DNA from: Metabacillus endolithicus
GTDB taxonomy: Bacteria > Bacillota > Bacilli > Bacillales > Bacillaceae
Direction: 5' to 3'
NCBI RefSeq assembly: GCF_023078335.1
Contig: NZ_CP095550.1
Location: 3,516,001 to 3,580,000, forward strand
Length of the DNA stretch: 64,000 nucleotides
Part shown: positions 1-64,000 of the stretch, in pieces
Layout of the letters: every line of letters starts with the position of its first letter
Numbering within the stretch: the stretch's first letter is position 1
Made by a program: the position numbers and the translations under genes
Notes under the pieces: model-generated
What the model was told of the DNA's origin: nothing
Seen by the model: only the letters and a program-made list of their open reading frames with translations
Databases searched by the model: none

Positions 1-1503
1 ACATTCAGAATACTATTATTTGTCACATTAATTGCTTCCATTATCTTAATAACGAAGAGTCTTTGGGGAGATTGGATTGTTGGTTCTGTAAGTGTTCTTT
101 TTACACTCTCAATTATCTTTATATGTGTTGTGATCTTCCTTGAAAATAGGCATCCGTCACATACAATTACATGGTTAGTTGTTTTAGGTGGTTTTCCATT
201 AGTAGGATTTTTCTTTTATTTATTTTTTGGGAGAAACATAAGAAAGAGACGTCTTTTTGAGAAAAAAGCATTGTTGGATGAAAAAGCATTTTTAGAAATT
301 GAGGGAAATCATCATTCGTATCAAGAAAAAATCAACCGAATGGGTAATCATCAACAATTATTATTCAAACTAGCTCATCGATTAGGACATAGTCCTATAT
401 CATTTGCTACAAAAACGAAGGCTTTAACAGATGGTATCGAAACATTTGATCATATCTTTCGCGAGTTAAAAAATGCAAAACATCATATTCATCTTGAGTA
501 TTATATTGTCCGACATGATCAGGTCGGAAATGAATTGAAAAATCTTTTGATTGAAAAAGCTCGAGAAGGTGTTGAAGTTAGGTTTTTATATGATGCTGTT
601 GGAAGTTGGAAGCTTTCCAAAGAATACATTAGAAGTATGGGGAAAGCTGGGATTGAAATGGTTCCGTTTCTACCCGTTCGGATTCCTTTTTTAAATAATA
701 AAATTAACTTTCGTAACCATCGGAAAATTATCGTTATAGATGGGGAAGTGGGTTTTGTCGGTGGTTTAAATGTGGGCGATGAGTACTTAGGTAAGGATCC
801 TTACTTTGGATATTGGCGTGACACCCACCTTTTAATTAAGGGAGAAGCTGTTCGAACTCTACAAATGATCTTTTTGCAGGATTGGTATTATATGACAGAT
901 AAAAAGCTGTTGATTCAATCTTACATAAGTTCAGATCCTGAGGAATTGGAAGAAACGGGTGGCGTTCAGTTAATTGCCGGTGGTCCTGATAATAAGTGGG
1001 ATGTTATTAAAAACTTGTTTTTCTCGATGATTATTTCGGCCAAAGAGTCAATCTGGATCGCATCTCCATATTTTATTCCCGATGAAGATATTCTAACAGC
1101 TTTAAAGGTGGCTGCACTGAGCGGAATTGACGTAAGACTGCTAGTACCTGAACGTCCGGATAAAAAGATTGTTTACCATGCTTCAAGATCTTATTTCCCA
1201 GAGCTACTTGATGCAGGTGTTAAAGTTTACGAGTATAAAAAAGGGTTTTTACACAGTAAAATTGTGATTGTTGACTATGAACTTGCATCCATTGGAACAG
1301 CGAATATGGACATGAGAAGCTTTCATCTGAATTTTGAGGTAAATGCATTTCTATATAGAACTGGAAGTACACAAACACTTGTAGATGCCTATATGAATGA
1401 TATTGATCAATCGAGAGAAATCATTATGGAAGAATTTGCGAAGCGTTCTTTTGCTATAAAGCTTTTTGAATCAGCAGCACGCCTTATGTCGCCATTATTA
1501 TAG
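1..1503 (+). CDS. cls: Cardiolipin synthase (5' end outside window)
   Basis: The frame is open from base 1 with no start codon, so the gene begins outside the window. The visible part is about 500 codons, close to the full ~480-500 residues of Bacillus ClsA enzymes. Two hydrophobic N-terminal segments (about nt 1-75 and 85-230) are followed by a basic FGRNIRKRR stretch. Two phospholipase D-type HKD motifs are seen: NHRKIIVID near nt 715-741 and HSKIVIVD near nt 1252-1275. By family knowledge the enzyme joins two phosphatidylglycerol molecules into cardiolipin at the membrane. The GTG at 130 is an internal codon and would delete the first membrane segment, so it is not the likely start. Confidence 0.93.
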   Translation, partial: TFRILLFVTLIASIILITKSLWGDWIVGSVSVLFTLSIIFICVVIFLENRHPSHTITWLVVLGGFPLVGFFFYLFFGRNIRKRRLFEKKALLDEKAFLEIEGNHHSYQEKINRMGNHQQLLFKLAHRLGHSPISFATKTKALTDGIETFDHIFRELKNAKHHIHLEYYIVRHDQVGNELKNLLIEKAREGVEVRFLYDAVGSWKLSKEYIRSMGKAGIEMVPFLPVRIPFLNNKINFRNHRKIIVIDGEVGFVGGLNVGDEYLGKDPYFGYWRDTHLLIKGEAVRTLQMIFLQDWYYMTDKKLLIQSYISSDPEELEETGGVQLIAGGPDNKWDVIKNLFFSMIISAKESIWIASPYFIPDEDILTALKVAALSGIDVRLLVPERPDKKIVYHASRSYFPELLDAGVKVYEYKKGFLHSKIVIVDYELASIGTANMDMRSFHLNFEVNAFLYRTGSTQTLVDAYMNDIDQSREIIMEEFAKRSFAIKLFESAARLMSPLL

Positions 1504-1507
1504 AAAG

Positions 1508-1547
1508 AAAGAAGTACTGCCCAATCGGTCAGTGCTTTTTCCTTTTT
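1508..1547 (+). terminator. Rho-independent terminator after cls
   Basis: A 7-bp stem (AGTACTG with CAGTGCT) with a ten-base loop is followed by a T-rich run just after the cls stop codon. Confidence 0.7.
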
Positions 1548-1626
1548 TAATGATCAAAATTTAATTTTCACGATTTGTCCTATTTCTCTTTATATGGATA
1601 ATAAAAAGAAAAAGGAGAGGAAGCTA

Positions 1627-2819
1627 TTGTTTGTAGCGAATGATCAAAGAGGTAATCAACTTAATGTAGCAGAGAAAAAGTGGACAATTGAAAGGTTAAG
1701 AAAGTTAAAAGCAAACAGCACTTTTATTTGTCCTCAATGTCAAAACGAGTTAGATTTAAAAATTGGTTCAATCATATCAGCCCACTTTGCTCATAAAAAG
1801 CACTCTGACTGTCCATCAAATAAGGGAGGACCTGAAAGTCAGTATCATATGAGAGGAAAGCTTGAATTATATGATTGGCTTCAAATAGATGAAAATGTTA
1901 CACATGTAGAACTAGAACCTTTTATAACTGATATTAAGCAGCGTCCAGACCTTTTAATCAAAGATCATCAACAAACCCTAGCAATAGAGTATCAATGCTC
2001 ACCAATCGACCTAAACATACTTCAAAAAAGATCTGGTATGTATAAAAAAGCAAACATTCCTTTTCTCTGGATTCTAGGTGGAAAATTACTAAAAAGAACA
2101 GGAGAAAGATCATTTAAACTCTCCCAGTTTCAATGGCGTTTTACAAGTAAAATGGAAGATGGCTCACTTATGATCTATGCTTATTGTTCTAAGATTAAAG
2201 CGTTTATCATTTTAAGAACTATTATTCCATTTTCTTCTCAAGTTGTTTTTGCCAATCAATCTGTTATTTCTAAACAAACAATATCGTTCACGCAGTTAAT
2301 AAGACAGCAGTCTTGTTCCATAAATTTTTATGAAAATTGGTTCCATAAAGTTAGAGCTTTTCGCTTAAAGCCTTTTCCCTTTACTACGAAGCAAGCGAAT
2401 ACTCTAAATCAATTCCTTTATCAAACAAAACATGCTTCTCTTCTTTATCTTCCTTCACACGCATTTCTACCCCTAAAGTACAACTACTTAATAGAATCAC
2501 CTGTCTATGTATGGCAAGGATGGGTGATGACATTTATAGATGAAGTACCTTTAAACTCTACCTTTAGCTTTCACTATATTTATGAAAGAACCAAAAGAAG
2601 GTAAAGGAAAGATTACTCTCGGTTCGGGTTCTGCCACAACTAAATGTACACTATTCCAAAGTTATATATGAATACCTTGAAAAGCTCTCAGAGTTATCTT
2701 TTATCACTAAAGTAGAATACCAAATATATGAAAAACATCAGACGACTAATTGGTTAACCAATATTGACGAATTACTAAACCGAGATGAAGAGCTAATGAA
2801 AGAGCTAAAACAAGGTTAA
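1627..2819 (+). pseudogene. coiA: Competence protein CoiA, frameshifted near its 3' end
   Basis: CoiA acts in natural transformation, in recombination of incoming DNA. The N-terminal part carries CPQC and a downstream HFAHKKHSDC stretch typical of the CoiA-family zinc-finger region, followed by a nuclease-like core (RPDLLI, AIEYQCSPID). The first frame stops at 2604. The next 70 codons continue without a break in another frame to 2819 (ending DEELMKELKQG) and look like the normal CoiA C-terminus. Adding one A to the A4 run at 2593-2596 restores a protein of about 397 residues. I chose the TTG at 1627 because AAGGAGAGG lies seven bases upstream; an ATG at 1594 has no ribosome site. The indel may be a sequencing error. 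Confidence 0.85.
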
Positions 2820-2881
2820 TGTATAGCAATTATTTTTTTGAACACATTAAAAGGGAGATATTAACAACAAGAGGTGATCAT

Positions 2882-3055
2882 ATGTTTAATAAAAAACGTA
2901 AACGTAATCCAGTATTATTTATGGCATCAATGCTTGGAGTAGGAGCAGCTGCTTACTATTTGACAAAAGAAGCTACACAGGGTGAAGATAGAGGTAGCAA
3001 CAATCAATCATATCCATCTGAAAATCCTTTCGATTATATTGGGAAAGATTTTTAA
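2882..3055 (+). CDS. Small basic membrane-anchored protein (57 aa), unknown function
   Basis: This short gene has a good ribosome site (AAGAGGTGATC) ahead of the ATG at 2882; the upstream in-frame ATG at 2819 overlaps the coiA stop and has none. The protein has a lysine/arginine-rich start (MFNKKRKRN), one short hydrophobic helix (PVLFMASMLGVGAAAYYL) and a polar tail rich in Asn and Ser. It resembles other short Bacillus single-helix proteins of unknown role, and a functionally anonymous protein of similar design occurs at 40698. It lies between coiA and pepF, probably as its own unit. I do not recognise the family. Confidence 0.65.
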   Translation: MFNKKRKRNPVLFMASMLGVGAAAYYLTKEATQGEDRGSNNQSYPSENPFDYIGKDF

Positions 3056-3093
3056 TTGGCTCATGCGGAGAAAAAACTTCGGGAGGGATGGGT

Positions 3094-5022
3094 ATGAACA
3101 AGAAAAAAATGCTATCAATTATGACGGCATTAACACTCATGAGCTCAATGAATACAAGCTCCGCATACGCCATTAATTTAAAAGGGGGAAATGGTATGTC
3201 AGAACAAGCGGCAGTGAAAAAATTACCTTCTAGAAATGAAATGAAAACAGAAGAAACCTGGAGACTTGAGGACATTTTTGAAACAGATGAAGCTTGGGAA
3301 AAAGAATACAAAGAAATACAAGCAGCTTTACCTAAGTTGGCCGAATTCAAAGGAAAACTAAGTGAAAGTGCCAATACACTTTATGAAGCACTTTCTTATC
3401 AAGATGGTGTAATGGAGCGTTTAGGAAAGCTTTATACATACGCACATATGAGATACGACCAGGACACAACGAACTCCAAATACCAAGCACTAGATGATCG
3501 TGCTAAAAGCTTATACACACAAGCTTCTAGTTTAAGCTCTTACATTGTTCCTGAAATTCTCTCAATTGATGAAGAGAAGATCAAGCAATTTTTAGAAGAA
3601 AAAGAAGAACTGAAGCTGTATGAGCATGCTCTTGATGAAATTAATCGCCAACGTCCACATGTTCTTTCAGCTGAAAAGGAAGAGTTATTAGCGGAAGCAT
3701 CGGATGTCTTAGGCGCTGCAAGTAATACATTCGGAATGCTGAACAATGCTGATTTAACATTTCCTTCAATTAAAGATGAAAACGGAGAAGAGGTTGAAAT
3801 CACTCATGGCCGCTATATCCGCTTTTTAGAAAGTGAAGATCGTAGAGTACGTGAAGAGGCATTTAAAGCCGTATATAAAACATATGGTGATTTTAAGAAT
3901 ACATTTGCTAGTACATTAAGTGGAACCGTTAAAAAAGACAATTTCAGTGCAAAGGTAAGAAATTATGAATCTGCAAGACAAGCTGCATTAAGCAGTGATA
4001 ACATACCTGAATCTGTTTATGAAAACCTTGTTAGTACGATACATGATCATTTAGATCTTCTTCAGCGCTATGTAAAGCTTCGTAAAGAGGTACTCAAACT
4101 TGATGAAGTTCATATGTATGATCTTTATACACCTCTTATTAAGGACGTTAAAATGGACGTAACATATGACGAAGCAAAAGATTATATTTTAAAAGGACTT
4201 CAGCCACTTGGTGATGAATATATCTCGATTTTAGAAGAAGGCTTTGAAAACCGCTGGGTTGATGTTCATGAAAATAAAGGAAAAAGAAGTGGTGCGTACT
4301 CATCAGGAGCATATGGTACAAATCCATACATCCTTATGAATTGGCAGGACAATGTAAATAATTTATTTACACTTGCACATGAGTTCGGACACTCTGTTCA
4401 CAGTTACTATACGCGCAAAGAGCAACCATATCCATATGGAAATTACTCTATTTTCGTAGCGGAAGTTGCATCAACGGCTAATGAAGCTTTATTAAATCAT
4501 TACCTGCTAAATACAATTGATGATGAGAAAAAACGTTTGTACTTACTTAACCACTTCCTTGAAGGATTTAGAGGAACTGTTTTCCGTCAAACAATGTTTG
4601 CTGAGTTTGAGCATATTATTCATCAAAAGGCACAAGATGGTGAGTCGTTAACACCTGAATTACTAACTAAAACTTATTATGATCTGAACAAAAAGTATTT
4701 CGGTGATGACATTGTTGTTGATGAAGAAATCGGCTTAGAGTGGGCTAGAATTCCACATTTTTACTATAATTATTATGTGTATCAATATGCTACAGGCTAC
4801 AGTGCTGCAACAGCTCTAAGTAACCAAATCTTAGAAGAAGGTCAACCTGCAGTTGATCGATACTTAGAATTTCTAAAAGCAGGAAGCTCTGATTACCCAA
4901 TTGAAGTTTTAAAGAAAGCCGGTGTTGATATGACATCTTCAGCACCAATTGAAGAAGCATGTAAAGTGTTTGAAGAGAAACTAAATGAAATGGAAGAGCT
5001 ATTGGCTAAGGTTAAACAATAA
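3094..5022 (+). CDS. pepF: Oligoendopeptidase F, M3 family metallopeptidase
   Basis: A zinc endopeptidase that cleaves short oligopeptides. The zinc motif HEFGHSVH lies near residue 429 and the C-terminal M3 catalytic fold is complete. The gene corresponds in place to B. subtilis yjbG (pepF) downstream of coiA. Two starts are possible. The ATG at 3094 follows GGGAGGG and gives an N-terminus that looks like a signal peptide (MNKKKMLSIMTALTLMSS with a SAYA-like cleavage region). The ATG at 3196 follows AAAGGGGGAAA and gives a plain cytosolic M3 start (MSEQAAVKKLPSR). The longer form would be about 642 residues and the shorter about 608. I give the upstream start, but both may be used. Confidence 0.93.
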   Translation: MNKKKMLSIMTALTLMSSMNTSSAYAINLKGGNGMSEQAAVKKLPSRNEMKTEETWRLEDIFETDEAWEKEYKEIQAALPKLAEFKGKLSESANTLYEALSYQDGVMERLGKLYTYAHMRYDQDTTNSKYQALDDRAKSLYTQASSLSSYIVPEILSIDEEKIKQFLEEKEELKLYEHALDEINRQRPHVLSAEKEELLAEASDVLGAASNTFGMLNNADLTFPSIKDENGEEVEITHGRYIRFLESEDRRVREEAFKAVYKTYGDFKNTFASTLSGTVKKDNFSAKVRNYESARQAALSSDNIPESVYENLVSTIHDHLDLLQRYVKLRKEVLKLDEVHMYDLYTPLIKDVKMDVTYDEAKDYILKGLQPLGDEYISILEEGFENRWVDVHENKGKRSGAYSSGAYGTNPYILMNWQDNVNNLFTLAHEFGHSVHSYYTRKEQPYPYGNYSIFVAEVASTANEALLNHYLLNTIDDEKKRLYLLNHFLEGFRGTVFRQTMFAEFEHIIHQKAQDGESLTPELLTKTYYDLNKKYFGDDIVVDEEIGLEWARIPHFYYNYYVYQYATGYSAATALSNQILEEGQPAVDRYLEFLKAGSSDYPIEVLKKAGVDMTSSAPIEEACKVFEEKLNEMEELLAKVKQ

Positions 5023-5032
5023 TGAAGCTACA

Positions 5033-5075
5033 TGAAAAAAGGAATGTGCCATTTATGTGCACATTCCTTTTTTCA
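5033..5075. terminator. Bidirectional terminator between pepF and the small reverse gene
   Basis: A long stem (AAAAAAGGAATGTGC with GCACATTCCTTTTTT) lies between convergent genes and has an A-run on one side and a T-run on the other, so it can serve both strands. Confidence 0.85.
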
Positions 5076-5249
5076 TTAAAAGCCTCTAAACGTTTTCCTA
5101 TGATTAATAAAATAAAGTGTTACAAAAATTGAGATTAACAATAATGGAGATGTGATATAAAGAGGGACAAGATTCATGAACCCTAATACATTAATGAAGA
5201 ATAACACAATCGTAAGCACTGAGAGCAATACAATCCATCTTAGCTTCAC
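5076..5249 (-). CDS. Small two-helix membrane protein (57 aa), unknown function
   Basis: The reverse strand has a GTG start at 5249 with a strong AAGGAGGATACAT ribosome site and a 57-codon frame ending TAA at 5076. The protein starts MKLRWIVLLSVLTIVLFF and contains two hydrophobic segments separated by a short NLVPLYITSP loop, with a basic tail (HRKTFRGF). The topology suggests a small integral membrane protein. It is convergent with pepF and shares its terminator. I cannot assign a function. Confidence 0.72.
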   Translation of the reverse strand: MKLRWIVLLSVLTIVLFFINVLGFMNLVPLYITSPLLLISIFVTLYFINHRKTFRGF

Positions 5250-5379
5250 ATGTATCCTCCTTGTCTATTTTCTATTTATTATTGTATATGTTTTTATCTT
5301 CTACAATATCCATTAAGTTAAGACGAGTTCATTTTAAGCACAAAACAATATAAGTGGAAATTATTCTAACATAATAGGT

Positions 5380-5464
5380 TTTGTGACATTTTTGTGAAAA
5401 AGAAGTATCGCACTTGTCAATAGTCGACATATTTTGATATATTATAGATGTGAAATTAATCACA
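5380..5464 (+). promoter_or_regulatory. roxS promoter with ResD-like repeats and a Rex-type operator
   Basis: A sigma-A-like promoter is visible (TTGTCA at 5414-5419 and TATATT at 5438-5443, 18-base spacer). Upstream are two TTTGTGA direct repeats at 5380-5386 and 5391-5397, eleven bases apart, matching the half-site used by ResD/SrrA. At 5449-5464 the palindrome TGTGAAATTAATCACA covers the likely transcription start. It fits the Rex operator and also the TGTGA-N6-TCACA pattern of Fnr. ResD activation and Rex repression of roxS are known in B. subtilis; the sites here are inferred by pattern. Confidence 0.75.
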
Positions 5465-5573
5465 AACAAACATTTACCCCTTTGTTTGACCGTGAAAAAT
5501 TTCTCCCATCCCCTTTGTTGTCGTTAAGACATAAAAAGAAGACCCTTTACTTTGTATGGGGTCTTTTTATTTT
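5451..5573 (+). ncRNA. roxS: Small regulatory RNA RoxS (RsaE)
   Basis: A ~120-nt transcript unit with no reading frame runs from the promoter start near 5452 to a hairpin and T-run ending at about 5572. It contains the RsaE/RoxS hallmarks in order: a 5' GAAATTAATCACA, a first C-rich loop ACCCCTTTG, then TTTCTCCCATCCCCTTTG as the second C-rich seed, and a GACCC/GGGTC terminator stem. In B. subtilis and Staphylococcus aureus this RNA pairs through its C-rich loops with ribosome sites of central-metabolism mRNAs to adjust NAD/NADH balance. In B. subtilis it also lies in the yjb region. Recognition is from sequence memory of the family and is strong. Confidence 0.88.
5536..5573 (+). terminator. 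Terminator of roxS
   Basis: The stem (AAGACCC with GGGTCTT) has a loop of about 12 bases and is followed by TTTTTATTTT. Confidence 0.85.
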
Positions 5574-5766
5574 GTCTCGAAATTAAGAATTGAAGATAAG
5601 ATTTAATAAACAAGTCCCTGAAATACATAAAAACATTAGCATTCTCCTTATAAAGTAACGGCATCTTGCACACCCGGCCCCTCATTTTACCCTCGCCAAC
5701 TTCCTTATAACTCTGCTATTCTAGTAGTATCAAATTGGGTCTTAATAGTGGAAGGAGCTCATATTC

Positions 5767-6204
5767 ATGGAAGTAACAAGTATACATCCTGCAGTTGCAG
5801 TTATTATTTTTGACGAAGAAGGCCGAGTGCTTTTGCAAAAGCGACGAGATGTTGGGTTATGGGGAATTCCTTCGGGTCATGTAGAGCCTGGTGAGACGGT
5901 GGAGGCTGCTGCGAAACGAGAAGTACTTGAGGAAACAAGCTTACATATAGAAGTTGTTAAACTCATTGGTGTATATTCTGATCCAGCTTCACAGGTTTTT
6001 CACTATCCAGATGGGCGAGTAGTTCATTTTATAACCACCTATTTTTCAGCAATTATCTCTGGTGGTGAGGTTGAAGTAAACGAGTCAGAATCCTTAGAAA
6101 TAAAGTTCTTTCCACCTTCTAATTTGCCAAGCGAACTACTAAATATGCATCCCAACTGGTTATTAGATGCCCTGGCAAAACAGGAGGCTGCATTCATTAG
6201 ATAA
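5767..6204 (+). CDS. NUDIX hydrolase
   Basis: The NUDIX box GHVEPGETVEAAAKREVLEE (residues ~37-56) fits the consensus GX5EX7REUXEEXGU, so the protein hydrolyses a nucleoside diphosphate linked to some other group and needs a divalent metal. Length (145 aa) is normal for a single-domain member. The start has a GGAAGGAGC ribosome site. The substrate cannot be read from sequence; the family includes ADP-ribose, dNTP and sugar-nucleotide hydrolases. The gene is absent from the B. subtilis version of this locus, and lies convergent with spxH. Confidence 0.85.
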   Translation: MEVTSIHPAVAVIIFDEEGRVLLQKRRDVGLWGIPSGHVEPGETVEAAAKREVLEETSLHIEVVKLIGVYSDPASQVFHYPDGRVVHFITTYFSAIISGGEVEVNESESLEIKFFPPSNLPSELLNMHPNWLLDALAKQEAAFIR

Positions 6205-6290
6205 TCCCGCGCTCAATTCTCATACGCAGAAGCGTCATTTCAGCGCTTGTTTGCCCCTGTAATAGTTCTGCTCCTATCAACAACAGACAC

Positions 6291-6322
6291 AAAAAAGGAA
6301 TGGCGTCATACCATTCCTTTTA
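6291..6322. terminator. Bidirectional terminator between the NUDIX gene and spxH
   Basis: The stem AAAAGGAATGG / CCATTCCTTTT lies between convergent genes, with A-rich and T-rich flanks. Confidence 0.8.
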
Positions 6323-7201
6323 TTAGCCTATATATCTCCAGAAAGTACCGTGTTTTGCTTGTACTTTTTCAACAGTTTGAGATAGAACTAATTTCTTTAA
6401 TGTTTTTTCAACATCAGCCATTGTCATATTATAAACCGATGCGATTTCAGCAGTGGCAACAAATTGGTAGTGAGCTAAGAATGCTTCCAATGGAGGGGTG
6501 TGTGAAGGCTTAATATCATCGCCCACCATTTCTTTTAAGACTTGAACATATAAGTCATACGTATAAATACCTGTTATTTTTAAGCCTTCACGTTCTACCT
6601 CTTCACTGAAAAAAGCAAGTGTAGGGATTTCCTGAACCTCCATTTCAGAAGTGATTTTCAAATCACATTGCAAAGCTTTTGCTGAGCTTTCTGAATGAAG
6701 GTCTTTTTTGAATTCATTGACGTCAAGTCCGACATCTTTTGCAATTCCAATTAAAATTTCTTCATCTGAAACATTTTGACTTTCAATAAATAGTACTTCC
6801 TGCAGCTTCCTCATAAATTTAAGACCTGCTTTTCGTCCTTGAAGTTCAGCTGATTTTATCGCTAGTGAAGCTGTGTATGGACTTGATAATGGATTTTTTA
6901 GCCACACATTTCCATCACATGACATTCCTGTACGACTTCCTGTTTTTTCCCAGGCCTGTGCAAGCTTTTCAGGTTTTTTTCTTTTTGAAACGTTTAGTGT
7001 TGCAAGACGGCCGCTGATAATATATTTTAGCGTGAAAAGTCGTCCGTATTCTATTTGTAATTTTTTTATGATTGGTTCCAAGGCCCAGCATTCAGGGCAT
7101 AAAGGGTCAACAAACATATAGATTTCCAATGGCTTATCAGGGTGACCGTTACAGTGTGAGAAAAAGAGGGAGATGTTTTTATTCTCATGATGTCCCATCA
7201 A
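6323..7201 (-). CDS. spxH: ClpXP adaptor protein SpxH (YjbH), DsbA/FrnE-like fold
   Basis: SpxH binds the redox regulator Spx and hands it to ClpXP for degradation. The protein has a His/Cys-rich N-terminus (GHHENK, SHCNGH) that binds zinc in B. subtilis, then a thioredoxin-like domain with CPEC at residues 35-38 ([12 protein letters not shown]) and a DsbA-type helical insert. Length is 292 residues, close to 299 in B. subtilis. It overlaps the 3' end of the globin gene yjbI by 17 bases, the same operon arrangement as in B. subtilis. RoxS lies about 800 bases away. Confidence 0.93.
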
Positions 7202-7595
7202 AATATCCCTCTTTACTGTCTGGTGAATTCACCATATGTTCAGCAGTAAGTTTTAAGCGGTGCAATAGAAAGTCCTTTACTTCCCCCTCGAGTTGAACTT
7301 CCTTCATTGCTTTCTCCATACAAGCAATCCATGCTTTTGCTCTTGAAGGTGTGATTTCAAAAGGAAGATGTCTTGCTCTGAGCATCGGATGGCCGTGTTC
7401 CTCGGTGTATTCTTGAGGGCCACCTAAGTACTGTGTGAGAAATTGCTTTTGCTTTCGTGCTGTTTCAGTTAAATCATCTGGAAAAATGGGAGACAATAAC
7501 GGATGTTTTTGTACGTTTCCATAAAAGGCATCAACAAGCTGCGAAAGAGTTTCTGCTCCTATCGCCTCATAGGGTGTTAGATTTTGATTCGTCAC
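7185..7595 (-). CDS. yjbI: Group II truncated hemoglobin YjbI
   Basis: A heme-binding 2-over-2 globin of 136 residues. The proximal histidine is seen as His76 in [10 protein letters not shown], and the B-helix YGN and the CD-region PIFPDDL patterns are typical of trHbO proteins. By family knowledge it binds oxygen and may act as a peroxidase or in NO/O2 handling; its pairing with spxH suggests a stress role. Translation starts at a GTG (7595) after AAAGGAGATATC. It is the first gene of the yjbI-spxH pair. Confidence 0.93.
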
Positions 7596-7908
7596 GTTGA
7601 TATCTCCTTTTCAAATTGCTAATGTTATTCTAATAAACGCAAAGTTTGTTATTGGAAAATGAATAGAAGAATATTTATATATCAAAGAATGTCACATCTA
7701 ATAGGATAATATGACTACTTCAGCTTGCGTTATGTAAATTCATTTTAACAAGCACTTCTATATATCTCAAACAAACCGCTCTCATAATAGGATATTTACC
7801 ATTATTGTATGTTATTGGAGTTATTGTATGTGTTTCTTTAATGAGGTGTAGAGCAGTTCTACAAGCAAAAAAAGAGACTCAAAAATAGAGCCTCTTTTAA
7901 GCAGTTAA
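7596..7908. other. Intergenic region with a transglycosylase-gene terminator
   Basis: I see no gene in these 313 bases. At 7867-7899 a hairpin (on the reverse strand AAGAGGCTC and GAGTCTCTT followed by a T-run) should end the cwlQ transcript. The part next to 7595 must hold the yjbI promoter; I cannot pick a clear -35/-10 pair. Confidence 0.6.
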
Positions 7909-8544
7909 TTATACATTATAAGTAGAAGTGATTTTACGAACGTAATTTTGTGTTTCTTTAAAAGGAGGCATGCCGCCATACTTATCAACGTTTCCAGGTC
8001 CTGCATTATAGGCAGCTAGTGCAAGTTTTACATCTCCGTTATATCTCGATAGCATCTGTTTTAAATATTTTGTTCCACCTTCAACGTTTTGCGCCGCATC
8101 GTAAGGGTCGTTTACACCAAGAGAGCGGGCAGTTGCTGGCATTAATTGCATAAGTCCCATTGCACCAGCGTAGCTTTTGGCAGTAGGATTAAACCCTGAT
8201 TCCTGCTTGATAACGGCACGAATTAATTTCTCATCTACTCCGTACTTGGTAGCAGCCTGACGAATAATATCGTCGATAGAGCCAGATGCAATCGGCGCTG
8301 ATGTTTCTTTAACAGAAGTTGTTTTTGTAACAACTGGTGAGTTTAAGATCATTCTAGGTAAATCTGCTAAAACAGATGAATTATTTGTTGTTGTACTTGA
8401 AGTTGAGGGATTAATAAAAGTTTTTAATAAATCTTGAAAAGTTGTATCAAAGGTTGAATCTTTTGTTTGGGTTGGTGATGTATTGAAATTTTGCAATGCC
8501 TGTAGTTCAAGCATTGTTTTATAATATCTTGCTTTAATATCCAA
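7909..8544 (-). CDS. cwlQ: Soluble lytic transglycosylase (CwlQ/YjbJ-like)
   Basis: The C-terminal ~115 residues form an SLT (Slt70-like) domain that cuts the glycan backbone of peptidoglycan: [13 protein letters not shown] carries the catalytic Glu, followed by [12 protein letters not shown] and [13 protein letters not shown]. The N-terminal ~90 residues are low-complexity (Ser/Thr-rich, including STSSTTTNN) and look like a linker. No signal peptide is evident, as in B. subtilis YjbJ (CwlQ), which has both muramidase and transglycosylase activity. The gene lies five bases downstream of yjbK and is probably co-transcribed. Confidence 0.9.
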
Positions 8545-8549
8545 GATTC

Positions 8550-9134
8550 TTACCCCATCTCACTATATTTTTGTTCATAAAAACGGCGAATCTTATTTTT
8601 TGTTTGTCTTATTGGAATGTTAAGGTCATGTAGAAGTTGATGGAAGACTTTTTTTCCAATTTCTTCATCTTTTGCTTCATATTCAAGCTCATAGTCCTCT
8701 ACTGTTAAATATCGGCTGTGATCTAAAACTATTAAACCGTTTTGATAATTTTTTTCTGCACGGCGTGTTGATAAAGAACCAAAATAAGTTATTTTGTTAA
8801 CTTCGATATCTAATTGAAGGAGACGATCAACAACCTCGCCATTTACGAGTTCACCAGTTTTCATCATGTTTTCTGCCATTTCGTCTGATAATGTTTGATG
8901 TGTTTCGAGTAAACCAACTGTAGCGGGTTCTTTTAAAGTCATAACAAATTTATTTTGCTTTCTTCTTATTCGCAAAGCTGCTCCGAGTGCTTTTAACGAA
9001 AATTCAGGTGTATCAAAATAATGATTTTCCTGCTCGAAAAAATCATGTTCCTCTATTTTAAATGTTTCTTTTATTTTGGAATATTCATCTTTTGTTAAAA
9101 GATTCTTAAATTCTATTTCAATTTCTTGTGACAT
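8550..9134 (-). CDS. yjbK: CYTH domain protein YjbK
   Basis: A 194-residue CYTH-fold protein. The signature [10 protein letters not shown] starts the domain, with [16 protein letters not shown] and [10 protein letters not shown] later, giving the charged residues of the triphosphate tunnel. Family members bind and hydrolyse inorganic or organic triphosphates. The start at 9134 (MSQEIEIEF) is preferred to the ATG at 9176 because the CYTH signature begins immediately and GAGAGG lies upstream. Its neighbours (cwlQ downstream; yjbL and relQ divergent) are as in B. subtilis. Confidence 0.9.
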
Positions 9135-9283
9135 ACAGGATAGACCTCTCTTATCGAATAGTTTAGCGTAAGACAAAAAACGATCTCGTTCTATTATCTC
9201 TTGAATTTAAATAGACCGCAATGTTATCAAGTGACTTTTTAATATGGTAAAATAATCTTGGATTGTAATGGAAGGAGATAGTT

Positions 9284-9661
9284 ATGAATACTAGAATCGA
9301 ATTAAATAAAGCAACATTAGAAAACAACATACTTATATTAGAAGCAACAGAAATGCAAACTTCACTACAGGATGTAGAAGCGAAGGGACAAATGCTTGTT
9401 GATTCGGATCATCTAGCGTTTATTTACATATTAGAGTCTGGTGATGAATTTGTCTATGCTAGTTTACCTGAGAGCATTTGGCCTAACTTAAAGGAAGCTT
9501 TGGATAAAGAGATAAAGATTGAACTAAAATTAAACAATGAGCAGATTGAGCTAGTTAATCTTATAGATGAATTAAGTTATTTGTTAGAGAACATCAAAGA
9601 TAATGCAAACTATGGTGAAGAAATGGAAAACAAAGTTGTTGAGATCTTTGCCTTAGCTTAG
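9284..9661 (+). CDS. yjbL: YjbL-like protein of unknown function
   Basis: A 125-residue acidic cytosolic protein without signal peptide or membrane segment. Its place (between divergent yjbK and relQ) and its length match YjbL of B. subtilis, whose function is not known. GGAAGGAG lies ahead of the ATG. It is probably co-transcribed with relQ, ppnKA and yjbO. Confidence 0.8.
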   Translation: MNTRIELNKATLENNILILEATEMQTSLQDVEAKGQMLVDSDHLAFIYILESGDEFVYASLPESIWPNLKEALDKEIKIELKLNNEQIELVNLIDELSYLLENIKDNANYGEEMENKVVEIFALA

Positions 9662-9778
9662 TCCAGAGTTTGCCTGGTGAGACTCTCAGGCTTTATTTCA
9701 ATAACTTTGTTTCACAGCTTTAATGATTTGAACATGTCTATTGGAACAGCAACAGGTGGTCGTGTTAGGGGGATGCAT

Positions 9779-10441
9779 ATGGAAGGGGAACAATGGAAGT
9801 CATTTTTGGCTCCTTATAACCAAGCAGTTGAGGAATTAAAGGTAAAATTACGAGGAATTCGCTCGCAATATGAACTTGAACATTCACATTCACCAATTGA
9901 ATTTGTAACTGGTCGCGTGAAGCCAATTGCCAGTATTTTAGATAAAGCGAAGCGTAAAAACATAAGCCTATCTAACATAGAGGAAGGTTTACAAGATATC
10001 GCGGGTATTAGAATGATGTGTCAATTTGTTGATGATATTCGTTTTGTTGTTAATATGTTAAAAAGCAGAAATGATTTGGAGATCATAGAGGAACGAGATT
10101 ATATTACATCTCAAAAAGATAGTGGATATCGTTCCTATCATCTTGTTGCTAAATACCCGGTACAAACAATATCTGGTGAAAAGAAATTACTTGTTGAAAT
10201 CCAAATTAGAACATTATCAATGAACTTTTGGGCAACAATTGAGCACTCATTAAATTATAAATATAGCGGAAATATTCCTGATAATATTAAAGTAAGATTA
10301 AAAAGGGCAGCGGAAGCAGCATATTCACTTGATGAGGAGATGTCCCAAATTAGAGGGGAAATTCAAGAAGCCTCAAGCTGTTTTCTCACGAAAGACGGAC
10401 AAAAAATAAAATCGAACAAAGATTTTAAATTTAAACGATAA
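9779..10441 (+). CDS. relQ: Small (p)ppGpp synthetase RelQ/SasB (YjbM)
   Basis: A small alarmone synthetase that makes (p)ppGpp from ATP and GTP/GDP. It has the complete RelA/SpoT synthetase core: [60 protein letters not shown]. No hydrolase or regulatory domain is present, as expected for SasB, which is a tetramer. I place the start at 9779 (MEGEQWKSF), six bases after AGGGGG; in-frame codons up to 9677 lack a ribosome site and lie outside the family alignment. It stands ahead of NAD kinase as in B. subtilis. Confidence 0.95.
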
Positions 10442-10454
10442 AGGGGTCATTTTT

Positions 10455-11258
10455 ATGAAATTTGCCATATCATCCAAGGGAGATCCGGTTTCGAATTCAA
10501 TTATGCAAAAAATGAAAACCTACCTATTGGATTTTCAACTGGATTACGATGAAGATCAGCCGGATATTGTTATTTCTGTAGGTGGTGATGGTACCCTTTT
10601 ATACGCCTTTCATCGCTATCGAAGCAGATTAGACAAAACTGCCTTTATTGGGGTGCATACAGGGCATCTTGGGTTTTATGCTGATTGGGTTCCAGAAGAA
10701 ATTGAAAAGCTTGTGATTGCTATTGCTAAAACCCCGTATCAAATTGTTGAATACCCGATTTTAGAGGTTATTATTCGCCATAATGACGGGGGAAGAGAGG
10801 CAAGGTATCTAGCCCTTAATGAATGTACAGTGAAAAGTATCGAAGGTACACTTGTCATGAACGTTGAGATTAAAGGGCAAATGTTTGAAACATTCCGTGG
10901 TGATGGCTTGTGCATGTCTACACCATCAGGTAGTACAGCCTACAATAAAGCACTAGGTGGGGCAATTTTACATCCTTCTTTACGTGCCATTCAATTGGCG
11001 GAAATGGCTTCTATTAACAATCGTGTTTTCCGTACAATTGGTTCGCCATTAATTTTGCCTGAACATCACACGTGTATGTTGAAGCCTGTTAATGATGTTG
11101 ATTTTCAGATTACCATTGATCATCTTACCCTGTTACATAAAGATGTCAAATCAATTCAATGTCGTGTGGCAAATGAAAACGTACGTTTTGCTCGATTCAA
11201 GCCATTTCCTTTTTGGAAAAGAGTTCGTGACTCTTTTGTTGGAGATACAGATCGTTAA
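10455..11258 (+). CDS. ppnKA: NAD kinase
   Basis: ATP-dependent phosphorylation of NAD to NADP. The diagnostic GGDGT lies at residues 43-47 ([12 protein letters not shown]), with NECTVKS and the NAD-binding [16 protein letters not shown] further on. Length is 267 residues, as for B. subtilis NadF (YjbN). The stop codon overlaps the start of the next gene (TAATG), a sign of translational coupling with the pseudouridine synthase. Confidence 0.95.
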
Positions 11259-12166
11259 TGGAGTCAACATTTCAATTAGAGTGGAAAATTACATCAAAAG
11301 ATGATGGTAAGCTCGTTTTAGATTTTGTGAAAGAGAAAAAAATATCAAAGCGAGCTTTAACAGATATAAAATTTCATGGCGGAGATATCCTCGTGAATAA
11401 TAGTCATGTGACAGTTCGATATCAGTTAAAAAAAGATGATCTTTTAACCGTGATTTTTCCAAAGGAAGAAAAAGGACCAGGACTTGAGGCAGATCAAGTT
11501 CCCTTTAGCATCGTCTATGAAGATTCTCATTGTTTGGTTATTAATAAACCTCCTTTTGTACCATCAATTCCTTCGAGAGATCATGTAAGGGGAACATTAG
11601 CAAATGGATTAATTCACTATTATGAGGAGCATCATATTCCTTCCACCATTCATATTGTGAATCGTTTGGATAAAGATACTTCTGGGTTGATGTTAGTTGC
11701 AAAGCATCGTTTTGCTCATTCCTTGTTTTCAGATATGCAAAAAAGTAAAAGTATTCATCGTTCGTATGAGGCTTTTGTACATGGAGTGATGAAGGAGCAA
11801 CAAGGAACAATATCCAGTCCTATTGGACGAAAAAAAGACAGTATTATTGAGAGAGAAGTATGTGACGATGGCCAGAGTGCTGTCACACATTTTCAAGTGC
11901 TTCAACCCTACAAAGAGATAACACATGTAAAGTTAGTGTTAGAAACGGGGAGAACTCATCAAATTCGTGTTCACCTTTCATCAATAGGACATCCCTTATG
12001 TGGAGACACGCTATACGGTGGAAATCAACTGGATATTAATAGGCAAGCCTTACATAGCTCCGAGCTATCATTTTGGCATCCCTTATTAGAAAAAGATCTA
12101 TATTTTGAAGCGAAACTTCCGGAAGATATGGAGATATTAGCGAAAAGGACTCATCTTAATAATTGA
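11258..12166 (+). CDS. yjbO: RluA/RluD-family pseudouridine synthase (YjbO)
   Basis: An RNA uridine-to-pseudouridine isomerase. An N-terminal S4-like region (KKISKRALTDIKFHGGDILVN) precedes the catalytic domain with the active-site aspartate in NRLDKDTSGLM and the later GRTHQIRVHLSSIGHPLCGD. Length 302 residues. The RNA target cannot be told; the family modifies 23S rRNA or tRNA. Translation is coupled to the upstream NAD kinase by a one-base overlap. Confidence 0.92.
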   Translation: MESTFQLEWKITSKDDGKLVLDFVKEKKISKRALTDIKFHGGDILVNNSHVTVRYQLKKDDLLTVIFPKEEKGPGLEADQVPFSIVYEDSHCLVINKPPFVPSIPSRDHVRGTLANGLIHYYEEHHIPSTIHIVNRLDKDTSGLMLVAKHRFAHSLFSDMQKSKSIHRSYEAFVHGVMKEQQGTISSPIGRKKDSIIEREVCDDGQSAVTHFQVLQPYKEITHVKLVLETGRTHQIRVHLSSIGHPLCGDTLYGGNQLDINRQALHSSELSFWHPLLEKDLYFEAKLPEDMEILAKRTHLNN

Positions 12167-12182
12167 TGTGAGTCCTTTTTTT
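12143..12182 (+). terminator. Terminator after the relQ-yjbO operon
   Basis: The stem AAAAGGACTCATC / GATGTGAGTCCTTTT overlaps the yjbO stop and is followed by a T-run. Confidence 0.85.
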
Positions 12183-12202
12183 ATAAAATAGTTGGTTGCC
12201 CT

Positions 12203-12945
12203 TCATCCATCTTCCTTTTCCCGAAACCGTGACTCATCATAAGGAAGGCTTGAATCAACAGAAATTACTTCATCTTCAGGGTAACGGTAGGCTGTAAGCT
12301 TGTTACCAAACACCGCTCCAGTATCGATATTAATCGTTCGATTGGCTCGTTTAGGTTCTTTTATTGGAGTATGACCATAAACAATCATTGCCTTTCCTTG
12401 ATAATGCTGGCCCAGTCACGTCGTTCAGGAGTTCCATCAGGGTTCTTTTTACCAGTAATATCTCCATATAAAACAAAGGTTTTAACGGCATTGGAATTTT
12501 TCCCGATATAATCTTCCCTAATTCCAGCATGAGCCACAATTAGCTTTCCGTTATCAAGAATTTGATAAAGAGGTGCTGCTTCATAAAGAAACGTAAACTG
12601 ATTTTTCACTTCAGCTTTCTTTTTAGGTGGTAATTCCTCGTATTCTGCTACTGTTGTTTCAAGACCGTGAGTGATTTGAACTTTGTTTCCAAGAAAGTAG
12701 CGGTACAGCTTATTGCAGTGATTGCCTGGAGAATAATGTGCACCTTCTTTTTGAACAAGCTGGTAGACAACCTCAATTACTTTTATAGATTCAGGCCCGC
12801 GATCGGTTAAATCTCCAACAAATGCAAGCTTTCTATCATCAGGATGAATGGGAATTCCAGTTGTCCAGTTATAGCCCATTTTTTTTGTTAGCTCTTCAAA
12901 TTCACGAAAACATCCATGAATATCGCCAATAACATCAATTTTCAT
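12203..12945 (-). pseudogene. prpE: PrpE-type bis(5'-nucleosyl)-tetraphosphatase, frameshifted
   Basis: A metallophosphoesterase with [22 protein letters not shown] and YGHTP motifs, matching PrpE (YjbP), which hydrolyses Ap4A and dephosphorylates proteins and acts in spore germination. The frame ends early at 12385 (WASIIKERQ), while the C-terminal third ([13 protein letters not shown] onward) continues in another frame to 12203. One base is missing near 12402-12406; restoring it gives the usual [11 protein letters not shown] join and about 247 residues. The start at 12945 has AGAGGTGA upstream. Either a sequencing indel or a fresh mutation. Confidence 0.85.
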
Positions 12946-12968
12946 ATGTATCACCTCTTTATCAAAGT

Positions 12969-13002
12969 GTAAAAAAAAGTACCCTATTTATAAGGGTACC
13001 AC
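12969..13002 (-). terminator. Terminator after the SEDS gene
   Basis: On the reverse strand GGTACCCT and AGGGTAC pair around a TATAAAT-like loop and are followed by a run of eight T. Confidence 0.8.
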
Positions 13003-13007
13003 TTCGA

Positions 13008-14186
13008 TTAGTCAAACATGTATTTTCTTGTTCGTGAGCGCACATTTAGAACAATTCCGATAGCAACCATATAAGTGGCAAGAGAGCTTCCTCCATAGCT
13101 GACAAATGGTAATGGCAGCCCCGTAATTGGTAGTAAAATTTCAATCGTCATGCCTACATTTTGGAAAACCTGAAATGTAATCATACCGATAACACCTGTG
13201 CATAAGAAGCTGCCAAACGGATCATTGCTTTCTAGAGAGATATGAATCATGCGATAGATAAGTAAGAAAAACAGTGAAACAACAATACTACCGCCAATAA
13301 ATCCAAATTGCTCTGAAATAATCGCAAAGATAAAATCAGTATGTGCCTCAGGTAAATAAACTTCCAGGTTTTGATAGCCTTTTCCACGTAATTCACCCGA
13401 TCCAATAGCTAGCAATGATTTAACAAGCTGAAATCCTTGCTCACCAGAATATTCCCAAGGATTAAGCCATCCGTAAAATCGATCTAGCTGATATTCTTCT
13501 CCTCGTAAAATATATTTTAAGAAAAAATCAGGATATTTAATAAAGATGAAAATAAATGTTCCGGCTCCGATTAAAAAAGTAGAGGCCGCTGTAACAATAA
13601 TTCGCCATTGAATCCCTGAGATTAGAATGAGCGATCCGATTATCGCACAAAAGACCATTGTCATTCCCATATCCGGCTGTCTTATTAAAAGAAGGACAGG
13701 CGGAGCAGCAGCCGCAGCAATTTTTCCAATTAAGAGAAAATCATCTGCTAATGTATTTTTAGGGTATTTTTCACGATGATCTGTAATAATCTTACTCAAG
13801 ACAATGATAATAATAATTTTCATTAATTCCGAAGGCTGAAAATTCCCTAATGGACCAATTCTGTACCAGCTTGTTGCTCCTTTAATTGTTTGAACAATAC
13901 CTTGTGGTAAAACTTCAAGACCTAGTAAAAGGAGTAAACCAAAGCCGTATAAATACCAGGCTAGCTGCTTAAATCGGTCATAATCAATCAGCATCGTAAC
14001 GACAACAGCAAATGCTCCGATAATATACCATTGAATTTGTTTCATTGAAAAATTTATACCCTTTAGTGTTTCTGGAAGGGTGGATTCAGCACTGTTTATC
14101 GCGAATGAACTCACGATAGCTAATAAAAACATGATAAAAATTAATGTGTAATCTATTTGTTGTTGTGGGGATTTTTCGTTTGTCAT
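13008..14186 (-). CDS. SEDS-family peptidoglycan polymerase (RodA/FtsW-like)
   Basis: A polytopic membrane protein of 392 residues with about ten hydrophobic segments. It has the SEDS signatures QPSELMKI and, near the C-terminus, LPLPFVSYGGSS. SEDS proteins polymerise lipid II with a partner class B PBP; no PBP gene is nearby. The length and the early TSTRY-like region (KGATSWYRIGPLGNFQPSE) fit RodA better than SpoVE. The gene is not part of this locus in B. subtilis, so this is probably an extra paralog and no symbol is given. The start at 14186 has AAAGGGA upstream. Confidence 0.88.
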   Translation of the reverse strand: MTNEKSPQQQIDYTLIFIMFLLAIVSSFAINSAESTLPETLKGINFSMKQIQWYIIGAFAVVVTMLIDYDRFKQLAWYLYGFGLLLLLGLEVLPQGIVQTIKGATSWYRIGPLGNFQPSELMKIIIIIVLSKIITDHREKYPKNTLADDFLLIGKIAAAAAPPVLLLIRQPDMGMTMVFCAIIGSLILISGIQWRIIVTAASTFLIGAGTFIFIFIKYPDFFLKYILRGEEYQLDRFYGWLNPWEYSGEQGFQLVKSLLAIGSGELRGKGYQNLEVYLPEAHTDFIFAIISEQFGFIGGSIVVSLFFLLIYRMIHISLESNDPFGSFLCTGVIGMITFQVFQNVGMTIEILLPITGLPLPFVSYGGSSLATYMVAIGIVLNVRSRTRKYMFD

Positions 14187-14546
14187 AGTCGATCCCTTTC
14201 TAAATCGTTAAACTTGAAATTTTCTATATAGTCATTGTATCATTAACCATCTTAATGGATTGTGAACGATTTGCAAAGGATCCATTTCATAATGGCTGTA
14301 TTCTTAGGGTGAATTTTAGATGACAGTTAACTTCTGTTCCAGAATATAAAACAATTGATGGAAGAAAACTCTCTAAAAGGAAATGTTTTATTTTTGTAAA
14401 TAATGTTCATCTTATTGCTTCAATAAATGCATATAGAATATTATAGTTATTATAATATGAATCGCAATATGTAGAAATACTCAAGTATTTGTCGGAATTT
14501 CGTTTGTATTCCTTAATATATTTGACAAAGAGAGGAGGAACAGACT
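14187..14546. other. Divergent intergenic region upstream of mgtE
   Basis: These 360 AT-rich bases lie between the divergent SEDS and mgtE genes and hold no convincing gene. Because mgtE genes often follow an M-box magnesium riboswitch I searched by eye for its conserved segments and did not see them. A TATTATAATATG stretch near 14448 could serve as a -10 region. A GAGAGGAGGA ribosome site ends the region. Confidence 0.5.
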
Positions 14547-15914
14547 TTGTCAGAAGAAAGAGAACAAGTTGAGCTTGAAGAAGGATCGCTGCTTACAGCA
14601 CTTACTCAGAAAAATATGGATGATTTTCGTTCCGTGTTTTTAGAGCAGCATCCTTACGACCAGGCCAGCTTTTTTATTAAGCTTGACCCAGAAGATCGCC
14701 AGACTGTTTATCATTTTCTTTCTCCAGAAGAAATGGCAGCGGTCTTTGAAAATATTGAAGATGAAGATGGTCTGTATCAAACATTCTTATCAGAAATGGA
14801 CCCAACGTTTGCTGCTCAAATGCTTGCACAGATGTATGCAGATGATGCTGTTGACGTTTTAAATGAGCTTGATAAAGATCAGGTTGCAAGTTATTTAACA
14901 ATAATGGACGATGAAGCAGCTGAAGAAATACGAGAGTTGCTTCATTATGAAGAATATACAGCCGGGAGTATCATGACAACGGAGTATATCTCCATTCATG
15001 CTCATCAAACGGTTCATTCTGCCATGCAAATATTGAAGAAAGAAGCTCCGAACGCTGAAACAATTTATTATGTATTCGTTGTGGATGAAGATGAAAAGGT
15101 TGCTGGTGTTATTTCGTTAAGAGATTTAATTATTAGTGAGCCTGATACGATGATTTCAGACATTATGAATGAACGTGTTTACTCGGTAAGTGTTGCGGAA
15201 GATCAAGAAGAAGTTGCAAGAAAAATGAAAGACTATAACTTCCTTGCACTCCCAGTCGTTGATTTTCAAGGACATCTGCTCGGAATTATCACTGTTGATG
15301 ATATCGTCGATGTTATTGATGAAGAAGCAAGTGATGACTATTCAAAGCTTGCTGCGGTATCTGACGTTGACTCCACTGATAGAGGACCGTTTTCTGCTGC
15401 CAAAAAAAGGTTGCCATGGTTAATTATATTATTATTTCTTGGAATGTTTACAGCAAGTTTAATTGGTCGATTTGAAGCAACATTAGAGAAGGTTGCTATT
15501 TTAGCCGTGTTTATTCCTTTAATTGCCGGTATGGCAGGAAACACTGGAACACAGGCTTTAGCCGTTGCTGTTAGAAGAATTTCACTTGGTGATACTGAAG
15601 ATCAAACTCTTAGTAAGATGATTGTTCGGGAGGCAGGTACAGGTTTAATAACAGGGGCCATTTGTGGTGTGGTTGTGACTGTTGTTGTTTTTGTATGGCA
15701 AGGTGACTTATTTTTAGGTGCACTAGTAGGTATCTCAATCTTGGCTACACTAACTGTAGCGACGATTTCTGGTGCCTTTATTCCATTAATTATGCATAAA
15801 TTGAAGGTGGATCCGGCTGTTGCATCTGGTCCTTTTATTACAACTATAAATGATATTATTAGTATTTTAATTTATTTTGGTATGGCAACTTTGTTTATGC
15901 AATATTTAATTTAA
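14547..15914 (+). CDS. mgtE: Magnesium transporter MgtE
   Basis: Mg2+ channel/transporter of 455 residues. Domains in order: the superhelical N domain (about 10-130, with PYDQASFFIKLDPEDRQ), two CBS domains (about 135-260, SIMTTEYISI and DIMNERVYSV) and five membrane helices (about 285-455, including PLIAGMAGNTGTQ, the family pore signature). The cytosolic domains close the pore when Mg2+ is plentiful. The start is TTG at 14547 after GAGAGGAGGAACAGACT. In B. subtilis the main mgtE lies elsewhere, so this is an extra or relocated copy. Confidence 0.93.
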   Translation: MSEEREQVELEEGSLLTALTQKNMDDFRSVFLEQHPYDQASFFIKLDPEDRQTVYHFLSPEEMAAVFENIEDEDGLYQTFLSEMDPTFAAQMLAQMYADDAVDVLNELDKDQVASYLTIMDDEAAEEIRELLHYEEYTAGSIMTTEYISIHAHQTVHSAMQILKKEAPNAETIYYVFVVDEDEKVAGVISLRDLIISEPDTMISDIMNERVYSVSVAEDQEEVARKMKDYNFLALPVVDFQGHLLGIITVDDIVDVIDEEASDDYSKLAAVSDVDSTDRGPFSAAKKRLPWLIILLFLGMFTASLIGRFEATLEKVAILAVFIPLIAGMAGNTGTQALAVAVRRISLGDTEDQTLSKMIVREAGTGLITGAICGVVVTVVVFVWQGDLFLGALVGISILATLTVATISGAFIPLIMHKLKVDPAVASGPFITTINDIISILIYFGMATLFMQYLI

Positions 15915-16042
15915 CTAGATTTCAGCTTTAGAGCATATTGTTACAAGTTATGCTCTAGGTTGTATATGATAGAAGGTATACATTCTTCGCTAGATTTTCT
16001 AACCTTTGTATGTTCATGAATTTAAGATAAAGGAGGGATACG

Positions 16043-17890
16043 ATGCATGGAGCATCTGTAACTTCATTAGTTATTGTTATTCTCGCAGCATTTCTAACCC
16101 CTATTTTGCTACATCGATTAAAGCTAAACTTTATGCCAGTCGTCGTAGCCGAAATTATCGTTGGGTTAATTATTGGAAAAAGTGGTTTTGATGTTGTCCA
16201 CCAGGATATGTGGCTTGAGACATTATCAATGCTTGGATTTATTTTCTTAATGTTTCTTAGTGGTCTTGAAATAGACTTTACAGCTTTTGCAGGAGGAAAG
16301 AAAAAGGAAAAGCTTCCTTCTGGTAAAGATGCACCTAATGCGTTTTTCGTATCACTCATCGTATTTGTTGGGATTTTTGCTCTATCCTTATTATTATCCT
16401 ACATCTTTGTATGGATCGGGTTAATGGATAACGCGTTTTTAATGACCTTAATTATTTCGACTATTTCTCTAGGAGTAGTAGTACCTACATTAAAAGATGC
16501 AGGAATTATGAAATCGAATATTGGTCAAATTATTTTACTTGTGGCTGTTATCGCAGATTTAGTCACAATGGTGCTACTTGCTGTTTTTGCTTCCATTTAT
16601 GGTGGTGGAGACAACAATACCTGGTTGTTATTAGTTCTATTTGGAGCAGGTGTTGGGCTCTATTTCTTAGGAAAAACATTTATGAATCGTTCATTCATCG
16701 AAACAATGTCAAAAGGGACGATTCAAATTGGGACACGAGCTGTTTTTACGTTAATTATTTTATTAGTGGCGATTTCCGAAACAATTGGTGCCGAAAATAT
16801 TTTAGGAGCCTTTTTAGCAGGTGTGCTAGTTTCACTATTATCTCCTAACAAAGAAATGGTTCAAAAGCTTGATTCTTTCGGATATGGATTTCTTATTCCG
16901 ATTTTCTTTGTAATGGTTGGAGTTGATTTAGATATTTGGGCATTGTTTAAAGATCCAAAAATCTTCCTGCTTATTCCATTATTATTTATTGCACTTCTGA
17001 TCTCTAAGATTTTGCCTGTTTATTATTTGAAAAGATGGTACGATGGCAAAACAACACTTGCAGCTGGTTTTCTCTTAACATCCACGCTTTCTCTTGTCAT
17101 TGCTGCTGCTACGATTGGGGAGAGAATGGAGATTATCACAGCTGAAATGTCTGGTGCACTTATTTTAGTTGCCGTTATTACGAGTATAGTAACTCCGATT
17201 TTCTTTAAAAAACTATTTCCAAAAAGCGAAGGAAAACCAACCAAAATAAAGGTTGCCTTTATTGGTGCCAATCAAATGTCACTTCCTGTTACGAGAGAGC
17301 TAAACCAGGATCTTTATGAAACAACGGTTTATCATATTCAACAAGATAAAATTGATAAACAAATTTCTGAATCATTGTTTGATATTAGAGAAATTGGTGA
17401 TTTTCAGGTTGAAACATTAAAAGATCAAAATGCATTTGATGTAGATTTAATCGTTGTAGCTACAGGTGATGAACAACGAAATGCCGATATTGCCTTATTT
17501 GCAAAAAAAGAGCAAGTTGATCGAGTAATTGCTAGTGTGGCTTCTCCTGATTTAGCAAGTCAATTAAAGGATGAAGGTATTGATATTTTCTCTACACTTC
17601 TTTCAACAAAAACGATGCTTCGTGCTTTAATTGAAGCACCAAGTGTTATGAGAATCTTAACAAATCAGGAAACAACTCTATATCAAATTAACTTAAATAA
17701 TGCTAAATACGATAACATCCTGTTACGAAACTTTCCGTTTACAGGAGACATTATTTTTGTCCGTATTTTCAGAGGCAAAGATTCGATTGTTCCTCATGGA
17801 GATACAGACCTGAAATTAGGAGATCGTCTAATTGTGACGGGCTCTAGAGAATATGTAAATGAACTTAAACATGAGTTGGAATTGATATAA
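16043..17890 (+). CDS. yjbQ: Monovalent cation:proton antiporter-2 family protein YjbQ
   Basis: A CPA2-type Na+/K+:H+ exchanger of 615 residues. About twelve hydrophobic segments fill residues 5-395. They are followed by a TrkA-N-like cytosolic domain beginning VAFIGANQMSLPVTRELN and by a TrkA-C (RCK_C) domain near residues 545-615 (GDIIFVRIFRGKDSI, GDRLIVTGS). The regulatory tail implies control by nucleotides or ions. It is monocistronic here, with AAAGGAGGGATACG before the ATG, and lies directly upstream of the thiamine operon as in B. subtilis. Confidence 0.92.
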   Translation: MHGASVTSLVIVILAAFLTPILLHRLKLNFMPVVVAEIIVGLIIGKSGFDVVHQDMWLETLSMLGFIFLMFLSGLEIDFTAFAGGKKKEKLPSGKDAPNAFFVSLIVFVGIFALSLLLSYIFVWIGLMDNAFLMTLIISTISLGVVVPTLKDAGIMKSNIGQIILLVAVIADLVTMVLLAVFASIYGGGDNNTWLLLVLFGAGVGLYFLGKTFMNRSFIETMSKGTIQIGTRAVFTLIILLVAISETIGAENILGAFLAGVLVSLLSPNKEMVQKLDSFGYGFLIPIFFVMVGVDLDIWALFKDPKIFLLIPLLFIALLISKILPVYYLKRWYDGKTTLAAGFLLTSTLSLVIAAATIGERMEIITAEMSGALILVAVITSIVTPIFFKKLFPKSEGKPTKIKVAFIGANQMSLPVTRELNQDLYETTVYHIQQDKIDKQISESLFDIREIGDFQVETLKDQNAFDVDLIVVATGDEQRNADIALFAKKEQVDRVIASVASPDLASQLKDEGIDIFSTLLSTKTMLRALIEAPSVMRILTNQETTLYQINLNNAKYDNILLRNFPFTGDIIFVRIFRGKDSIVPHGDTDLKLGDRLIVTGSREYVNELKHELELI

Positions 17891-17925
17891 TTCTTATCGA
17901 TAAAAAACATCAGGGTATCTTACTC

Positions 17926-17953
17926 TTGAAAGTTTCCAAACATTTGGTATGAT
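17926..17953 (+). promoter_or_regulatory. Putative sigma-A promoter of the thiamine operon
   Basis: TTGAAA (17926-17931) and TATGAT (17948-17953) are separated by 16 bases and lie about 30 bases upstream of the TPP aptamer. Confidence 0.6.
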
Positions 17954-17983
17954 AGAAATAAGTAAATACGAGAGAAACAACCG

Positions 17984-18130
17984 CTAGGGGAGCCTTATAT
18001 AGAGGCTGAGATTAAAGTGTGACTTTAAGACCCTTATAACCTGATCTGGATGATACCAGCGTAGGGAAGTGGATACATCATGGTTATTTGTGTATGTAAA
18101 CCACTTTCCTATAGGAAAGTGGTTTTTTGC
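17984..18130 (+). promoter_or_regulatory. TPP riboswitch (THI box) with terminator
   Basis: The aptamer has all conserved THI-box parts in order: CTAGGGGAGCC, GGCTGAGATTAAA, AGACCCTTATAACCTGATCTGG, and TGATACCAGCGTAGGGAAG. A terminator follows at 18099-18128 (AACCACTTTCC / GGAAAGTGGTT plus T-run). The GGAAGTGG at the 3' edge of the aptamer can pair with CCACTTTCC, which gives the antiterminator. High thiamine diphosphate should therefore switch off tenI-thiO-thiS-thiG-thiF-thiD. Confidence 0.95.
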
Positions 18131-18170
18131 GTCCTATAAACTTTATTATTTAAGAATTCAGGTGAAAAAA

Positions 18171-18761
18171 GTGGAATTTCATGTCATTACAGATGGGAAG
18201 CAAACGGTAAATGAATTAACAGTGAAACTTAAAATGCTCCATCATGATGTGGATTATATTCACATCCGGGAAAAACAGAAAAAGGCTTCAGACATCATGT
18301 TACTTGTGTCAAATTTGCTTCAGCAGGGTGTACCGAAGGAAAAACTTGTGATCAATGATCGATTTGATGTTGCTTTATTACATAATATCCCTAATGTTCA
18401 TTTACCAGGTCACGGCCTTCCTGTTGAGGCAGTAAGAGCTTTTGACACACACGTAAGAATTGGACGGTCTGTCCACTCGCTTGAAGAAGCTCTTCGATGT
18501 GAAGAAGCGGGAGCGGATTACTTGTTATTTGGTCACATCTTTGAAACAAATTCTAAAGCAGCATTACTTCCAAGGGGTGTAGAACAATTAGCTGAAATTT
18601 GTGAGCGCATTACAATTCCAGTTATTGCGATAGGTGGCATTACTCCTAGCACAATTAAGATGCTTAAAAACGTAAGCGTTCATGGTGTTGCTGTTATGTC
18701 CTACGTTATGGCGAGCAGTGATCCAATTGCAGCTTTAACCAATTTAAAAGAGGGGGTTACC
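18171..18761 (+). CDS. tenI: Thiazole tautomerase TenI (reads in frame into ThiO)
   Basis: TenI converts the thiazole product of ThiG to its aromatic tautomer. The TIM-barrel motifs VEFHVITDG, VDYIHIREK, VHLPGHGL, IGRSVHSLEEA, ADYLLFGHIFET and IPVIAIGGIT are seen. The histidine in FGH is the catalytic one in TenI. The GTG at 18171 has AGGTG six bases upstream. There is no stop codon before the thiO ATG at 18762, so as given the two form one 570-codon frame. A one-base change in the G5 run at 18752-18756 would make tenI end shortly after the thiO start, the usual overlap. Unlike B. subtilis, no tenA precedes it. Confidence 0.88.
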
Positions 18762-19880
18762 ATGCAAAAACAATATGATGTTGGAATTGTTGGCGGCGGT
18801 ATTATTGGACAGTCAATTGCCTATCAGCTTGCAAAAGAGGGAATCTCCGTTCTTGTATTAGATAGCCATAAAGGTGGTACAGGTGCAACAAGTGCAGCTG
18901 CTGGAATGCTTGGGGCAAATTCCGAATTGGAAAATAATGATGCTTTTTTTCAGTTTGCGAAGGAAAGCCAGAGACACTATCACATCTTGCGTGATGAGCT
19001 TTCAGAATTATCACAGATTAATATTCAGCTAGTTGACAAAGGAATGTATAAGCTAGCAATGACAGAAAATGAAGCGAAAGTTTTGAAGAAAGCTATAGAA
19101 GATTATGAAACCTTAGAATGGCACACAAAAGAAACAGTTTTACAAAATGAACCACATGTGTCTGATTTGATTGTAGGAGCGCTTTTTATTCCTGAAGATG
19201 GTCATGTTTCTCCTACACATGTATGTGCGGCTTTTTCGAAATCTGCTAGTTTACTAGGAGCAACATTTAAAGAAAATACACCCGTTCATTCTATTAAGAA
19301 AACAGCTGCAAATGAGTATACGTTATCAACACCGCAAGGGGATTATCTTTGTAGCAAAGTAGTTATCGCAAATGGAGTATGGAGTGGTCACTTTTTTAAA
19401 CAATTAGGACTTGAAGTAAGTATGAAGCCGGTTAAGGGTGAATGTCTTTCTGTTCAAGGAGATCACTTAAATCTGGAAAAGACTCTTTTCTATGATCATT
19501 GTTATATCGTTCCAAAGGGTGATGGAAGGTTTGTTGTAGGAGCTACAATGATCGAGGATGATTGGAGTACAACACCATCACTTGGAGGAATTCAGTCCCT
19601 GATTGAAAAAGTAACTCCGATGATGCCAAGTATTACATCCGCTAAGCTTCTCGATACTTGGGCTGGATTAAGGCCACAATCTGATGATGGAAAGCCATAT
19701 ATTGGACAGCATCCTGAGGATGACAATATTTACTTTGCGTCAGGACATTATCGAAATGGTATTTTGCTTGCTCCTAAAACAGGTACAATGATCAGAGATC
19801 TTATTTTAAAAAGAAAGCAAAACGATGAGTATATTCATGCTTTTTCTTTAACGAGAAAGCTTACGCAAACAACGAGGTGA
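18762..19880 (+). CDS. thiO: Glycine oxidase ThiO
   Basis: An FAD flavoenzyme that oxidises glycine to iminoglyoxylate (dehydroglycine) for thiazole synthesis. The N-terminal Rossmann motif is DVGIVGGGIIGQSIAYQL; a DAO-family C-terminal part includes DTWAGLRPQSDDGKPYIG and ASGHYRNGILLAP. Length is 372 residues, as usual. The ATG has GAGGGGG upstream, so it can be translated independently even though it is in frame with tenI. The next gene, thiS, starts four bases after its stop. Confidence 0.93.
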   Translation: MQKQYDVGIVGGGIIGQSIAYQLAKEGISVLVLDSHKGGTGATSAAAGMLGANSELENNDAFFQFAKESQRHYHILRDELSELSQINIQLVDKGMYKLAMTENEAKVLKKAIEDYETLEWHTKETVLQNEPHVSDLIVGALFIPEDGHVSPTHVCAAFSKSASLLGATFKENTPVHSIKKTAANEYTLSTPQGDYLCSKVVIANGVWSGHFFKQLGLEVSMKPVKGECLSVQGDHLNLEKTLFYDHCYIVPKGDGRFVVGATMIEDDWSTTPSLGGIQSLIEKVTPMMPSITSAKLLDTWAGLRPQSDDGKPYIGQHPEDDNIYFASGHYRNGILLAPKTGTMIRDLILKRKQNDEYIHAFSLTRKLTQTTR

Positions 19881-19884
19881 TTTC

Positions 19885-20088
19885 ATGGGCATTAAATTAA
19901 ATGGTGAACAGGTTGATTTAAATCAAGAAATTAAAACAATTCAGCATCTACTGGCGTTTTACAAGCTGGAAGATCGTCTTGTTATTGTCGAGCATAACCG
20001 CGAGATTGTTTTAAAAGATCAATACGAAAACACAACCATTTCAAATGGTGATGAAATTGAGTTAGTTCATTTTGTAGGAGGAGGATGA
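19885..20088 (+). CDS. thiS: Sulfur carrier protein ThiS
   Basis: A 67-residue beta-grasp (ubiquitin-like) carrier whose C-terminus is adenylated by ThiF and then carries the thiazole sulfur. It ends in a Gly-Gly-type tail (VHFVGGG), as required. It lies between thiO and thiG in the operon with gaps of only a few bases. Confidence 0.93.
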
Positions 20089-20092
20089 TTTT

Positions 20093-20860
20093 ATGTTGAA
20101 AATTGCAGATAAAACATTTCAATCAAGATTATTATTAGGTACAGGAAAGTACCCTTCATTTGATATTCAAAAGGAAGCAGTTGCCCAATCAGAAGCGGAG
20201 ATCTTAACGTTTGCGGTGCGCCGAATGAATATTTTCGAAGAATCACAGCCGAATTTTTTAGAGCAATTAGATGTTTCAAAATATACACTGCTACCAAATA
20301 CAGCAGGAGCTAAAACAGCTGAAGAAGCAGTAAGAATTGCGAAACTAGCAAAAGCATCAGGCTTATGTGACATGATCAAGGTTGAGGTTATTGGCTGTGA
20401 TCGTTCATTATTACCAGACCCAGTTGAAACGTTAAAAGCAAGTGAAATGCTTTTAGAAGAGGGCTTTATCGTTTTACCATACACATCAGATGATGTTGTG
20501 CTTGCTAGAAGATTAGAAGAGTTAGGTGTTCATGCTATTATGCCGGGAGCATCTCCAATTGGCTCTGGACAGGGACTTCTAAATCCTCTTAATCTATCAT
20601 TTATTATTGAGCAATCTAAAGTGCCGGTCATTATTGACGCAGGAATTGGTTCACCAGCGGATGCGGCATTAGCAATGGAGCTTGGTGCAGATGGTGTTCT
20701 ATTAAACACAGCTGTGTCGGCTGCTAAAGATCCTGTGAAAATGGCTGTTGCGATGAAGCTAGCGATTGAAGCTGGAAGACTAGGGTATGAAGCTGGTAGA
20801 ATAGCTAAAAAAGACTATGCTATTGCAAGTAGTCCAACAGAAGGAATGATTACAACTTAA
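20093..20860 (+). CDS. thiG: Thiazole synthase ThiG
   Basis: ThiG condenses 1-deoxy-xylulose 5-phosphate, dehydroglycine and the ThiS thiocarboxylate into the thiazole phosphate. Motifs include [13 protein letters not shown], the Schiff-base lysine in [10 protein letters not shown], and the phosphate-binding [16 protein letters not shown] and [17 protein letters not shown]. Length 255 residues matches the family. The stop codon TAATGG overlaps the thiF start by one base. Confidence 0.95.
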
Positions 20861-21876
20861 TGGAACGCTATTCTAGACAAATGCTTTTTACTCCAATTGG
20901 AGAAAAGGGTCAAGATAACATACGAAAAAAACATGTATTGATTGTTGGAGCAGGTGCTTTAGGTACAGCTAGCGCTGAAATGATTGCACGTGCGGGCATT
21001 GGAACATTAACAATTGTTGACCGAGATTATGTTGAATGGAGCAATTTGCAAAGACAGCAGCTTTATATAGAAGATGATGCGATCAATCGCATCCCGAAAG
21101 CTGTTGCAGCAAAGCAGCATCTTGAAAAAATAAATTCAGAAGTAGATGTATTATCTTATGTAGAAGATGTTACCTCTGCAAATATTGAGGAATTTGCCGA
21201 AGGTGTAGATGTAATCATAGATGCAACGGATAATTTCGAAACAAGATTATTGATTAATGATCTTTCAATAAAAAATAATATTCCGTGGATTTACGGTGGC
21301 TGTGTTGGAAGCTATGGGTTATCGTTCACCATTATTCCTAGCGAAACACCGTGTTTACATTGCTTATTAAAGCATATCCCGTTTGATGGAATGACATGTG
21401 ACACAGTCGGGGTGATCTCACCAATTGTAAGTATGGTTGCTTCACATCAAACAGCAGAAGCACTTAAAATTCTCGTAGGTGATATGGAAAACATGCGAGG
21501 TAAGCTTGTATCATTTGATTTATGGAAAAATCAATATTCTTCAATTAATATGGATCGATTGAAAAATGAGGCATGTCCAACTTGTGGTAGTGATCCAGTT
21601 TTTCCTTACTTAACGGCTAAAATGGAAACAAAGGCTGCTGTTCTATGCGGTAGAGATACTGTGCAAATACGACCAAGTTCAGGCAAGCAATTTTCTTTTG
21701 AACAAATTGCTGAGCGAATAAAGCCGATTGCAGATGCTTTTTTAGAAAATCCATTTCTTATGTCATTTACATTTGGTGAACACAGGATTGTTCTATTTAA
21801 GGACGGTCGTGCCCTTATCCATGGAACGAAGGATATTTCTGAAGCGAAGAAGATTTATCACCGCTACATCGGGTAG
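20860..21876 (+). CDS. thiF: ThiS adenylyltransferase ThiF
   Basis: E1-like enzyme that adenylates the ThiS C-terminus. The nucleotide-binding [12 protein letters not shown], the [10 protein letters not shown] region, and two zinc-binding CxxC pairs (CLHC and CPTC) are present. At 338 residues it is MoeB/ThiF-like without a rhodanese domain. It is translationally coupled to thiG by a one-base overlap. Confidence 0.93.
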
Positions 21877-21891
21877 CAAGGAGGATATAAA

Positions 21892-22704
21892 ATGACGGTA
21901 TCTCGTGCTTTAACAATTGCGGGATCGGACTCTGGAGGAGGAGCTGGCATCCAAGCGGATTTAAAAACGTTTCAAGAGCTTGGAGTGTTTGGCATGACAG
22001 CAATTACTGCTGTTACAGCTCAAAATACACTTGGTGTCCAAGGAGTTTATCCTTTAACAATAGAAGCGTTAAAAACTCAAATTGATTCAGTTGCAGTAGA
22101 TTTACAACCAAATGCTGTCAAAACAGGCATGCTTTTTAATGCTGAAATGATTCAGCTTGTTGCGGAGCGAATTCGTTATTATAACTGGGAAAATATCATT
22201 GTTGATCCTGTTATGATCGCAAAAGGCGGGCAATCATTATTACAAGAAGAAGCTGTAGAGGCTTTGATTACCTCCTTAATGCCGTTAGCTAAAGTGATTA
22301 CCCCAAATATACCTGAAGCAGAAGTGTTAACAGGTATGAAGATCCAAACGTTTGAGCAAAAAAAAGAGGCAGCTAAAAAGCTGTTTGATCTTGGTGCAAC
22401 GTTTGTCATGATTAAAGGTGGTCATGATCCTAACGGTGAAGTGGTTATTGACCTATTATATGATGGACAGCGTTTTGACACGTTCGAAGGTGTACGAAAA
22501 GAAACAAAACATACTCATGGTACCGGCTGTACATTTGCAGCTGCAATCACTGCTGAAATGAGTAAAGGGAAGAGTGTACGTGAAGCTGTGAAAACCGCAA
22601 AAGCCTTTATTCAGGCTGCAATTGAAGATCAATTAGGCATTGGTGGGGGGCATGGTCCAACCAATCATTGGGCTTTCAAGAAAAATAACATAACAACCGT
22701 ATAA
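21892..22704 (+). CDS. thiD: Hydroxymethylpyrimidine kinase / HMP-phosphate kinase ThiD
   Basis: ThiD phosphorylates the pyrimidine precursor twice. Seen are the ribokinase-type N-terminus [20 protein letters not shown], the [10 protein letters not shown] segment, and the [10 protein letters not shown] catalytic anion hole near the C-terminus. Length is 270 residues. An AAGGAGG site precedes the ATG. It is the last gene before a hairpin, and probably the end of the riboswitch-controlled operon. Confidence 0.95.
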
Positions 22705-22715
22705 ATGAAGATGAT

Positions 22716-22776
22716 GGACTGACTCACAGATGAGAAATGACAGGTAGCAACTGTTATAGCTCGAGTCAGTCCTTTT
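22716..22776 (+). terminator. Terminator-like long hairpin after thiD
   Basis: GGACTGACTC (22716-22725) pairs with GAGTCAGTCC (22763-22772), followed by TTTT. The 37-base loop is longer than usual. Confidence 0.6.
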
Positions 22777-22796
22777 GGGTTTATCGACAAAATTCG

Positions 22797-22815
22797 GGTG
22801 GTGCCAGGCACCACC
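22797..22815. repeat. Palindrome containing GTGCCAGGCAC
   Basis: A near-perfect 19-base palindrome (GGTGGTGCC-A-GGCACCACC) is followed by an A-run on the + strand. Motifs with GTGCCTGGCAC/GTGCCAGGCAC are a common interspersed element in Bacillaceae. Here it lies right before the thiE ribosome site (AAAGGAGCG), so it could form a leader hairpin. Confidence 0.65.
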
Positions 22816-22833
22816 AAAAAAGGAGCGCAAAAA

Positions 22834-23472
22834 ATGAACGTATCTCAAGCACTAAAAGTATATTTTGTGATGGGATCTGTGAATTGTCTGAATTTTGATC
22901 CGGAAAAAACATTGTCTGAGGCCATAAAGGGTGGCATTACGATGTTTCAATATAGAGAGAAGGGCGAGGGAGCTTTAGTAGGTGAAGAACAAGTTTATTT
23001 AGGAAAAAAATTAAAAATGCTATGTGAAAAGAATAGAATTCCATTTATTGTGAATGATGATATTGACTTAGCATTGGAACTTAATGCAGATGGAATTCAT
23101 ATTGGTCAAGATGATAGTGATCCTTTTTACACAAGAAAAAGGATAGGAGCAACCAAATGGATTGGAATTTCAACACATTCTGTTCAGGAGGCGAAAAAGG
23201 CAGTAGCTGATGGAGCCGATTATATCGGAGTCGGCCCAATGTTCTCAACGAAAACAAAAAAAGATGCACATGATGTAGTAGGGCCCTTTCTTATTACGCA
23301 AATAAGAGAAGCTGGCTTTATTCATTTGCCGATTGTGGGAATTGGTGGAATTACAGTAGAAAATGCCAGTGAGGTTTACCATTTAGGTGCAAATGGGGTG
23401 GCAATCATCAGTGCGGTCAGCCAGGCGAAGTCACCAAAAGATGCCACACAAGCATTTTGTTCGATACAATAG
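22834..23472 (+). CDS. thiE: Thiamine phosphate synthase ThiE
   Basis: Joins HMP diphosphate and thiazole phosphate to thiamine monophosphate. TIM-barrel motifs MFQYREKG, FIVNDDIDLALELNADGIHIGQDD, IGVGPMFSTKTKKDA and VGIGGITVENA are clear. Length 212 residues. It is separated from thiD by a hairpin and a palindrome, so it may be expressed apart from the riboswitch unit. In B. subtilis thiE is not in the ten/thi cluster, so its location here is a difference. Confidence 0.94.
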   Translation: MNVSQALKVYFVMGSVNCLNFDPEKTLSEAIKGGITMFQYREKGEGALVGEEQVYLGKKLKMLCEKNRIPFIVNDDIDLALELNADGIHIGQDDSDPFYTRKRIGATKWIGISTHSVQEAKKAVADGADYIGVGPMFSTKTKKDAHDVVGPFLITQIREAGFIHLPIVGIGGITVENASEVYHLGANGVAIISAVSQAKSPKDATQAFCSIQ

Positions 23473-23524
23473 AAAAAGTCTTAACAATGGAAATTATGAA
23501 ATAGCGCTTTTGTCATATCAATGC

Positions 23525-23547
23525 TATAATTGTAACCAGGTACTAAT
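23525..23547 (+). promoter_or_regulatory. fabI -10 box overlapped by a FapR-like operator
   Basis: TATAAT lies at 23525-23530. Immediately after it, the reverse complement of 23529-23547 reads ATTAGTACCTGGTTACAAT, which matches the FapR operator pattern (ATTAGTACCTRGTMTTAAT). FapR represses fabI in B. subtilis in response to malonyl-CoA, so the same control is inferred here. Confidence 0.72.
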
Positions 23548-23575
23548 AACATGTATTAATTTAAGGAGGATGTAC

Positions 23576-24346
23576 ATGGATTTATCACTTAAAGGACGTA
23601 ATATCGTCGTAATGGGAGTAGCAAATAAACGTAGTATTGCATGGGGAATTGCCCGTTCTTTACATAATGCTGGAGCAAGATTAATTTTTACATATGCTGG
23701 TGAACGTCTAGAGAAGTCAGTTCGTGACCTTGCTGAGTCTTTAGAAGGCGAATCCCTTGTACTACCTTGTGATATTACAAATGATGAAGAAATCAAAACA
23801 TGTTTTGCATCAATTAAAGAGCAAGTTGGTGTGATTCACGGTATTGCTCATTGTATCGCATTTGCGAACAAAGAAGAGCTTCAGGGTGAGTATTTAAACA
23901 CAACTCGCGAAGGTTTCTTACTATCGCAAAACATCAGCTCTTATTCATTAACAGCTGTGGCTAAAGAGGCAAGAGGTCTTCTAACAGAAGGCGGAAGCAT
24001 TGTAACATTAACATACCTAGGTGGAGAAAGAGTCCTACCAAACTATAACGTTATGGGTGTGGCAAAAGCTTCACTTGAAGCAAGTGTTAGATATTTAGCA
24101 AGCGACCTGGGGAAAGATGGGATTCGTGTTAACTCAATCTCAGCTGGACCAATACGTACACTTTCTGCCAAAGGAATCAGTGACTTCAACTCAATCTTAA
24201 AAGACATTGAAGAACGTTCACCACTTCGTCGTACAACAACACCAGAAGAAGTGGGAGATACAGCACTATTCTTATTCAGTGACTTATCAAGAGGAATGAC
24301 TGGTGAAAACCTACATGTTGATTCCGGATATCATATTTTAGCTTAA
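23576..24346 (+). CDS. fabI: Enoyl-[acyl-carrier-protein] reductase FabI
   Basis: NADH/NADPH-dependent reduction of enoyl-ACP, the last step of each fatty-acid elongation cycle. The divergent short-chain dehydrogenase N-terminus GRNIVVMGVANKRSIAWGIA and the FabI-type catalytic pair YNVMGVAK (Tyr-x6-Lys) are present, as is GPIRTLSAKGI. Length is 256 residues. TAAGGAGGATGTAC precedes the ATG at 23576; the longer open frame upstream runs into thiE and is not used. Confidence 0.95.
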   Translation: MDLSLKGRNIVVMGVANKRSIAWGIARSLHNAGARLIFTYAGERLEKSVRDLAESLEGESLVLPCDITNDEEIKTCFASIKEQVGVIHGIAHCIAFANKEELQGEYLNTTREGFLLSQNISSYSLTAVAKEARGLLTEGGSIVTLTYLGGERVLPNYNVMGVAKASLEASVRYLASDLGKDGIRVNSISAGPIRTLSAKGISDFNSILKDIEERSPLRRTTTPEEVGDTALFLFSDLSRGMTGENLHVDSGYHILA

Positions 24347-24349
24347 TTA

Positions 24350-24383
24350 AAAAGGGTGGCTCAATTGTGAGTCGCCCTTTTGT
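24350..24383. terminator. Terminator between fabI and the EAL gene
   Basis: AAAGGGTGGCTC / GAGTCGCCCTTTT forms a strong stem with an AATTGT loop and a T-rich tail between convergent genes. Confidence 0.85.
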
Positions 24384-24385
24384 CG

Positions 24386-25348
24386 TTAATTTTTATAACA
24401 TTGTATCGAATTTGAAACATGTTTTTCTTGAAAGCTGTCCCCATGTAATAAGGTTCGTGCAGGTTGACGTTTGAGAATACTTCCGTTTTTAACGAGAATA
24501 ATTTCATCTCCAACATCTACAATAACCGATTTTCTATTTTTATTAGGATTGGCCAATTCAATGCATTCTTTAGCGTAATGATTGATTTGTGGAAAAGGGT
24601 GATCTGGCTTTGCGAGAAAGAAACCTTGACCAAATTGAATGCCAAGATTCATGACTCGTTGTAACTCAGCTTCCGTTTCAATTCCCTCTCCGATAATTTG
24701 ACTATTCATTTTCTTGGCAAAGGTTACGAAAGCTTCAAGTATATTTGATTTAACCTCATTATGGTCCACACCGCTTATAAGAGAACGGTCTACTTTAATG
24801 TAGTCCGGCATCAATTCTGAAATGGATTGAAGCGATGAGTAGCCTGCTCCCGCATCATCAATAGCAATCTTAAATCCCTGCTCACGATAGTGATTCAAAG
24901 CATTTCGAAACGCCTTAAAATCGTTAATGGCATTTCTTTCTGTAATTTCAAACACAACATTTTTTGGTTCAATACCATAATGCTTTAGTACAGATATCGT
25001 GTGACCTGCGTTGAATTCTTTATCATAAATAACCTGGGAATTTAAGTTAATAAACAACTTTTGATTGGTAATGGTATCTTTACTTAACTCAAATGCACGT
25101 TCTCTTGCTAATTTTTCTAATGAATATAATAAACCCTCTTCTTCTGCATAGGGAAATAAAGCATCCGGGCGATAAAAAGGACTAGATACTGGTCCACGTG
25201 ATAAAGCTTCGAATCCATAAACTGTATTACTATGAAAATGAACAATTGGTTGGAAATGAACAGTAAGCTGCCGCTGATCAAGGATCTCAAGAAAGTGATT
25301 CTTTAATTGTTGGGCTTGATCGGGCGTTTCTTGACAGAAATTGTTCAT
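24386..25348 (-). CDS. Stand-alone EAL domain cyclic-di-GMP phosphodiesterase
   Basis: A 320-residue protein made almost wholly of an EAL domain that cleaves c-di-GMP to pGpG. The catalytic set looks complete: FEALSRG (EAL), INLNSQV, FEITERNA, AIDDAGAGYSS (the DD metal pair), IKVDRSLI, and GEGIETEAEL. The last 50 residues (after NHYAKECIEL) are a short extension with DVGDEIILVKNGSILKR. No GGDEF or membrane part is present. AAAGGAGTAGTAGT precedes the ATG. It is convergent with fabI and is not at this place in B. subtilis. Confidence 0.9.
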   Translation of the reverse strand: MNNFCQETPDQAQQLKNHFLEILDQRQLTVHFQPIVHFHSNTVYGFEALSRGPVSSPFYRPDALFPYAEEEGLLYSLEKLARERAFELSKDTITNQKLFINLNSQVIYDKEFNAGHTISVLKHYGIEPKNVVFEITERNAINDFKAFRNALNHYREQGFKIAIDDAGAGYSSLQSISELMPDYIKVDRSLISGVDHNEVKSNILEAFVTFAKKMNSQIIGEGIETEAELQRVMNLGIQFGQGFFLAKPDHPFPQINHYAKECIELANPNKNRKSVIVDVGDEIILVKNGSILKRQPARTLLHGDSFQEKHVSNSIQCYKN

Positions 25349-25626
25349 ACTACTACTCCTTTAAAGGTCGTACTTAGACGATCTGATATCTACTTTTCCT
25401 ACGTAATTCGACAATAACAGTTTATTGTTAAGGAGATGTAAATCTATTGTAAAAATTACATTATTTTGGAGAGAAATGTGTTTTTTGGCATGGAAGTTGT
25501 ATGGAGATAGCTTTTTTCAAATAAAATTGCATCATCTTATCACAACCTCAAAGAAATAGGCACATTACCCAGTTCGCAAGCATAACATGTTGAATGTGTA
25601 GACATACGTTTATAGGAGGGATATGA

Positions 25627-26126
25627 GTGTCAAATAAGCAAAATTACAAAATGAAGCCCCTTATGTATATTGTTTCACCCGAACATCAAGATATAGATGT
25701 GAATATGCAATCATTTGTTGTGAAGAAATCAAACAACAAAAAGTTGATCAACTTAAAGAAACGAAATCTCAAATTCAAACGGTAGTGGAGGAAGACGAGG
25801 AAGTAACGGAAGAAAAACAACCAGAAAAAGCTGTTGCAGTTGTTGAGGAAGAAGAACAACCTGAGGAAGAAACATCTGTCAAACAATATCGAAAACAAAG
25901 AAAGCCAATTACACAAATGAATATTGCCGAAAAAGTAGAGTTCTTCACAAACTTACCAAAAAATATGCCAAGAACACTATGTCAAATTGAAACAACTGAG
26001 GAAACATACCGCGGTGTTATTATGACAGAAGAAGATAATATTGTGACGATCCGTTCACTAACACATGCAAAGCCGATCGACTTGGAACTTGGTGAGATAA
26101 AAGCGATTAACTTATTAGGATTTTAA
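25627..26126 (+). pseudogene. cotO: Spore outer coat protein CotO, frameshifted
   Basis: CotO (YjbX) controls assembly of the outer coat. The GTG at 25627 follows ATAGGAGGGATAT. The first 32 codons (start SNKQNYKMKPLMYIVSPEHQ) stay in one frame; from about 25724 the matching continuation (EIKQQKVDQLKETKSQ) is in another frame, and it runs to 26126. One A missing from GTGAAG (25723-25724) restores about 166 residues. The C-terminal half, IAEKVEFFTNLPKNMPRTLC followed by ETTEETYRGVIM, is the CotO conserved domain, and the middle is an acidic Glu-rich linker. A CATAACATG at 25587-25595 resembles a sigma-K -10 box. Position beside cotZ-cotY supports the call. Confidence 0.85.
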
Positions 26127-26134
26127 TTGTACTT

Positions 26135-26168
26135 AAAAAAGTTAGGCACTGATGTGTCTAACTTTTTC
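26135..26168 (+). terminator. Terminator after cotO
   Basis: AAAAAGTTAGGCAC and GTGTCTAACTTTTT pair around TGAT, followed by a T-rich tail. Confidence 0.8.
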
Positions 26169-26209
26169 TTTATGTTGAATTTGGACATGGTAGTTTAGAA
26201 AAGGGATAG

Positions 26210-27080
26210 AGCTGTTAGGTGAGGCTATAAGGAGAATCGAGACAGAATTAGGTGAAGAGAAGAGCTTCTGTCTGGATACAAGGAGAATTGAGACAGGAAA
26301 CAGGTTCAGAGATGAGCGTCTGTCTGGATACAAGGAGAATCGAGACAGGAATGAGTTACATAGAAGAGCGTCTGTCTCGATACAAGGGGAATCGAGACAG
26401 GAATGAGTTACATAGAATGGCTTCTGTCTCGATACAAGGGGAATCGAGATAGAAATGAGGTACATAGAAGAGGGTCTGTCTCGATACAAGGGGAATCGAG
26501 ACAGGAAAGAGTTACATAGAAGAGCGTCTGTCTCGATACAAGGGGAATCGAGACAGGGATGAGTTACATAGAATGGCTTCTGTCTCGATACAAGGAGAAT
26601 CGAGACAGGAAAGAGTTACATAGAAGAGCGTCTGTCTCGATACAAGGGGAATCGAGACAGGAATGAGTTACATAGAATGGCTTCTGTCTCGATACAAGGG
26701 GAATCGAGACAGGAATGAGTTACATAGAATGGCTCTGTCTCGATACAGAGAGAATCGAGACAGGAAAGAGTTACATAGAAGAGCGTCTGTCTCGATACAA
26801 GGGGAATCGAGACAGGAATGAGGTACATAGAATGGCTTCTGTCTCGATACAAGGGGAATCGAGACAGGAAAGAGTTACATAGAAGAGCATCTGTCTCGAT
26901 ACAAGGGGAACCGAGACAGGAAAGAGTTACATAGAAGAGCGTCTGTCCCGATACAAGGAGAATCGAGACAGGAATGAGTTACATAGAAGAGCGTCTGTCT
27001 CGATACAATGAGAACCGAGACAGAAAACAGCTAAAGAGAAGAGCGTCTGTCCCAATACAAAATAAATCACGACAAGAATC
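26210..27080. repeat. Tandem array of 52-bp units each carrying a 10-bp inverted repeat
   Basis: Fifteen to sixteen head-to-tail units start (at CTGTCT) at 26268, 26320, 26372, 26424, 26476, 26528, 26580, 26632, 26684, 26735, 26787, 26839, 26891, 26943, 26995 and 27047. Spacing is 52 bases everywhere except one step of 51. Each unit is CTGTCTCGAT, a 9-base loop (ACAAGGGGA), ATCGAGACAG, then a 23-base linker (AATGAGTTACATAGAAGAGCG type). Two linker subtypes (GAAGAGCG and GAATGGCT) are interspersed. Units at both ends are degenerate. A 52-base period is not a multiple of three, so it is not coding. It lies between the 3' ends of cotO and cotZ. Confidence 0.95.
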
Positions 27081-27122
27081 AGGCAAAGCAAGCACAGGAT
27101 CTCCGGTCTTATAAAAACAAAA

Positions 27123-27160
27123 GAGACATAGTTTCAGGCGTGGAGCCAAACTATGTCTCA
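27123..27160 (-). terminator. Terminator after cotZ
   Basis: GAGACATAGTTT (27123-27134) pairs with AAACTATGTCTC (27148-27159). On the reverse strand it is followed by CTTTTGTTTTT. Confidence 0.85.
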
Positions 27161-27188
27161 ATAAGAGCAAACTTTTTATAAAAAGTCT

Positions 27189-27602
27189 TTATCCAGCAAT
27201 TAACCGAGGTGATAAACATTGAATCGCACAGAAACAAGAAAGGTCGACCTCTACGCAGTTTCTAGTTTTCACTAATTCTTTCACATCACAAATTTCTTTT
27301 GCAAGGTGGCCGTGGCAATCAAGTGGAAGTAAGAGTCTTAGTGTTGCACAGCAATCATGAATACCTTCTACACGAAAGAAATTTGTTTCAAAGCAATTTT
27401 CGCCGACATTACCAAAGGCTTGAAATGGCTGGCCCTTTTCATTTAGAAGAAGAAAAGGAATTGTATCTCCAAGCGTTTTGACAGGGTTTAGAAGATTGCT
27501 ATAACAGCTTGTAGGGCATTTTTCATCTTCAACGGCTTTTTGTTGATTTAAGATATTTTCAACTGCATCACATACACAATTAAAGGAGTAATGATCTTTC
27601 AT
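27189..27602 (-). CDS. cotZ: Spore crust/outer coat protein CotZ
   Basis: A Cys-rich CotY/CotZ-family protein of 137 residues that forms the disulfide-linked spore crust. Seen are [53 protein letters not shown] and [10 protein letters not shown]. It is shorter than its neighbour (161 residues) and lies next to cotO, as CotZ does in B. subtilis. In that species the operon is transcribed from sigma-K promoters with GerE; a separate promoter must lie in the 140 bases after cotY. Confidence 0.9.
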
Positions 27603-27706
27603 TATCTTCCCTCCTGTTATTCGTTCTTATTGATAGTATAAGAAAATAGGTACAAGAATGTTCTAGGGAAAGCGCCTATTTATGTATTAGAGACATAAAA
27701 AAGAAA

Positions 27707-27732
27707 AGACTGCTGATAAAACAGCAGTCTAT
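27707..27732 (-). terminator. Terminator after cotY
   Basis: AGACTGCTG and CAGCAGTCT form a 9-bp stem, and the reverse strand continues TTTTCTTTTTTA. Confidence 0.8.
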
Positions 27733-27742
27733 CTATCTTCAT

Positions 27743-28228
27743 TTATTTGTGGTATTTTTTTCTGTCTTCAGCAACACGGTCAACTAATTCTGGTGATAGG
27801 CATTGAATTGCACAGAAGCAATCAAGGTCTACTTCGATACAGAAATCAGTTTTTTCAAGACCGAAGAAGTCTTCGTCACAAGGATTACATACGCTTAGCG
27901 TATTGCCATCAACGTCTACTGGGCGAAGTAATGATAATGTTGCACAGCAATCTTCTACACTTTCAACGCGGAAGAAGATTGTTTGGAAACAAGTCATGTC
28001 TCCAGTGAATCCACCAACATTACCGAATGCTTTAAAGAGTTCACCTTTTTTTCCATAAAGGATGAAAGGAATTGTATCTCTTTGTGGACCAGCGACTGGG
28101 CCTAGTAAATTGCTGTAGCAGCTTGTAGGGCAAGTAATTTCTTCTACTGCTTCTTGTTCAGCTAAAATTTGTTCTACCGCATCACATACGCAATTGTTAT
28201 CTCTGTCTCTTTTATCTTTGCAACCCAT
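27743..28228 (-). CDS. cotY: Spore crust/outer coat protein CotY
   Basis: A 161-residue paralog of CotZ with the full-length CotY pattern: [77 protein letters not shown] and [15 protein letters not shown]. CotY self-assembles into hexagonal crust lattices in B. subtilis. TAAGGAGATGACTAT precedes the ATG. It is separated from cotZ by a terminator. Confidence 0.94.
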
Positions 28229-28484
28229 TAATAGTCATCTCCTTAATTTTATTTATTGACTTTAGTCCTTAACAGACTATGTGGGTAATGACTAGTTGGT
28301 GTGGGTAATCGTCTAGTTTGAGATGAATTCATTGGGAAAGAATTTAGGTGAATGGTATGTATGGTTTGTCTGCATTTGGCAACAGAGCAAGATATATAGT
28401 AGAAGAAAATAAAGTCTGGTTATTAGGTGAAAGTAAAAGGGAAAATGAACAGACCTGTGGATATAGACCATAAATGGCATGTCA

Positions 28485-28518
28485 CATAAAAAAAGCAGGG
28501 GGTGTCCCCTGCTTCTTA
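28485..28518 (-). terminator. Terminator after cotX
   Basis: AAGCAGGG and CCCTGCTT pair around GGTGTC. The reverse strand ends in a TTTTTTTATG run. Confidence 0.8.
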
Positions 28519-28523
28519 GTTCA

Positions 28524-29012
28524 TTAGAAAATGTCGATGTTTACAACTAATGCAATTAAGATTTGTAGAAGTACTTGTAGAGAAATTGCTACATCTGTGT
28601 CAGTAGTTGTTACTTTAACATCTTTAGAGTTTTCAATAACTAATTTTTGTTTGTTTAATTGTTTCATATCAGCTTGTTGGATTAATTGTTGAGTTACTTG
28701 TTCTGCACGGTTGCTGTCAGCGATTGTTAAGTTGATAACTAATGCGATTGCTACTTGAAGTGCAACTTGTAAAGAAACAGCTACTTGAGTGTCTGTAGAT
28801 GAAATATCGATATCACAAGAATCTCTTACAATGATTGTTTCAGAAGAAATTTGTTCTGTTTCGCTTACTTGTGCAGCATTTTGTGAAACTGTTGCATCGT
28901 CATCGAAAAAGTTACCAGCCTGAGCTCCAGCCACCTCGTTGTTAGAATAACAGTCTGTTGGATGACAAGAATGACGGTCTAATGCTACCCATTCATATGG
29001 TTTTGCTTGCAT
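28524..29012 (-). CDS. cotX: Spore coat protein CotX
   Basis: A CotX/CotV-domain protein of 162 residues. The N-terminus KPYEWVALDRHSCHP matches the CotX start. The rest has two similar beta-rich repeats: ETIIVRDSCDIDISSTDTQVA followed by a hydrophobic VSLQVALQVAIALVI, and LVIENSKDVKVTTTDTDVA followed by ISLQVLLQILIALVV. CotX is an insoluble crust protein. AAAGGAGGAATTAGAAA precedes the ATG. It lies downstream of cotV and cotW, probably in one transcript. Confidence 0.92.
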   Translation of the reverse strand: MQAKPYEWVALDRHSCHPTDCYSNNEVAGAQAGNFFDDDATVSQNAAQVSETEQISSETIIVRDSCDIDISSTDTQVAVSLQVALQVAIALVINLTIADSNRAEQVTQQLIQQADMKQLNKQKLVIENSKDVKVTTTDTDVAISLQVLLQILIALVVNIDIF

Positions 29013-29105
29013 TTTCTAATTCCTCCTTTCGATTTACTATTATTAAATGTCTAGAATTGATTTTTGTATAAGACAAACATCTTGGTGTTTTTACCCATTT
29101 TTAGT

Positions 29106-29387
29106 TTATTTGTCTTTTTTTCTATTTTTCATCATGTCACGTAGTGTTGTGTTTTTCGGTGCTTCTTCTGCTGCAGGCTTTTCCTCTTTCTTTTCTTTGG
29201 AATTTTTCACAAATTCGTCTACTTGTGCTTGAAGATCTGCTACTACTTTTCTTAACTTTTCTTTTTGATCTTCAGATAATGTTTTTTTGTTTTCTTCTGA
29301 AATATTGTTCTTATTAAAAACATCTTGAACAAATAGCTGCATCATAGAAGAAGAAATATCCTGTAGGTTTAATTTTTCGTTAGACAA
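29106..29387 (-). CDS. cotW: Spore coat protein CotW
   Basis: A 93-residue charged, helical protein. Features are MMQLFVQDVFNKNNISEENKK, ADLQAQVDEFVKN and a C-terminal PKNTTLRDMMKNRKKDK, which align in order with B. subtilis CotW. I choose the TTG at 29387 because GGAGGTGA lies seven bases upstream; the open frame extending to 29438 includes the ribosome site itself. The gene lies between cotV and cotX, as expected. Confidence 0.85.
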   Translation of the reverse strand: MSNEKLNLQDISSSMMQLFVQDVFNKNNISEENKKTLSEDQKEKLRKVVADLQAQVDEFVKNSKEKKEEKPAAEEAPKNTTLRDMMKNRKKDK

Positions 29388-29463
29388 TGTATTCACCTCC
29401 AATTTCGTAATGGTTAAGGGATCTATCCCTATGCCCAAAACAATTCTTCCTCATTCAGATTGA

Positions 29464-29880
29464 TTAAAGGATGTCAATTTGTACTAGCAATGCTAGTAAA
29501 ATTTGAATAAGAACCTGGAGAGAAATTGCAACATCTGTATCAGTTGTTGTGATTTTTACATCGCGAGAGTTTTCAATAATGAGTTTTTGTTTGTTTGCTT
29601 GCTTAATAACAGAGCTTTGTAGCAATTGTTGAGTTACTTGCTCAGCACGGTTGCTATCAGCAATTGTTAGATTAATAACCAAGGCAATTGCTACTTGAAT
29701 TGCAGCTTGTAAAGAAACAGCAACCTGAGTATCAGTTGAAGTCACTTCAATATTGCAAGAGTCTTTAATGAAAATATATTCTTCTGAAGCTTGAATGGTT
29801 TCGTTCACTTGAACAGCATCTTGTGTTGTATCTTCGTGTTTGCATTTGCAGTCATCTAATGCAGACCATCTAGTTGTCAT
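29464..29880 (-). CDS. cotV: Spore coat protein CotV (CotX/CotV family)
   Basis: A 138-residue paralog of CotX, with the same doubled repeat (EEYIFIKDSCNIEVTSTDTQ and LIIENSRDVKITTTDTD, each followed by a long hydrophobic stretch) but a shorter N-terminus starting MTTRWSALDDCKCKHED. It is the first gene of cotV-cotW-cotX. AAAGGAGTGAGTTTTA precedes the ATG. Confidence 0.88.
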   Translation of the reverse strand: MTTRWSALDDCKCKHEDTTQDAVQVNETIQASEEYIFIKDSCNIEVTSTDTQVAVSLQAAIQVAIALVINLTIADSNRAEQVTQQLLQSSVIKQANKQKLIIENSRDVKITTTDTDVAISLQVLIQILLALLVQIDIL

Positions 29881-30215
29881 TAAAACTCACTCCTTTCATC
29901 AATAAGAGGTTAAAAGGAAACCACGACCTTTAACCGTAACGATAAGGACGCCGAGGGAAGGATCATAAATCGTGTGTTAAGCCGTGATTTCCTTTTAATT
30001 GTATATAATGCAGATGCACTGCCTTTTGTATGAGTCAAACATACAGGTTTGAACCCATTTTTTAGATGAAAGCTGATGGACAAATATATTGAGTTGTTAA
30101 ATCATCAACGGACAAATCTCAAGTCAGAAAAAATTCGATGGGTAACTTGTACACATACATAAAAGAAAAATACTTTCATAATTTATAAAGATTATCGTTT
30201 GAGAGGTGGGGGGAA
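29881..30215. other. Divergent cotV/yjcA intergenic region with a leader stem-loop
   Basis: The inverted repeat TTAAAAGGAAACCACG (29910-29925) and CGTGATTTCCTTTTAA (29983-29998) would form a 16-bp stem (one G-U) in the 5' leader of the cotV mRNA, with a further GTTAA/TTAAC pairing inside. On the reverse strand CATTATATA near 30003-30012 resembles a sigma-K -10 box. GAGAGGTGGGGGG precedes yjcA. Confidence 0.55.
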
Positions 30216-30566
30216 ATGACAACCTGGCTACAATTCATCATCTTGGCTTTTGCAGCTTTTCGACTAACTAGATTACTTGTGTTTGACAAAATTACTGCTT
30301 TTATTCGTAATCCTTTCCATCGTGAAGTTGAAGAGATGAATGATGATGGTGAATATGAGGTATATATTGAAATAAAAGGATCGGGATTACGGGCGTGGAT
30401 TGGGGAGCTTTTAAGTTGTTATTGGTGTACAGGTGTATGGTGTACGGGATTTATATACGGAATTTGGTGGATTTGGCCTCAAGGAGCAGAGCCACTCCTA
30501 ATGATTTTAGCTATTGCTGGAGTTGCCGGTATTATTGAATCAATTGTCAGTAGAATAGTAGATTAG
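30216..30566 (+). CDS. yjcA: DUF1360 sporulation-associated membrane protein YjcA
   Basis: A 116-residue protein with hydrophobic N- and C-terminal segments (WLQFIILAFAAFRLTRLLVF and LLMILAIAGVAGIIESIV) around an acidic middle part and a conserved LLSCYWCTGVWCTGFIYGIWW segment, the DUF1360 signature. YjcA is made in the mother cell late in sporulation in B. subtilis; its molecular role is unknown. It is divergent from the cotVWX genes, as in that species. Confidence 0.88.
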   Translation: MTTWLQFIILAFAAFRLTRLLVFDKITAFIRNPFHREVEEMNDDGEYEVYIEIKGSGLRAWIGELLSCYWCTGVWCTGFIYGIWWIWPQGAEPLLMILAIAGVAGIIESIVSRIVD

Positions 30567-30756
30567 GCAATACCCTTAGAAACAAATAGAAATTAACACA
30601 TAAAATGAGATATAGAAGCTGAAAAATTTTAGGAAATTATGCTCTATTTTACGAAGTAACCTCCTTAACAAGCTGTAATCAATTTTCAATCAGCTAATGA
30701 ATATTGAAGGTTTGCTCCTAAGATAAAGAATTTTTTAAAGGAAGGTGGGATATAAC

Positions 30757-30882
30757 ATGAAAAAGGCTAACTTGAATCCTTCCGGAAGACCAACTAATTC
30801 CAACCAATCTGTATCTGTTTCTAAACCAAAAAAAGTTAAAAAAAGCGGCTGCGGTTGCGGAAAGAAAAAGAAACGCGTCTAA
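30757..30882 (+). CDS. Small lysine-rich protein with a CGCGK motif (41 aa)
   Basis: The ATG at 30757 follows GGAAGGTGGGATATAAC. The 41-residue product is basic, Ser/Asn/Pro-rich in the first half, and ends KKSGCGCGKKKKRV. Two close cysteines in a basic tail could bind metal or cross-link within the coat. A terminator follows it. The surrounding genes are sporulation genes, so a spore role is inferred only from context. Confidence 0.6.
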   Translation: MKKANLNPSGRPTNSNQSVSVSKPKKVKKSGCGCGKKKKRV

Positions 30883-30922
30883 CTGTTCCGATTCAGCTTC
30901 TTTTTCAGTTTTATAACAAGGG

Positions 30923-30956
30923 AGTACTTGATTCTTCGAGTACTCCTTTTATATTA
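30923..30956 (+). terminator. Terminator after the 41-aa gene
   Basis: GGAGTACT and AGTACTCC pair around TGATTCTTCG, followed by TTTTATATT. Confidence 0.8.
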
Positions 30957-31021
30957 CATATTTTTACAGTGTCAGATGCATAATAATGAGGCTTATATGA
31001 CTAAATGAGGAGCAAAACAAC

Positions 31022-31748
31022 ATGCCAAGCTGGACAGAAGTTATCATACGATCAGTACTTATTATCTTAGGCTTTTTTTATTACAAAATTACTCGGGAAA
31101 AAGCAGCTATCAGCACTATCGTTTTTTGAATACATTGCTGGTATAACAGTCGGTGATATTGCTGGAACTATTACAATGGATGTTGAATTAAATATTGTGA
31201 ACGGACTTATATCAATTTTAATTTGGTCTTTATTTCCGATTGTTATTTCCATATTATCACTTAAAAGTAAAAAATTCAGAGACATAGTTGAGGGCAAAGC
31301 AACCACTTTTATTCAAGATGGAAAAATTCTAGAGAAAAACATGAAGAGAGAAAAATACAGTACGGATGATTTACTTGAACAGCTTAGGAAAAAGGATATT
31401 TTTCAGGTTTCAGATGTAGAGTTTGCGGTTTTGGAAACATGTGGACAATTAAGTGTCCTATTGAAAAAAGAAAAACAACCTACAAAATGGGAAGATTTTT
31501 TCGGGAAAGGACCGGAAGTAAAAAAACCTCTTACAGTTATTATGGATGGAAAAATATTAAAAGAAACAATTTATTCTGCTGGTTACAGTATAGATTGGCT
31601 TAAATCAAAGGTAGAATCAAAAAACCGTCAAGTTGATGAGATATTTCTTGGTCAGATTGATTCAGATGGGCGTCTATATGCAGATTATTATGATGATCAT
31701 TTTGGGAAAGAAGGAGAGAAGAATGGAGATTCTAGAACAACTCTTTGA
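31022..31748 (+). pseudogene. DUF421 (YetF-like) membrane protein, frameshifted near the start
   Basis: The ATG at 31022 starts PSWTEVIIRSVLIILGFF. The frame then breaks at a T7 run (31073-31079). Removing one T joins it to ITKLLGKKQLSALSFFEYIA, the canonical DUF421 second segment, and the frame continues to 31748. Three membrane helices precede a soluble part with VEGKATTFIQDGKILEKNM and VMDGKILKETIYSAGYS, the two half-domains of the family. DUF421/YetF proteins are of unknown biochemical role and are often sporulation- or stress-linked. A second member is at 36476 on the reverse strand. Confidence 0.85.
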
Positions 31749-31932
31749 ACGTTGGATGGAATCGAATTTAAGAAACCATGATTCTATTCAGCATAATGAG
31801 GATAACAGATTAAAAGACGGGGATTGGCATTTAATTAATTTAGATCAAACAGCTGATGAATTTGAGCAAAAGATGGAAATGGTTGCATCTCAGATGGAAA
31901 AATGGATGAGCGGAAAAGCAGGGGCGAAATAA
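31723..31932 (+). CDS. Small protein overlapping the DUF421 gene (69 aa)
   Basis: The ATG at 31723, after AAGGAGAGAAG, overlaps the 3' end of the DUF421 gene by 26 bases, which suggests translational coupling. The 69-residue product is acidic and helical (MEILEQLFERWMESNLRN, DEFEQKMEMVASQMEKWM) with no membrane segment. I do not recognise the family; it is likely a partner of the DUF421 protein. Confidence 0.65.
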   Translation: MEILEQLFERWMESNLRNHDSIQHNEDNRLKDGDWHLINLDQTADEFEQKMEMVASQMEKWMSGKAGAK

Positions 31933-32022
31933 TTAAACTTTTCAATTATGTATATTAGTCCAACCAAAAGTATTTCCTTTACATATGATGTAGAGAAGTC
32001 AGGTAAAGGAGGTGCTTAGCGC

Positions 32023-32142
32023 ATGGGTTACGGCTATGGTTACGGATACGGCGGTGGCGGCTACGGTGGTGGTAGCACTTTCGTATTAATCGTTGTATTG
32101 TTCATCCTTTTAATTATTGTTGGTGCTTCTTATTACAACTAA
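32023..32142 (+). CDS. YjcZ-family sporulation peptide (39 aa)
   Basis: The ATG at 32023 follows AAAGGAGGTGCTTAGC. The peptide has a Gly/Tyr-rich head ([17 protein letters not shown]) and one C-terminal membrane helix ([20 protein letters not shown]), the hallmark of the YjcZ/YhcN-like Gly-rich sporulation micropeptides common in Bacillus. A hairpin follows at about 32166-32195. Confidence 0.85.
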
Positions 32143-32341
32143 TCTTAAAAAGATGTAAAGATAAAAGTATGAGCACTCTTGCTCGTACTTTTGTCATTTT
32201 TTGGGTATTTTTTTCAGTGTGGGGTTCTAGCAAAGGTCACCTATTGAAAAAAATCACAGTAAATTTCAAAAGATAATTGAAATTTAATCACATTTTCAAA
32301 TTTAGTCCATAGTATATATCATGAATTAAGGAGGCGGGAAA

Positions 32342-32596
32342 ATGGATAGCAAATTCTTTAAAAACCTTGAAGGCAAAACTGGCGTAAATATGAATGATAT
32401 CTTTTCTTTAGCTAACTCTTTACAAGGAGCAAACTTTAAAGACGAAAAAACAGTTCGCAGTGTCATCCAACAAGTATCTAGGATTGCAAATAAACCAGTA
32501 AATAAAGAAATGGAAGATAAAATTGTTAATTCCATTGTAAATGGTAAAGAAAAGCTAGACTTTAACACAATTGCAAAAATGATGAATAAAAAATAA
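32342..32596 (+). CDS. spoVIF: Stage VI sporulation protein F (YjcC)
   Basis: An 84-residue soluble protein; SpoVIF is needed for coat assembly and spore resistance and helps GerE activity in B. subtilis. The pattern KFFKNLEGKTGVNMNDIFSL, LRSVIQQVSRIANKPV-like middle, and DFNTIAKMMNKK end match the family. TAAGGAGGCGGGAA precedes the ATG. It is convergent with yjcD. Confidence 0.9.
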   Translation: MDSKFFKNLEGKTGVNMNDIFSLANSLQGANFKDEKTVRSVIQQVSRIANKPVNKEMEDKIVNSIVNGKEKLDFNTIAKMMNKK

Positions 32597-32620
32597 CTGG
32601 GTTTGTAGATTCATAGTTAC

Positions 32621-32662
32621 AAAGAAAAGCAGTCCCAATTCTGGTGGACTGCTTTTCTTTAT
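32621..32662. terminator. Terminator after spoVIF
   Basis: AAAGAAAAGCAGTCC pairs perfectly with GGACTGCTTTTCTTT around a nine-base loop. Confidence 0.88.
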
Positions 32663-32696
32663 TTGGGGTGAAGGACAAGTTGAAGGGAATAAGTAA

Positions 32697-32797
32697 GTTT
32701 GAACGACAAACCAAAGCGGGAAAGCAGTAGAAATGTCGTTCATAGCGCCAATGAACGACGTTCGAAAAGTCAAAAGCAATCAAATTGTCGTTCATCG
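32697..32797. repeat. Two-copy 52-bp repeat with alternating inverted GAACGACA / TGTCGTTC arms
   Basis: GAACGAC cores in alternating orientation occur at 32701, 32735, 32753 and 32787 (approximately). Same-orientation copies are 52 bases apart, and each inverted pair encloses about 25 bases. It lies between the 3' ends of spoVIF and yjcD. The period equals that of the array near cotO, although the arm sequence differs. Confidence 0.65.
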
Positions 32798-32817
32798 CAC
32801 TAACCTCAAAAATTTAT

Positions 32818-35092
32818 CTATTTTAGCAACCCTTTAATAAACCGTGAAGGTGCGGCTTTTCGTCCTCGGCGATAGGATGGTACTGATAGGTAAAGGTGTT
32901 CCTTTGCTCTTGTCATCGCGACATATAGCAAGCGTCTTTCTTCTTCAAGAAATTCATATTTTTCTTTTCTGGCTGATTCAAGGGCGAAGTCATGTGGTAG
33001 TGCTCCATCCACAACGCCCAATACGTACACATATTTAAATTCCAATCCCTTAGAGCGGTGAATCGTCATCAGTTGAACTCCGGAATTATCTTTATTTCCT
33101 TTAAGTGCTTGCTGAGTTACGGTCATGTGATTGATATGTTGAAGAAAATCAGGGATGGTTAAAAATTTCTTTGCGACAACTTTTAAGTCATTCAAGTCAT
33201 CTGAACCTTTTTCCATCGTATTGCCTTCGTTTCCTTGCTTTTTAAGATAATCCGTAAAGCCCCAGTTCTTTTTCTATCATAGTCAGTGCTGTCACCGGCT
33301 TCTCATTTTTTAGAGAGCTGATTCTTGGGATGATCTTTTTAAGCTTTGATTTTTGAAAGTTCGGCAAACCATTCACGTGCAACAATGCTTCAACAAGGGA
33401 GCAATCATGTAAAATGCTCAAAGCCTTTACATCATTCACAACGGATTGTTTTAAAAATAGTGCTCGTATAAGTTCGGTAATAGCTGTTGAATCATCTGCA
33501 TTCATACTTAATCGCAAATAGGAAAGCACACTACGAACCATTTTTCTTTCATAAAAAGAAGATTGTCCATTTTCAATTGTAAAAGGAATACTTGATTGCA
33601 CAAAGCGTTCAAAAACAGCTCGTCCACCGGTATGAGTTCGGTATAAAATGGCAAACTCATCAGGAGCTGCTCCTTCTTCAATTTTTTCCTTCATATCTTG
33701 TAGAATCATTGTTGCCTCTTCTTCCTCATCATATGGAAAAAAGGTAACAGGTGATTGCTCTGATTGATACTGAGCAATCATGCTCTTACTTAAGCGATGT
33801 TTGTTTTTTGAAATAACATCGTTGGCTGTTGATACGATCTCGTGATCTGATCGGTAGTTAGAGGATAAGTGAATCACTTTGGAATCAGGATATTCCTGTT
33901 TGAAATCCAAAATAAAAGAAGGCTCACTTCCTCTAAAACAATAAATCGTTTGGTCATCATCACCAACGCCGCATAAATTTTTTGTATGATTTGAAAGGAG
34001 TTGAATGAGCTTATATTGAATAGGATTGATATCCTGAAACTCATCAATAAGAAAATACTGAAAACGATTTTGATATGCTTTAAGAATGTCGGGATTTTCC
34101 TTTAGAAGCTGGTAGCAATGAACCAGCATGTCATCAAAATCAAATTGACCTCGTTGTAGCTTTTGATCCTCGTATGCAAGGTAAAGAGTTAATGCTGTTT
34201 GTTCCCATTCATCAGCTGGGTGAATATCATTCACTGACTTCATGGTGTTTTTCCAAAAACCAATTTGTTGAATGGCTTGGTCGAATGGAAAATCCTTCTC
34301 CTCAATACCTAGCTCTCTACATGAATTTTTTAAATAAACTTCCTTTTGCCAATCCCATTTTAAAAGGTTTTGGCCGTTCCACTTATCGCGATTGTGATGA
34401 AGTAGGATTTTATAGAATATGCTATGAAAAGTACCAATCACGAGCTGATTCAATTGACCAACATGTAGTGATGAAGAAGCGGCGAGACGCTCATGCATTT
34501 CTCGTGCAGCTTTTGCTGTAAACGTAACAAGCATGATTGAAGTTGGTTGGATCTTTTTTTCTTCAATCATATAAAGAGCTCTAGTGGTAAGAACACGGGT
34601 TTTACCACTACCAGCACCAGCTAAAATAAGCAGGGGTCCTTCAATTGTTGTCACAGCTTCTTTTTGTTCAATATCAAGAGGAATACCTACTATTGAAGAA
34701 GGTGTTTTCACTTTTAATGTAAACGGTGTTCTTCCTTTAATGTATTTAGGCTGACGCCACTCCATTACCTGTGGCTTTTCAACTGTTGCAACACTTCGGG
34801 ATTTTGGGATGCGGAATCCGTTTTTTTCTTCATATAATAGTTCAGGTTCTTTTACTTGAACAGGCTTATCAGGGTAATCTTGTTGAAACTGCTGCTGACA
34901 AGTTTCATTTCGTTTTTGATTGGAATGATAAAAATATGGAGATTTGCTAATTCCTAGATAAAATCGAACAGGCTGCCCACAACATAGGCAAATAACTTCT
35001 TCTTTTAAACAAGACTCATAAATTCGTTGATAATCTTCTCGAGGTAATTGAAGCAAGGAGATTGTAATATCTTTCAACTTTGCAGAATTCAT
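32818..35092 (-). pseudogene. yjcD: UvrD/PcrA-like DNA helicase YjcD, frameshifted
   Basis: A superfamily 1A helicase. After ~140 N-terminal residues with a CLCCGQPV zinc-like site come the motifs LAGAGSGKTRVLTTRA (I), VTFTAKAAREM (Ia), FLIDEFQDINPIQ (II), GDDDQTIYCFRG (III), SSNYRSDHEI (IV), then after the break [16 protein letters not shown] (V) and [17 protein letters not shown] (VI). The first frame ends at 33242. The rest continues in another frame from about 33260 to 32818. Deleting one G from the G4 run at 33260-33263 restores [20 protein letters not shown] and ~758 residues, the YjcD length. Confidence 0.9.
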
Positions 35093-35272
35093 AGTGACCC
35101 TCCTCCCATAAAATAGGATGCTAAAGCGTATGTATTTATAAAGTTAATAAAATATAAATTTTCATAAGCGACAAAGTCTATCTTAACAGAATGACAACCG
35201 GACGAAAAGGTAAAAATACATGGTTTAACTTAACAAAAATAAGGGAATTTATGTAAGGGAGAGGTGACGAAA

Positions 35273-35515
35273 ATGGGTTATATTTTACCAATTCAGCAAG
35301 ATACATACACACAATACGCAAATCGATCAATCTCTGTACAACAACATTATTCACAAATATTACCAACTTCTGCTATTAAACTGAATCGAAACAATGCACA
35401 AGAAAATTCACAACAGCAGCAGAAATTTGCAGATATCTTAGAAGAAAAATTGAAGAAAAATAAATATTCATCTACATTTACAGGAAAAGGTAAGCTCTTT
35501 AACGAATATGTGTAA
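35273..35515 (+). CDS. Small hypothetical protein (80 aa)
   Basis: GGGAGAGGTGACGAAA precedes the ATG at 35273. The 80-residue product is polar, Gln/Asn/Ser-rich (QENSQQQQ), with no signal peptide or membrane helix; the C-terminal half has a helical DILEEKLKKNKYSS stretch. It resembles small Bacillus proteins of unknown function found next to yjcD. It may be co-transcribed with the MBL gene 22 bases downstream. Confidence 0.65.
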   Translation: MGYILPIQQDTYTQYANRSISVQQHYSQILPTSAIKLNRNNAQENSQQQQKFADILEEKLKKNKYSSTFTGKGKLFNEYV

Positions 35516-35537
35516 AAAAACGTTTAAGAGGTAAAAT

Positions 35538-36449
35538 ATGAATTTTATTCAACTTAACAACAGTTGCTACTATTTTCAAGGCGCAGTGAATATTGGGTAT
35601 GTACGGAATGGAGAAAACGGCTTACTAATTGATGCTGGAATTGACAAACAAACGATGAAAAAAGTGTTAAAAAGATTACAGGGCGACAATTTACCTGTAA
35701 CTCATTTATTTGTTACACATGCTCATTCTGACCACTACGGTGGGGCAGAGCATTTACAATCTACTGTAGACGTTTATACATATGCACCGAAACTCGAAGC
35801 GGCTATGCTTAGGCATCCAATTATTGAACCACTCTATCTTTTTCAAGGAAATAAGCCATTGCCTGAAATGAGAAATAAATTTTTAGAAGGTAAGCCAATA
35901 AGGGTTGATGAAGAAATTGAGCAAGCAACCTATCCTTTTGGTGACATCTTTTTTCAATGCTATTCCTTGCCAGGTCACAGTATCAATCAGCATGGCTTAC
36001 TTATTGATAAAATCCTATACGCTGCTGATGGTTATTTTGCAGAAGAGCAGTTACATAAACATAAAATCCCATTCATTATTGATGCAAAAGATACATTGGA
36101 ATCTCTTCACAAACTTAAAAGTATAGATTGTGTTGGAGCTGTTCCTGGACATGGTTTGTTTGAAGAGGATTTTGTCAAAACAGTCGATGCGAACATTTCT
36201 TATCATCTTAAGTTAATGAATTCCATAAAGAGTGTTATACAAGAGCATGAAGCGGGTATTTATCATGATGAACTAGTAGCCGAGATTTGTACAAAGTGGG
36301 ATGTAGGAGATCTAAATGTACCTTCATGGATGCTGTTTCGTACAGCAGTTACAGCTTACGTTACCATGCTTGTACAAGAAAATACGACTGAACTCCTAAT
36401 TAATAATTACCGGTTAATGATACGAGAGAACAAGAAAAGCTCCCACTAA
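35538..36449 (+). CDS. MBL-fold metallo-hydrolase
   Basis: Residues ~60-65 hold the metal-binding HAHSDHYGG (HxHxDH), with LPGHSINQHG, AADGYF and VPGHGLFEED as later ligands, so the beta-lactamase-fold site is complete. After ~210 residues there is a helical C-terminal part. Length 303. The substrate is not predictable; related proteins include glyoxalase II and thioesterase-like enzymes. AAGAGGTAAAAT precedes the ATG. Confidence 0.87.
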   Translation: MNFIQLNNSCYYFQGAVNIGYVRNGENGLLIDAGIDKQTMKKVLKRLQGDNLPVTHLFVTHAHSDHYGGAEHLQSTVDVYTYAPKLEAAMLRHPIIEPLYLFQGNKPLPEMRNKFLEGKPIRVDEEIEQATYPFGDIFFQCYSLPGHSINQHGLLIDKILYAADGYFAEEQLHKHKIPFIIDAKDTLESLHKLKSIDCVGAVPGHGLFEEDFVKTVDANISYHLKLMNSIKSVIQEHEAGIYHDELVAEICTKWDVGDLNVPSWMLFRTAVTAYVTMLVQENTTELLINNYRLMIRENKKSSH

Positions 36450-36472
36450 TTTAGTAGTGGGAGTTTGTTTTC
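36438..36472. terminator. Terminator between the MBL and DUF421 genes
   Basis: CTCCCACTA and TAGTAGTGGGAG pair around ATTTAG-like bases, followed by TTTGTTTTC. Confidence 0.8.
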
Positions 36473-36475
36473 TAT

Positions 36476-37150
36476 TTAGAAGGATTGAACATGTAAACCA
36501 GAACCCTCGAGCCACTCAGCATATAAAACTTCTTCTGTTCTGAAAATGTTTTGCTGTTTTAGCTGTTGCTCCAGCCAGTTGTAATTAAAGCCTGCTTCAA
36601 CTAAATTTTGTTTAATCACTTTCCCATCGCTTATAATGGTAATGGGGATATATACTTTTTTCAGATTCACTTGTAGATCAGGTTTCGTTGGGTTTTCATA
36701 TTCTGCCTTTTTTAGAATACTGACCGTACCATCTGTTTCTAAAACAGCATATTCTAATTCTCTCATTGAGAAAACGCCTTTTGCCCGAATCAAATGTTGC
36801 AGCTGGTTTATATCTAGTTTACATTTCTTTAAGCTTTCTCTTAATATTTTGCCTTCTTGGATAATAATCGTTGGTTTTCCTTCAAGAAGTCCACGCGATT
36901 TACTCCACTTTTGCGTAATCAATTCCAGAATGAAAATTAATAATCCCCATATAACGACTGCATAAATAATCCGTGAGATTCCAACTTCATCATCAAAAAT
37001 GGCATTTCCAACAAGTTCACCAAGTACAAGTGCAGAGATAAAGTCAAACGTTGTAATTTGGGTAATTTGTGTTTTCCCTAATATTTTTGTAATGATGAAA
37101 AGTGCAATAAAGCCAAAAACTAACTCAATTGTAATTTGTCCAAACTCCAT
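36476..37150 (-). CDS. DUF421 (YetF-like) membrane protein
   Basis: A 224-residue intact family member. Three N-terminal membrane helices (TIELVFGFIALFIITKIL, FISALVLGELVGNAIF, ISRIIYAVVIWGLLIFIL) precede GKPTIIIQEGKILRESLKKCKLDINQ-type and ISDGKVIKQNLVEAG half-domains. It differs from the family member at 31022, so the two are paralogs rather than a recent duplication. The role is unknown. Confidence 0.88.
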   Translation of the reverse strand: MEFGQITIELVFGFIALFIITKILGKTQITQITTFDFISALVLGELVGNAIFDDEVGISRIIYAVVIWGLLIFILELITQKWSKSRGLLEGKPTIIIQEGKILRESLKKCKLDINQLQHLIRAKGVFSMRELEYAVLETDGTVSILKKAEYENPTKPDLQVNLKKVYIPITIISDGKVIKQNLVEAGFNYNWLEQQLKQQNIFRTEEVLYAEWLEGSGLHVQSF

Positions 37151-37302
37151 GCTAGATACCCCCGTTCACGATCCATATGATTAGGATAATCGTACATGTC
37201 GTTTTTATACAAAATCAATGAGATAGTATGTGATTTAAATAAAATAGTGAGTTTTTGTTAACACTATTGGATAATAATTGCTCTATTTAAGGGGGTACAC
37301 AG

Positions 37303-38322
37303 ATGTCTCACGATTCAACTCAGCTTACCTCAACAGAGATTGCTTCTCTTTGGACATCCTATATGAATGACACAATGGTGGCAACGATGTTATCACATAT
37401 GCTTCAGTACATAGAAGAACCTGAAATAAAAGCAGGTGTAGAGCAGGCTTATAATATGGCTGTTAAAAATGTTCACTTTTTAAAGGAACTATTTCAACAA
37501 GAACAATTTGCAATACCGAATGGCTTTACTGACGATGATCTTAATACTAACGCACCTCGTTTGTATTCTGATACGTTTTCTTTAACATATGTAAATCATA
37601 TGGCCAAAGTTGGGATGCTCGCTTACGGTGGTTTCTTATCCATGTGTGTTCGACCGGATGTAAGAGAATTCTTTACGAATGCAATAAATGAAACGGCTAC
37701 ATTATATAACACTACTCTCGAAACAGCTGTTTCTAAAGGGTTTTTTGTAAGAGCTCCCTACATTAGCGTGCCGGAAGAAATAGACTATGTGGATACAAAA
37801 AAATATTTAAGCGGGTTAAATCCATTCGCCGATAAGAGGCCTTTAAATGCAATTGAGATTTCTCATTTATATATGAATATTCAAACAAACTCTATTGGAG
37901 CAAAACTTTGCTTGAGCTTTGGTCAAACCTCTCAAAACAAAGAAATACAAGAGTATATGTTAAGAGGAAGCGAAATTTCAAAAAAGCATGTAAGGCTATT
38001 TACAGAGGCATTAGCCGAAAGTGACTTGATGACACCTGGCTCTCCAGATGTTTGTGTTAGCTATTCTACAACACAAACATACTCAGATAAAATCATGATG
38101 TTTCATATGTCTTTACTTAGTGCGGCAGGAACAGGGAACTATTCTACAGCAGCTGCAGCAAGTCAGAGAACAGATTTAGCTGTAAATTATGAAAGATTGT
38201 CTGCTGAAATCGCTCAATTCGCCAAAAGTGGAGCAGACATTATGATCAAAAATAGCTGGTTGGAGCAGCCACCAGGGGTACATGATCGGGAGAAATTGGT
38301 GAAGAAAGAAGGAATGAGCTAA
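37303..38322 (+). CDS. DUF3231 family protein (two tandem domains)
   Basis: A 339-residue protein of two similar helical halves. Residues 10-165 (LTSTEIASLWTSYMNDTM) and 180-330 (LNAIEISHLYMNIQTNSIG) both begin with the same pattern. This is the DUF3231 architecture, a ferritin-like four-helix-bundle relative with unknown role, found in sporulating Bacillaceae. Metal-binding residues cannot be confirmed by eye. TTAAGGGGGTACACAG precedes the ATG. It is divergent from the DUF421 gene. Confidence 0.82.
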   Translation: MSHDSTQLTSTEIASLWTSYMNDTMVATMLSHMLQYIEEPEIKAGVEQAYNMAVKNVHFLKELFQQEQFAIPNGFTDDDLNTNAPRLYSDTFSLTYVNHMAKVGMLAYGGFLSMCVRPDVREFFTNAINETATLYNTTLETAVSKGFFVRAPYISVPEEIDYVDTKKYLSGLNPFADKRPLNAIEISHLYMNIQTNSIGAKLCLSFGQTSQNKEIQEYMLRGSEISKKHVRLFTEALAESDLMTPGSPDVCVSYSTTQTYSDKIMMFHMSLLSAAGTGNYSTAAAASQRTDLAVNYERLSAEIAQFAKSGADIMIKNSWLEQPPGVHDREKLVKKEGMS

Positions 38323-38414
38323 ACTTCTGATTTTGTTTTAAAAAGTAAAAAAACACAGAGAATTTTTTATGTAGTTCATTGTGATTTTTTCCTGGAGGTA
38401 TAGGAATAGAATAG

Positions 38415-38606
38415 ATAGGCGGAGAAATTCCGGTTAAGTTAGATAGTAGGTACTTAAAATCCGATATAAGCGGAAATATTTCGGTTAACTTCTCTATTTT
38501 TAACTAAATCCAAAGATTAGGTTCATATAAGCGGAAAAACTGCCCTTATTTTGTGGGGAATGTTGGTTTTTTCCAATTTAAGCGGAATTATTACGTTTAT
38601 TTATCT
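38415..38606. repeat. Intergenic repeat family with ATAAGCGGAAA-type palindromes
   Basis: Four related cores (GGCGGAGAAATTCCGGTTAA, TAAGCGGAAATATTTCGGTT, TAAGCGGAAAAACTGCCC, TTAAGCGGAATTATTACG) have their GCGGA at 38419, 38470, 38531 and 38582. The steps are 51, 61 and 51 bases. They lie between the 3' ends of the DUF3231 gene and yjcF. No gene is seen here. Confidence 0.75.
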
Positions 38607-38644
38607 TGTTGTTTAGCGAAAACACAACTATAGAGTGCAAAATA

Positions 38645-38690
38645 ATAGTAAAAATGCTTGGAGACATAATGTTCCAAGCATTTTTACTAT
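38645..38690. terminator. Long perfect hairpin between convergent genes
   Basis: A 17-base perfect inverted repeat (ATAGTAAAAATGCTTGG and CCAAGCATTTTTACTAT) with a 12-base loop. It could end transcription from either side; the T-run is inside the stem rather than after it. Confidence 0.65.
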
Positions 38691-38783
38691 TAAGTACAAA
38701 TTACTGTTCGATTAGTAAGGTTATTTTTAATTTGATACCTTCAAAACCGAACCCAATAAGAATTTCTCTCTCTGTGGGTCTTC

Positions 38784-39209
38784 TTATTGCTGTTTAATCA
38801 TCGTTACATGAGGAATGCCTGCATCCATAAACTCATCTGATACAACCTCATAGCCTAATTTTTCATAAAAAGGTATCGCATGTGTTTGCGCGTTTAGTTT
38901 AAATTTAGTAACTCCTTGTTCTGACGCAATGTTTTCTAATTTTGATACAATTTTACGACCTGCACCAGTTCCACGAGTTGTTGATAGCACACAAATTCTT
39001 TCAATTTTACCTAAACCATCAAGCACACGTACTCGACCTGCACCTGCTGGCTTTTCTTGGTCATCATATAAAACAACATGTGTTGCTTCTTCTTCATACT
39101 GATCAATTTCCTCTTCTTCAGGGACGTTTTGTTCATCTACGAACACAATTTTTCTTACTGTGAATGCATCTTCTAGTTCATCTCTTGTTGCTACTTGTTT
39201 TATTTCCAA
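38784..39209 (-). CDS. yjcF: GNAT family N-acetyltransferase YjcF
   Basis: A 141-residue GNAT enzyme. The acetyl-CoA loop is RICVLSTTRGTGAGRKIV, and KLNAQTHAIPFYEKLGYEVV is the usual C-terminal part (ElaA/YjcF type). The acceptor is unknown. It abuts yjcG (stop of one and start of the next nearly touch) and matches the B. subtilis gene order and length. Confidence 0.92.
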   Translation of the reverse strand: MEIKQVATRDELEDAFTVRKIVFVDEQNVPEEEEIDQYEEEATHVVLYDDQEKPAGAGRVRVLDGLGKIERICVLSTTRGTGAGRKIVSKLENIASEQGVTKFKLNAQTHAIPFYEKLGYEVVSDEFMDAGIPHVTMIKQQ

Positions 39210-39728
39210 TTATTCGCTTTCCTTTCCGAGTAAAAATGTTTCATGAACAGTCCAAGAACCGTTCTCTAGTTGATATAAAAGGTGGAAGCGGTCAATAACT
39301 TCCTCGTGGTGAATATCGAGCATTTTAATGCTGCCGAGAACATCTGAGTGTTCATCATCTGAAAGATTTTGCCCAAGTGTAATATGAGGGACAAAAGCAT
39401 ATTCAGGCTGACTGCTTAAGGAACCAGTATGTAAATTTTCATGAAGAGCTTGAAGCTCATCAGTTGGATCTACTTTTAAATAAATCACGTTGTTTACAGG
39501 TGCAAAAGAGCTAACCTTTTTAATTGAAATTTTGATTGGTTCACTTGTTTCAGCTACTTTACGAAGTTCCTTCGCAATAACCTTTATTTCATCGTCTTCT
39601 GCTTCAAAAGCCGTTTTTAATGTAACATGTGGTGGCACTAATGCGTAGTGAGTATCGTACCGTTTGCGATAAGAATTCACTAAATCCTGCAATTTTTTTG
39701 ATGGAAAAAGGGCGATTCCGTATTTCAT
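39210..39728 (-). CDS. yjcG: 2'-5' RNA ligase family protein YjcG
   Basis: A 172-residue 2H phosphoesterase-like protein. The two HxT/HxTL signatures are seen as PPHVTLK and VPHITLGQ. The family cleaves or makes 2'-5' or cyclic phosphodiester bonds; YjcG itself is not characterised. The start at 39728 ([12 protein letters not shown]) follows AGGAGGGAATATC; an upstream in-frame ATG at 39752 would include the ribosome site. Confidence 0.92.
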
Positions 39729-39799
39729 GATATTCCCTCCTAAACAGTTCATTATAGTTTTAGTATAGCAAATTTTTAAAAATAAACATATGTACGATG

Positions 39800-40525
39800 T
39801 TATTCAAACATAAGTTTGAGTATAGGTGTTAAAGCCGGCTGCCAATACTTCCAAGTATGATCTCCATTAAACTCTTCATACGTATATGAAAAACCCTTTT
39901 CAGACATCAACTGGGACAGCTTCCGATTTGGAGTAAGAAAGTCTTGAATAATACCATCAGTAGTCTTTACCTCTGTTTCTTTCTTGCCAATTTGATGATA
40001 AATCATCGGTTTGGAGGAAGAATCAAACTCTTTAACAGCATTCATAACATCTTCATTAACAAGAGGTGATTGGAGAATGAGCTTTCCAAAGGTATTGGGA
40101 TAGGCTAACCCTGTTAATAATGAAACGGTTGCTCCTAAAGAATCACCAATTAACGCACGACCAAAGCCGATTTGGTATGTTGGAAATTCCGAATCGAGAT
40201 ATGGTACTAATTCATGCGCAAGAAAACGCACATACTGCTTAAACTTACTACCATTCGGATGGTATTTTTCTTTTCTGTCATGAACATCTTTATAAGGAAT
40301 GCCAATAACGATCACATCTTCTATTTCTTCATTTTTTACTAAAGCCTCGACCTGTCTACCAACACGACCGAGTTTAAAGTAATCTTGGCCATCCTGTGCA
40401 ATCAATAAACTATACTTATATAATGGAGAATAATTCTCTGGAAGATAAATGAGCAATGTTAGTTCTTCCTGAAGTGCTTCTGAATAAAAGGAGTGCTCCT
40501 TAATAATACCTGTTTGCTTACTCAT
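39800..40525 (-). CDS. yjcH: Esterase YjcH (enterochelin esterase-like)
   Basis: An alpha/beta hydrolase of the esterase-D/IroE type, 241 residues. Ser nucleophile in [13 protein letters not shown], Asp region around [15 protein letters not shown], and the final His in [10 protein letters not shown]. No signal peptide, so cytosolic. Its substrate is unknown. The neighbours yjcF and yjcG follow it on the same strand, as in B. subtilis. Confidence 0.9.
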
Positions 40526-40697
40526 GGTTACCCCTCCTAAAACATGAATGAAACCCCTTTTATTTTAACACGCAACGACTCATTCATCCTTAAAAAAGCA
40601 TATTTATTATGTTTTCCGAGAAAAAAATGTTTAAAAATGTCGGACAAGGGTATTTTTCAAGTAAGACCTATTAATAAAAGTGAGAGGAGAATCACAA

Positions 40698-40964
40698 ATG
40701 AAAAAATCAAGCAAAGTGGTTTTATCCGGTGTTGCACTATCCACAATAGGGGTTACATCTTATTTATTAAAGGAAGAAAAAAGAAAGAACAAATTTATCT
40801 CTTCCATGCAAATGATGAAAAATAAAGCCATTAATTCGATAAATAAAGACAAGCAGGTTATGGAGAAATCCGGACACCCTGATCCACATGATATTGAAGA
40901 TAATACAATGGTAGCTGAAGGTTCTATGTATGCTGTTAACTATTATGATGAAAAGAAAAAATAA
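40698..40964 (+). CDS. Small membrane-anchored protein (88 aa), unknown
   Basis: GTGAGAGGAGAATCACAA precedes the ATG at 40698. The product has a basic start and one hydrophobic helix (KVVLSGVALSTIGVTSYLL), then a charged soluble tail ending MVAEGSMYAVNYYDEKKK. I do not know the family. It is monocistronic with a terminator after it and resembles in design the 57-aa protein at 2882. Confidence 0.68.
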   Translation: MKKSSKVVLSGVALSTIGVTSYLLKEEKRKNKFISSMQMMKNKAINSINKDKQVMEKSGHPDPHDIEDNTMVAEGSMYAVNYYDEKKK

Positions 40965-40970
40965 CTTAAA

Positions 40971-41004
40971 AACAAGGCCGACTTACATGTCGGTCTTTTT
41001 ATTT
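40971..41004 (+). terminator. Terminator after the 88-aa gene
   Basis: AAGGCCGAC and GTCGGTCTT pair around TTACAT, followed by TTTATTTT. Confidence 0.82.
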
Positions 41005-41036
41005 TGGTGAAAATCAGGGAAATACTAATTTTTCCA

Positions 41037-41064
41037 TTGACTTATTTCCCAAACCTACTATAAT
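41037..41064 (+). promoter_or_regulatory. Putative sigma-A promoter of the ssu-like operon
   Basis: TTGACT (41037-41042) and TATAAT (41059-41064) are 16 bases apart, about 50 bases before the ATPase gene. No riboswitch is seen here. Confidence 0.68.
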
Positions 41065-41113
41065 AAGTAAATCCGATAAAACAGATATGAATTAAGAAAA
41101 GTAGGTGATATCA

Positions 41114-41902
41114 GTGTTTTTATCCATAAATAATGTTAATAAACAATTCAAAAACCGTGATAACAAAGAAGAAACAGTTTTAACAAATATAGATTTACAA
41201 GTGAAAGAAGGAGAATTTGTTTCAATCCTCGGTCCTTCAGGATGTGGAAAATCAACTTTGCTTTCTATTGTTGCAGGCTTAACACAGGCAACTTCTGGTG
41301 AGCTTGTTCTGCAAGGAAAAAAACTAAAAGGACCTGGTAAAGAACGCGGCATGGTGTTCCAGCAAGCTGCATTGTTTCCATGGTTAACGGTTGAAGAAAA
41401 TGTAATGTTTCCTCTTCGCAAAGAGCTTTCCAAGAAAGAAGCACAAGAAAGAGCTTATAAATTTTTATCTCTTGTGCAATTAAGTCCATATGCAAAGCAT
41501 TCCCCACATGAGCTTTCAGGCGGTATGCAGCAGCGTGTCTCAATTGCTAGAGCGTTAGCGATGGATCCAGCTCTATTATTAATGGATGAGCCATTCGGTG
41601 CGCTAGATGAACAAACACGTTCAAGACTTCATGAAGTGTTGGAAGAAGTGTTTTTAGAAACGAAAAAAACGATTCTTTTCGTTACACATAGCATTCATGA
41701 AGCATTAAAGCTTTCTGACAGAATTGTTGTTATGGGAACACAGCCAGGCCGAATTGTTGATATCATCGAGCTTGACTTTCCACGCCCACGTGAACAAGCG
41801 CGTGAAGAGCTATTAGCTTATGAAGAACGAATTAAGAAACTACTAAAATCAGAAATAGATAAAGTAATAGAAAAGGAGCAGCAATATGCAGCCAGTCGTT
41901 AA
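41114..41902 (+). CDS. ssuB: ABC transporter ATPase, sulfonate/taurine/nitrate type
   Basis: ATP-binding subunit of an importer. Walker A GPSGCGKST, signature LSGGMQQRVSIARALAMD, Walker B LLLMDEPFGALD and switch His in FVTHSIHEA are intact. AGGTGAT lies six bases ahead of the GTG at 41114 (VFLSINNVNK); the ATA-type start upstream is less likely. The 3' end overlaps the permease gene by 17 bases. The cluster sits just before SAM-controlled methionine genes, which supports a sulfur source as cargo. The exact substrate is inferred. Confidence 0.88.
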   Translation: MFLSINNVNKQFKNRDNKEETVLTNIDLQVKEGEFVSILGPSGCGKSTLLSIVAGLTQATSGELVLQGKKLKGPGKERGMVFQQAALFPWLTVEENVMFPLRKELSKKEAQERAYKFLSLVQLSPYAKHSPHELSGGMQQRVSIARALAMDPALLLMDEPFGALDEQTRSRLHEVLEEVFLETKKTILFVTHSIHEALKLSDRIVVMGTQPGRIVDIIELDFPRPREQAREELLAYEERIKKLLKSEIDKVIEKEQQYAASR

Positions 41903-42641
41903 ACGAATTCTTTTTTACGTTATTCTTTTAACTGTATGGCAGGCTACGGTAAAACTTCTTGATGTTTCCGTTGCAATATTCCCTGCCCCTACAGATGTTT
42001 TCAATTCATTGTATACAGGTTTTTTAGATTTAACACTTGTTTATGATTTAGTCGCAAGCTTTAAGAGACTTGCGATTGGATTAGTCATTGCATTAATCTT
42101 AGGACTTATTTTAGGAGTAGCCCTAGCTAAATCTAAAACACTTGATGAAACATTAGGTTCATTAATTATCGCTTTACAGTCTGTACCAAGTATTGTTTGG
42201 TTACCTTTAGCAATTATGTGGTTCGGGTTAAATGAAGCAGCTGTTACGTTTATCGTCGTTTTAGGTGGAACACTTGTGATGACGATTAACATGAGAACAG
42301 GGATTAAAAATGTGCCACCACTTTATATAAAAGCAGCACAAACGATGGATTATAAAGGCTTGAGCCTGTTCTGGAAGGTCATGATTCCAGCATCTATCCC
42401 TTATGTTGTAACAGGAATAAGACTTGCTTGGGCATTTGCATGGAGAGCATTAATGGCAGCTGAATTATTAAGTACAGGTCCAGGACTTGGGTATAAATTA
42501 AAGTTCGCATCAGATTTTGGTGATATGAGCTTAGTTCTCGCCATTATGATCATGATAATGGTCATTGGTGTTATTGTAGATTTACTCTTTTTCCAACGTA
42601 TTGAGAAAAACGTAATGAAAAAATGGGGATTAGATAGTTGA
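41886..42641 (+). CDS. ssuC: ABC transporter permease, sulfonate/taurine/nitrate type
   Basis: A 251-residue permease with about six membrane helices and the EAA-like loop AAQTMDYKGLSLFWKVMIPASIP. It overlaps the ATPase gene, so both are translated together. It is the only permease here, and these importers use it as a homodimer. Confidence 0.88.
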   Translation: MQPVVKRILFYVILLTVWQATVKLLDVSVAIFPAPTDVFNSLYTGFLDLTLVYDLVASFKRLAIGLVIALILGLILGVALAKSKTLDETLGSLIIALQSVPSIVWLPLAIMWFGLNEAAVTFIVVLGGTLVMTINMRTGIKNVPPLYIKAAQTMDYKGLSLFWKVMIPASIPYVVTGIRLAWAFAWRALMAAELLSTGPGLGYKLKFASDFGDMSLVLAIMIMIMVIGVIVDLLFFQRIEKNVMKKWGLDS

Positions 42642-42782
42642 GGATTTTTTAATAATAGCAATTGGTATGTCACCAATTGCTTCAAATCTCACCTCTGACT
42701 TCTGACTTCGAGCGTAAAAAAAGGTATCAAAGTAAAAGGTTATTTTTAACTTATAATCATTATTTAAAATGGAGGTTACATC

Positions 42783-43787
42783 ATGAAAAAAGGACTTTTA
42801 TTTGCACTTATTTCAATTTTATTAGCAGGTGTCCTTGCAGCTTGTGGAACTGGTGAATCATCAAATACAAGTGGTAGCGGCAGCACAGAAGAGGTTGTGA
42901 TTGGATATTTCCCAAACATTGACCACGTACCGGCTATGATTTCTAGAGAAAAAGGATATTATGAAGAAGCTCTAGGAGAAAACGTAAAAGTAACATACAA
43001 AACGTTCCCAGACGGAGCAGCGTTTATGACAGCTTTAAAAACAGGTGAAATACAAGCAGGACTAGTAGGACCAGGTCCAGTAATGAATAACTATGCAAAT
43101 GGAGCAGATGTGAAAATTATTGCAGGTGCATCTTCAGGCGGTACAGTCGTTGTTGCATCAGCAAAAAGTGGCGTACAATCAGTTGAGGATGTTTCAGGTA
43201 AAACGTTCATCACACCAGGTGTAGGATGCACACATGATGTTCAAATGGAAACATTTCTTAAAGATTTAGGAATTACATCAGCACGTATCGGTGGAACTCT
43301 TAAGCATGTAACAGGAAACCCAGCTCAATACGGAGCAATGTTCGAATCAGGTAAAGTAGATTTAGCTGCTGTTCCGGAGCCATGGGCATCACAATTAGTA
43401 AATGATGGTGCAAAAATCATTGTTGATACAGATGAAATTTCATACGGTACAACATTACCTAACACAGTGTTAGTAACAAGTGGAAAATTAATTGAAGAAA
43501 ATAAAGAGCTTGTAGCTAATATCGTTAAAGCACATGAGCAAGGTGTTAACTTTATTAACGAAAATCCAGAAGAAGCACGTGATATCGCAATTAAAGCAAT
43601 CAAAGACATCACAGATCAAGAATTAGACCCAGCGATCGTTGACAGCGCGTGGGAGCGTGTAACATACACTACAGAAGTAAACGCAGATGTTGTTCAAGAA
43701 TTTGCAAATTCTTCATATGAATTAAAATTCCTAAAGGAAAAACCAGAATTCAGTGATCTAATCGACACTTCATTCTTATCGAAGTAG
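42783..43787 (+). CDS. ssuA: ABC transporter substrate-binding lipoprotein, SsuA/NMT1-like
   Basis: A secreted lipoprotein: signal MKKGLLFALISILLAGVLAAC with the lipobox LAAC (Cys21), then a Ser/Gly-rich linker. The mature part is an SsuA/THI5-like fold (VVIGYFPNIDHVPAMISREKG, ALKTGEIQAGLVGPGPV, KTFITPGVGCTHDVQME, AAVPEPWASQ). It binds a small anion such as an alkanesulfonate, taurine or a similar compound; the fold alone does not decide. AATGGAGGTTACATC precedes the ATG. A 141-base gap with an AGCAATTGGT/ACCAATTGCT hairpin separates it from the permease gene. Confidence 0.88.
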   Translation: MKKGLLFALISILLAGVLAACGTGESSNTSGSGSTEEVVIGYFPNIDHVPAMISREKGYYEEALGENVKVTYKTFPDGAAFMTALKTGEIQAGLVGPGPVMNNYANGADVKIIAGASSGGTVVVASAKSGVQSVEDVSGKTFITPGVGCTHDVQMETFLKDLGITSARIGGTLKHVTGNPAQYGAMFESGKVDLAAVPEPWASQLVNDGAKIIVDTDEISYGTTLPNTVLVTSGKLIEENKELVANIVKAHEQGVNFINENPEEARDIAIKAIKDITDQELDPAIVDSAWERVTYTTEVNADVVQEFANSSYELKFLKEKPEFSDLIDTSFLSK

Positions 43788-43796
43788 GAATCTATC

Positions 43797-44369
43797 GTGA
43801 AAAAAATATTATTAATTGTAATTGCTGTTTTAGCGTTGGTAGGCTGTTCACAGTCTATCAACCTAGAAGAGCATTTTTCATTAAATGGAACCGTAGAGCC
43901 ACTAGAAGCCGTGAATCAAAACGGTGAAGTTGTAAAGATGTCTGATTATAAAGATAAAGTTTGGATAGCGACGTTTATTTTTACAAACTGTGATACCGTA
44001 TGCTCGCCAATGACTGCTCACATTGCCACACTTCAAGAGCAGTTAAAAGATGAAAAAGCTGAAGCAGAATTCGTTTCCTTCAGCATTGATCCTGAACATG
44101 ATACACCAGAGGTACTAAAAAAGTTTGGAGATCAATTTGGTGCTGATGATGAAACGTGGAATTTCTTAACAGGCTATGATCAAGATGAAATTGAATCTTT
44201 TTCTAATATAAGTTTCTTAGCTCCTGCTGCGAAACTTGAAGGCTCTACTCAGTTTGTGCACAGTACCTCGATCTTTCTTATGAAAGGTAGTCAAATCCTT
44301 GAGCAATACGATGGAGTATCAGATGTGCCATTTGAAAAAATAATCGAAGATATCAAACTATTGCAATAA
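43797..44369 (+). CDS. SCO1/SenC family lipoprotein
   Basis: A 190-residue membrane-anchored lipoprotein: MKKILLIVIAVLALVGCSQ with lipobox LVGC. The thioredoxin-like domain has the copper/thiol motif TNCDTVCSPM (CxxxC) and the distal histidine in QFVHSTS. SCO proteins deliver copper to cytochrome oxidase CuA or act as thiol-disulfide reductases. It starts (GTG) nine bases after the ssuA stop, so it is probably co-transcribed with the importer, an unusual pairing. Confidence 0.88.
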   Translation: MKKILLIVIAVLALVGCSQSINLEEHFSLNGTVEPLEAVNQNGEVVKMSDYKDKVWIATFIFTNCDTVCSPMTAHIATLQEQLKDEKAEAEFVSFSIDPEHDTPEVLKKFGDQFGADDETWNFLTGYDQDEIESFSNISFLAPAAKLEGSTQFVHSTSIFLMKGSQILEQYDGVSDVPFEKIIEDIKLLQ

Positions 44370-44440
44370 TTCTATTGCATTCTCCACTTGAATAAGTTAC
44401 AGTAGTAAAAAGTTAAACATTTTAAAAATTTCATATATTT

Positions 44441-44866
44441 CTTATCAAGAGAGGCAGAGGGACTGGCCCTATGAAGCCTCAGCAACCGGTTCATAACGAG
44501 TGAAGATCTGGTGGTTATGATATTTGCTAAGTTTCAAGCGAAACCTATGTAAGGTTTTTAAAAGCACCGACAGATAATGAAAAAAGAAGCGAACAAAGCG
44601 TTTTTGATTGTTCGAAGCTTTTTTCATTGTCTGTCGCAGGCTTGCATCGCAAGCCGCAAGCACTTGTGTGCTTTTAAAAACTAAACCAACACAAATTAAT
44701 GGTTTCTTTAACAAAAAGCAAATAAAGTAACAACACAAATACCAAGACTTCTACGAGTGCCAAGGTGCTAAATCCAGCAAGCCACACCAGCTTTATGCTT
44801 GAGAGATAAGAAGAAGCGCATTTAACGACACAGTCTTCTTCTTAACGAGGAAGACTTTTTATTTTG
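44441..44866 (+). promoter_or_regulatory. SAM-I riboswitch (S box) with a large P3 insertion
   Basis: The 5' half (CTTATCAAGAGAGGCAGAGG, GACTGGCCCTATGAAGCCTC, AGCAACC) ends near 44487. The 3' half (CCAAGGTGCTAAATCCAGC, then CTTGAGAGATAAG closing P1) starts near 44760. All S-box core parts are present, but the P3 arm, normally ~15-25 bases, is ~270 bases long. The terminator is at 44833-44865 (GTCTTCTTC / GAGGAAGAC plus T-run), and AAGAAGAAG at 44808-44816 can pair with CTTCTTCTT as antiterminator. It should shut off metI-metC when S-adenosylmethionine is high. Confidence 0.93.
44496..44759. mobile_element. MITE-like palindromic element inserted in the riboswitch P3 loop
   Basis: The direct repeat ACGAGTG occurs at 44496-44502 and 44753-44759 and would be a 7-bp target duplication. 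Removing one copy and the ~250 bases between leaves a short normal-looking P3 loop. The inside is one long imperfect palindrome: near the ends GGTGGTTATGATATTTGCT pairs with AGCAAATAAAGTAACAAC; deeper, GTTTTTAAAAGCAC pairs perfectly with GTGCTTTTAAAAAC; at the centre CGACAGATAATGAAAAA pairs with TTTTTCATTGTCTGTCG. There is no reading frame. The element therefore looks non-autonomous and could fold as an extended P3 arm. Confidence 0.72.
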
Positions 44867-44933
44867 CTTTTTTAACATGTACGCTTTCTCTCATGTACAT
44901 ACTTGTTAAATTTAAATCTTAGGAGTGACAAAC

Positions 44934-46058
44934 ATGAGCAAACGAATCGAAACAAAATTAGCACAAATCGGAAACCGCAGTGAAAATGTAACAGGTACAG
45001 TTAACCCGCCAATTTATTTATCAACAGCCTATCGTCACGCAGGAATCGGTGAATCTACTGGATTTGATTATATCCGTACAGGAAACCCTACAAGACTATT
45101 AGTCGAAAAAGCAATCGCAGACCTCGAGCATGGCGACCGTGGCTTTGCCTTCAGTTCAGGAATGGCTGCTATTCAAACAATCATGGCTCTCTTCCAAAGC
45201 GGAGACGAACTGATCGTTTCTTCTGACTTATACGGTGGAACATACCGCCTCTTTGAAAGAGAATGGAGAAAATACGGATTATCATTTCAATATGATGATT
45301 TCACTAATCCAGCTGAAACGGATAAGTTGATCAATGAAAACACAAAAGCGCTATTCATTGAAACGCCAACTAATCCATTAATGCAGGAAACGGACATTAA
45401 AGAGCTAGTAGCAGTTGCGAAAAAGCATAACATACTCGTGATTGTTGATAACACTTTCTATACACCAGTTCTTCAAACGCCAATCTTAGATGGAGCTGAT
45501 ATTGTCATTCATAGTGCAACGAAATACTTAGGTGGGCACAACGATGTTCTTGCAGGCTTAGTTGTAACCAAAGGTCAGGAACTAAGCGATGAATTCTTCC
45601 AACATCAAAACGCTATTGGTGCAGTTTTATCACCATTTGATTCTTGGTTATTAATGAGAGGAATGAAAACTTTATCACTTCGTATGAGACAGCATCAAGA
45701 AAATGCTCAAAAAGTAGCAGCATTTTTAGAAGAACATGAGGATGTACTTGATGTTCTATATCCTGGTAAAGGTGGAATGCTATCATTCCGTTTACAAGAT
45801 GAGGCATGGATTAACCCATTTTTGAAAAACCTTAACACGATTTGCTTTGCAGAAAGTTTAGGTGGAATCGAAAGCTTCATTACGTATCCAGCTACGCAAA
45901 CACATATGGATATTCCTGAAGAAATTCGGATCGCAAATGGTGTCTGTAACAAGCTTCTGCGTTTTTCAGTAGGTGTTGAGCATGCAGAAGATATTATTGA
46001 AGATCTAGCACAAGCATTTAAAGAGATGAAAGGAGTGGAAGCAGTTGAGCAATCATGA
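44934..46058 (+). CDS. metI: Cystathionine gamma-synthase / O-acetylhomoserine thiolyase MetI
   Basis: PLP enzyme of methionine synthesis that makes cystathionine from an acylated homoserine and cysteine. Cofactor lysine in HSATKYLGGHNDVLAG; other motifs are FDYIRTGNPTR and AFSSGMAAIQ. Length is 374 residues, as in B. subtilis YjcI. AGGAGTGACAAAC precedes the ATG at 44934. It overlaps metC by 14 bases and is controlled by the SAM riboswitch. Confidence 0.94.
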   Translation: MSKRIETKLAQIGNRSENVTGTVNPPIYLSTAYRHAGIGESTGFDYIRTGNPTRLLVEKAIADLEHGDRGFAFSSGMAAIQTIMALFQSGDELIVSSDLYGGTYRLFEREWRKYGLSFQYDDFTNPAETDKLINENTKALFIETPTNPLMQETDIKELVAVAKKHNILVIVDNTFYTPVLQTPILDGADIVIHSATKYLGGHNDVLAGLVVTKGQELSDEFFQHQNAIGAVLSPFDSWLLMRGMKTLSLRMRQHQENAQKVAAFLEEHEDVLDVLYPGKGGMLSFRLQDEAWINPFLKNLNTICFAESLGGIESFITYPATQTHMDIPEEIRIANGVCNKLLRFSVGVEHAEDIIEDLAQAFKEMKGVEAVEQS

Positions 46059-47229
46059 TTGGTCATTTCAAACAAAACTACTTCATAACGAGTCAAAGGT
46101 AGACCGCGGCACAGGATCGGTAAGTGTGCCGATTCATCATTCCTCTACTTTTCATCAATTTGATATTGATGAATTTGGTAAATATGATTATGCACGCTCT
46201 GGGAATCCTACGCGAGAAGCGTTGGAGAGTGCCATTGCAGAATTAGAAGGTGGATCACGTGGATTGGCGTTCTCTTCTGGTATGGCAGCTATTTCTACCG
46301 CGTTTTTATTGTTATCACAAGGAGATCATGTACTTGTAACTGAGGACGTGTATGGTGGGACTTTCCGTATTATTACAGATGTTTTAACTCGATTTGGAAT
46401 TGAGCATACATTTGTAGACATGACAGATCTTCATCAAGTTGCGTCTGAGATTCGTCCGAATACGAAGGTGATTTATATGGAAACACCTTCAAATCCGTTG
46501 TTAAAGGTAACGGATATTAAGGGGATTGTGAATCTGGCGAAGGCAAATAACTGCTTAACTTTCTTAGATAATACGTTTTTAACACCTGAGTTACAGCGAC
46601 CTTTGGAGTTAGGCGTGGATGTGGTATTGCACAGTGCAACGAAGTTTTTAGCGGGGCATAGTGATGTGCTTGCAGGTCTTGCTGTTGTTAAGGATGCTGA
46701 ATTAGGAGATCGCCTGTATAAATTACAAAATGCATTCGGTGCCGTTCTTGGTGTGCAGGACGCATGGTTAGTTCTTCGTGGATTAAAGACGTTGCATGTA
46801 CGTTTGCAGCAGTCTCAAACATCTGCTTTGAAAATAGCTGAATTTTTAGCGGAGCATCCGAAGGTAGAAGAGGTGTATTATCCGGGCTTGAGCTATCACC
46901 CAGGTCATGAAACACAAAACTATCAAGCAGATGGACCCGGGGCAGTGTTGTCTTTCAAGTTAGCTGACGCAGCTGCGGTTAAAACATTGGTAGAAAATGT
47001 GGAACTTCCGGTGTTTGCGGTTAGTTTAGGTGCAGTGGAATCAATTCTCTCATATCCTGCGAAAATGTCACATGCGGCAATGCCTCCAGAAGAGCGTGAA
47101 AAGCGTGGCATATCAGATGGATTGCTGAGATTAAGTGTTGGACTTGAGAAGGTAGAGGATTTAATTAAAGATTTTGCTGCAGCTTTGGAGAAGGTGCCTG
47201 CTGCTGCAAAGAAGAATGTGAATGTGTAA
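46045..47229 (+). CDS. metC: Cystathionine beta-lyase MetC
   Basis: PLP enzyme that splits cystathionine to homocysteine, pyruvate and ammonia. Cofactor lysine in HSATKFLAGHSDVLAG, with YDYARSGNPTREALE and AFSSGMAAIST. Length 394 residues. The start is a TTG at 46045 (LSNHDWSFQTKLLHN) within the end of metI, after GGAGTGGAAGCAG. Its paralogy with MetI is obvious; the order metI-metC follows B. subtilis yjcI-yjcJ. Confidence 0.94.
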   Translation: MSNHDWSFQTKLLHNESKVDRGTGSVSVPIHHSSTFHQFDIDEFGKYDYARSGNPTREALESAIAELEGGSRGLAFSSGMAAISTAFLLLSQGDHVLVTEDVYGGTFRIITDVLTRFGIEHTFVDMTDLHQVASEIRPNTKVIYMETPSNPLLKVTDIKGIVNLAKANNCLTFLDNTFLTPELQRPLELGVDVVLHSATKFLAGHSDVLAGLAVVKDAELGDRLYKLQNAFGAVLGVQDAWLVLRGLKTLHVRLQQSQTSALKIAEFLAEHPKVEEVYYPGLSYHPGHETQNYQADGPGAVLSFKLADAAAVKTLVENVELPVFAVSLGAVESILSYPAKMSHAAMPPEEREKRGISDGLLRLSVGLEKVEDLIKDFAAALEKVPAAAKKNVNV

Positions 47230-47234
47230 ATTTG

Positions 47235-47266
47235 AGAGCTGACTCTTTTCTGAGTCAGTTTTTTAG
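47235..47266 (+). terminator. Terminator after metC
   Basis: GAGCTGACTC and GAGTCAGTTTTTT pair around TTTTCT. Confidence 0.82.
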
Positions 47267-47288
47267 GTTAAGGTACTTAAAATTCTTT

Positions 47289-47332
47289 CTCTAAAAGAGG
47301 AACAGCTTGTTATTGTTCCTCTTTTAGAGAAG
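47289..47332 (-). terminator. Terminator after the yra-type cluster
   Basis: TCTCTAAAAGAGGAACA and TGTTCCTCTTTTAGAGA form a near-perfect 16-17-bp stem between the convergent metC and yraD genes. Confidence 0.8.
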
Positions 47333-47341
47333 AAGAAATGT

Positions 47342-47641
47342 TTAAAGAGTCGGTAATTTCATCGCCGTATCCATATTCTTTAAATTCAACTGTATTTGTT
47401 CATTCGTATCGAATGCGTGATACCAGCCTTTTTCCACCATATAATTCGAGATTCTTTCATGCATATCAAGTGCTTCCTCTAAATGGCGAGTGAGGGTATG
47501 TTTAATTTCCGGTGTGCCTGATTCAGTGAGCGCCATTGCATAGTTTCTTACTCCACTTTTAGCAGAAATTAATAAGTCCATTGCAACAACTTGGTCTGTT
47601 AAGGCTTTCATACCAGTTATACTTTCGATGATCGTATTCAT
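47342..47641 (-). CDS. yraD: CotF-like spore coat protein (YraD type)
   Basis: A 99-residue helical protein of the spore coat CotF family (DQVVAMDLLISAKSGVRNYAMAL, TRHLEEALDMHERISNYMVEKGWYHA). Length equals B. subtilis YraD. It is the last gene of a five-gene unit (CotF pair, alcohol dehydrogenase, CotF pair) that reproduces yraG-yraF-adhB-yraE-yraD. The family coats the spore; no enzyme activity is known. Confidence 0.88.
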   Translation of the reverse strand: MNTIIESITGMKALTDQVVAMDLLISAKSGVRNYAMALTESGTPEIKHTLTRHLEEALDMHERISNYMVEKGWYHAFDTNEQIQLNLKNMDTAMKLPTL

Positions 47642-47659
47642 GTATGTTTCATCTCCTAA

Positions 47660-47860
47660 CTAATACTTTGGCTTTGCTTTTGATAGGATGGAGGAGTATT
47701 CCTCTAACTGACGGGTTGACACTGTAATATCTTGCTGCATGATGTCTTTTAGTTCTTGATCGGATACTAGAGCTCTCATTGTTTTGGACTTTGTTAAGCA
47801 GGTTGTTTTGAATGCCGCTATTTCCTGTACTTCAAGAACTTCGTGTAATGCATAGTCCAT
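47660..47860 (-). CDS. yraE: CotF-like spore coat protein, short (YraE type)
   Basis: A 66-residue protein with the N-terminal half of the CotF fold (HEVLEVQEIAAFKTTCLTKSKTM, DQELKDIMQQDITVSTRQLE). Alone it seems to be half a bundle and may pair with the YraD-type protein 18 bases downstream. AAAGGAGGGTATCAGTC precedes the ATG. Confidence 0.86.
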   Translation of the reverse strand: MDYALHEVLEVQEIAAFKTTCLTKSKTMRALVSDQELKDIMQQDITVSTRQLEEYSSILSKAKPKY

Positions 47861-47879
47861 GACTGATACCCTCCTTTTG

Positions 47880-49016
47880 CTATGGTTTTAATACAACTTT
47901 GATACAATTATCCGTTCTTGTATCAAAAATTTCATACCCACGTTTTGCTTCACTTAGTGGGAGTACGTGACTAACAACATCACCTGGATCAATTTTTCCA
48001 GTAGAAACTAGTTCAAACATGTATGGCATTAAGTGAATCATAGGGGCTTGTCCAGAACGGATATTTACGTTGCGTTGCATAATATCTCCTAAAGGGAAAC
48101 CATTATATCGGCCACCATACACGCCCGTAATTTGGATGGTTCCGCATTTGCGAACAGCTTGAGAAGCCATTACAAGTGCACTCATCGCTCCACCTTGAAG
48201 TCTTAATCCGGTAGCGAGGAATTCCATGTCGGTCATTTTTCCGTCCATACCAACTGCATCAATGACAACATCTGCTCCACCTTTTGTGATTTCTTTCAGG
48301 TAACTTCCTACATTTTCATGTTCCTCAAAATTAACGGTTTCTACTTTATTTGTTCTTTTCGCATGCTCTAAGCGATAGGGAATATAGTCAACAGCAATTA
48401 CTCGCTTTGCTCCTTTTAGCCAACAAAATTTTTGAGCGAAAAGGCCAACAGGTCCACATCCTAATACAATGACTGTGTCACCGTCCTTGACACCGGCATT
48501 TTCCACACTCCAATAGCCTGTTGACATGGCGTCAGAAATAACACTTAATTTCTCATCAGGTTCTTCACAGCTTTCAGGTATTTTGAAATGTGTAAAATTG
48601 GCAAAAGGAACTCTTAAGTATTCAGCTTGTCCACCTGGATAGCCACCTGTGTTACCTGAATAGCCAAAGTATGCACCCATTTCTCCGTTATCATTTGAGT
48701 TATCACATTGACTCTCAAGATTGCTTTTACAATATTGGCATTCACCACATGCGATATTAAAAGGAATAATCACACGATCCCCTTTTTTTACCTTCGTAAC
48801 TTCAGGGCCGACCTCTTCAACGATTCCCATTGGCTCATGACCGATCACATAGTCTTCCTGCATATTTGGTATCATTCCGTGGATTAAATGCAAATCAGAT
48901 CCACAAATGGCTGTACTTGTTACTTTGACAATCATGTCATCTGGCTTTTGGATTTTTGGATCTTCTACTTCTTTTACCTCAACATTTTTGATGCCTTGAT
49001 AGGTTACGGCCTTCAT
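47880..49016 (-). CDS. adhB: Zinc-dependent alcohol dehydrogenase AdhB (formaldehyde dehydrogenase-like)
   Basis: A 378-residue MDR-family dehydrogenase. Catalytic zinc ligands lie in CGSDLH and GHEPMG; the structural zinc site is the four-Cys lobe CGECQYCKSNLESQC; the NAD-binding site is VIVLGCGPVGLFAQ. The pattern resembles glutathione-independent formaldehyde dehydrogenases. Its place between two CotF-like pairs indicates expression in sporulating mother cells, as for adhB of B. subtilis; the substrate is unknown. Confidence 0.92.
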   Translation of the reverse strand: MKAVTYQGIKNVEVKEVEDPKIQKPDDMIVKVTSTAICGSDLHLIHGMIPNMQEDYVIGHEPMGIVEEVGPEVTKVKKGDRVIIPFNIACGECQYCKSNLESQCDNSNDNGEMGAYFGYSGNTGGYPGGQAEYLRVPFANFTHFKIPESCEEPDEKLSVISDAMSTGYWSVENAGVKDGDTVIVLGCGPVGLFAQKFCWLKGAKRVIAVDYIPYRLEHAKRTNKVETVNFEEHENVGSYLKEITKGGADVVIDAVGMDGKMTDMEFLATGLRLQGGAMSALVMASQAVRKCGTIQITGVYGGRYNGFPLGDIMQRNVNIRSGQAPMIHLMPYMFELVSTGKIDPGDVVSHVLPLSEAKRGYEIFDTRTDNCIKVVLKP

Positions 49017-49033
49017 TCAACTAACCTCCAATG

Positions 49034-49402
49034 TTAATGTTCATCAGGTGTACGATCGAACATTCCTTTTCTATTTGATTCGACAGGGAATAGGTTCATG
49101 TTTCCAACCATGATTGTATTTTTTGCCGATAGCTGATCTAATTGATATTGTTCTTTTAAATCATGAGGGTGGAACCATTTTTTCTCGACCATAAGCTCTG
49201 TAATTTCTTGATGCATGGCAATACTCTGCATTAGTTGCTTACGCAGCATGTTTCTTAAATCAGGTGAGACAGTCTCAGTTAATGCCACAGCTGTATTTCG
49301 CACCGCATCTTTTGCTCGCATGAGAAAATCCATGGCAAACGTGGTATCTGCTAACTCAGGAACATGTAACGAATTAATTGGATCTAAATGATCGTTGTTC
49401 AA
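49034..49402 (-). CDS. yraF: CotF-like spore coat protein (YraF type)
   Basis: A 122-residue CotF-family protein ([53 protein letters not shown]). I choose TTG at 49402 because AAAGGAAGG lies upstream and this gives exactly the 122 residues of B. subtilis YraF; the frame stays open to 49474 with no ribosome site. It follows the short yraG-type gene. Confidence 0.87.
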
Positions 49403-49418
49403 TGCTACTACCTTCCTT

Positions 49419-49664
49419 TCAATTAATAATTGGTGTTGGTTTGCTCTCAGGTACTGGTGCTTCAAAAGGAGCACGTTGATAAATTGCTTGTAACTCAGTT
49501 AAAGCCTGAATCGATTGATCAACATCTTTTTGCATGAGTTCTCTAAGATCCTGATCAAAAACGAGGCCCTGCATAAGCTTTGATTTTGCCACGCATAAAG
49601 TTTTAAAGTTTATAATCTCATGTAAGTCTATAGATTCATGAGCTGCTAATTTTTGTGAATCCAT
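49419..49664 (-). CDS. yraG: CotF-like spore coat protein, short (YraG type)
   Basis: An 81-residue CotF half-domain ([43 protein letters not shown]) with a Pro-rich tail. It is the first gene of the five-gene coat unit. GGGAGGTTAACAAATT precedes the ATG at 49664. In B. subtilis this unit is expressed late in sporulation, under sigma-K. Confidence 0.86.
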
Positions 49665-49874
49665 AATTTGTTAACCTCCCCATATTGATATGCTTCAGTA
49701 TTTTCCCCGAATAATGGTTATTAATAATTTGTAAAAAATGACTATTATGGAGTCTTCTATACCCATTCTCAATTAGGTAACATACAGAAAAAGTTGGAAA
49801 AGTTCGAATCATATAAGGAGGTACTATGTATGTCTTTGTTGAAGTAAGACTTATGGGTGAATAAGGAGGAAAAA

Positions 49875-51034
49875 ATGATGTTGAATTTTGATATGAATAT
49901 AGATCAATTCGCCAAAATTAAAGTGATCGGTGTTGGCGGCGGTGGTAACAATGCGGTTAACCGAATGATAGAAGATGGAGTTGAAGGTGTTGAATTTATT
50001 GCAGCCAACACAGATGCGCAGGCTCTAAATCAATCAAAAGCTGAAATTCGGATGCAAATAGGTGCTTCATTAACAAGAGGATTAGGAGCAGGGGCAAACC
50101 CTGAAATCGGTCGAAAAGCAGTGGAAGAAAGTAAAGATCAGCTTAAAGAAGTATTACAAGGAGCAGACATGGTCTTCGTTACAGCTGGAATGGGTGGGGG
50201 AACCGGAACAGGGGCAGCACCTGCCATAGCGGAAATTGCTCGTAACCTTGGTGCTCTAACAATTGGAGTTGTCACACGTCCTTTTAAATTTGAAGGCTCA
50301 AAGCGTTCAAAAAATGCTATAAGCGGTATAGAGGCCATGAGGGAATCAGTTGATACATTAATTATCATTCCAAATGATCGTTTATTGGAGATTGTTGATA
50401 AAAAAACAAATATAATGGATGCTTTCCGTGAAGCAGACAGTGTTCTTCGCCAAGGGGTGCAGGGAATTTCTGATTTAATTGCTGTACCAGGTTTAATTAA
50501 TCTTGACTTTGCTGATGTGAAAACAGTTATGTCCCATAAAGGAACAGCATTAATGGGCATTGGAATTGCGAAGGGGGAAGACCGGTTGCTATGGCGGCTC
50601 AGAAGGCAATCAATAGCCCATTGCTTGAAACCTCAATTAATGGAGCTCAAGGTGTAATCATGAACATTACTGGTGGTACAAACTTAAGTCTTTTCGAAGT
50701 CCAAGAAGCAGCTGATATGGTATCTAATGCATCTCATGAAGATCTGAATATGATTTTTGGTTCTGTAATTAATGATCAATTGAAGGATGAAATTATCGTA
50801 ACGGTTATTGCGACTGGTTTCATTGAGCAAGAGGAAACACGACCAGTAATTCAAACGAATACACAGCCACAAAGAGAAAGGGTAGAAACTACGTATCACT
50901 ATGAAAACCAGCGTATACAACGGGATGTTAGTTACCGTGAAGAACCTGTTCAAGATTTTAACCGTCATAATGAACAGCAAGGAGATTCACTGGATATCCC
51001 AACGTTTTTAAGAAATAGGCAAAATCGCAGATAA
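49875..51034 (+). pseudogene. FtsZ paralog outside the division cluster, frameshifted
   Basis: A close FtsZ homolog: [16 protein letters not shown], the tubulin signature [23 protein letters not shown] (T7 loop) and the C-terminal partner-binding tail DIPTFLRNR are all present. The frame breaks after GIAKGEDR at 50584. Adding one G to CGGTTGCT (GG to GGG at 50584-50585) joins [17 protein letters not shown] and gives ~387 residues. The linker (QTNTQPQRERVETTYHYENQ) differs in content from B. subtilis FtsZ. No ftsA or other dcw gene is nearby, so this is probably a second FtsZ. AAGGAGGAAAAA precedes ATG 49875. Confidence 0.85.
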
Positions 51035-51078
51035 AATTACATAGATATAACTGACTTAAATATAGGTTTATTCAGGAG

Positions 51079-51120
51079 AAAGAGGTTGGGAACGATATAA
51101 AGTGTCCAATCTCTTTTTTA
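51079..51120 (+). terminator. Terminator after the ftsZ paralog
   Basis: AAAGAGGTTGG and CCAATCTCTTT pair around a 13-base loop, followed by TTTTATTG. Confidence 0.82.
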
Positions 51121-51266
51121 TTGCATTCAAGCCTAAAAATAGTAAACGTAACCTGCAAAACTTTAATTAATAAACCTTCTGTATTTTTCATGCATGTACC
51201 CCAATGTTCCCTCATATATAAAAGTGAGCTAACGCTTTACACAAATTTACAAAAGGGGGAACAAAC

Positions 51267-52274
51267 GTGAAAAAAATGCGTAATAGCTTGTTGTTTGTCA
51301 TGATGCTTGCTTTTATGATGGTAATCGCTGCATGTGGCGGTGGAGCTGAATCAGAAAGCTCGAGTGAAGAAAATGAAGAAACAACAGAAAACACCTCAGA
51401 AGAAAAACAAGATTTAAGCTTACTTACTGGCGGAACGGGTGGTACATATTATCCGCTAGGCGGGCAAATTGGTAAGATCATGACAGACAATACAAACGCA
51501 AACATCACACCTCAAACTTCAGGTGCATCTGCTGAAAACATGGAAACATTAAGAGCTGGTGAGGCTGAACTAGCATTTACACAAACAGATATCGCGGCAT
51601 ATGCACTTGAAGGAAAAGAAATGTTTGATGGAAATGCAATTGATACTATTCAAGCAATTGGATCACTGTATCCAGAAACAATTCAACTAGTCACAACGAA
51701 AGATAGCGGAGTCCAATCAGTAGAAGACCTTAAGGGGAAAGCTGTTTCCGTTGGTGCGCCTGGATCAGGTGCTTATATTAACGCCATGCAAGTTTTAGAG
51801 GTTCATGGATTAACAACTGAAGATATTAAACCACAAAATCTATCATTTGATGAGTCAACAGATGGTATCCAAGCAGGAACAATCGATGCTGCGTTTATTA
51901 CTGCTGGAACACCAACTGGAGCAGTTGAAGCTCTATCAGCTCAAGAAGACATTGTAATTGTTCCAATTGCAGACGATAAAGTTCAAGAGCTAATGGATCA
52001 ATATCCATACTACTCAAAGGATACAGTTGCAGCTGGAACATATAAGATTGCAGAAGATGTAAACACTGTAGCAGTAAAAGCGATGCTTGTCGTAACAAAA
52101 GATCTAGAGGAAGAATTAGTCTATGAAATGACAAAAGCATTGTTTGAAAATACAGATTCAATTACACATGCAAAAGGTGAGTTCATTACACCGGAATCTG
52201 CACTTGAAGGTGTGGGAAATTTAGAATTCCACCCAGGTGCAACTAAGTATTTTGAAGAAAAGGGCCTTCAATAA
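51267..52274 (+). CDS. TAXI family TRAP transporter solute-binding lipoprotein
   Basis: A 335-residue secreted lipoprotein with signal MKKMRNSLLFVMMLAFMMVIAAC and lipobox IAAC. The mature part has TGGTGGTYYPLGGQIGKIM, TSGASAENMETLRAGEAELAFTQTD and TGAVEALSAQ, which mark the TAXI (TRAP-associated extracytoplasmic immunogenic) group. Ligands are often glutamate, glutarate or other dicarboxylates. No TRAP permease gene (fused 4TM-12TM) lies next to it, so its transporter must be elsewhere. Confidence 0.88.
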   Translation: MKKMRNSLLFVMMLAFMMVIAACGGGAESESSSEENEETTENTSEEKQDLSLLTGGTGGTYYPLGGQIGKIMTDNTNANITPQTSGASAENMETLRAGEAELAFTQTDIAAYALEGKEMFDGNAIDTIQAIGSLYPETIQLVTTKDSGVQSVEDLKGKAVSVGAPGSGAYINAMQVLEVHGLTTEDIKPQNLSFDESTDGIQAGTIDAAFITAGTPTGAVEALSAQEDIVIVPIADDKVQELMDQYPYYSKDTVAAGTYKIAEDVNTVAVKAMLVVTKDLEEELVYEMTKALFENTDSITHAKGEFITPESALEGVGNLEFHPGATKYFEEKGLQ

Positions 52275-52310
52275 GAAAAGCTTAGTAGGGAAATAAAAAA
52301 AGAATGATGT

Positions 52311-52350
52311 CTAAATGGGGCAAGAATGTAGGGAATATTGCCCCATTTGA
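52311..52350 (+). terminator. Hairpin after the TAXI gene
   Basis: AAATGGGGCA and TTGCCCCATTT pair around a 16-base loop; the downstream T-run is weak. Confidence 0.55.
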
Positions 52351-52406
52351 CAGCATTCAAATATTTTCTGGGAAATAAGTCGAATAGTGAAGCGGTACAA
52401 GATGTA

Positions 52407-52435
52407 TTGACTTAGGTACTTCTTCAGAATATAAT
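52407..52435 (+). promoter_or_regulatory. Promoter of tRNA-Val
   Basis: TTGACT (52407-52412) and TATAAT (52430-52435) with an ideal 17-base spacer lie 40 bases before the tRNA. Confidence 0.8.
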
Positions 52436-52475
52436 AGAATATGTAGCTTTAAGAGCTATTATACAACTATATAAC

Positions 52476-52547
52476 GATCCGATAGTTCAGTGGGAGAACA
52501 CTACCTTGACAGGGTAGGGGTCGGGGGTTCGAATCCCTCTCGGATCA
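52476..52547 (+). tRNA. tRNA-Val (anticodon GAC)
   Basis: A full cloverleaf: acceptor GATCCGA / TCGGATC, D arm GTTC/GAAC, anticodon arm CTACC-TTGACAG-GGTAG with anticodon GAC at 52508-52510, and T arm GGGGGTTCGAATCCCTC. CCA is not encoded (TCA follows). A terminator follows directly. The gene is a single tRNA with its own promoter, and its 3' end is beside an integrase remnant. Confidence 0.95.
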
Positions 52548-52556
52548 TCAGTTTTG

Positions 52557-52600
52557 GAAGCTTCAATCCCTTGATAGAGAAGGGATTGAAGCTTTTCTTG
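52557..52600. terminator. Terminator after tRNA-Val
   Basis: AAGCTTCAATCCCTT and AAGGGATTGAAGCTT form a perfect stem with a GATAGAG loop, followed by TTCTTGTTTTT. Confidence 0.9.
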
Positions 52601-52649
52601 TTTTTGCGGGTAAACTGCTTCTAACCCTTTGAAAAAGAAAATTGCACAT

Positions 52650-52874
52650 TTAGCGCACATTGTCCTTAAAAAAATCTTCTTCAAACTTATTTGCAGTGAG
52701 CCTTTGTAACTCTGTACTAACATGTGAGTAAATAACTAAAGTCACTTGAACACGACTATGTCCTAGTCGATCAGCAACAACTTTTGGATTTTCACCTGAT
52801 GCCATTAAAGTAGTAGCATGGAGGTGGCGTAAATCATGAAATGTAATCTTAGGCAAATTGGTTTCTTTTATCAA
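52650..52874 (-). pseudogene. Remnant of a phage-type tyrosine integrase (C-terminal end)
   Basis: The 74-residue frame has the C-terminal catalytic motifs of tyrosine recombinases: HDLRHLHATTLMASG (the R box HxxR) and ADRLGHSRVQVTLVIYSHV (GHS...His and the Tyr nucleophile region). The N-terminal ~300 residues are missing; upstream sequence is non-coding and stop-rich. It points toward the tRNA-Val 3' end, which is where such integrases normally recombine. This is the scar of a lost prophage or integrative element. Confidence 0.85.
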
Positions 52875-53023
52875 TGATTAAAATTGCCTCAGATTTCCTT
52901 ATCTCGAGTAGTCTCTAGACAAGGACCAAAGAATATTTTAATATTAGTATGCTAGGATGGCTTAGGTGTATGGAATAAATAGAGTGAAAGTAGCATAGCA
53001 CTAATGTCGAAGGTGGAAAGTCA

Positions 53024-53860
53024 ATGCAAAAAGTTATATTTATAGACGTAGACGGAACATTAGTAAATGAAAACGGGGTGATTCCTGAATCAGCCATATC
53101 TGCAGTTAAGAAGGCAAGGGAAAACGGTCATCTTGTACTTGTATGCACTGGACGATCTAAGGCTGAACTATTCCACGAAATAAAAGAAGTTGGTTTTGAT
53201 GGGATTATCGGGGCTGCAGGTGGTTATATTGAATTTGGAGGAAAGGTGTTGTTACATGAACGAGTCAAGCCAGCAGATGTTCAACACCTTGTGAATTTTT
53301 TTAGCTTACATGAAATTGATTTCTACTTAGAATCTAATGGTGGTTTATTTGCTAGTGACAACTGTAAAAATCGTGTCAGAACTATAATTGATAAATTTCT
53401 TGCTGACAATCCCGAAAGTAAAGAAGAAGTTGAAAAAGGGTTAATGCCTTTTCGTGATTCGCTAATTGTTGGAGAAGAATTGGTAAGGGATGATATAAAT
53501 AAAGTCTCATTTTTAGGATCAAATTTACCGATTGAAGTTATAACTAAAGAATTTCAGTCTAAATTTAATGTAATCCCTAGCACGGTTCCTTCATTCGGTA
53601 AAAATAGTGGGGAGCTATCTGTACCAGGTATTCATAAGGCAACTGCAATTGAAAAACTACTTCAGCATCTTAAGATAGATAAAGAACATACATTTGCATA
53701 TGGTGATGGTTTAAATGACTTAGAAATGCTTGAATATGTTCAATATGGGATTGCCATGGGGAATGCTAAAATAGCTGTAAAAAAGGTAGCGGATGATATT
53801 ACAGATAGCCACAATGATCATGGTATCTATAATAGTTTTAAAAAGTATGGATTGATATAG
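53024..53860 (+). CDS. Cof-type HAD-IIB family hydrolase
   Basis: A 278-residue phosphatase of the Cof subfamily. Motif I is IFIDVDGTLVN, motif II CTGRSKAE, and motifs III/IV YGDGLNDLEML, with the IIB cap between. The catalytic Asp pair (DVD) is intact. Such enzymes dephosphorylate sugar phosphates, FMN or phospho-antibiotics; the substrate is not predictable. It stands alone between the integrase scar and the MarR gene. Confidence 0.88.
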   Translation: MQKVIFIDVDGTLVNENGVIPESAISAVKKARENGHLVLVCTGRSKAELFHEIKEVGFDGIIGAAGGYIEFGGKVLLHERVKPADVQHLVNFFSLHEIDFYLESNGGLFASDNCKNRVRTIIDKFLADNPESKEEVEKGLMPFRDSLIVGEELVRDDINKVSFLGSNLPIEVITKEFQSKFNVIPSTVPSFGKNSGELSVPGIHKATAIEKLLQHLKIDKEHTFAYGDGLNDLEMLEYVQYGIAMGNAKIAVKKVADDITDSHNDHGIYNSFKKYGLI

Positions 53861-53994
53861 AAATAGTATAGTATCATTTAATGATAATTCATCGTAATAA
53901 TGAAAATACTTTATTGTCAGCCAGTAATTTTTTTGGTAAAATCGTTTCATAGCTAACGTTATCTGACGGTTAAAAAAATTGCGAAATCAAGTAG

Positions 53995-54515
53995 GTGTTT
54001 GATATTCATTTAAACAATGAGGAAGCAGAATTACTACCTGAAGAGATCGACACAATCAGTCAATTAACTAAATTACCTTTGGATTCACTAAATCTAGAAG
54101 CAATTGCTGTTGTGACGAACATATATAGGGTAGCTCAAGGATTAAGAAACAGAATGGAACAAGACATCTTGTCTGAGTACGGAATATCTTGGACATCATT
54201 TTCAATTCTGTATGATTTATGGATTTGTGGATCTCTTGAAACAAAAAAGCTTGCTGAATCAGCTGGAGTTTCTAAGGCAACAATAAGTAATATCACAAAC
54301 ACATTAGAAAAAAAGATCTGTGTTATCGAAAAGTTGATCACAGAGATAGAAGAAATACCTTTGTTTTACTGACTGATAAGGGGAAGCAAGTTATTGAGGA
54401 GCTTTACCCTCGTTTTCACTCAGGAGAGGTTGATATTGTTTCTAGTCTTGATGGATCAGAAAAGTTAATGCTTGCTAAATTATTAAGAAGAGTCATTAGA
54501 GAAAACGGATTTTAA
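53995..54515 (+). pseudogene. ywaE: MarR-family regulator (YwaE type), frameshifted
   Basis: A winged-helix regulator of ~173 residues in total. The GTG at 53995 starts FDIHLNNEEAELLPEE. The recognition helix ESAGVSKATISNITNTLEKK lies before the break, and the wing DRRNTFVLLTDKGKQVIEEL after it, in another frame. Adding one A to the A7 run at 54308-54314 restores the join (LEKKDLCYRKVDHRDRRN), a textbook MarR wing. In B. subtilis ywaE lies directly upstream of tyrZ as here, which supports the name. Confidence 0.87.
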
Positions 54516-54529
54516 AAGTGAATAATTAA

Positions 54530-54769
54530 TAAGTGATGAGAGGAAATTGAGTAGTAGTTATCTCCCTGTTTGCAGAGAGTCGATGGCAGGTGTGAATCGA
54601 CACATAGATAATACGAATTACACTCCTTGAGCTTTTCTTTGTTCGGTAGCAGCAAAGAACGGACGAACCGTTAATCGTTGAGTGGAAGAATACTATTTAT
54701 TCTTCAATAAGGGTGGTACCGCGTGAAAAAGTCAACCACGTCCCTTTTATAGGGGATGTGGTTTTTTGT
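54530..54769 (+). promoter_or_regulatory. T-box leader of tyrZ
   Basis: The T-box sequence AGGGTGGTACCGCG lies at 54710-54723. Upstream is a specifier stem region containing a TAC (Tyr) codon at 54619-54621 in GAATTACACTCC. The terminator is at 54733-54767 (AACCACGTCCCT / AGGGGATGTGGTT plus T-run). Uncharged tRNA-Tyr should bind and allow transcription of tyrZ. Confidence 0.92.
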
Positions 54770-54794
54770 TTACAAAAAAATAGGAGGAATCATT

Positions 54795-56039
54795 ATGAGT
54801 GAATTAATAACGAATTTAACCCAAGAACAATTACAAGAAGTAAAGAGACAGCTTGCTATTTACGCTCAAGGTGTACAGGAAATTATTCCAACTGAAGAAC
54901 TGGAACAGAAAATAGCAAGATCGGTACTGGAAAATCGACCACTTAAAATAAAATTAGGGTTGGATCCTTCAGCACCTGATGTTCATCTCGGACATACTGT
55001 TGTTCTTAACAAGATGAGACAATTTCAAGAAAATGGTCATATTATTCAGCTGATTATTGGAGATTTTACGGGCAAAATAGGTGACCCGACAGGAAAGTCA
55101 GTAGCAAGAAAACAGTTAACTGATGAAGAAGTAAAACATAATGCTAAAACATACTTTGAGCAGTTTGCAAAAGTAATTGATATGGACAAAGTTGAATTAC
55201 ACTATAACTCTAAATGGTTGTCTCAGCTTAACTTTGAGGATGTTATCCAACTAGCAGGAAAAATAACAGTAGCCAGGCTTTTAGAAAGAGATGATTTTGA
55301 GGAAAGAATCGCTTTTAATAAGCCGATTTCTCTTCACGAATTCTTTTACCCGTTAATGCAAGGCTACGATTCAGTAATGCTGGAGTGTGATATTGAGTTA
55401 GGTGGAACAGATCAGCATTTTAATATTCTAATGGGCAGACATTTCCAAGAAAAGTACGGAAAAGAAAAGCAGGTTGCATTATTAATGCCGTTATTAGAAG
55501 GGCTTGATGGTGTTGAGAAAATGTCCAAATCAAAGAAAAATTACATTGGAATTGATGAAAGTCCTCAAGAAATGTATGGGAAAGCAATGTCAATTCCAGA
55601 TGAATTAATGAGTAAATACTTTGAACTAGTAACTGATTTCACACCAGATGAAGTAAAAACAATAACAGAAGATTTAAATGTTGGTATTCTTCATCCTAGA
55701 GATGCAAAAATGTTACTTGCCAAAACAATTGTAAGAATGTACCACGGAGCAGATGCTGCAGAAAAGGCAGAAAATCATTTTATTACCGTTTTCCAAAAAG
55801 GTACAATGCCTGATGAAATTCCTGTCATAAAATGGACTGGACAAGATCAGGTATCGATTCCAGATCTAATAGTCGAGTTAGACCTACTAACTTCAAAGAG
55901 TGAAGTACGTAGAATGATTAGCAATAATGGAATTAAATTAAATGGAGAAAAGGTAGAAGATCCTCAATTACAAGTTTCAATAACAAACGGATTAATTGTT
56001 CAGGTTGGGAAGCGTAAATTTATTAAGATACAAAAGTAA
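54795..56039 (+). CDS. tyrZ: Tyrosyl-tRNA synthetase TyrZ
   Basis: Charges tRNA-Tyr. Class I signatures are HLGH (in DVHLGHTVV) and KMSKS (EKMSKSKKN), and an S4 RNA-binding domain closes the protein. Its length (414) and the linked MarR gene match the second enzyme, TyrZ, rather than TyrS. AGGAGGAATCATT precedes the ATG at 54795. The gene is T-box regulated. A decayed fragment resembling it lies at 58262. Confidence 0.93.
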
Positions 56040-56577
56040 CTTTTGAAAACATAATAATATAAAGGGAATGAGTTTAAGGGTAAGACTATATATTATTTTT
56101 TGTTTATCCTCTATTGTTATACTCATCGTTTCATAGTAGTTTGGTATATAAAAAATTTTTACTTATTCCGTTGTTAGTACCAATTAATTTAATTGATGAC
56201 ATAGAGATATTTCATTATGATATACAATTACCAAAGGCTGCAGATGTTCCATTTAACATCTGCTTTTTTATATGAGCTACATTATTCTTTAGAAATTTCC
56301 TTTTGAGTTTTTAACACGTCTATTCTTTACTTACCCATGAGTTTCTGAAACGCTCAATTACAATATTAAACTACCTAATGGCTTTTAAAAGTAAAGACTT
56401 TATAAAATAAACCGATAAAATAACTAGAGGGGAATATAATGAAAGAAAGTGAATGCACTATTTTTAAATCATTTACCTATAGCTATAGAAATGGCAGTGT
56501 TTTATATATAAATACAAACGAAACCAAGGTATTTTTCATATTAAACAAAATAGAAATAATTAGAGGGGGAATTTGGG
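56040..56577. other. Intergenic region between tyrZ and the chemotaxis gene
   Basis: A terminator (GCAGATGTT / AACATCTGC plus T-run) is at 56238-56270. A possible 76-codon ORF at 56439-56669 has a ribosome site (AGAGGGGAATATA) and overlaps the chemotaxis gene start, but its sequence is low-complexity. The bases around its start (TAGAGGGGAATATAATGAAAG) repeat the leader of the chemotaxis gene (TAGAGGGGGAATTTGGGATG), so part of the region may be a duplicated leader. I do not call a gene. Confidence 0.5.
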
Positions 56578-58260
56578 ATGAAAGTCACTGGAAAGTTAAT
56601 AATTTCTTATTTAATCATTGCATTTATTCTTATTGGAGTTGGTTCCTTTGCTACATTTGGACTTTCTAAATTAAATAATAATGGTAAGGATATGTACGAA
56701 GATCGACTAATTCCAATCAATCATTTAGCGAATCTTATAGGGTTTGCAGAAGAAACCATGGTCGTAATGCTTTCTTCAGTACTAACAGAAGATTCATCAA
56801 TGATTGGTACTGCAAATGAGTATATGGCTGAAGTAGATACAATATTAAAAGATTATGGAAATAGACAGATGGATACACAAGAAGTAGAAATTTTTGAAAC
56901 AGTAAATATAGAATGGAATAAATTTAAGACACTAACAAATGAAAATATAAACCTCATAAAAGAGGGACAGTTTGAAGAAGCGGAAATAGGTATAAACAAA
57001 GCTACTACACCTTTTTATAACGTTTCGGCAAACTTAGAAAAACTAGCAATGCTAAATGAAGAACTTGCTAAAAAATTACAAGAACAAAATCAAGTGAATT
57101 ATGAAAAAACGTCACTATCCATTATCATTTCTAGTATCATTGCAGTTATTTTAGCCATTCTAATCGGATTATTTATGGGCAGGGGAATTGGCGGGCCTTT
57201 ACGATATATCTCTAATCAGATGAAGAAAATCTCGGAAGGGAACCTCACAGGGAAGGAAATGATGCTAAAAAGGAAAGATGAAATTGGACAAGTTGCTTAT
57301 AGTTTGGATATGATGAAAAATAATTTAAAAACAATTATAAAAGATGTATCAGCAGCTTCTGAAAACCTTTCCAATCAAAGTGAAGAGTTAACGCAATCTT
57401 CTCACGAGGTAACTGAGGGTTCGAATCAAATTGCTATGACAATGCAGGAGTTATCAGATGGTTCGGAATCACAAGCTAATCATACTGGTGACTTATCACA
57501 AGTGATGGATTCATTCATTTCAAAATTACAGGATGCTAATATAAATGGTAAGGATATTCATCAATCGACAAATGATGTCTTGTTCATGACCACAGAAGGT
57601 AGCAAGTTAATGAAAAACTCAGTAGAACAAATGGGAATTATAGATCATGTAGTTATGAACGCCGTTAAAAATGTAAAGGGACTGGATATACAAACCCAGG
57701 AAATTACTAAGTTAGTAAATGTGATTAAAGATATTGCTGAACAAACAAATCTTTTAGCTTTGAATGCTGCAATAGAAGCTGCCCGTGCTGGTGAACATGG
57801 AAAAGGTTTTGCTGTGGTTGCTGATGAGGTTAGAAAGCTCGCAGAACAAGTAAGTTCATCTGTTATGGACATTACGGCCATTGTCCAAGAAATTCAAAAA
57901 GAATCTTCAGGAGTAGTGGATTCCTTACAAGAAGGGTATGGAGAGGTAAAAAAAGGTACTGCTCAAATTACTAAAACGGGAGAGACTTTCCAAAATATAA
58001 GTTATGCAGTAAACGAGATGATTAGCAAAATTAAAACGATCACAATAAATTTAGAAGATATTTCACAAGATGGTCAGATGATGAATGCCTCGATTCAAGA
58101 AATTGCATCAGTCTCTGAGGAATCAGCTGCAGGTATTGAACAAACTGCTGCTACAATTGATCTGGCTAGAAGCTCTATGGAAGAAGTTGCTCAAAGTTCT
58201 TCTTACCTAGCTAAACTTGCTGAAGAATTAAATGGGCTTGTTCTCAAGTTTAAGGTTTAA
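56578..58260 (+). CDS. Methyl-accepting chemotaxis protein
   Basis: A 560-residue receptor. TM1 is [20 protein letters not shown] and TM2 is [20 protein letters not shown], with a ~160-residue four-helix-bundle sensor (MCP_like 4HB) between. A HAMP domain follows ([15 protein letters not shown]), then a signalling coiled coil with the hairpin tip [34 protein letters not shown]. It should feed CheA/CheW. The ligand is unknown, but aromatic-degradation and symporter genes lie downstream, so an aromatic attractant is possible. AGAGGGGGAATTTGGG precedes the ATG. Confidence 0.92.
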
Positions 58261-58261
58261 G

Positions 58262-58445
58262 ATCAATTTTAGAAGATTTCCATTTGAAAGTTGAATTGCA
58301 CTATAATTCTAGAGTGGAGTCCTTAGAAAGATTTACAAAGGTATTAAATAAAATGGAGAAAAAAGGTAGTAGAATCTTAAATGCAAGAATGAATAACATC
58401 CTGATAGGGAAACGCAAATTTATTAAAGCTAAAAAAGTAACCTTT
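58262..58445 (+). pseudogene. Decayed fragment of a tyrosyl-tRNA synthetase gene
   Basis: Two short stretches match the tyrZ gene at 54795 and are joined with the middle missing. AAAGTTGAATTGCACTATAA (KVELHYNS) matches the tyrZ internal [10 protein letters not shown] region near 55190. GGGAAACGCAAATTTATTAA (GKRKFIKAKK) and the TTAAATAAAATGGAGAAAA before it match the tyrZ 3' end near 55935-56036. No intact frame exists. It looks like an old duplicate reduced by deletion. Confidence 0.72.
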
Positions 58446-58479
58446 AAATGCTACTAAATTAACTTATGGTAAGTTTTAG

Positions 58480-58665
58480 GTTTATTTTATTGTAAATATT
58501 GTCTTGGATGGACTTTATAGTTTTTTGTTGTACCCATTCCTACAGAAGTTGGGGATGGCAACTGGTACAATGCAAAGTATTAATTCTTATCTTATTATGA
58601 TTGCAGTTTCTTTAGTGATCTATTTGTATCAGTTGTGGCAGGAGAAAATCTTTGCTCATGAGTAA
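58480..58665 (+). pseudogene. Possible C-terminal remnant of a membrane protein
   Basis: A 61-codon open stretch without a start codon ends at TAA 58663-58665. It encodes a hydrophobic segment (SYLIMIAVSLVIYLYQLW) and a short charged tail (QEKIFAHE). It looks like the end of a lost transporter or permease gene. No family is recognised. A terminator follows at 58709. Confidence 0.4.
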
Positions 58666-58708
58666 CAAAACTTATTCATGTGAGGACTTACACTTTAATA
58701 GTCTAACT

Positions 58709-58748
58709 AAAGGAACTAGAATCATTTCTTCTAGTTCCTTTTTATATT
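58709..58748 (+). terminator. Terminator following the gene remnants
   Basis: AAAGGAACTAGA and TCTAGTTCCTTTTT pair around ATCATTTCT. Confidence 0.8.
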
Positions 58749-58972
58749 TTATTTTCGAACATTATTAATCTATATATTTTTTTATATCAATTACTAACAT
58801 TTTTCGTATTTCATTTAAAGATTTTTAGATGATAAGATTAATTTCAGAAAGTGGTTGCAAATTGATGGAGGAACTTCTAATTTATTACTTAAAGGAGTGA
58901 TGGAAATATAAATTTAATTAGTGTTGAGGGAAGGTGTGAAATCGCAATTAACTTAATTAAGGGGGTAATTGT

Positions 58973-59101
58973 ATGTTGGGGATGGAAGATATAACAATAA
59001 CTTTCGCTTGGTTAGCAACTGTTTTAACAATGATAGGTTGTGTTATTTATGGAGTAATTATGTGGAACCGTGGTGATGACGACGAGGAGGAATCGAGATG
59101 A
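58973..59101 (+). CDS. Symporter small accessory protein (SymSMP type)
   Basis: TTAAGGGGGTAATTGT precedes the ATG at 58973. The 42-residue protein has one membrane helix (FAWLATVLTMIGCVIYGVIMW) and an acidic tail (RGDDDEEESR). Its stop overlaps the ATG of the sodium:solute symporter (ATGA). Such single-helix peptides accompany SSS-family symporters in Bacillus and related genera and are thought to aid them. Confidence 0.85.
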   Translation: MLGMEDITITFAWLATVLTMIGCVIYGVIMWNRGDDDEEESR

Positions 59102-60676
59102 ATTTAGCAAATTTAATTCCAATTGTCATTTTGTATCTGGTCATTATGTCAGGCTTGCTTATTATGGTTATCGTACAACAAGGTCAAATGAAGATTACTT
59201 AGTTGGGGGAAGAAATACAAATGCAATCATCATGGCCCTTTCTTATGGAGCAACGTTTACTAGTACCTCAGCCATAATTGGGTTTGGTGGATTGGCAGCT
59301 ATGAATGGGTTTGGTCTTATTTGGTTGGCATTTTTAAATATATTCATTGGGGTATTTATAGCATTTGCTGTATTTGGAAAAAGAATTAGAAAATTATCAG
59401 TAAACTTGGAAGCGTATACTTTTTCTGAACTTCTTGGTAGGCATTATCAATCTAAATTTATAACTATCCTTTCTGGAATGTTCATTTTTATATTTATGCC
59501 TGCATACACAAGTGTGGTCCTAATTGGTGGAGGGAGGTTTCTCGAGCAAGCTCTATCAATCGATTATAATATTGGACTTCTAATTCTTGCAGTTATAGTT
59601 GGAATCTATGTTATTGGTGGCGGAATTAAGGCGGTTTTATACACAGATGCCTTTGCGGCTGCTATCATGATTATCGGTATGGCAATCTTTTTATTTATGA
59701 GCTATCAAGCAGTAGGTGGCATAGTAGAAGGACATAATACGTTAACTTCAATGGAAGACTTAGTTCCACAGGCACTAATTGATCAGGGCCATCAAGGTTG
59801 GACATCAATGCCAGCTATTGGATCACCGATGTGGTGGACACTTGTAAGTACAATCATTATGGGGGTAGGAATTGGTGTTTTAGCTCAGCCACAGTTAACG
59901 ATGCGATTTATGACAGTGAAAAACAATAAAGCGATGAATCGCTCGGTTTTAGTTGGTGGAGTATTTATGTTTTTTATAACTGGAGCAGCTTATATGATTG
60001 GGCCAATCAGCAATGTTTATTTTTATAAAAATGAAGGAGACATTGCGATCAATATAGCGAATGGAAATCCTGATCTAGTTATTCCGATGTTTATTAGTGA
60101 GATTATGCCAGAGTGGTTTGTTTATTTGTTTACATTAACACTAATTTCAGCTGTTATTTCTACAATAAGCTCTCTTATTCATCTTCAAGGAACAGCATTT
60201 GGTCAAGATATATTAAGTAATTTGGGTATAAAATCTGTTTTAGGTATAGATAGTTCACGTATTGGGGTTCTGATAGGCTTGCAGGTGCTGTTATTCTATC
60301 CTATATATTACCTGGTGGGGTCATTGCACAGGCAACAGCCTTTTGGTTTGGAATTTGTGCAGCTGGATTTTTACCTACGATGATCGGGGCTTTTTATTGG
60401 AAAAATGCAACAAAGCAAGGGGCAATCGCAAGTATCTTAACAGGCTTTTTAGTGAGTGTGTTTGGTTTTCTATTTTTACATGCAAAAGAAGCTACTGCGT
60501 TTGGTTTATCGAGAGCAGTATTCGGTCAAGATACATTATTTGCTTTTCCGTTAACACATATAGATCCACTATTTTATTCATTGCCACTCTCGACAATTGT
60601 ATTTGTGGTTGTTAGTTTGATAAGTAAATCCAAGGATCAGAAGATAGATGTTAACGGCGCCAATGAAGCTGGTTAA
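59098..60676 (+). pseudogene. Sodium:solute symporter (SSS family), frameshifted twice
   Basis: A symporter of ~526 residues with about 13 membrane helices. The ATG at 59098 starts NLANLIPIVILYLVIMSGL. At about 59157 one G is missing (GL to AYYGYRTTRSNEDYLVGGRN), and at about 60279 one T is missing (IGVLIGL to AGAVILSYILPGGVIAQATA). The frame then runs to 60676. SSS motifs GATFTSTSAIIGFGGLA and GGGIKAVLYTDAFAA are typical. The cargo could be an aromatic or a monocarboxylate; the neighbours suggest 4-hydroxyphenylacetate or similar, but this is inference. Confidence 0.85.
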
Positions 60677-60689
60677 AGGATAAAAGGTT

Positions 60690-60727
60690 AAAGGGACAGT
60701 CTCCAAATTGAAGGGGGCTGTTTTTTC
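60690..60727 (+). terminator. Terminator after the symporter gene
   Basis: GGACAGTCTCC and GGGGGCTGTTTTTTC pair around AAATTGAA. Confidence 0.7.
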
Positions 60728-60782
60728 TGTTAGAAGGGCATTTTTAATGATGAAGGATGTAACTTGTTATGTAATTAGAACA

Positions 60783-60826
60783 ACTGATAAAAACAGACCA
60801 AATCTTTATGATTGGTCTGTTTGAAT
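60783..60826 (-). terminator. Terminator after the hpa genes
   Basis: AAACAGACCAA and TTGGTCTGTTT pair around ATCTTTATGA between the convergent symporter and hpaF genes. Confidence 0.8.
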
Positions 60827-60845
60827 ATTTTCTCTATTTTTACCT

Positions 60846-61232
60846 CTATTTTTTAAATCTCTTATGAATATTATTTTGCTTATACGTCCCTGCCTCACTA
60901 AATTCAAAAAGTTCCATAGATAGTGCTAAATATCTTTTTCCATAAAGTTCAGCAAAATGATCTTTTATGGCATTGAAGATCTCTTCACAAGTTTCATTTT
61001 TAGCTTCTTCAGATCGACCTGCTCCAATCTTAAGTGTAGCATGAACAAAAGCATCGTCTTCTTTTCCATCTGCAATATAGTAGTCTTTTAATTCAATTCC
61101 TCGTGAACGTATTCCTCCTACGGGGAAAAGAGGAGCCTTTGAGATTAGAATATGATTAACTTTTTCTAGCAGCAAAGGAATATTAGCATCGTTTTTAATA
61201 TTATCTGTATATTCAACAATAAAATGGGGCAT
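60846..61232 (-). CDS. hpaF: 5-carboxymethyl-2-hydroxymuconate isomerase (HpaF/HpcD)
   Basis: Isomerises CHM in the meta-cleavage (homoprotocatechuate) route of 4-hydroxyphenylacetate. The tautomerase-fold protein starts MPHFIVEYTDN, so the catalytic Pro is residue 2 and becomes the N-terminus. The start at 61232 follows AAGGAGGATTAAGA; a longer open frame to 61265 lacks this. Length is 128 residues, near the family norm. It is the last gene of the hpa set seen here. Confidence 0.9.
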   Translation of the reverse strand: MPHFIVEYTDNIKNDANIPLLLEKVNHILISKAPLFPVGGIRSRGIELKDYYIADGKEDDAFVHATLKIGAGRSEEAKNETCEEIFNAIKDHFAELYGKRYLALSMELFEFSEAGTYKQNNIHKRFKK

Positions 61233-61257
61233 TCTTAATCCTCCTTGAGGTGTAGGG

Positions 61258-61998
61258 TTAGTCACTAATGATTGTGTTTACTAATCTACCAATTCCTTCA
61301 ATTTCGGTAATAACCTCATCGCCAACCTTTGTATTAATTAATCCTTTAGGTGTACCAGTAAGGATGATATCGTTTTTATTTAATGTCATGAAACTACTTA
61401 AATATTCGATTAGCATTGGAATATCAAAGATCATATCTTTAGTTGTACCTTCTTGAGTAACTTTTCCGTTCACATATGTACGCAATGTAAGATTCATAGG
61501 ATCCGGGATATCTTTTGCATCTACCAACCAAGGACCGATTGGGGTACATGTGTCGCGATTTTTAACTTTAAGATTTGGTCTATAGTAGTTTTCAAGATAA
61601 TCTCTGATTGCGTAGTCATTTGCGATTGTATATCCTGCTACGTAATTATAGGCATCTTCTTTTTTTATATTTTTTACTGTTTCTCCAATAACAACAGCTA
61701 GTTCACATTCATAATGCATATTTATTGCGTCTGAAGGACGTACTGTTTTGGAACGATGTCCGACAAATGTATTAGGTCCTTTTAAAAAAACAAGCGGCTC
61801 TGTTGGTGCATTAAACGATAATTCCTTTGCATGATCTGCATAATTTAAACCTAAAGCAAATACTGTCTGTGGCTCAACCGGTGGTAACCACACAACTTCT
61901 TCTTCCTTAACAATCAGACCATTTGCTAATTTAACATTTCCTTCCGATTCCTCAGCAGAATGGATAGAACCATTATAAGCTACACGTGCTGTTTTCAT
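61258..61998 (-). CDS. Fumarylacetoacetate hydrolase family protein, HpaG C-terminal-type subunit
   Basis: A 246-residue FAH-fold enzyme. The metal-binding signature is KGPNTFVGHRSKTVRP with HYECELAVVIG, and later GPWLVDAKDIPDPMN and TPKGLINTKVGDEV. In the homoprotocatechuate pathway, paired FAH proteins (HpaG1/HpaG2, or fused HpcE) decarboxylate OPET and isomerise HHDD. This one is the better-preserved FAH, so it probably holds the decarboxylase metal site. It overlaps nothing; the partner is 12 bases upstream. Confidence 0.88.
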   Translation of the reverse strand: MKTARVAYNGSIHSAEESEGNVKLANGLIVKEEEVVWLPPVEPQTVFALGLNYADHAKELSFNAPTEPLVFLKGPNTFVGHRSKTVRPSDAINMHYECELAVVIGETVKNIKKEDAYNYVAGYTIANDYAIRDYLENYYRPNLKVKNRDTCTPIGPWLVDAKDIPDPMNLTLRTYVNGKVTQEGTTKDMIFDIPMLIEYLSSFMTLNKNDIILTGTPKGLINTKVGDEVITEIEGIGRLVNTIISD

Positions 61999-62009
61999 CG
62001 TAATTCCCC

Positions 62010-62771
62010 CTATAGTTTAACTGTATTTTCTAAAGAGCCGATGCCTTCGATCTCAATTCGTATGTGATCAAGATTTTGTACTAGAGGTTGATTTTCAGGG
62101 ACACCTACTAGAAGAGTGTCACCTTCATTGAAAGTCATAAACTGGGAAACATCAGAAATTAGTTTAACGACAGAACGTACTAGATTTGCAGTTGAATTTT
62201 GTTGTCGTAATTCACCATTAATGAAGACTTTAATTTCAAGGTTATCTGGATTTGCTATTTCTTCTTTTTTAACAATCCAAGGAGCAACTGGACAAAAACC
62301 GTCTCTTGCCTTTTGTTTGATTGCTGGTCTGAAATAACTTTCATGTGGAATGCTGACATCGTTTACAATTGTGTATCCTAAAACATAATCCAATGCATTC
62401 TGTTCACTAACCATTGAAGTAACCTTATTAAAGACGATCCCTAACGCTGCTCCAATCTGAAGTTCACGAGTATCGTTAGGTAGAGGGATCGGTTTATTAG
62501 ATCGATTTAAAGTATTTACAGGTTTAATATATAAGACAGGAGCTACCGGTGGATTTTTATAAGGTGCTTCATTCAATTGAGAACCTAGTTTTTCTAGTTC
62601 ACCTTTATAATTTAATAGAGTTCCGTAAACTGTTCCGTTAATAGGAACATCTAGATTACATTTATCCAAAGCTAGGGTTTCTTTTGAAAGGGTTAATGCT
62701 TTCTTGTCAGTATCTATGACAACTTCTTGCAATGTTCGGGTTTCAGAAAACTTTACATAACCGTTCTTCAT
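62010..62771 (-). CDS. Fumarylacetoacetate hydrolase family protein, HpaG N-terminal-type subunit
   Basis: A ~253-residue FAH-fold protein paralogous to the next gene (FCPVAPWIVKKEEIANPDNLE aligns with GPWLVDAKDIPDPMN). The start at 62771 follows TATAGGAGTGAATGAA at a good distance; the GTG at 62780 is too close. It stands first in the seen hpa unit. Together with its neighbour it should form the bifunctional OPET decarboxylase/HHDD isomerase, by analogy with HpcE. Confidence 0.85.
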   Translation of the reverse strand: MKNGYVKFSETRTLQEVVIDTDKKALTLSKETLALDKCNLDVPINGTVYGTLLNYKGELEKLGSQLNEAPYKNPPVAPVLYIKPVNTLNRSNKPIPLPNDTRELQIGAALGIVFNKVTSMVSEQNALDYVLGYTIVNDVSIPHESYFRPAIKQKARDGFCPVAPWIVKKEEIANPDNLEIKVFINGELRQQNSTANLVRSVVKLISDVSQFMTFNEGDTLLVGVPENQPLVQNLDHIRIEIEGIGSLENTVKL

Positions 62772-62845
62772 TTCATTCACTCCTATAAACTCTTATTTGA
62801 AAGGGTAGAAAAATGAAAGGATTCAGAAAATTAAATATCATATAT

Positions 62846-62863
62846 AAAATCATATATGATTTT
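62846..62863. promoter_or_regulatory. Palindrome upstream of the hpa genes, likely GntR operator
   Basis: An 18-base perfect palindrome, AAAATCATATATGATTTT, lies 75 bases upstream of the hpaG-type gene and right after the GntR gene. A less perfect ATATCATATAT flanks it. GntR (FadR-type) regulators bind such AT-rich palindromes, so autoregulation and control of the hpa unit are inferred. Confidence 0.6.
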
Positions 62864-62917
62864 TGGAGTGTTTTCAAATAATAATTCTTGAATTAAAAAA
62901 TCCTAATGAAAAAGTCA

Positions 62918-63568
62918 TTAGGATTCTTGTTGTTCTATAAATGTTTGAAGAGTATTTAGTTTATGTTGTCTTGCTAGGCTCTCAATCTTTATTAGGTTTT
63001 TATCATCTTGCAATATAGAGATTAGTTGATCATGTTCTTCAATTGATTTTGGGGTTCTTTTTAAGGTAAAGGAACTTCTTATTTTACGAACGGCATCAAT
63101 TCGATCCCAAAGTTGTTCAATATTTTTTATTAAAAGTTGATTAGGGCAATAGGAATAGATAAAGAAATGAAACGTTCTATTTAATGCACCTATTTTTTCA
63201 AAATCAAAATCTGAAAGGGCCTCTTTCATTTCTTGATTATAGTCTTTTAGAGTCTCTAGTGCCTGAGTTGATAGATATGGCGTACTTATAGCAGTTGCGT
63301 ATCCTTCTAGAAGGGCAAGTACTTGCAAAGATTCTTTATAAATTTCATCATTAACCCCTTTAACCACTGCACCGGTATTTGGTGTATACTCAATCAGTTC
63401 TTCTGATTCTAACTGATGAATTGCTTCACGAACCGGAATATGACTTGAGCCAACCTCCTTTGCGATTTGATCAATGATAATCCTTTGGCCAGGAACATAG
63501 ACTCCTTCTATAATTCGTTTACGGATCACTTCATATGCGATTTGTCGTTTATTAGGCTTTTTATTCAT
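62918..63568 (-). CDS. GntR family transcriptional regulator (FadR/FCD subfamily)
   Basis: A 216-residue regulator. The N-terminal winged helix is typical (IRKRIIEGVYVPGQRIIID, HIPVREAIHQLESEELIEYTPNTGAVV), followed by a helical FCD ligand-binding domain (EGYATAISTPYL, NRTFHFFIYSYCPNQLL, EEHDQLISIL). Ligand is unknown; its position between the LysR gene and the hpa genes suggests a pathway intermediate. A hairpin (AATCCTAATGA / TCATTAGGATT plus T-run on the reverse strand) overlaps its stop codon. Confidence 0.9.
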   Translation of the reverse strand: MNKKPNKRQIAYEVIRKRIIEGVYVPGQRIIIDQIAKEVGSSHIPVREAIHQLESEELIEYTPNTGAVVKGVNDEIYKESLQVLALLEGYATAISTPYLSTQALETLKDYNQEMKEALSDFDFEKIGALNRTFHFFIYSYCPNQLLIKNIEQLWDRIDAVRKIRSSFTLKRTPKSIEEHDQLISILQDDKNLIKIESLARQHKLNTLQTFIEQQES

Positions 63569-63624
63569 ATCAAAAATATAGAGTAATTTTCATGTAATGA
63601 CAAATAAAAATTTTAATTTAGGAG

Positions 63625-64000
63625 TTAAAAAATGTTTGCAGTTTCTAAAAAAGTATCTAAAAAATGCTTGGCACTTTTAGATAAATAACGATCCTTTAAC
63701 CATATAACTGCTGATTCTGACATGATTTCTGAATCTTCTAGTTGAAGTGTGATTGTATTAGATAAATGAATTGAAGACAAAGTTGATTGTGGAACAATGG
63801 TTGCACCAACTTCTGAATCGACGAGGGAGAGAATCATAGATGCATCAGGACATTCTAGGATGACATTTGGTATAAACCCATGTCGTTTACATTCATTAAT
63901 GATGATTTCAAACTGACCTTTACCATTAATACGGTGTAATAATAACAATGGAAAGTCTTTTATTTCGTTCATTTTTACTGATGTTCGATCCCCGATACGT
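63625..64000 (-). CDS. LysR-type regulator, C-terminal part (cut by window end)
   Basis: The reverse frame is open to base 64000 and lacks a start there, so the gene continues past the right edge. The visible ~124 residues are the end of a LysR effector-binding domain: IKDFPLLLLHRINGKGQFE, CKRHGFIPNVILECPDASMIL, VDSEVGATIVPQSTL, and SESAVIWLKDRYLSKSAKHFLDTF. The DNA-binding domain lies outside. It is probably a regulator of the aromatic degradation genes, by context. Confidence 0.85.
   Translation of the reverse strand, partial: RIGDRTSVKMNEIKDFPLLLLHRINGKGQFEIIINECKRHGFIPNVILECPDASMILSLVDSEVGATIVPQSTLSSIHLSNTITLQLEDSEIMSESAVIWLKDRYLSKSAKHFLDTFLETANIF

Follow-up and report, generated by a model that had tools for sequence, protein, structure and literature searches.

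We analysed a window of 64,000 nucleotides of the Metabacillus endolithicus genome, in which a SAM-I (S-box) riboswitch leader occupies positions 44439-44812 of the forward strand, upstream of a gene of the MetI type. The controlled gene (44934-46058, +) encodes a methionine biosynthesis PLP-dependent protein (NCBIfam NF006095, 688.5 bits with the cut-off at 585) and is followed by a cystathionine beta-lyase gene (46045-47229, +; NCBIfam NF005976, 715.8 bits against 627). The leader shares the parts of the SAM-I class (RF00162): a conserved aptamer whose 5' and 3' halves can fold into P1 to P4, a terminator with a competing antiterminator, and a methionine gene downstream. The two strands of P1, at 44439-44446 and 44805-44812 (+), pair in the fold with a probability of 0.85-1.0. 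The conserved 5' half, comprising P2 and the 5' side of P3 (44451-44487, +), ends in GCAACC at 44482-44487 and is recognized by direct reading, by Rfam and in the fold, while sequence and fold place the 3' side of P3, GGTGCTAAATCC and P4 at 44760-44802 (+), with GGTGCTAAATCC, the start of the 3' half, at 44764. The 5' arm of the antiterminator (44807-44816, +) pairs with 44835-44844 at 10 of 10 positions (inverted repeat I13), and the terminator scan gives an intrinsic terminator at 44832-44864 (+), made of a stem-loop at 44832-44856 and a T-rich tail. In an Rfam scan of the window, the RF00162 match begins at 44439 and reaches 53.9 bits (gathering score 44.4); it ends at 44555, inside the arm described below, into which the S-box 3' half is misplaced. 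Elsewhere in the window, an RsaE/RoxS sRNA (5450-5568), a TPP riboswitch (17976-18084) and a T-box leader (54527-54748) were also found at the Rfam gathering score.

The window leader differs from a typical SAM-I riboswitch in the 276 nt that separate GCAACC from GGTGCTAAATCC and form a giant P3 arm. A preliminary description of this DNA, made from the letters alone, had pointed out that the S-box halves lie far apart and had read the intervening DNA as a MITE-like insertion. The distance itself is real; 13 other S-box leaders of the genus have gaps of 13-62 nt (13 measured of 17 fetched, from four genomes; one region, L067, also reads 364 nt across a second aptamer half, and the nearer pair was counted). 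The arm has three parts. Its foot carries the 7-bp direct repeat ACGAGTG that had been reported to flank the insert, at 44496-44502 and 44753-44759 (+), each copy supplying one half of a tandem G.A motif by sequence and pair probabilities. The stalk follows, with its 5' strand at 44503-44553 (+), recognized by a divergence close to that of four-fold sites and a retained match to the 3' strand, and its 3' strand at 44682-44752 (+), supported by identity and strand-swap comparisons. The distal crown (44554-44681, +), delimited by model R1, covariation and constraint, consists of a closing stem (44554-44567/44668-44681) and three hairpins. These are a long hairpin at 44568-44636 (+; inverted repeat I1, 29-nt arms, 86 % complementary), a GC-rich hairpin GGCTTGC-ATC-GCAAGCC at 44639-44655 (+; folds and crown alignment), and a third hairpin at 44656-44668 (+; crown alignment), which is short in the window and reads GCAAGC-GNNA-GCTTGC in many relatives.

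The arm folds strongly on itself. Positions 44485-44766 reach -95 kcal/mol, whereas 200 shuffles average -56.9 (sd 4.0; z -9.6) and none of them does as well. The insert had been described as one long palindrome without coding capacity. The second part of that statement stands, as the + strand holds no ORF of at least 60 aa and a TTG frame of 89 aa on the - strand is purely mechanical. The first part has to be revised: the architecture is a helical stalk leading to a four-way junction with one 29-nt-arm hairpin and two short hairpins. The inverted-repeat scan shows imperfect symmetry only. Two further repeat structures occur in the window: an array at 26229-27060 in which a 52-bp unit is repeated 16 times in tandem, whose consensus holds the inverted repeat ATCGAGACAG ... 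CTGTCTCGAT and which is overlapped only by short mechanical ORFs, and a long palindrome around AGTAAAAATGCTTGGA ... TCCAAGCATTTTTACT at 38643-38692.

The suggestion that the insert would fold back, lengthen P3 and leave the ligand core able to fold held up. Nine of ten tested foot pairs have probabilities of 0.74-0.90 and one of 0.45, and the unconstrained minimum-free-energy structure of the window leader contains P1, P2, P3 and P4 with the arm present, so that the core fold of this leader survives the arm. The window leader thus resembles the known riboswitch variable insertions, being a self-folding insertion in a peripheral loop with an intact core. Among the 13 usable whole leaders folded without constraint, six formed a complete core when judged by eye; the remaining ones, including the yitJ leader of the same genome, favoured a different fold in this calculation without SAM. 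A premature terminator inside the insert, also proposed earlier, was not supported: the consensus scan gives no terminator-like site in the arm, and within 44360-44940 it detects only the ordinary terminator of the S box (44832-44856). A permissive Rfam scan of 44380-44930 for a known aptamer class nested in the arm returned only SAM above its gathering score.

Conservation of the long arm across the genus had been set in the preliminary description as the test that would speak against a MITE, and the arm is found at the same position in most of the genus. A whole-leader search of 60 relatives gave full-length matches at 78-87 % in 13 other genomes of the genus. Across 21 Metabacillus genomes, P3 gaps span 21 to 366 nt, and arms of at least 176 nt are present in 17/20 metI, 14/21 yitJ and 10/20 metK leaders measured. 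The metI leader of G017 was not found, and the metK leader of G009 lies outside the count of 20 because it did not fit the search expression; its Rfam match of 162 nt points to a short arm. The longest arm, with a gap of 366 nt, belongs to the yitJ leader of G006 (L038, 479-852), in whose fold two further hairpins are inserted inside the crown. In the yitJ leaders of G008 and G012 (L035 and L039), a single strong hairpin on a similar stalk replaces the crown in the fold. Loss or trimming of the arm has happened repeatedly, for instance in metK of G008 and G010 and in yitJ of G013, which indicates that no single leader strictly requires it.

Scanning a single genome for each species with a pattern fitted to metI/yitJ-type leaders with gaps of 232-292 nt, and not to metK-type leaders, returned 16 stretches: 14 from Metabacillus or 'Bacillus sp.', one from Megasphaera and one from Cytobacillus sp. 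S13-E01. The Megasphaera match was discarded as two tandem aptamers instead of a long P3. A stringent pattern of the metI/yitJ type, applied to 397 genomes of the order, revealed no genuine arm with a gap of 110-230 nt; two matches with gaps of 170-230 nt were rejected as tandem aptamers, since the matched stretches already hold a nearer GGTGC. In a tree from metI and yitJ coding sequences, G009, whose gaps are short (21 nt in metI, 43 nt in yitJ), branches first in the genus, followed by three clades whose mutual order is weakly supported. Crowns occur in three of these clades in metI, in two in yitJ and in two in metK, a distribution that points to three crowned leaders early in the genus and repeated loss thereafter. 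Judged from these sequences, crowned metI, yitJ and metK leaders are probably ancestral in Metabacillus. The crown tree separates the yitJ crowns from the metI crowns with a support of 100. Within metI, some crown alleles conflict with the species tree, the allele of G000 falling with G003/G005 instead of G002/G015, which suggests that arms have sometimes been exchanged.

We built two covariance models, R1 from the metI and yitJ crowns only and R2 from the metK crowns only. The window crown, at 44554-44681, scores 127.4 bits with R1, to whose training set it belonged. Each model recognizes crowns of the other set: R1 scores seven metK crowns at 44-71 bits, and R2 picks up the crowns of 8 yitJ and 3 metI leaders (33-69 bits), with many metI crowns missed, including that of the window. 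In filtered whole-genome searches of the 21 genomes (150 candidates scored per genome; 41 in a family-wide R1 search), SAM leaders account for every R1 match at E < 0.1 and every R2 match at E < 0.05, and the best matches outside them, among the candidates scored, reach E 0.13 for R1 and 0.067 for R2. The metK crown of G003 was not returned by the R1 whole-genome search and gave 59.3 bits in separate scoring. Among the candidates scored in 80 genomes of the family, R1 gave one borderline match outside the genus (G022, E 0.09), which has no S-box halves and was taken as chance. The crown is confined to SAM leaders as far as these searches reach. The metI leader of Cytobacillus sp. S13-E01 (L097, about 7553-7869, -) has a diverged crown that the crown models score at 39.0 and 40.6 bits over their full length with filters off, against an unfiltered background of up to 19.2 bits in 44.4 kb of the window. 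The resemblance may stem from descent, transfer or convergence. Its arm has ACGAG at both feet, P3 of this leader bears a further long hairpin on its 3' side, and its MetI protein does not group with Metabacillus; no such leader was seen in three genus mates, in which metI was not located. With default filters this arm gave no crown match, so diverged crowns, whether in SAM leaders or elsewhere, may have escaped the filtered searches of other genomes.

The ACGAGTG repeat could be taken as a target-site duplication, a reading that its distribution does not support. Among the 41 metI and yitJ leaders, the exact repeat stands at both ends of the arm in 10 (9/20 metI, 1/21 yitJ), and CGAG at both ends in 26 (15/20 metI, 11/21 yitJ). 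Such wider retention of CGAG is expected of an RNA motif and not of a duplication scar. In the window leader, A44496-U44758, C44497-G44757, G44500-C44754 and U44501-A44753 pair at 0.79-0.85 around GA/GA, so that ACGAGU set against ACGAGU gives two pairs on either side of tandem G.A mismatches. Tandem G.A in a CGAG context is a stable motif. A symmetric tandem G.A motif in the foot of the arm describes the repeat better than a target-site duplication does. The yitJ arms of G007 and G017 have a crown (39.0 and 38.0 bits) and no ACGAGTG, and the repeat is also missing from G009, the shortest metI arm.

The crown and the stalk evolve differently. Over 44 distant metI pairs with a mean four-fold identity of 0.403, crown segments retain identities of 0.73-0.90 and the foot 0.93/0.85, compared with 0.42 and 0.465 for the stalk; over 26 yitJ pairs (four-fold identity 0.377), the crown retains 0.67-0.92 and the stalk 0.52/0.46, where segment identities, unlike the four-fold values, count gaps as differences. 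At the nine closest metI pairs (four-fold 0.835), crown segments at 0.72-0.93 are not clearly above four-fold sites, for which exchanged alleles are a likely cause. In metK the excess is modest: 14 of 21 pairs have crown identities of 0.65-0.81 against four-fold values of 0.62-0.67, and four of seven closer pairs fall below four-fold identity, in a comparison that counts gaps and covers no more than 276 nt of the gene. The crown is conserved beyond four-fold sites, and it does not fit the description of a nonconserved riboswitch insertion, which the stalk does fit. The stalk strands diverge about as four-fold sites do and nevertheless keep their pairing by changing in match. Stalk strands from one leader pair better with each other than with those of another leader in 147/156 metI and 50/56 yitJ comparisons, as do the strands of the long crown hairpin in 153/156, although these comparisons are not independent; the metI stalk of G006 pairs worse than most foreign combinations.

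Covariation supports the crown structure. In alignment A4, which holds 19 crowns (11 metI, 8 yitJ), 98.5 % of 926 cells are paired, a percentage raised by leaving out rows with internal deletions (metI G019, G006 and G004; yitJ G020), and 15 of 50 pairs changed on both sides. None of 500 shuffles reached the values for pairing or two-sided change, counts that are optimistic given the relatedness of the sequences, and slid controls were 43-49 % paired. In the lower helix of the long crown hairpin, two-sided changes among relatives were seen in 10 of 18 pairs. The alignments of whole arms cover 14 of the 17 long metI arms (A2, in which MAFFT misaligned the P3 foot of rows G016 and G010) and 9 of the 14 long yitJ arms (A3). 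In the metI and yitJ crowns, G-U occurs in 14 cells of 11 columns and A-C in 3 cells of 2 columns; in the metK crowns the cells number 27 and 7. This excess of G-U over A-C favours selection on a + strand RNA over an effect at the DNA level. Crown loops vary more than crown stems in A4, which is unlike a typical ligand pocket.

Taken together, these results bear on how the arm arose and why it persists. Bacterial MITEs and REP-like palindromes are short, non-coding and palindromic, and the arm is likewise a short, palindromic element without coding capacity; it differs from them in occurring once per leader, in being found only in SAM leaders, and in its genus-wide inheritance. A recent MITE insertion in the M. 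endolithicus genome, as the preliminary description had it, would account for the ACGAGTG direct repeat and the inverted symmetry, yet most of the genus carries the orthologous arm, the repeat is explained by the G.A motif, and a search for other copies of the insert in its own genome found only itself and the arm of the yitJ SAM leader (E 0.001). Neither that search nor the crown models at E < 0.05 yielded the multiple dispersed copies that mark a MITE, and we regard a recent insertion as hardly credible. The sequence GCAAGC-N4-GCTTGC, considered as a REP-like element, has only two sites in the 5.3-Mb genome, both in SAM arms, and this reading was dropped. The insert gave no match in plasmids or phages, in databases that may leave out near records, and its exact tip pattern gave 0 matches in viral contigs; an origin from phage or plasmid was rejected for want of a match there. 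Improbable, but less so than a recent MITE, is an old mobile or recombining element that entered the P3 loop before the radiation, was copied between SAM leaders through the shared aptamer halves and is now kept. Nested palindromes, the exchange of metI crown alleles between species and the diverged crown in one Cytobacillus metI leader, without a counterpart seen in three congeners where we could not locate metI, would fit such a history, whereas the lack of anything outside SAM leaders at E < 0.05 (21 genomes, among the candidates scored), the lack of matches in plasmids or phages, and a direct repeat that is not conserved as such argue against it. This alternative bears on the origin of the arm, not on its present role.

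A more serious contender, though still unlikely in our judgement, is that the arm is a tolerated variable insertion without a function of its own, whose pairing persists only because 276 unpaired nucleotides in the loop would spoil the aptamer, and which grows or shrinks by slippage. Long self-folding variable insertions are indeed a known riboswitch trait (PMC2258182), and P3 arms of up to 172 nt are described for fungal TPP riboswitches (PMC11683625). The range of gaps from 21 to 366 nt and a stalk that diverges like four-fold sites and stays paired agree with this explanation, which leaves unexplained the crown identity in distant pairs (0.73-0.90 versus 0.40) and the related crowns in three leaders, with none found elsewhere. 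Matched strands could also arise at the DNA level, as hairpin-templated (quasipalindrome) correction gives matched changes in long inverted repeats and would do so without selection on the RNA. Against such correction stand the preference for G-U over A-C (11 columns to 2), which has a strand-specific sign, the conservation of the closing stem and hairpins, and the confinement of the crown to SAM leaders, and we consider it very improbable here.

Rather than a mobile element, the insert is thus very probably a structural arm that has been conserved. In the explanation that we favour, the P3 helix of the S-box leader carries an inherited giant arm in which a tandem G.A foot, a stalk and a four-way crown follow one another. 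Self-pairing of the stalk would bring the two aptamer halves together, which is the simplest reading of a pairing that is kept while the sequence drifts, and the arm may project along the P2/P3 stack as a rod. The crown would dock a putative trans factor, for which a protein that binds double strands or junctions and a second regulator are candidates; this factor might tune how stable the met leaders are or how they terminate. A docking site agrees better than a small-molecule pocket with the conserved stems, the variable loops, the long duplex, the four-way junction and the presence in core methionine/SAM leaders. We lean slightly towards this statement as a whole, that is, a selected three-part P3 arm of foot, stalk and crown with the crown as a docking site for a trans factor. 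Taken separately, a docking or second-input site at the crown is a reasonable possibility that we would put somewhat below an even chance. The stronger proposal, that the crown is an undescribed RNA receptor on the P3 helix beside the SAM pocket, recognizing either a protein or a second metabolite, and that the metI, yitJ and metK leaders of Metabacillus and one diverged Cytobacillus leader are nested two-input riboswitches, is rather doubtful.

Peripheral extensions of riboswitches have precedents. Long self-folding insertions at peripheral sites are known, and Barrick and Breaker (2007, PMC2258182) call them nonconserved; the Metabacillus arm shares the peripheral, self-folding site and the intact core, but its distal 128-nt domain is conserved and related domains occur in three leaders. 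In fungal TPP riboswitches, P3 is highly variable and reaches up to 172 nt, and the standard Rfam model truncates matches inside P3 (PMC11683625). The likeness lies in a P3 longer than the rest of the aptamer and in the Rfam truncation there; the class and kingdom differ, as do the gaps of up to 366 nt and the conserved tip in Metabacillus. The thiC TPP riboswitch of Klebsiella also has a peripheral P3 extension, there a 24-nt stem in another class, in which single-nucleotide deletions changed the response to a ligand analogue, whereas moving the extension into the E. coli riboswitch left the response unchanged (PMC12632268). The open-licence literature yielded no report of such arms in SAM-I riboswitches, or of a conserved peripheral insertion common to three leaders.

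The arm also affects annotation. At the Rfam gathering score, SAM is found in 20/20 metI, 16/21 yitJ and 12/21 metK leaders of the genus, and the 14 of 62 leaders that are missed (5/21 yitJ, 9/21 metK) all have gaps of at least 187 nt; among the 48 matches, 23 end inside the arm (16 metI, 7 yitJ). In M. endolithicus itself, the SAM leaders of metK (C1:1418700-1420300) and yitJ (C1:3470700-3472400), both long-armed, have no Rfam match at the gathering score. As a consequence of these misses by the standard model, the met regulon is under-annotated in Metabacillus. The leaders of this one genus, with gaps from 21 to 366 nt and with or without a crown, form a natural allelic series for relating the size of P3 to SAM binding and co-transcriptional folding. 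More broadly, our findings suggest that a riboswitch can carry, within its aptamer, a conserved peripheral domain bigger than the aptamer itself, and can do so in several leaders of one regulon.
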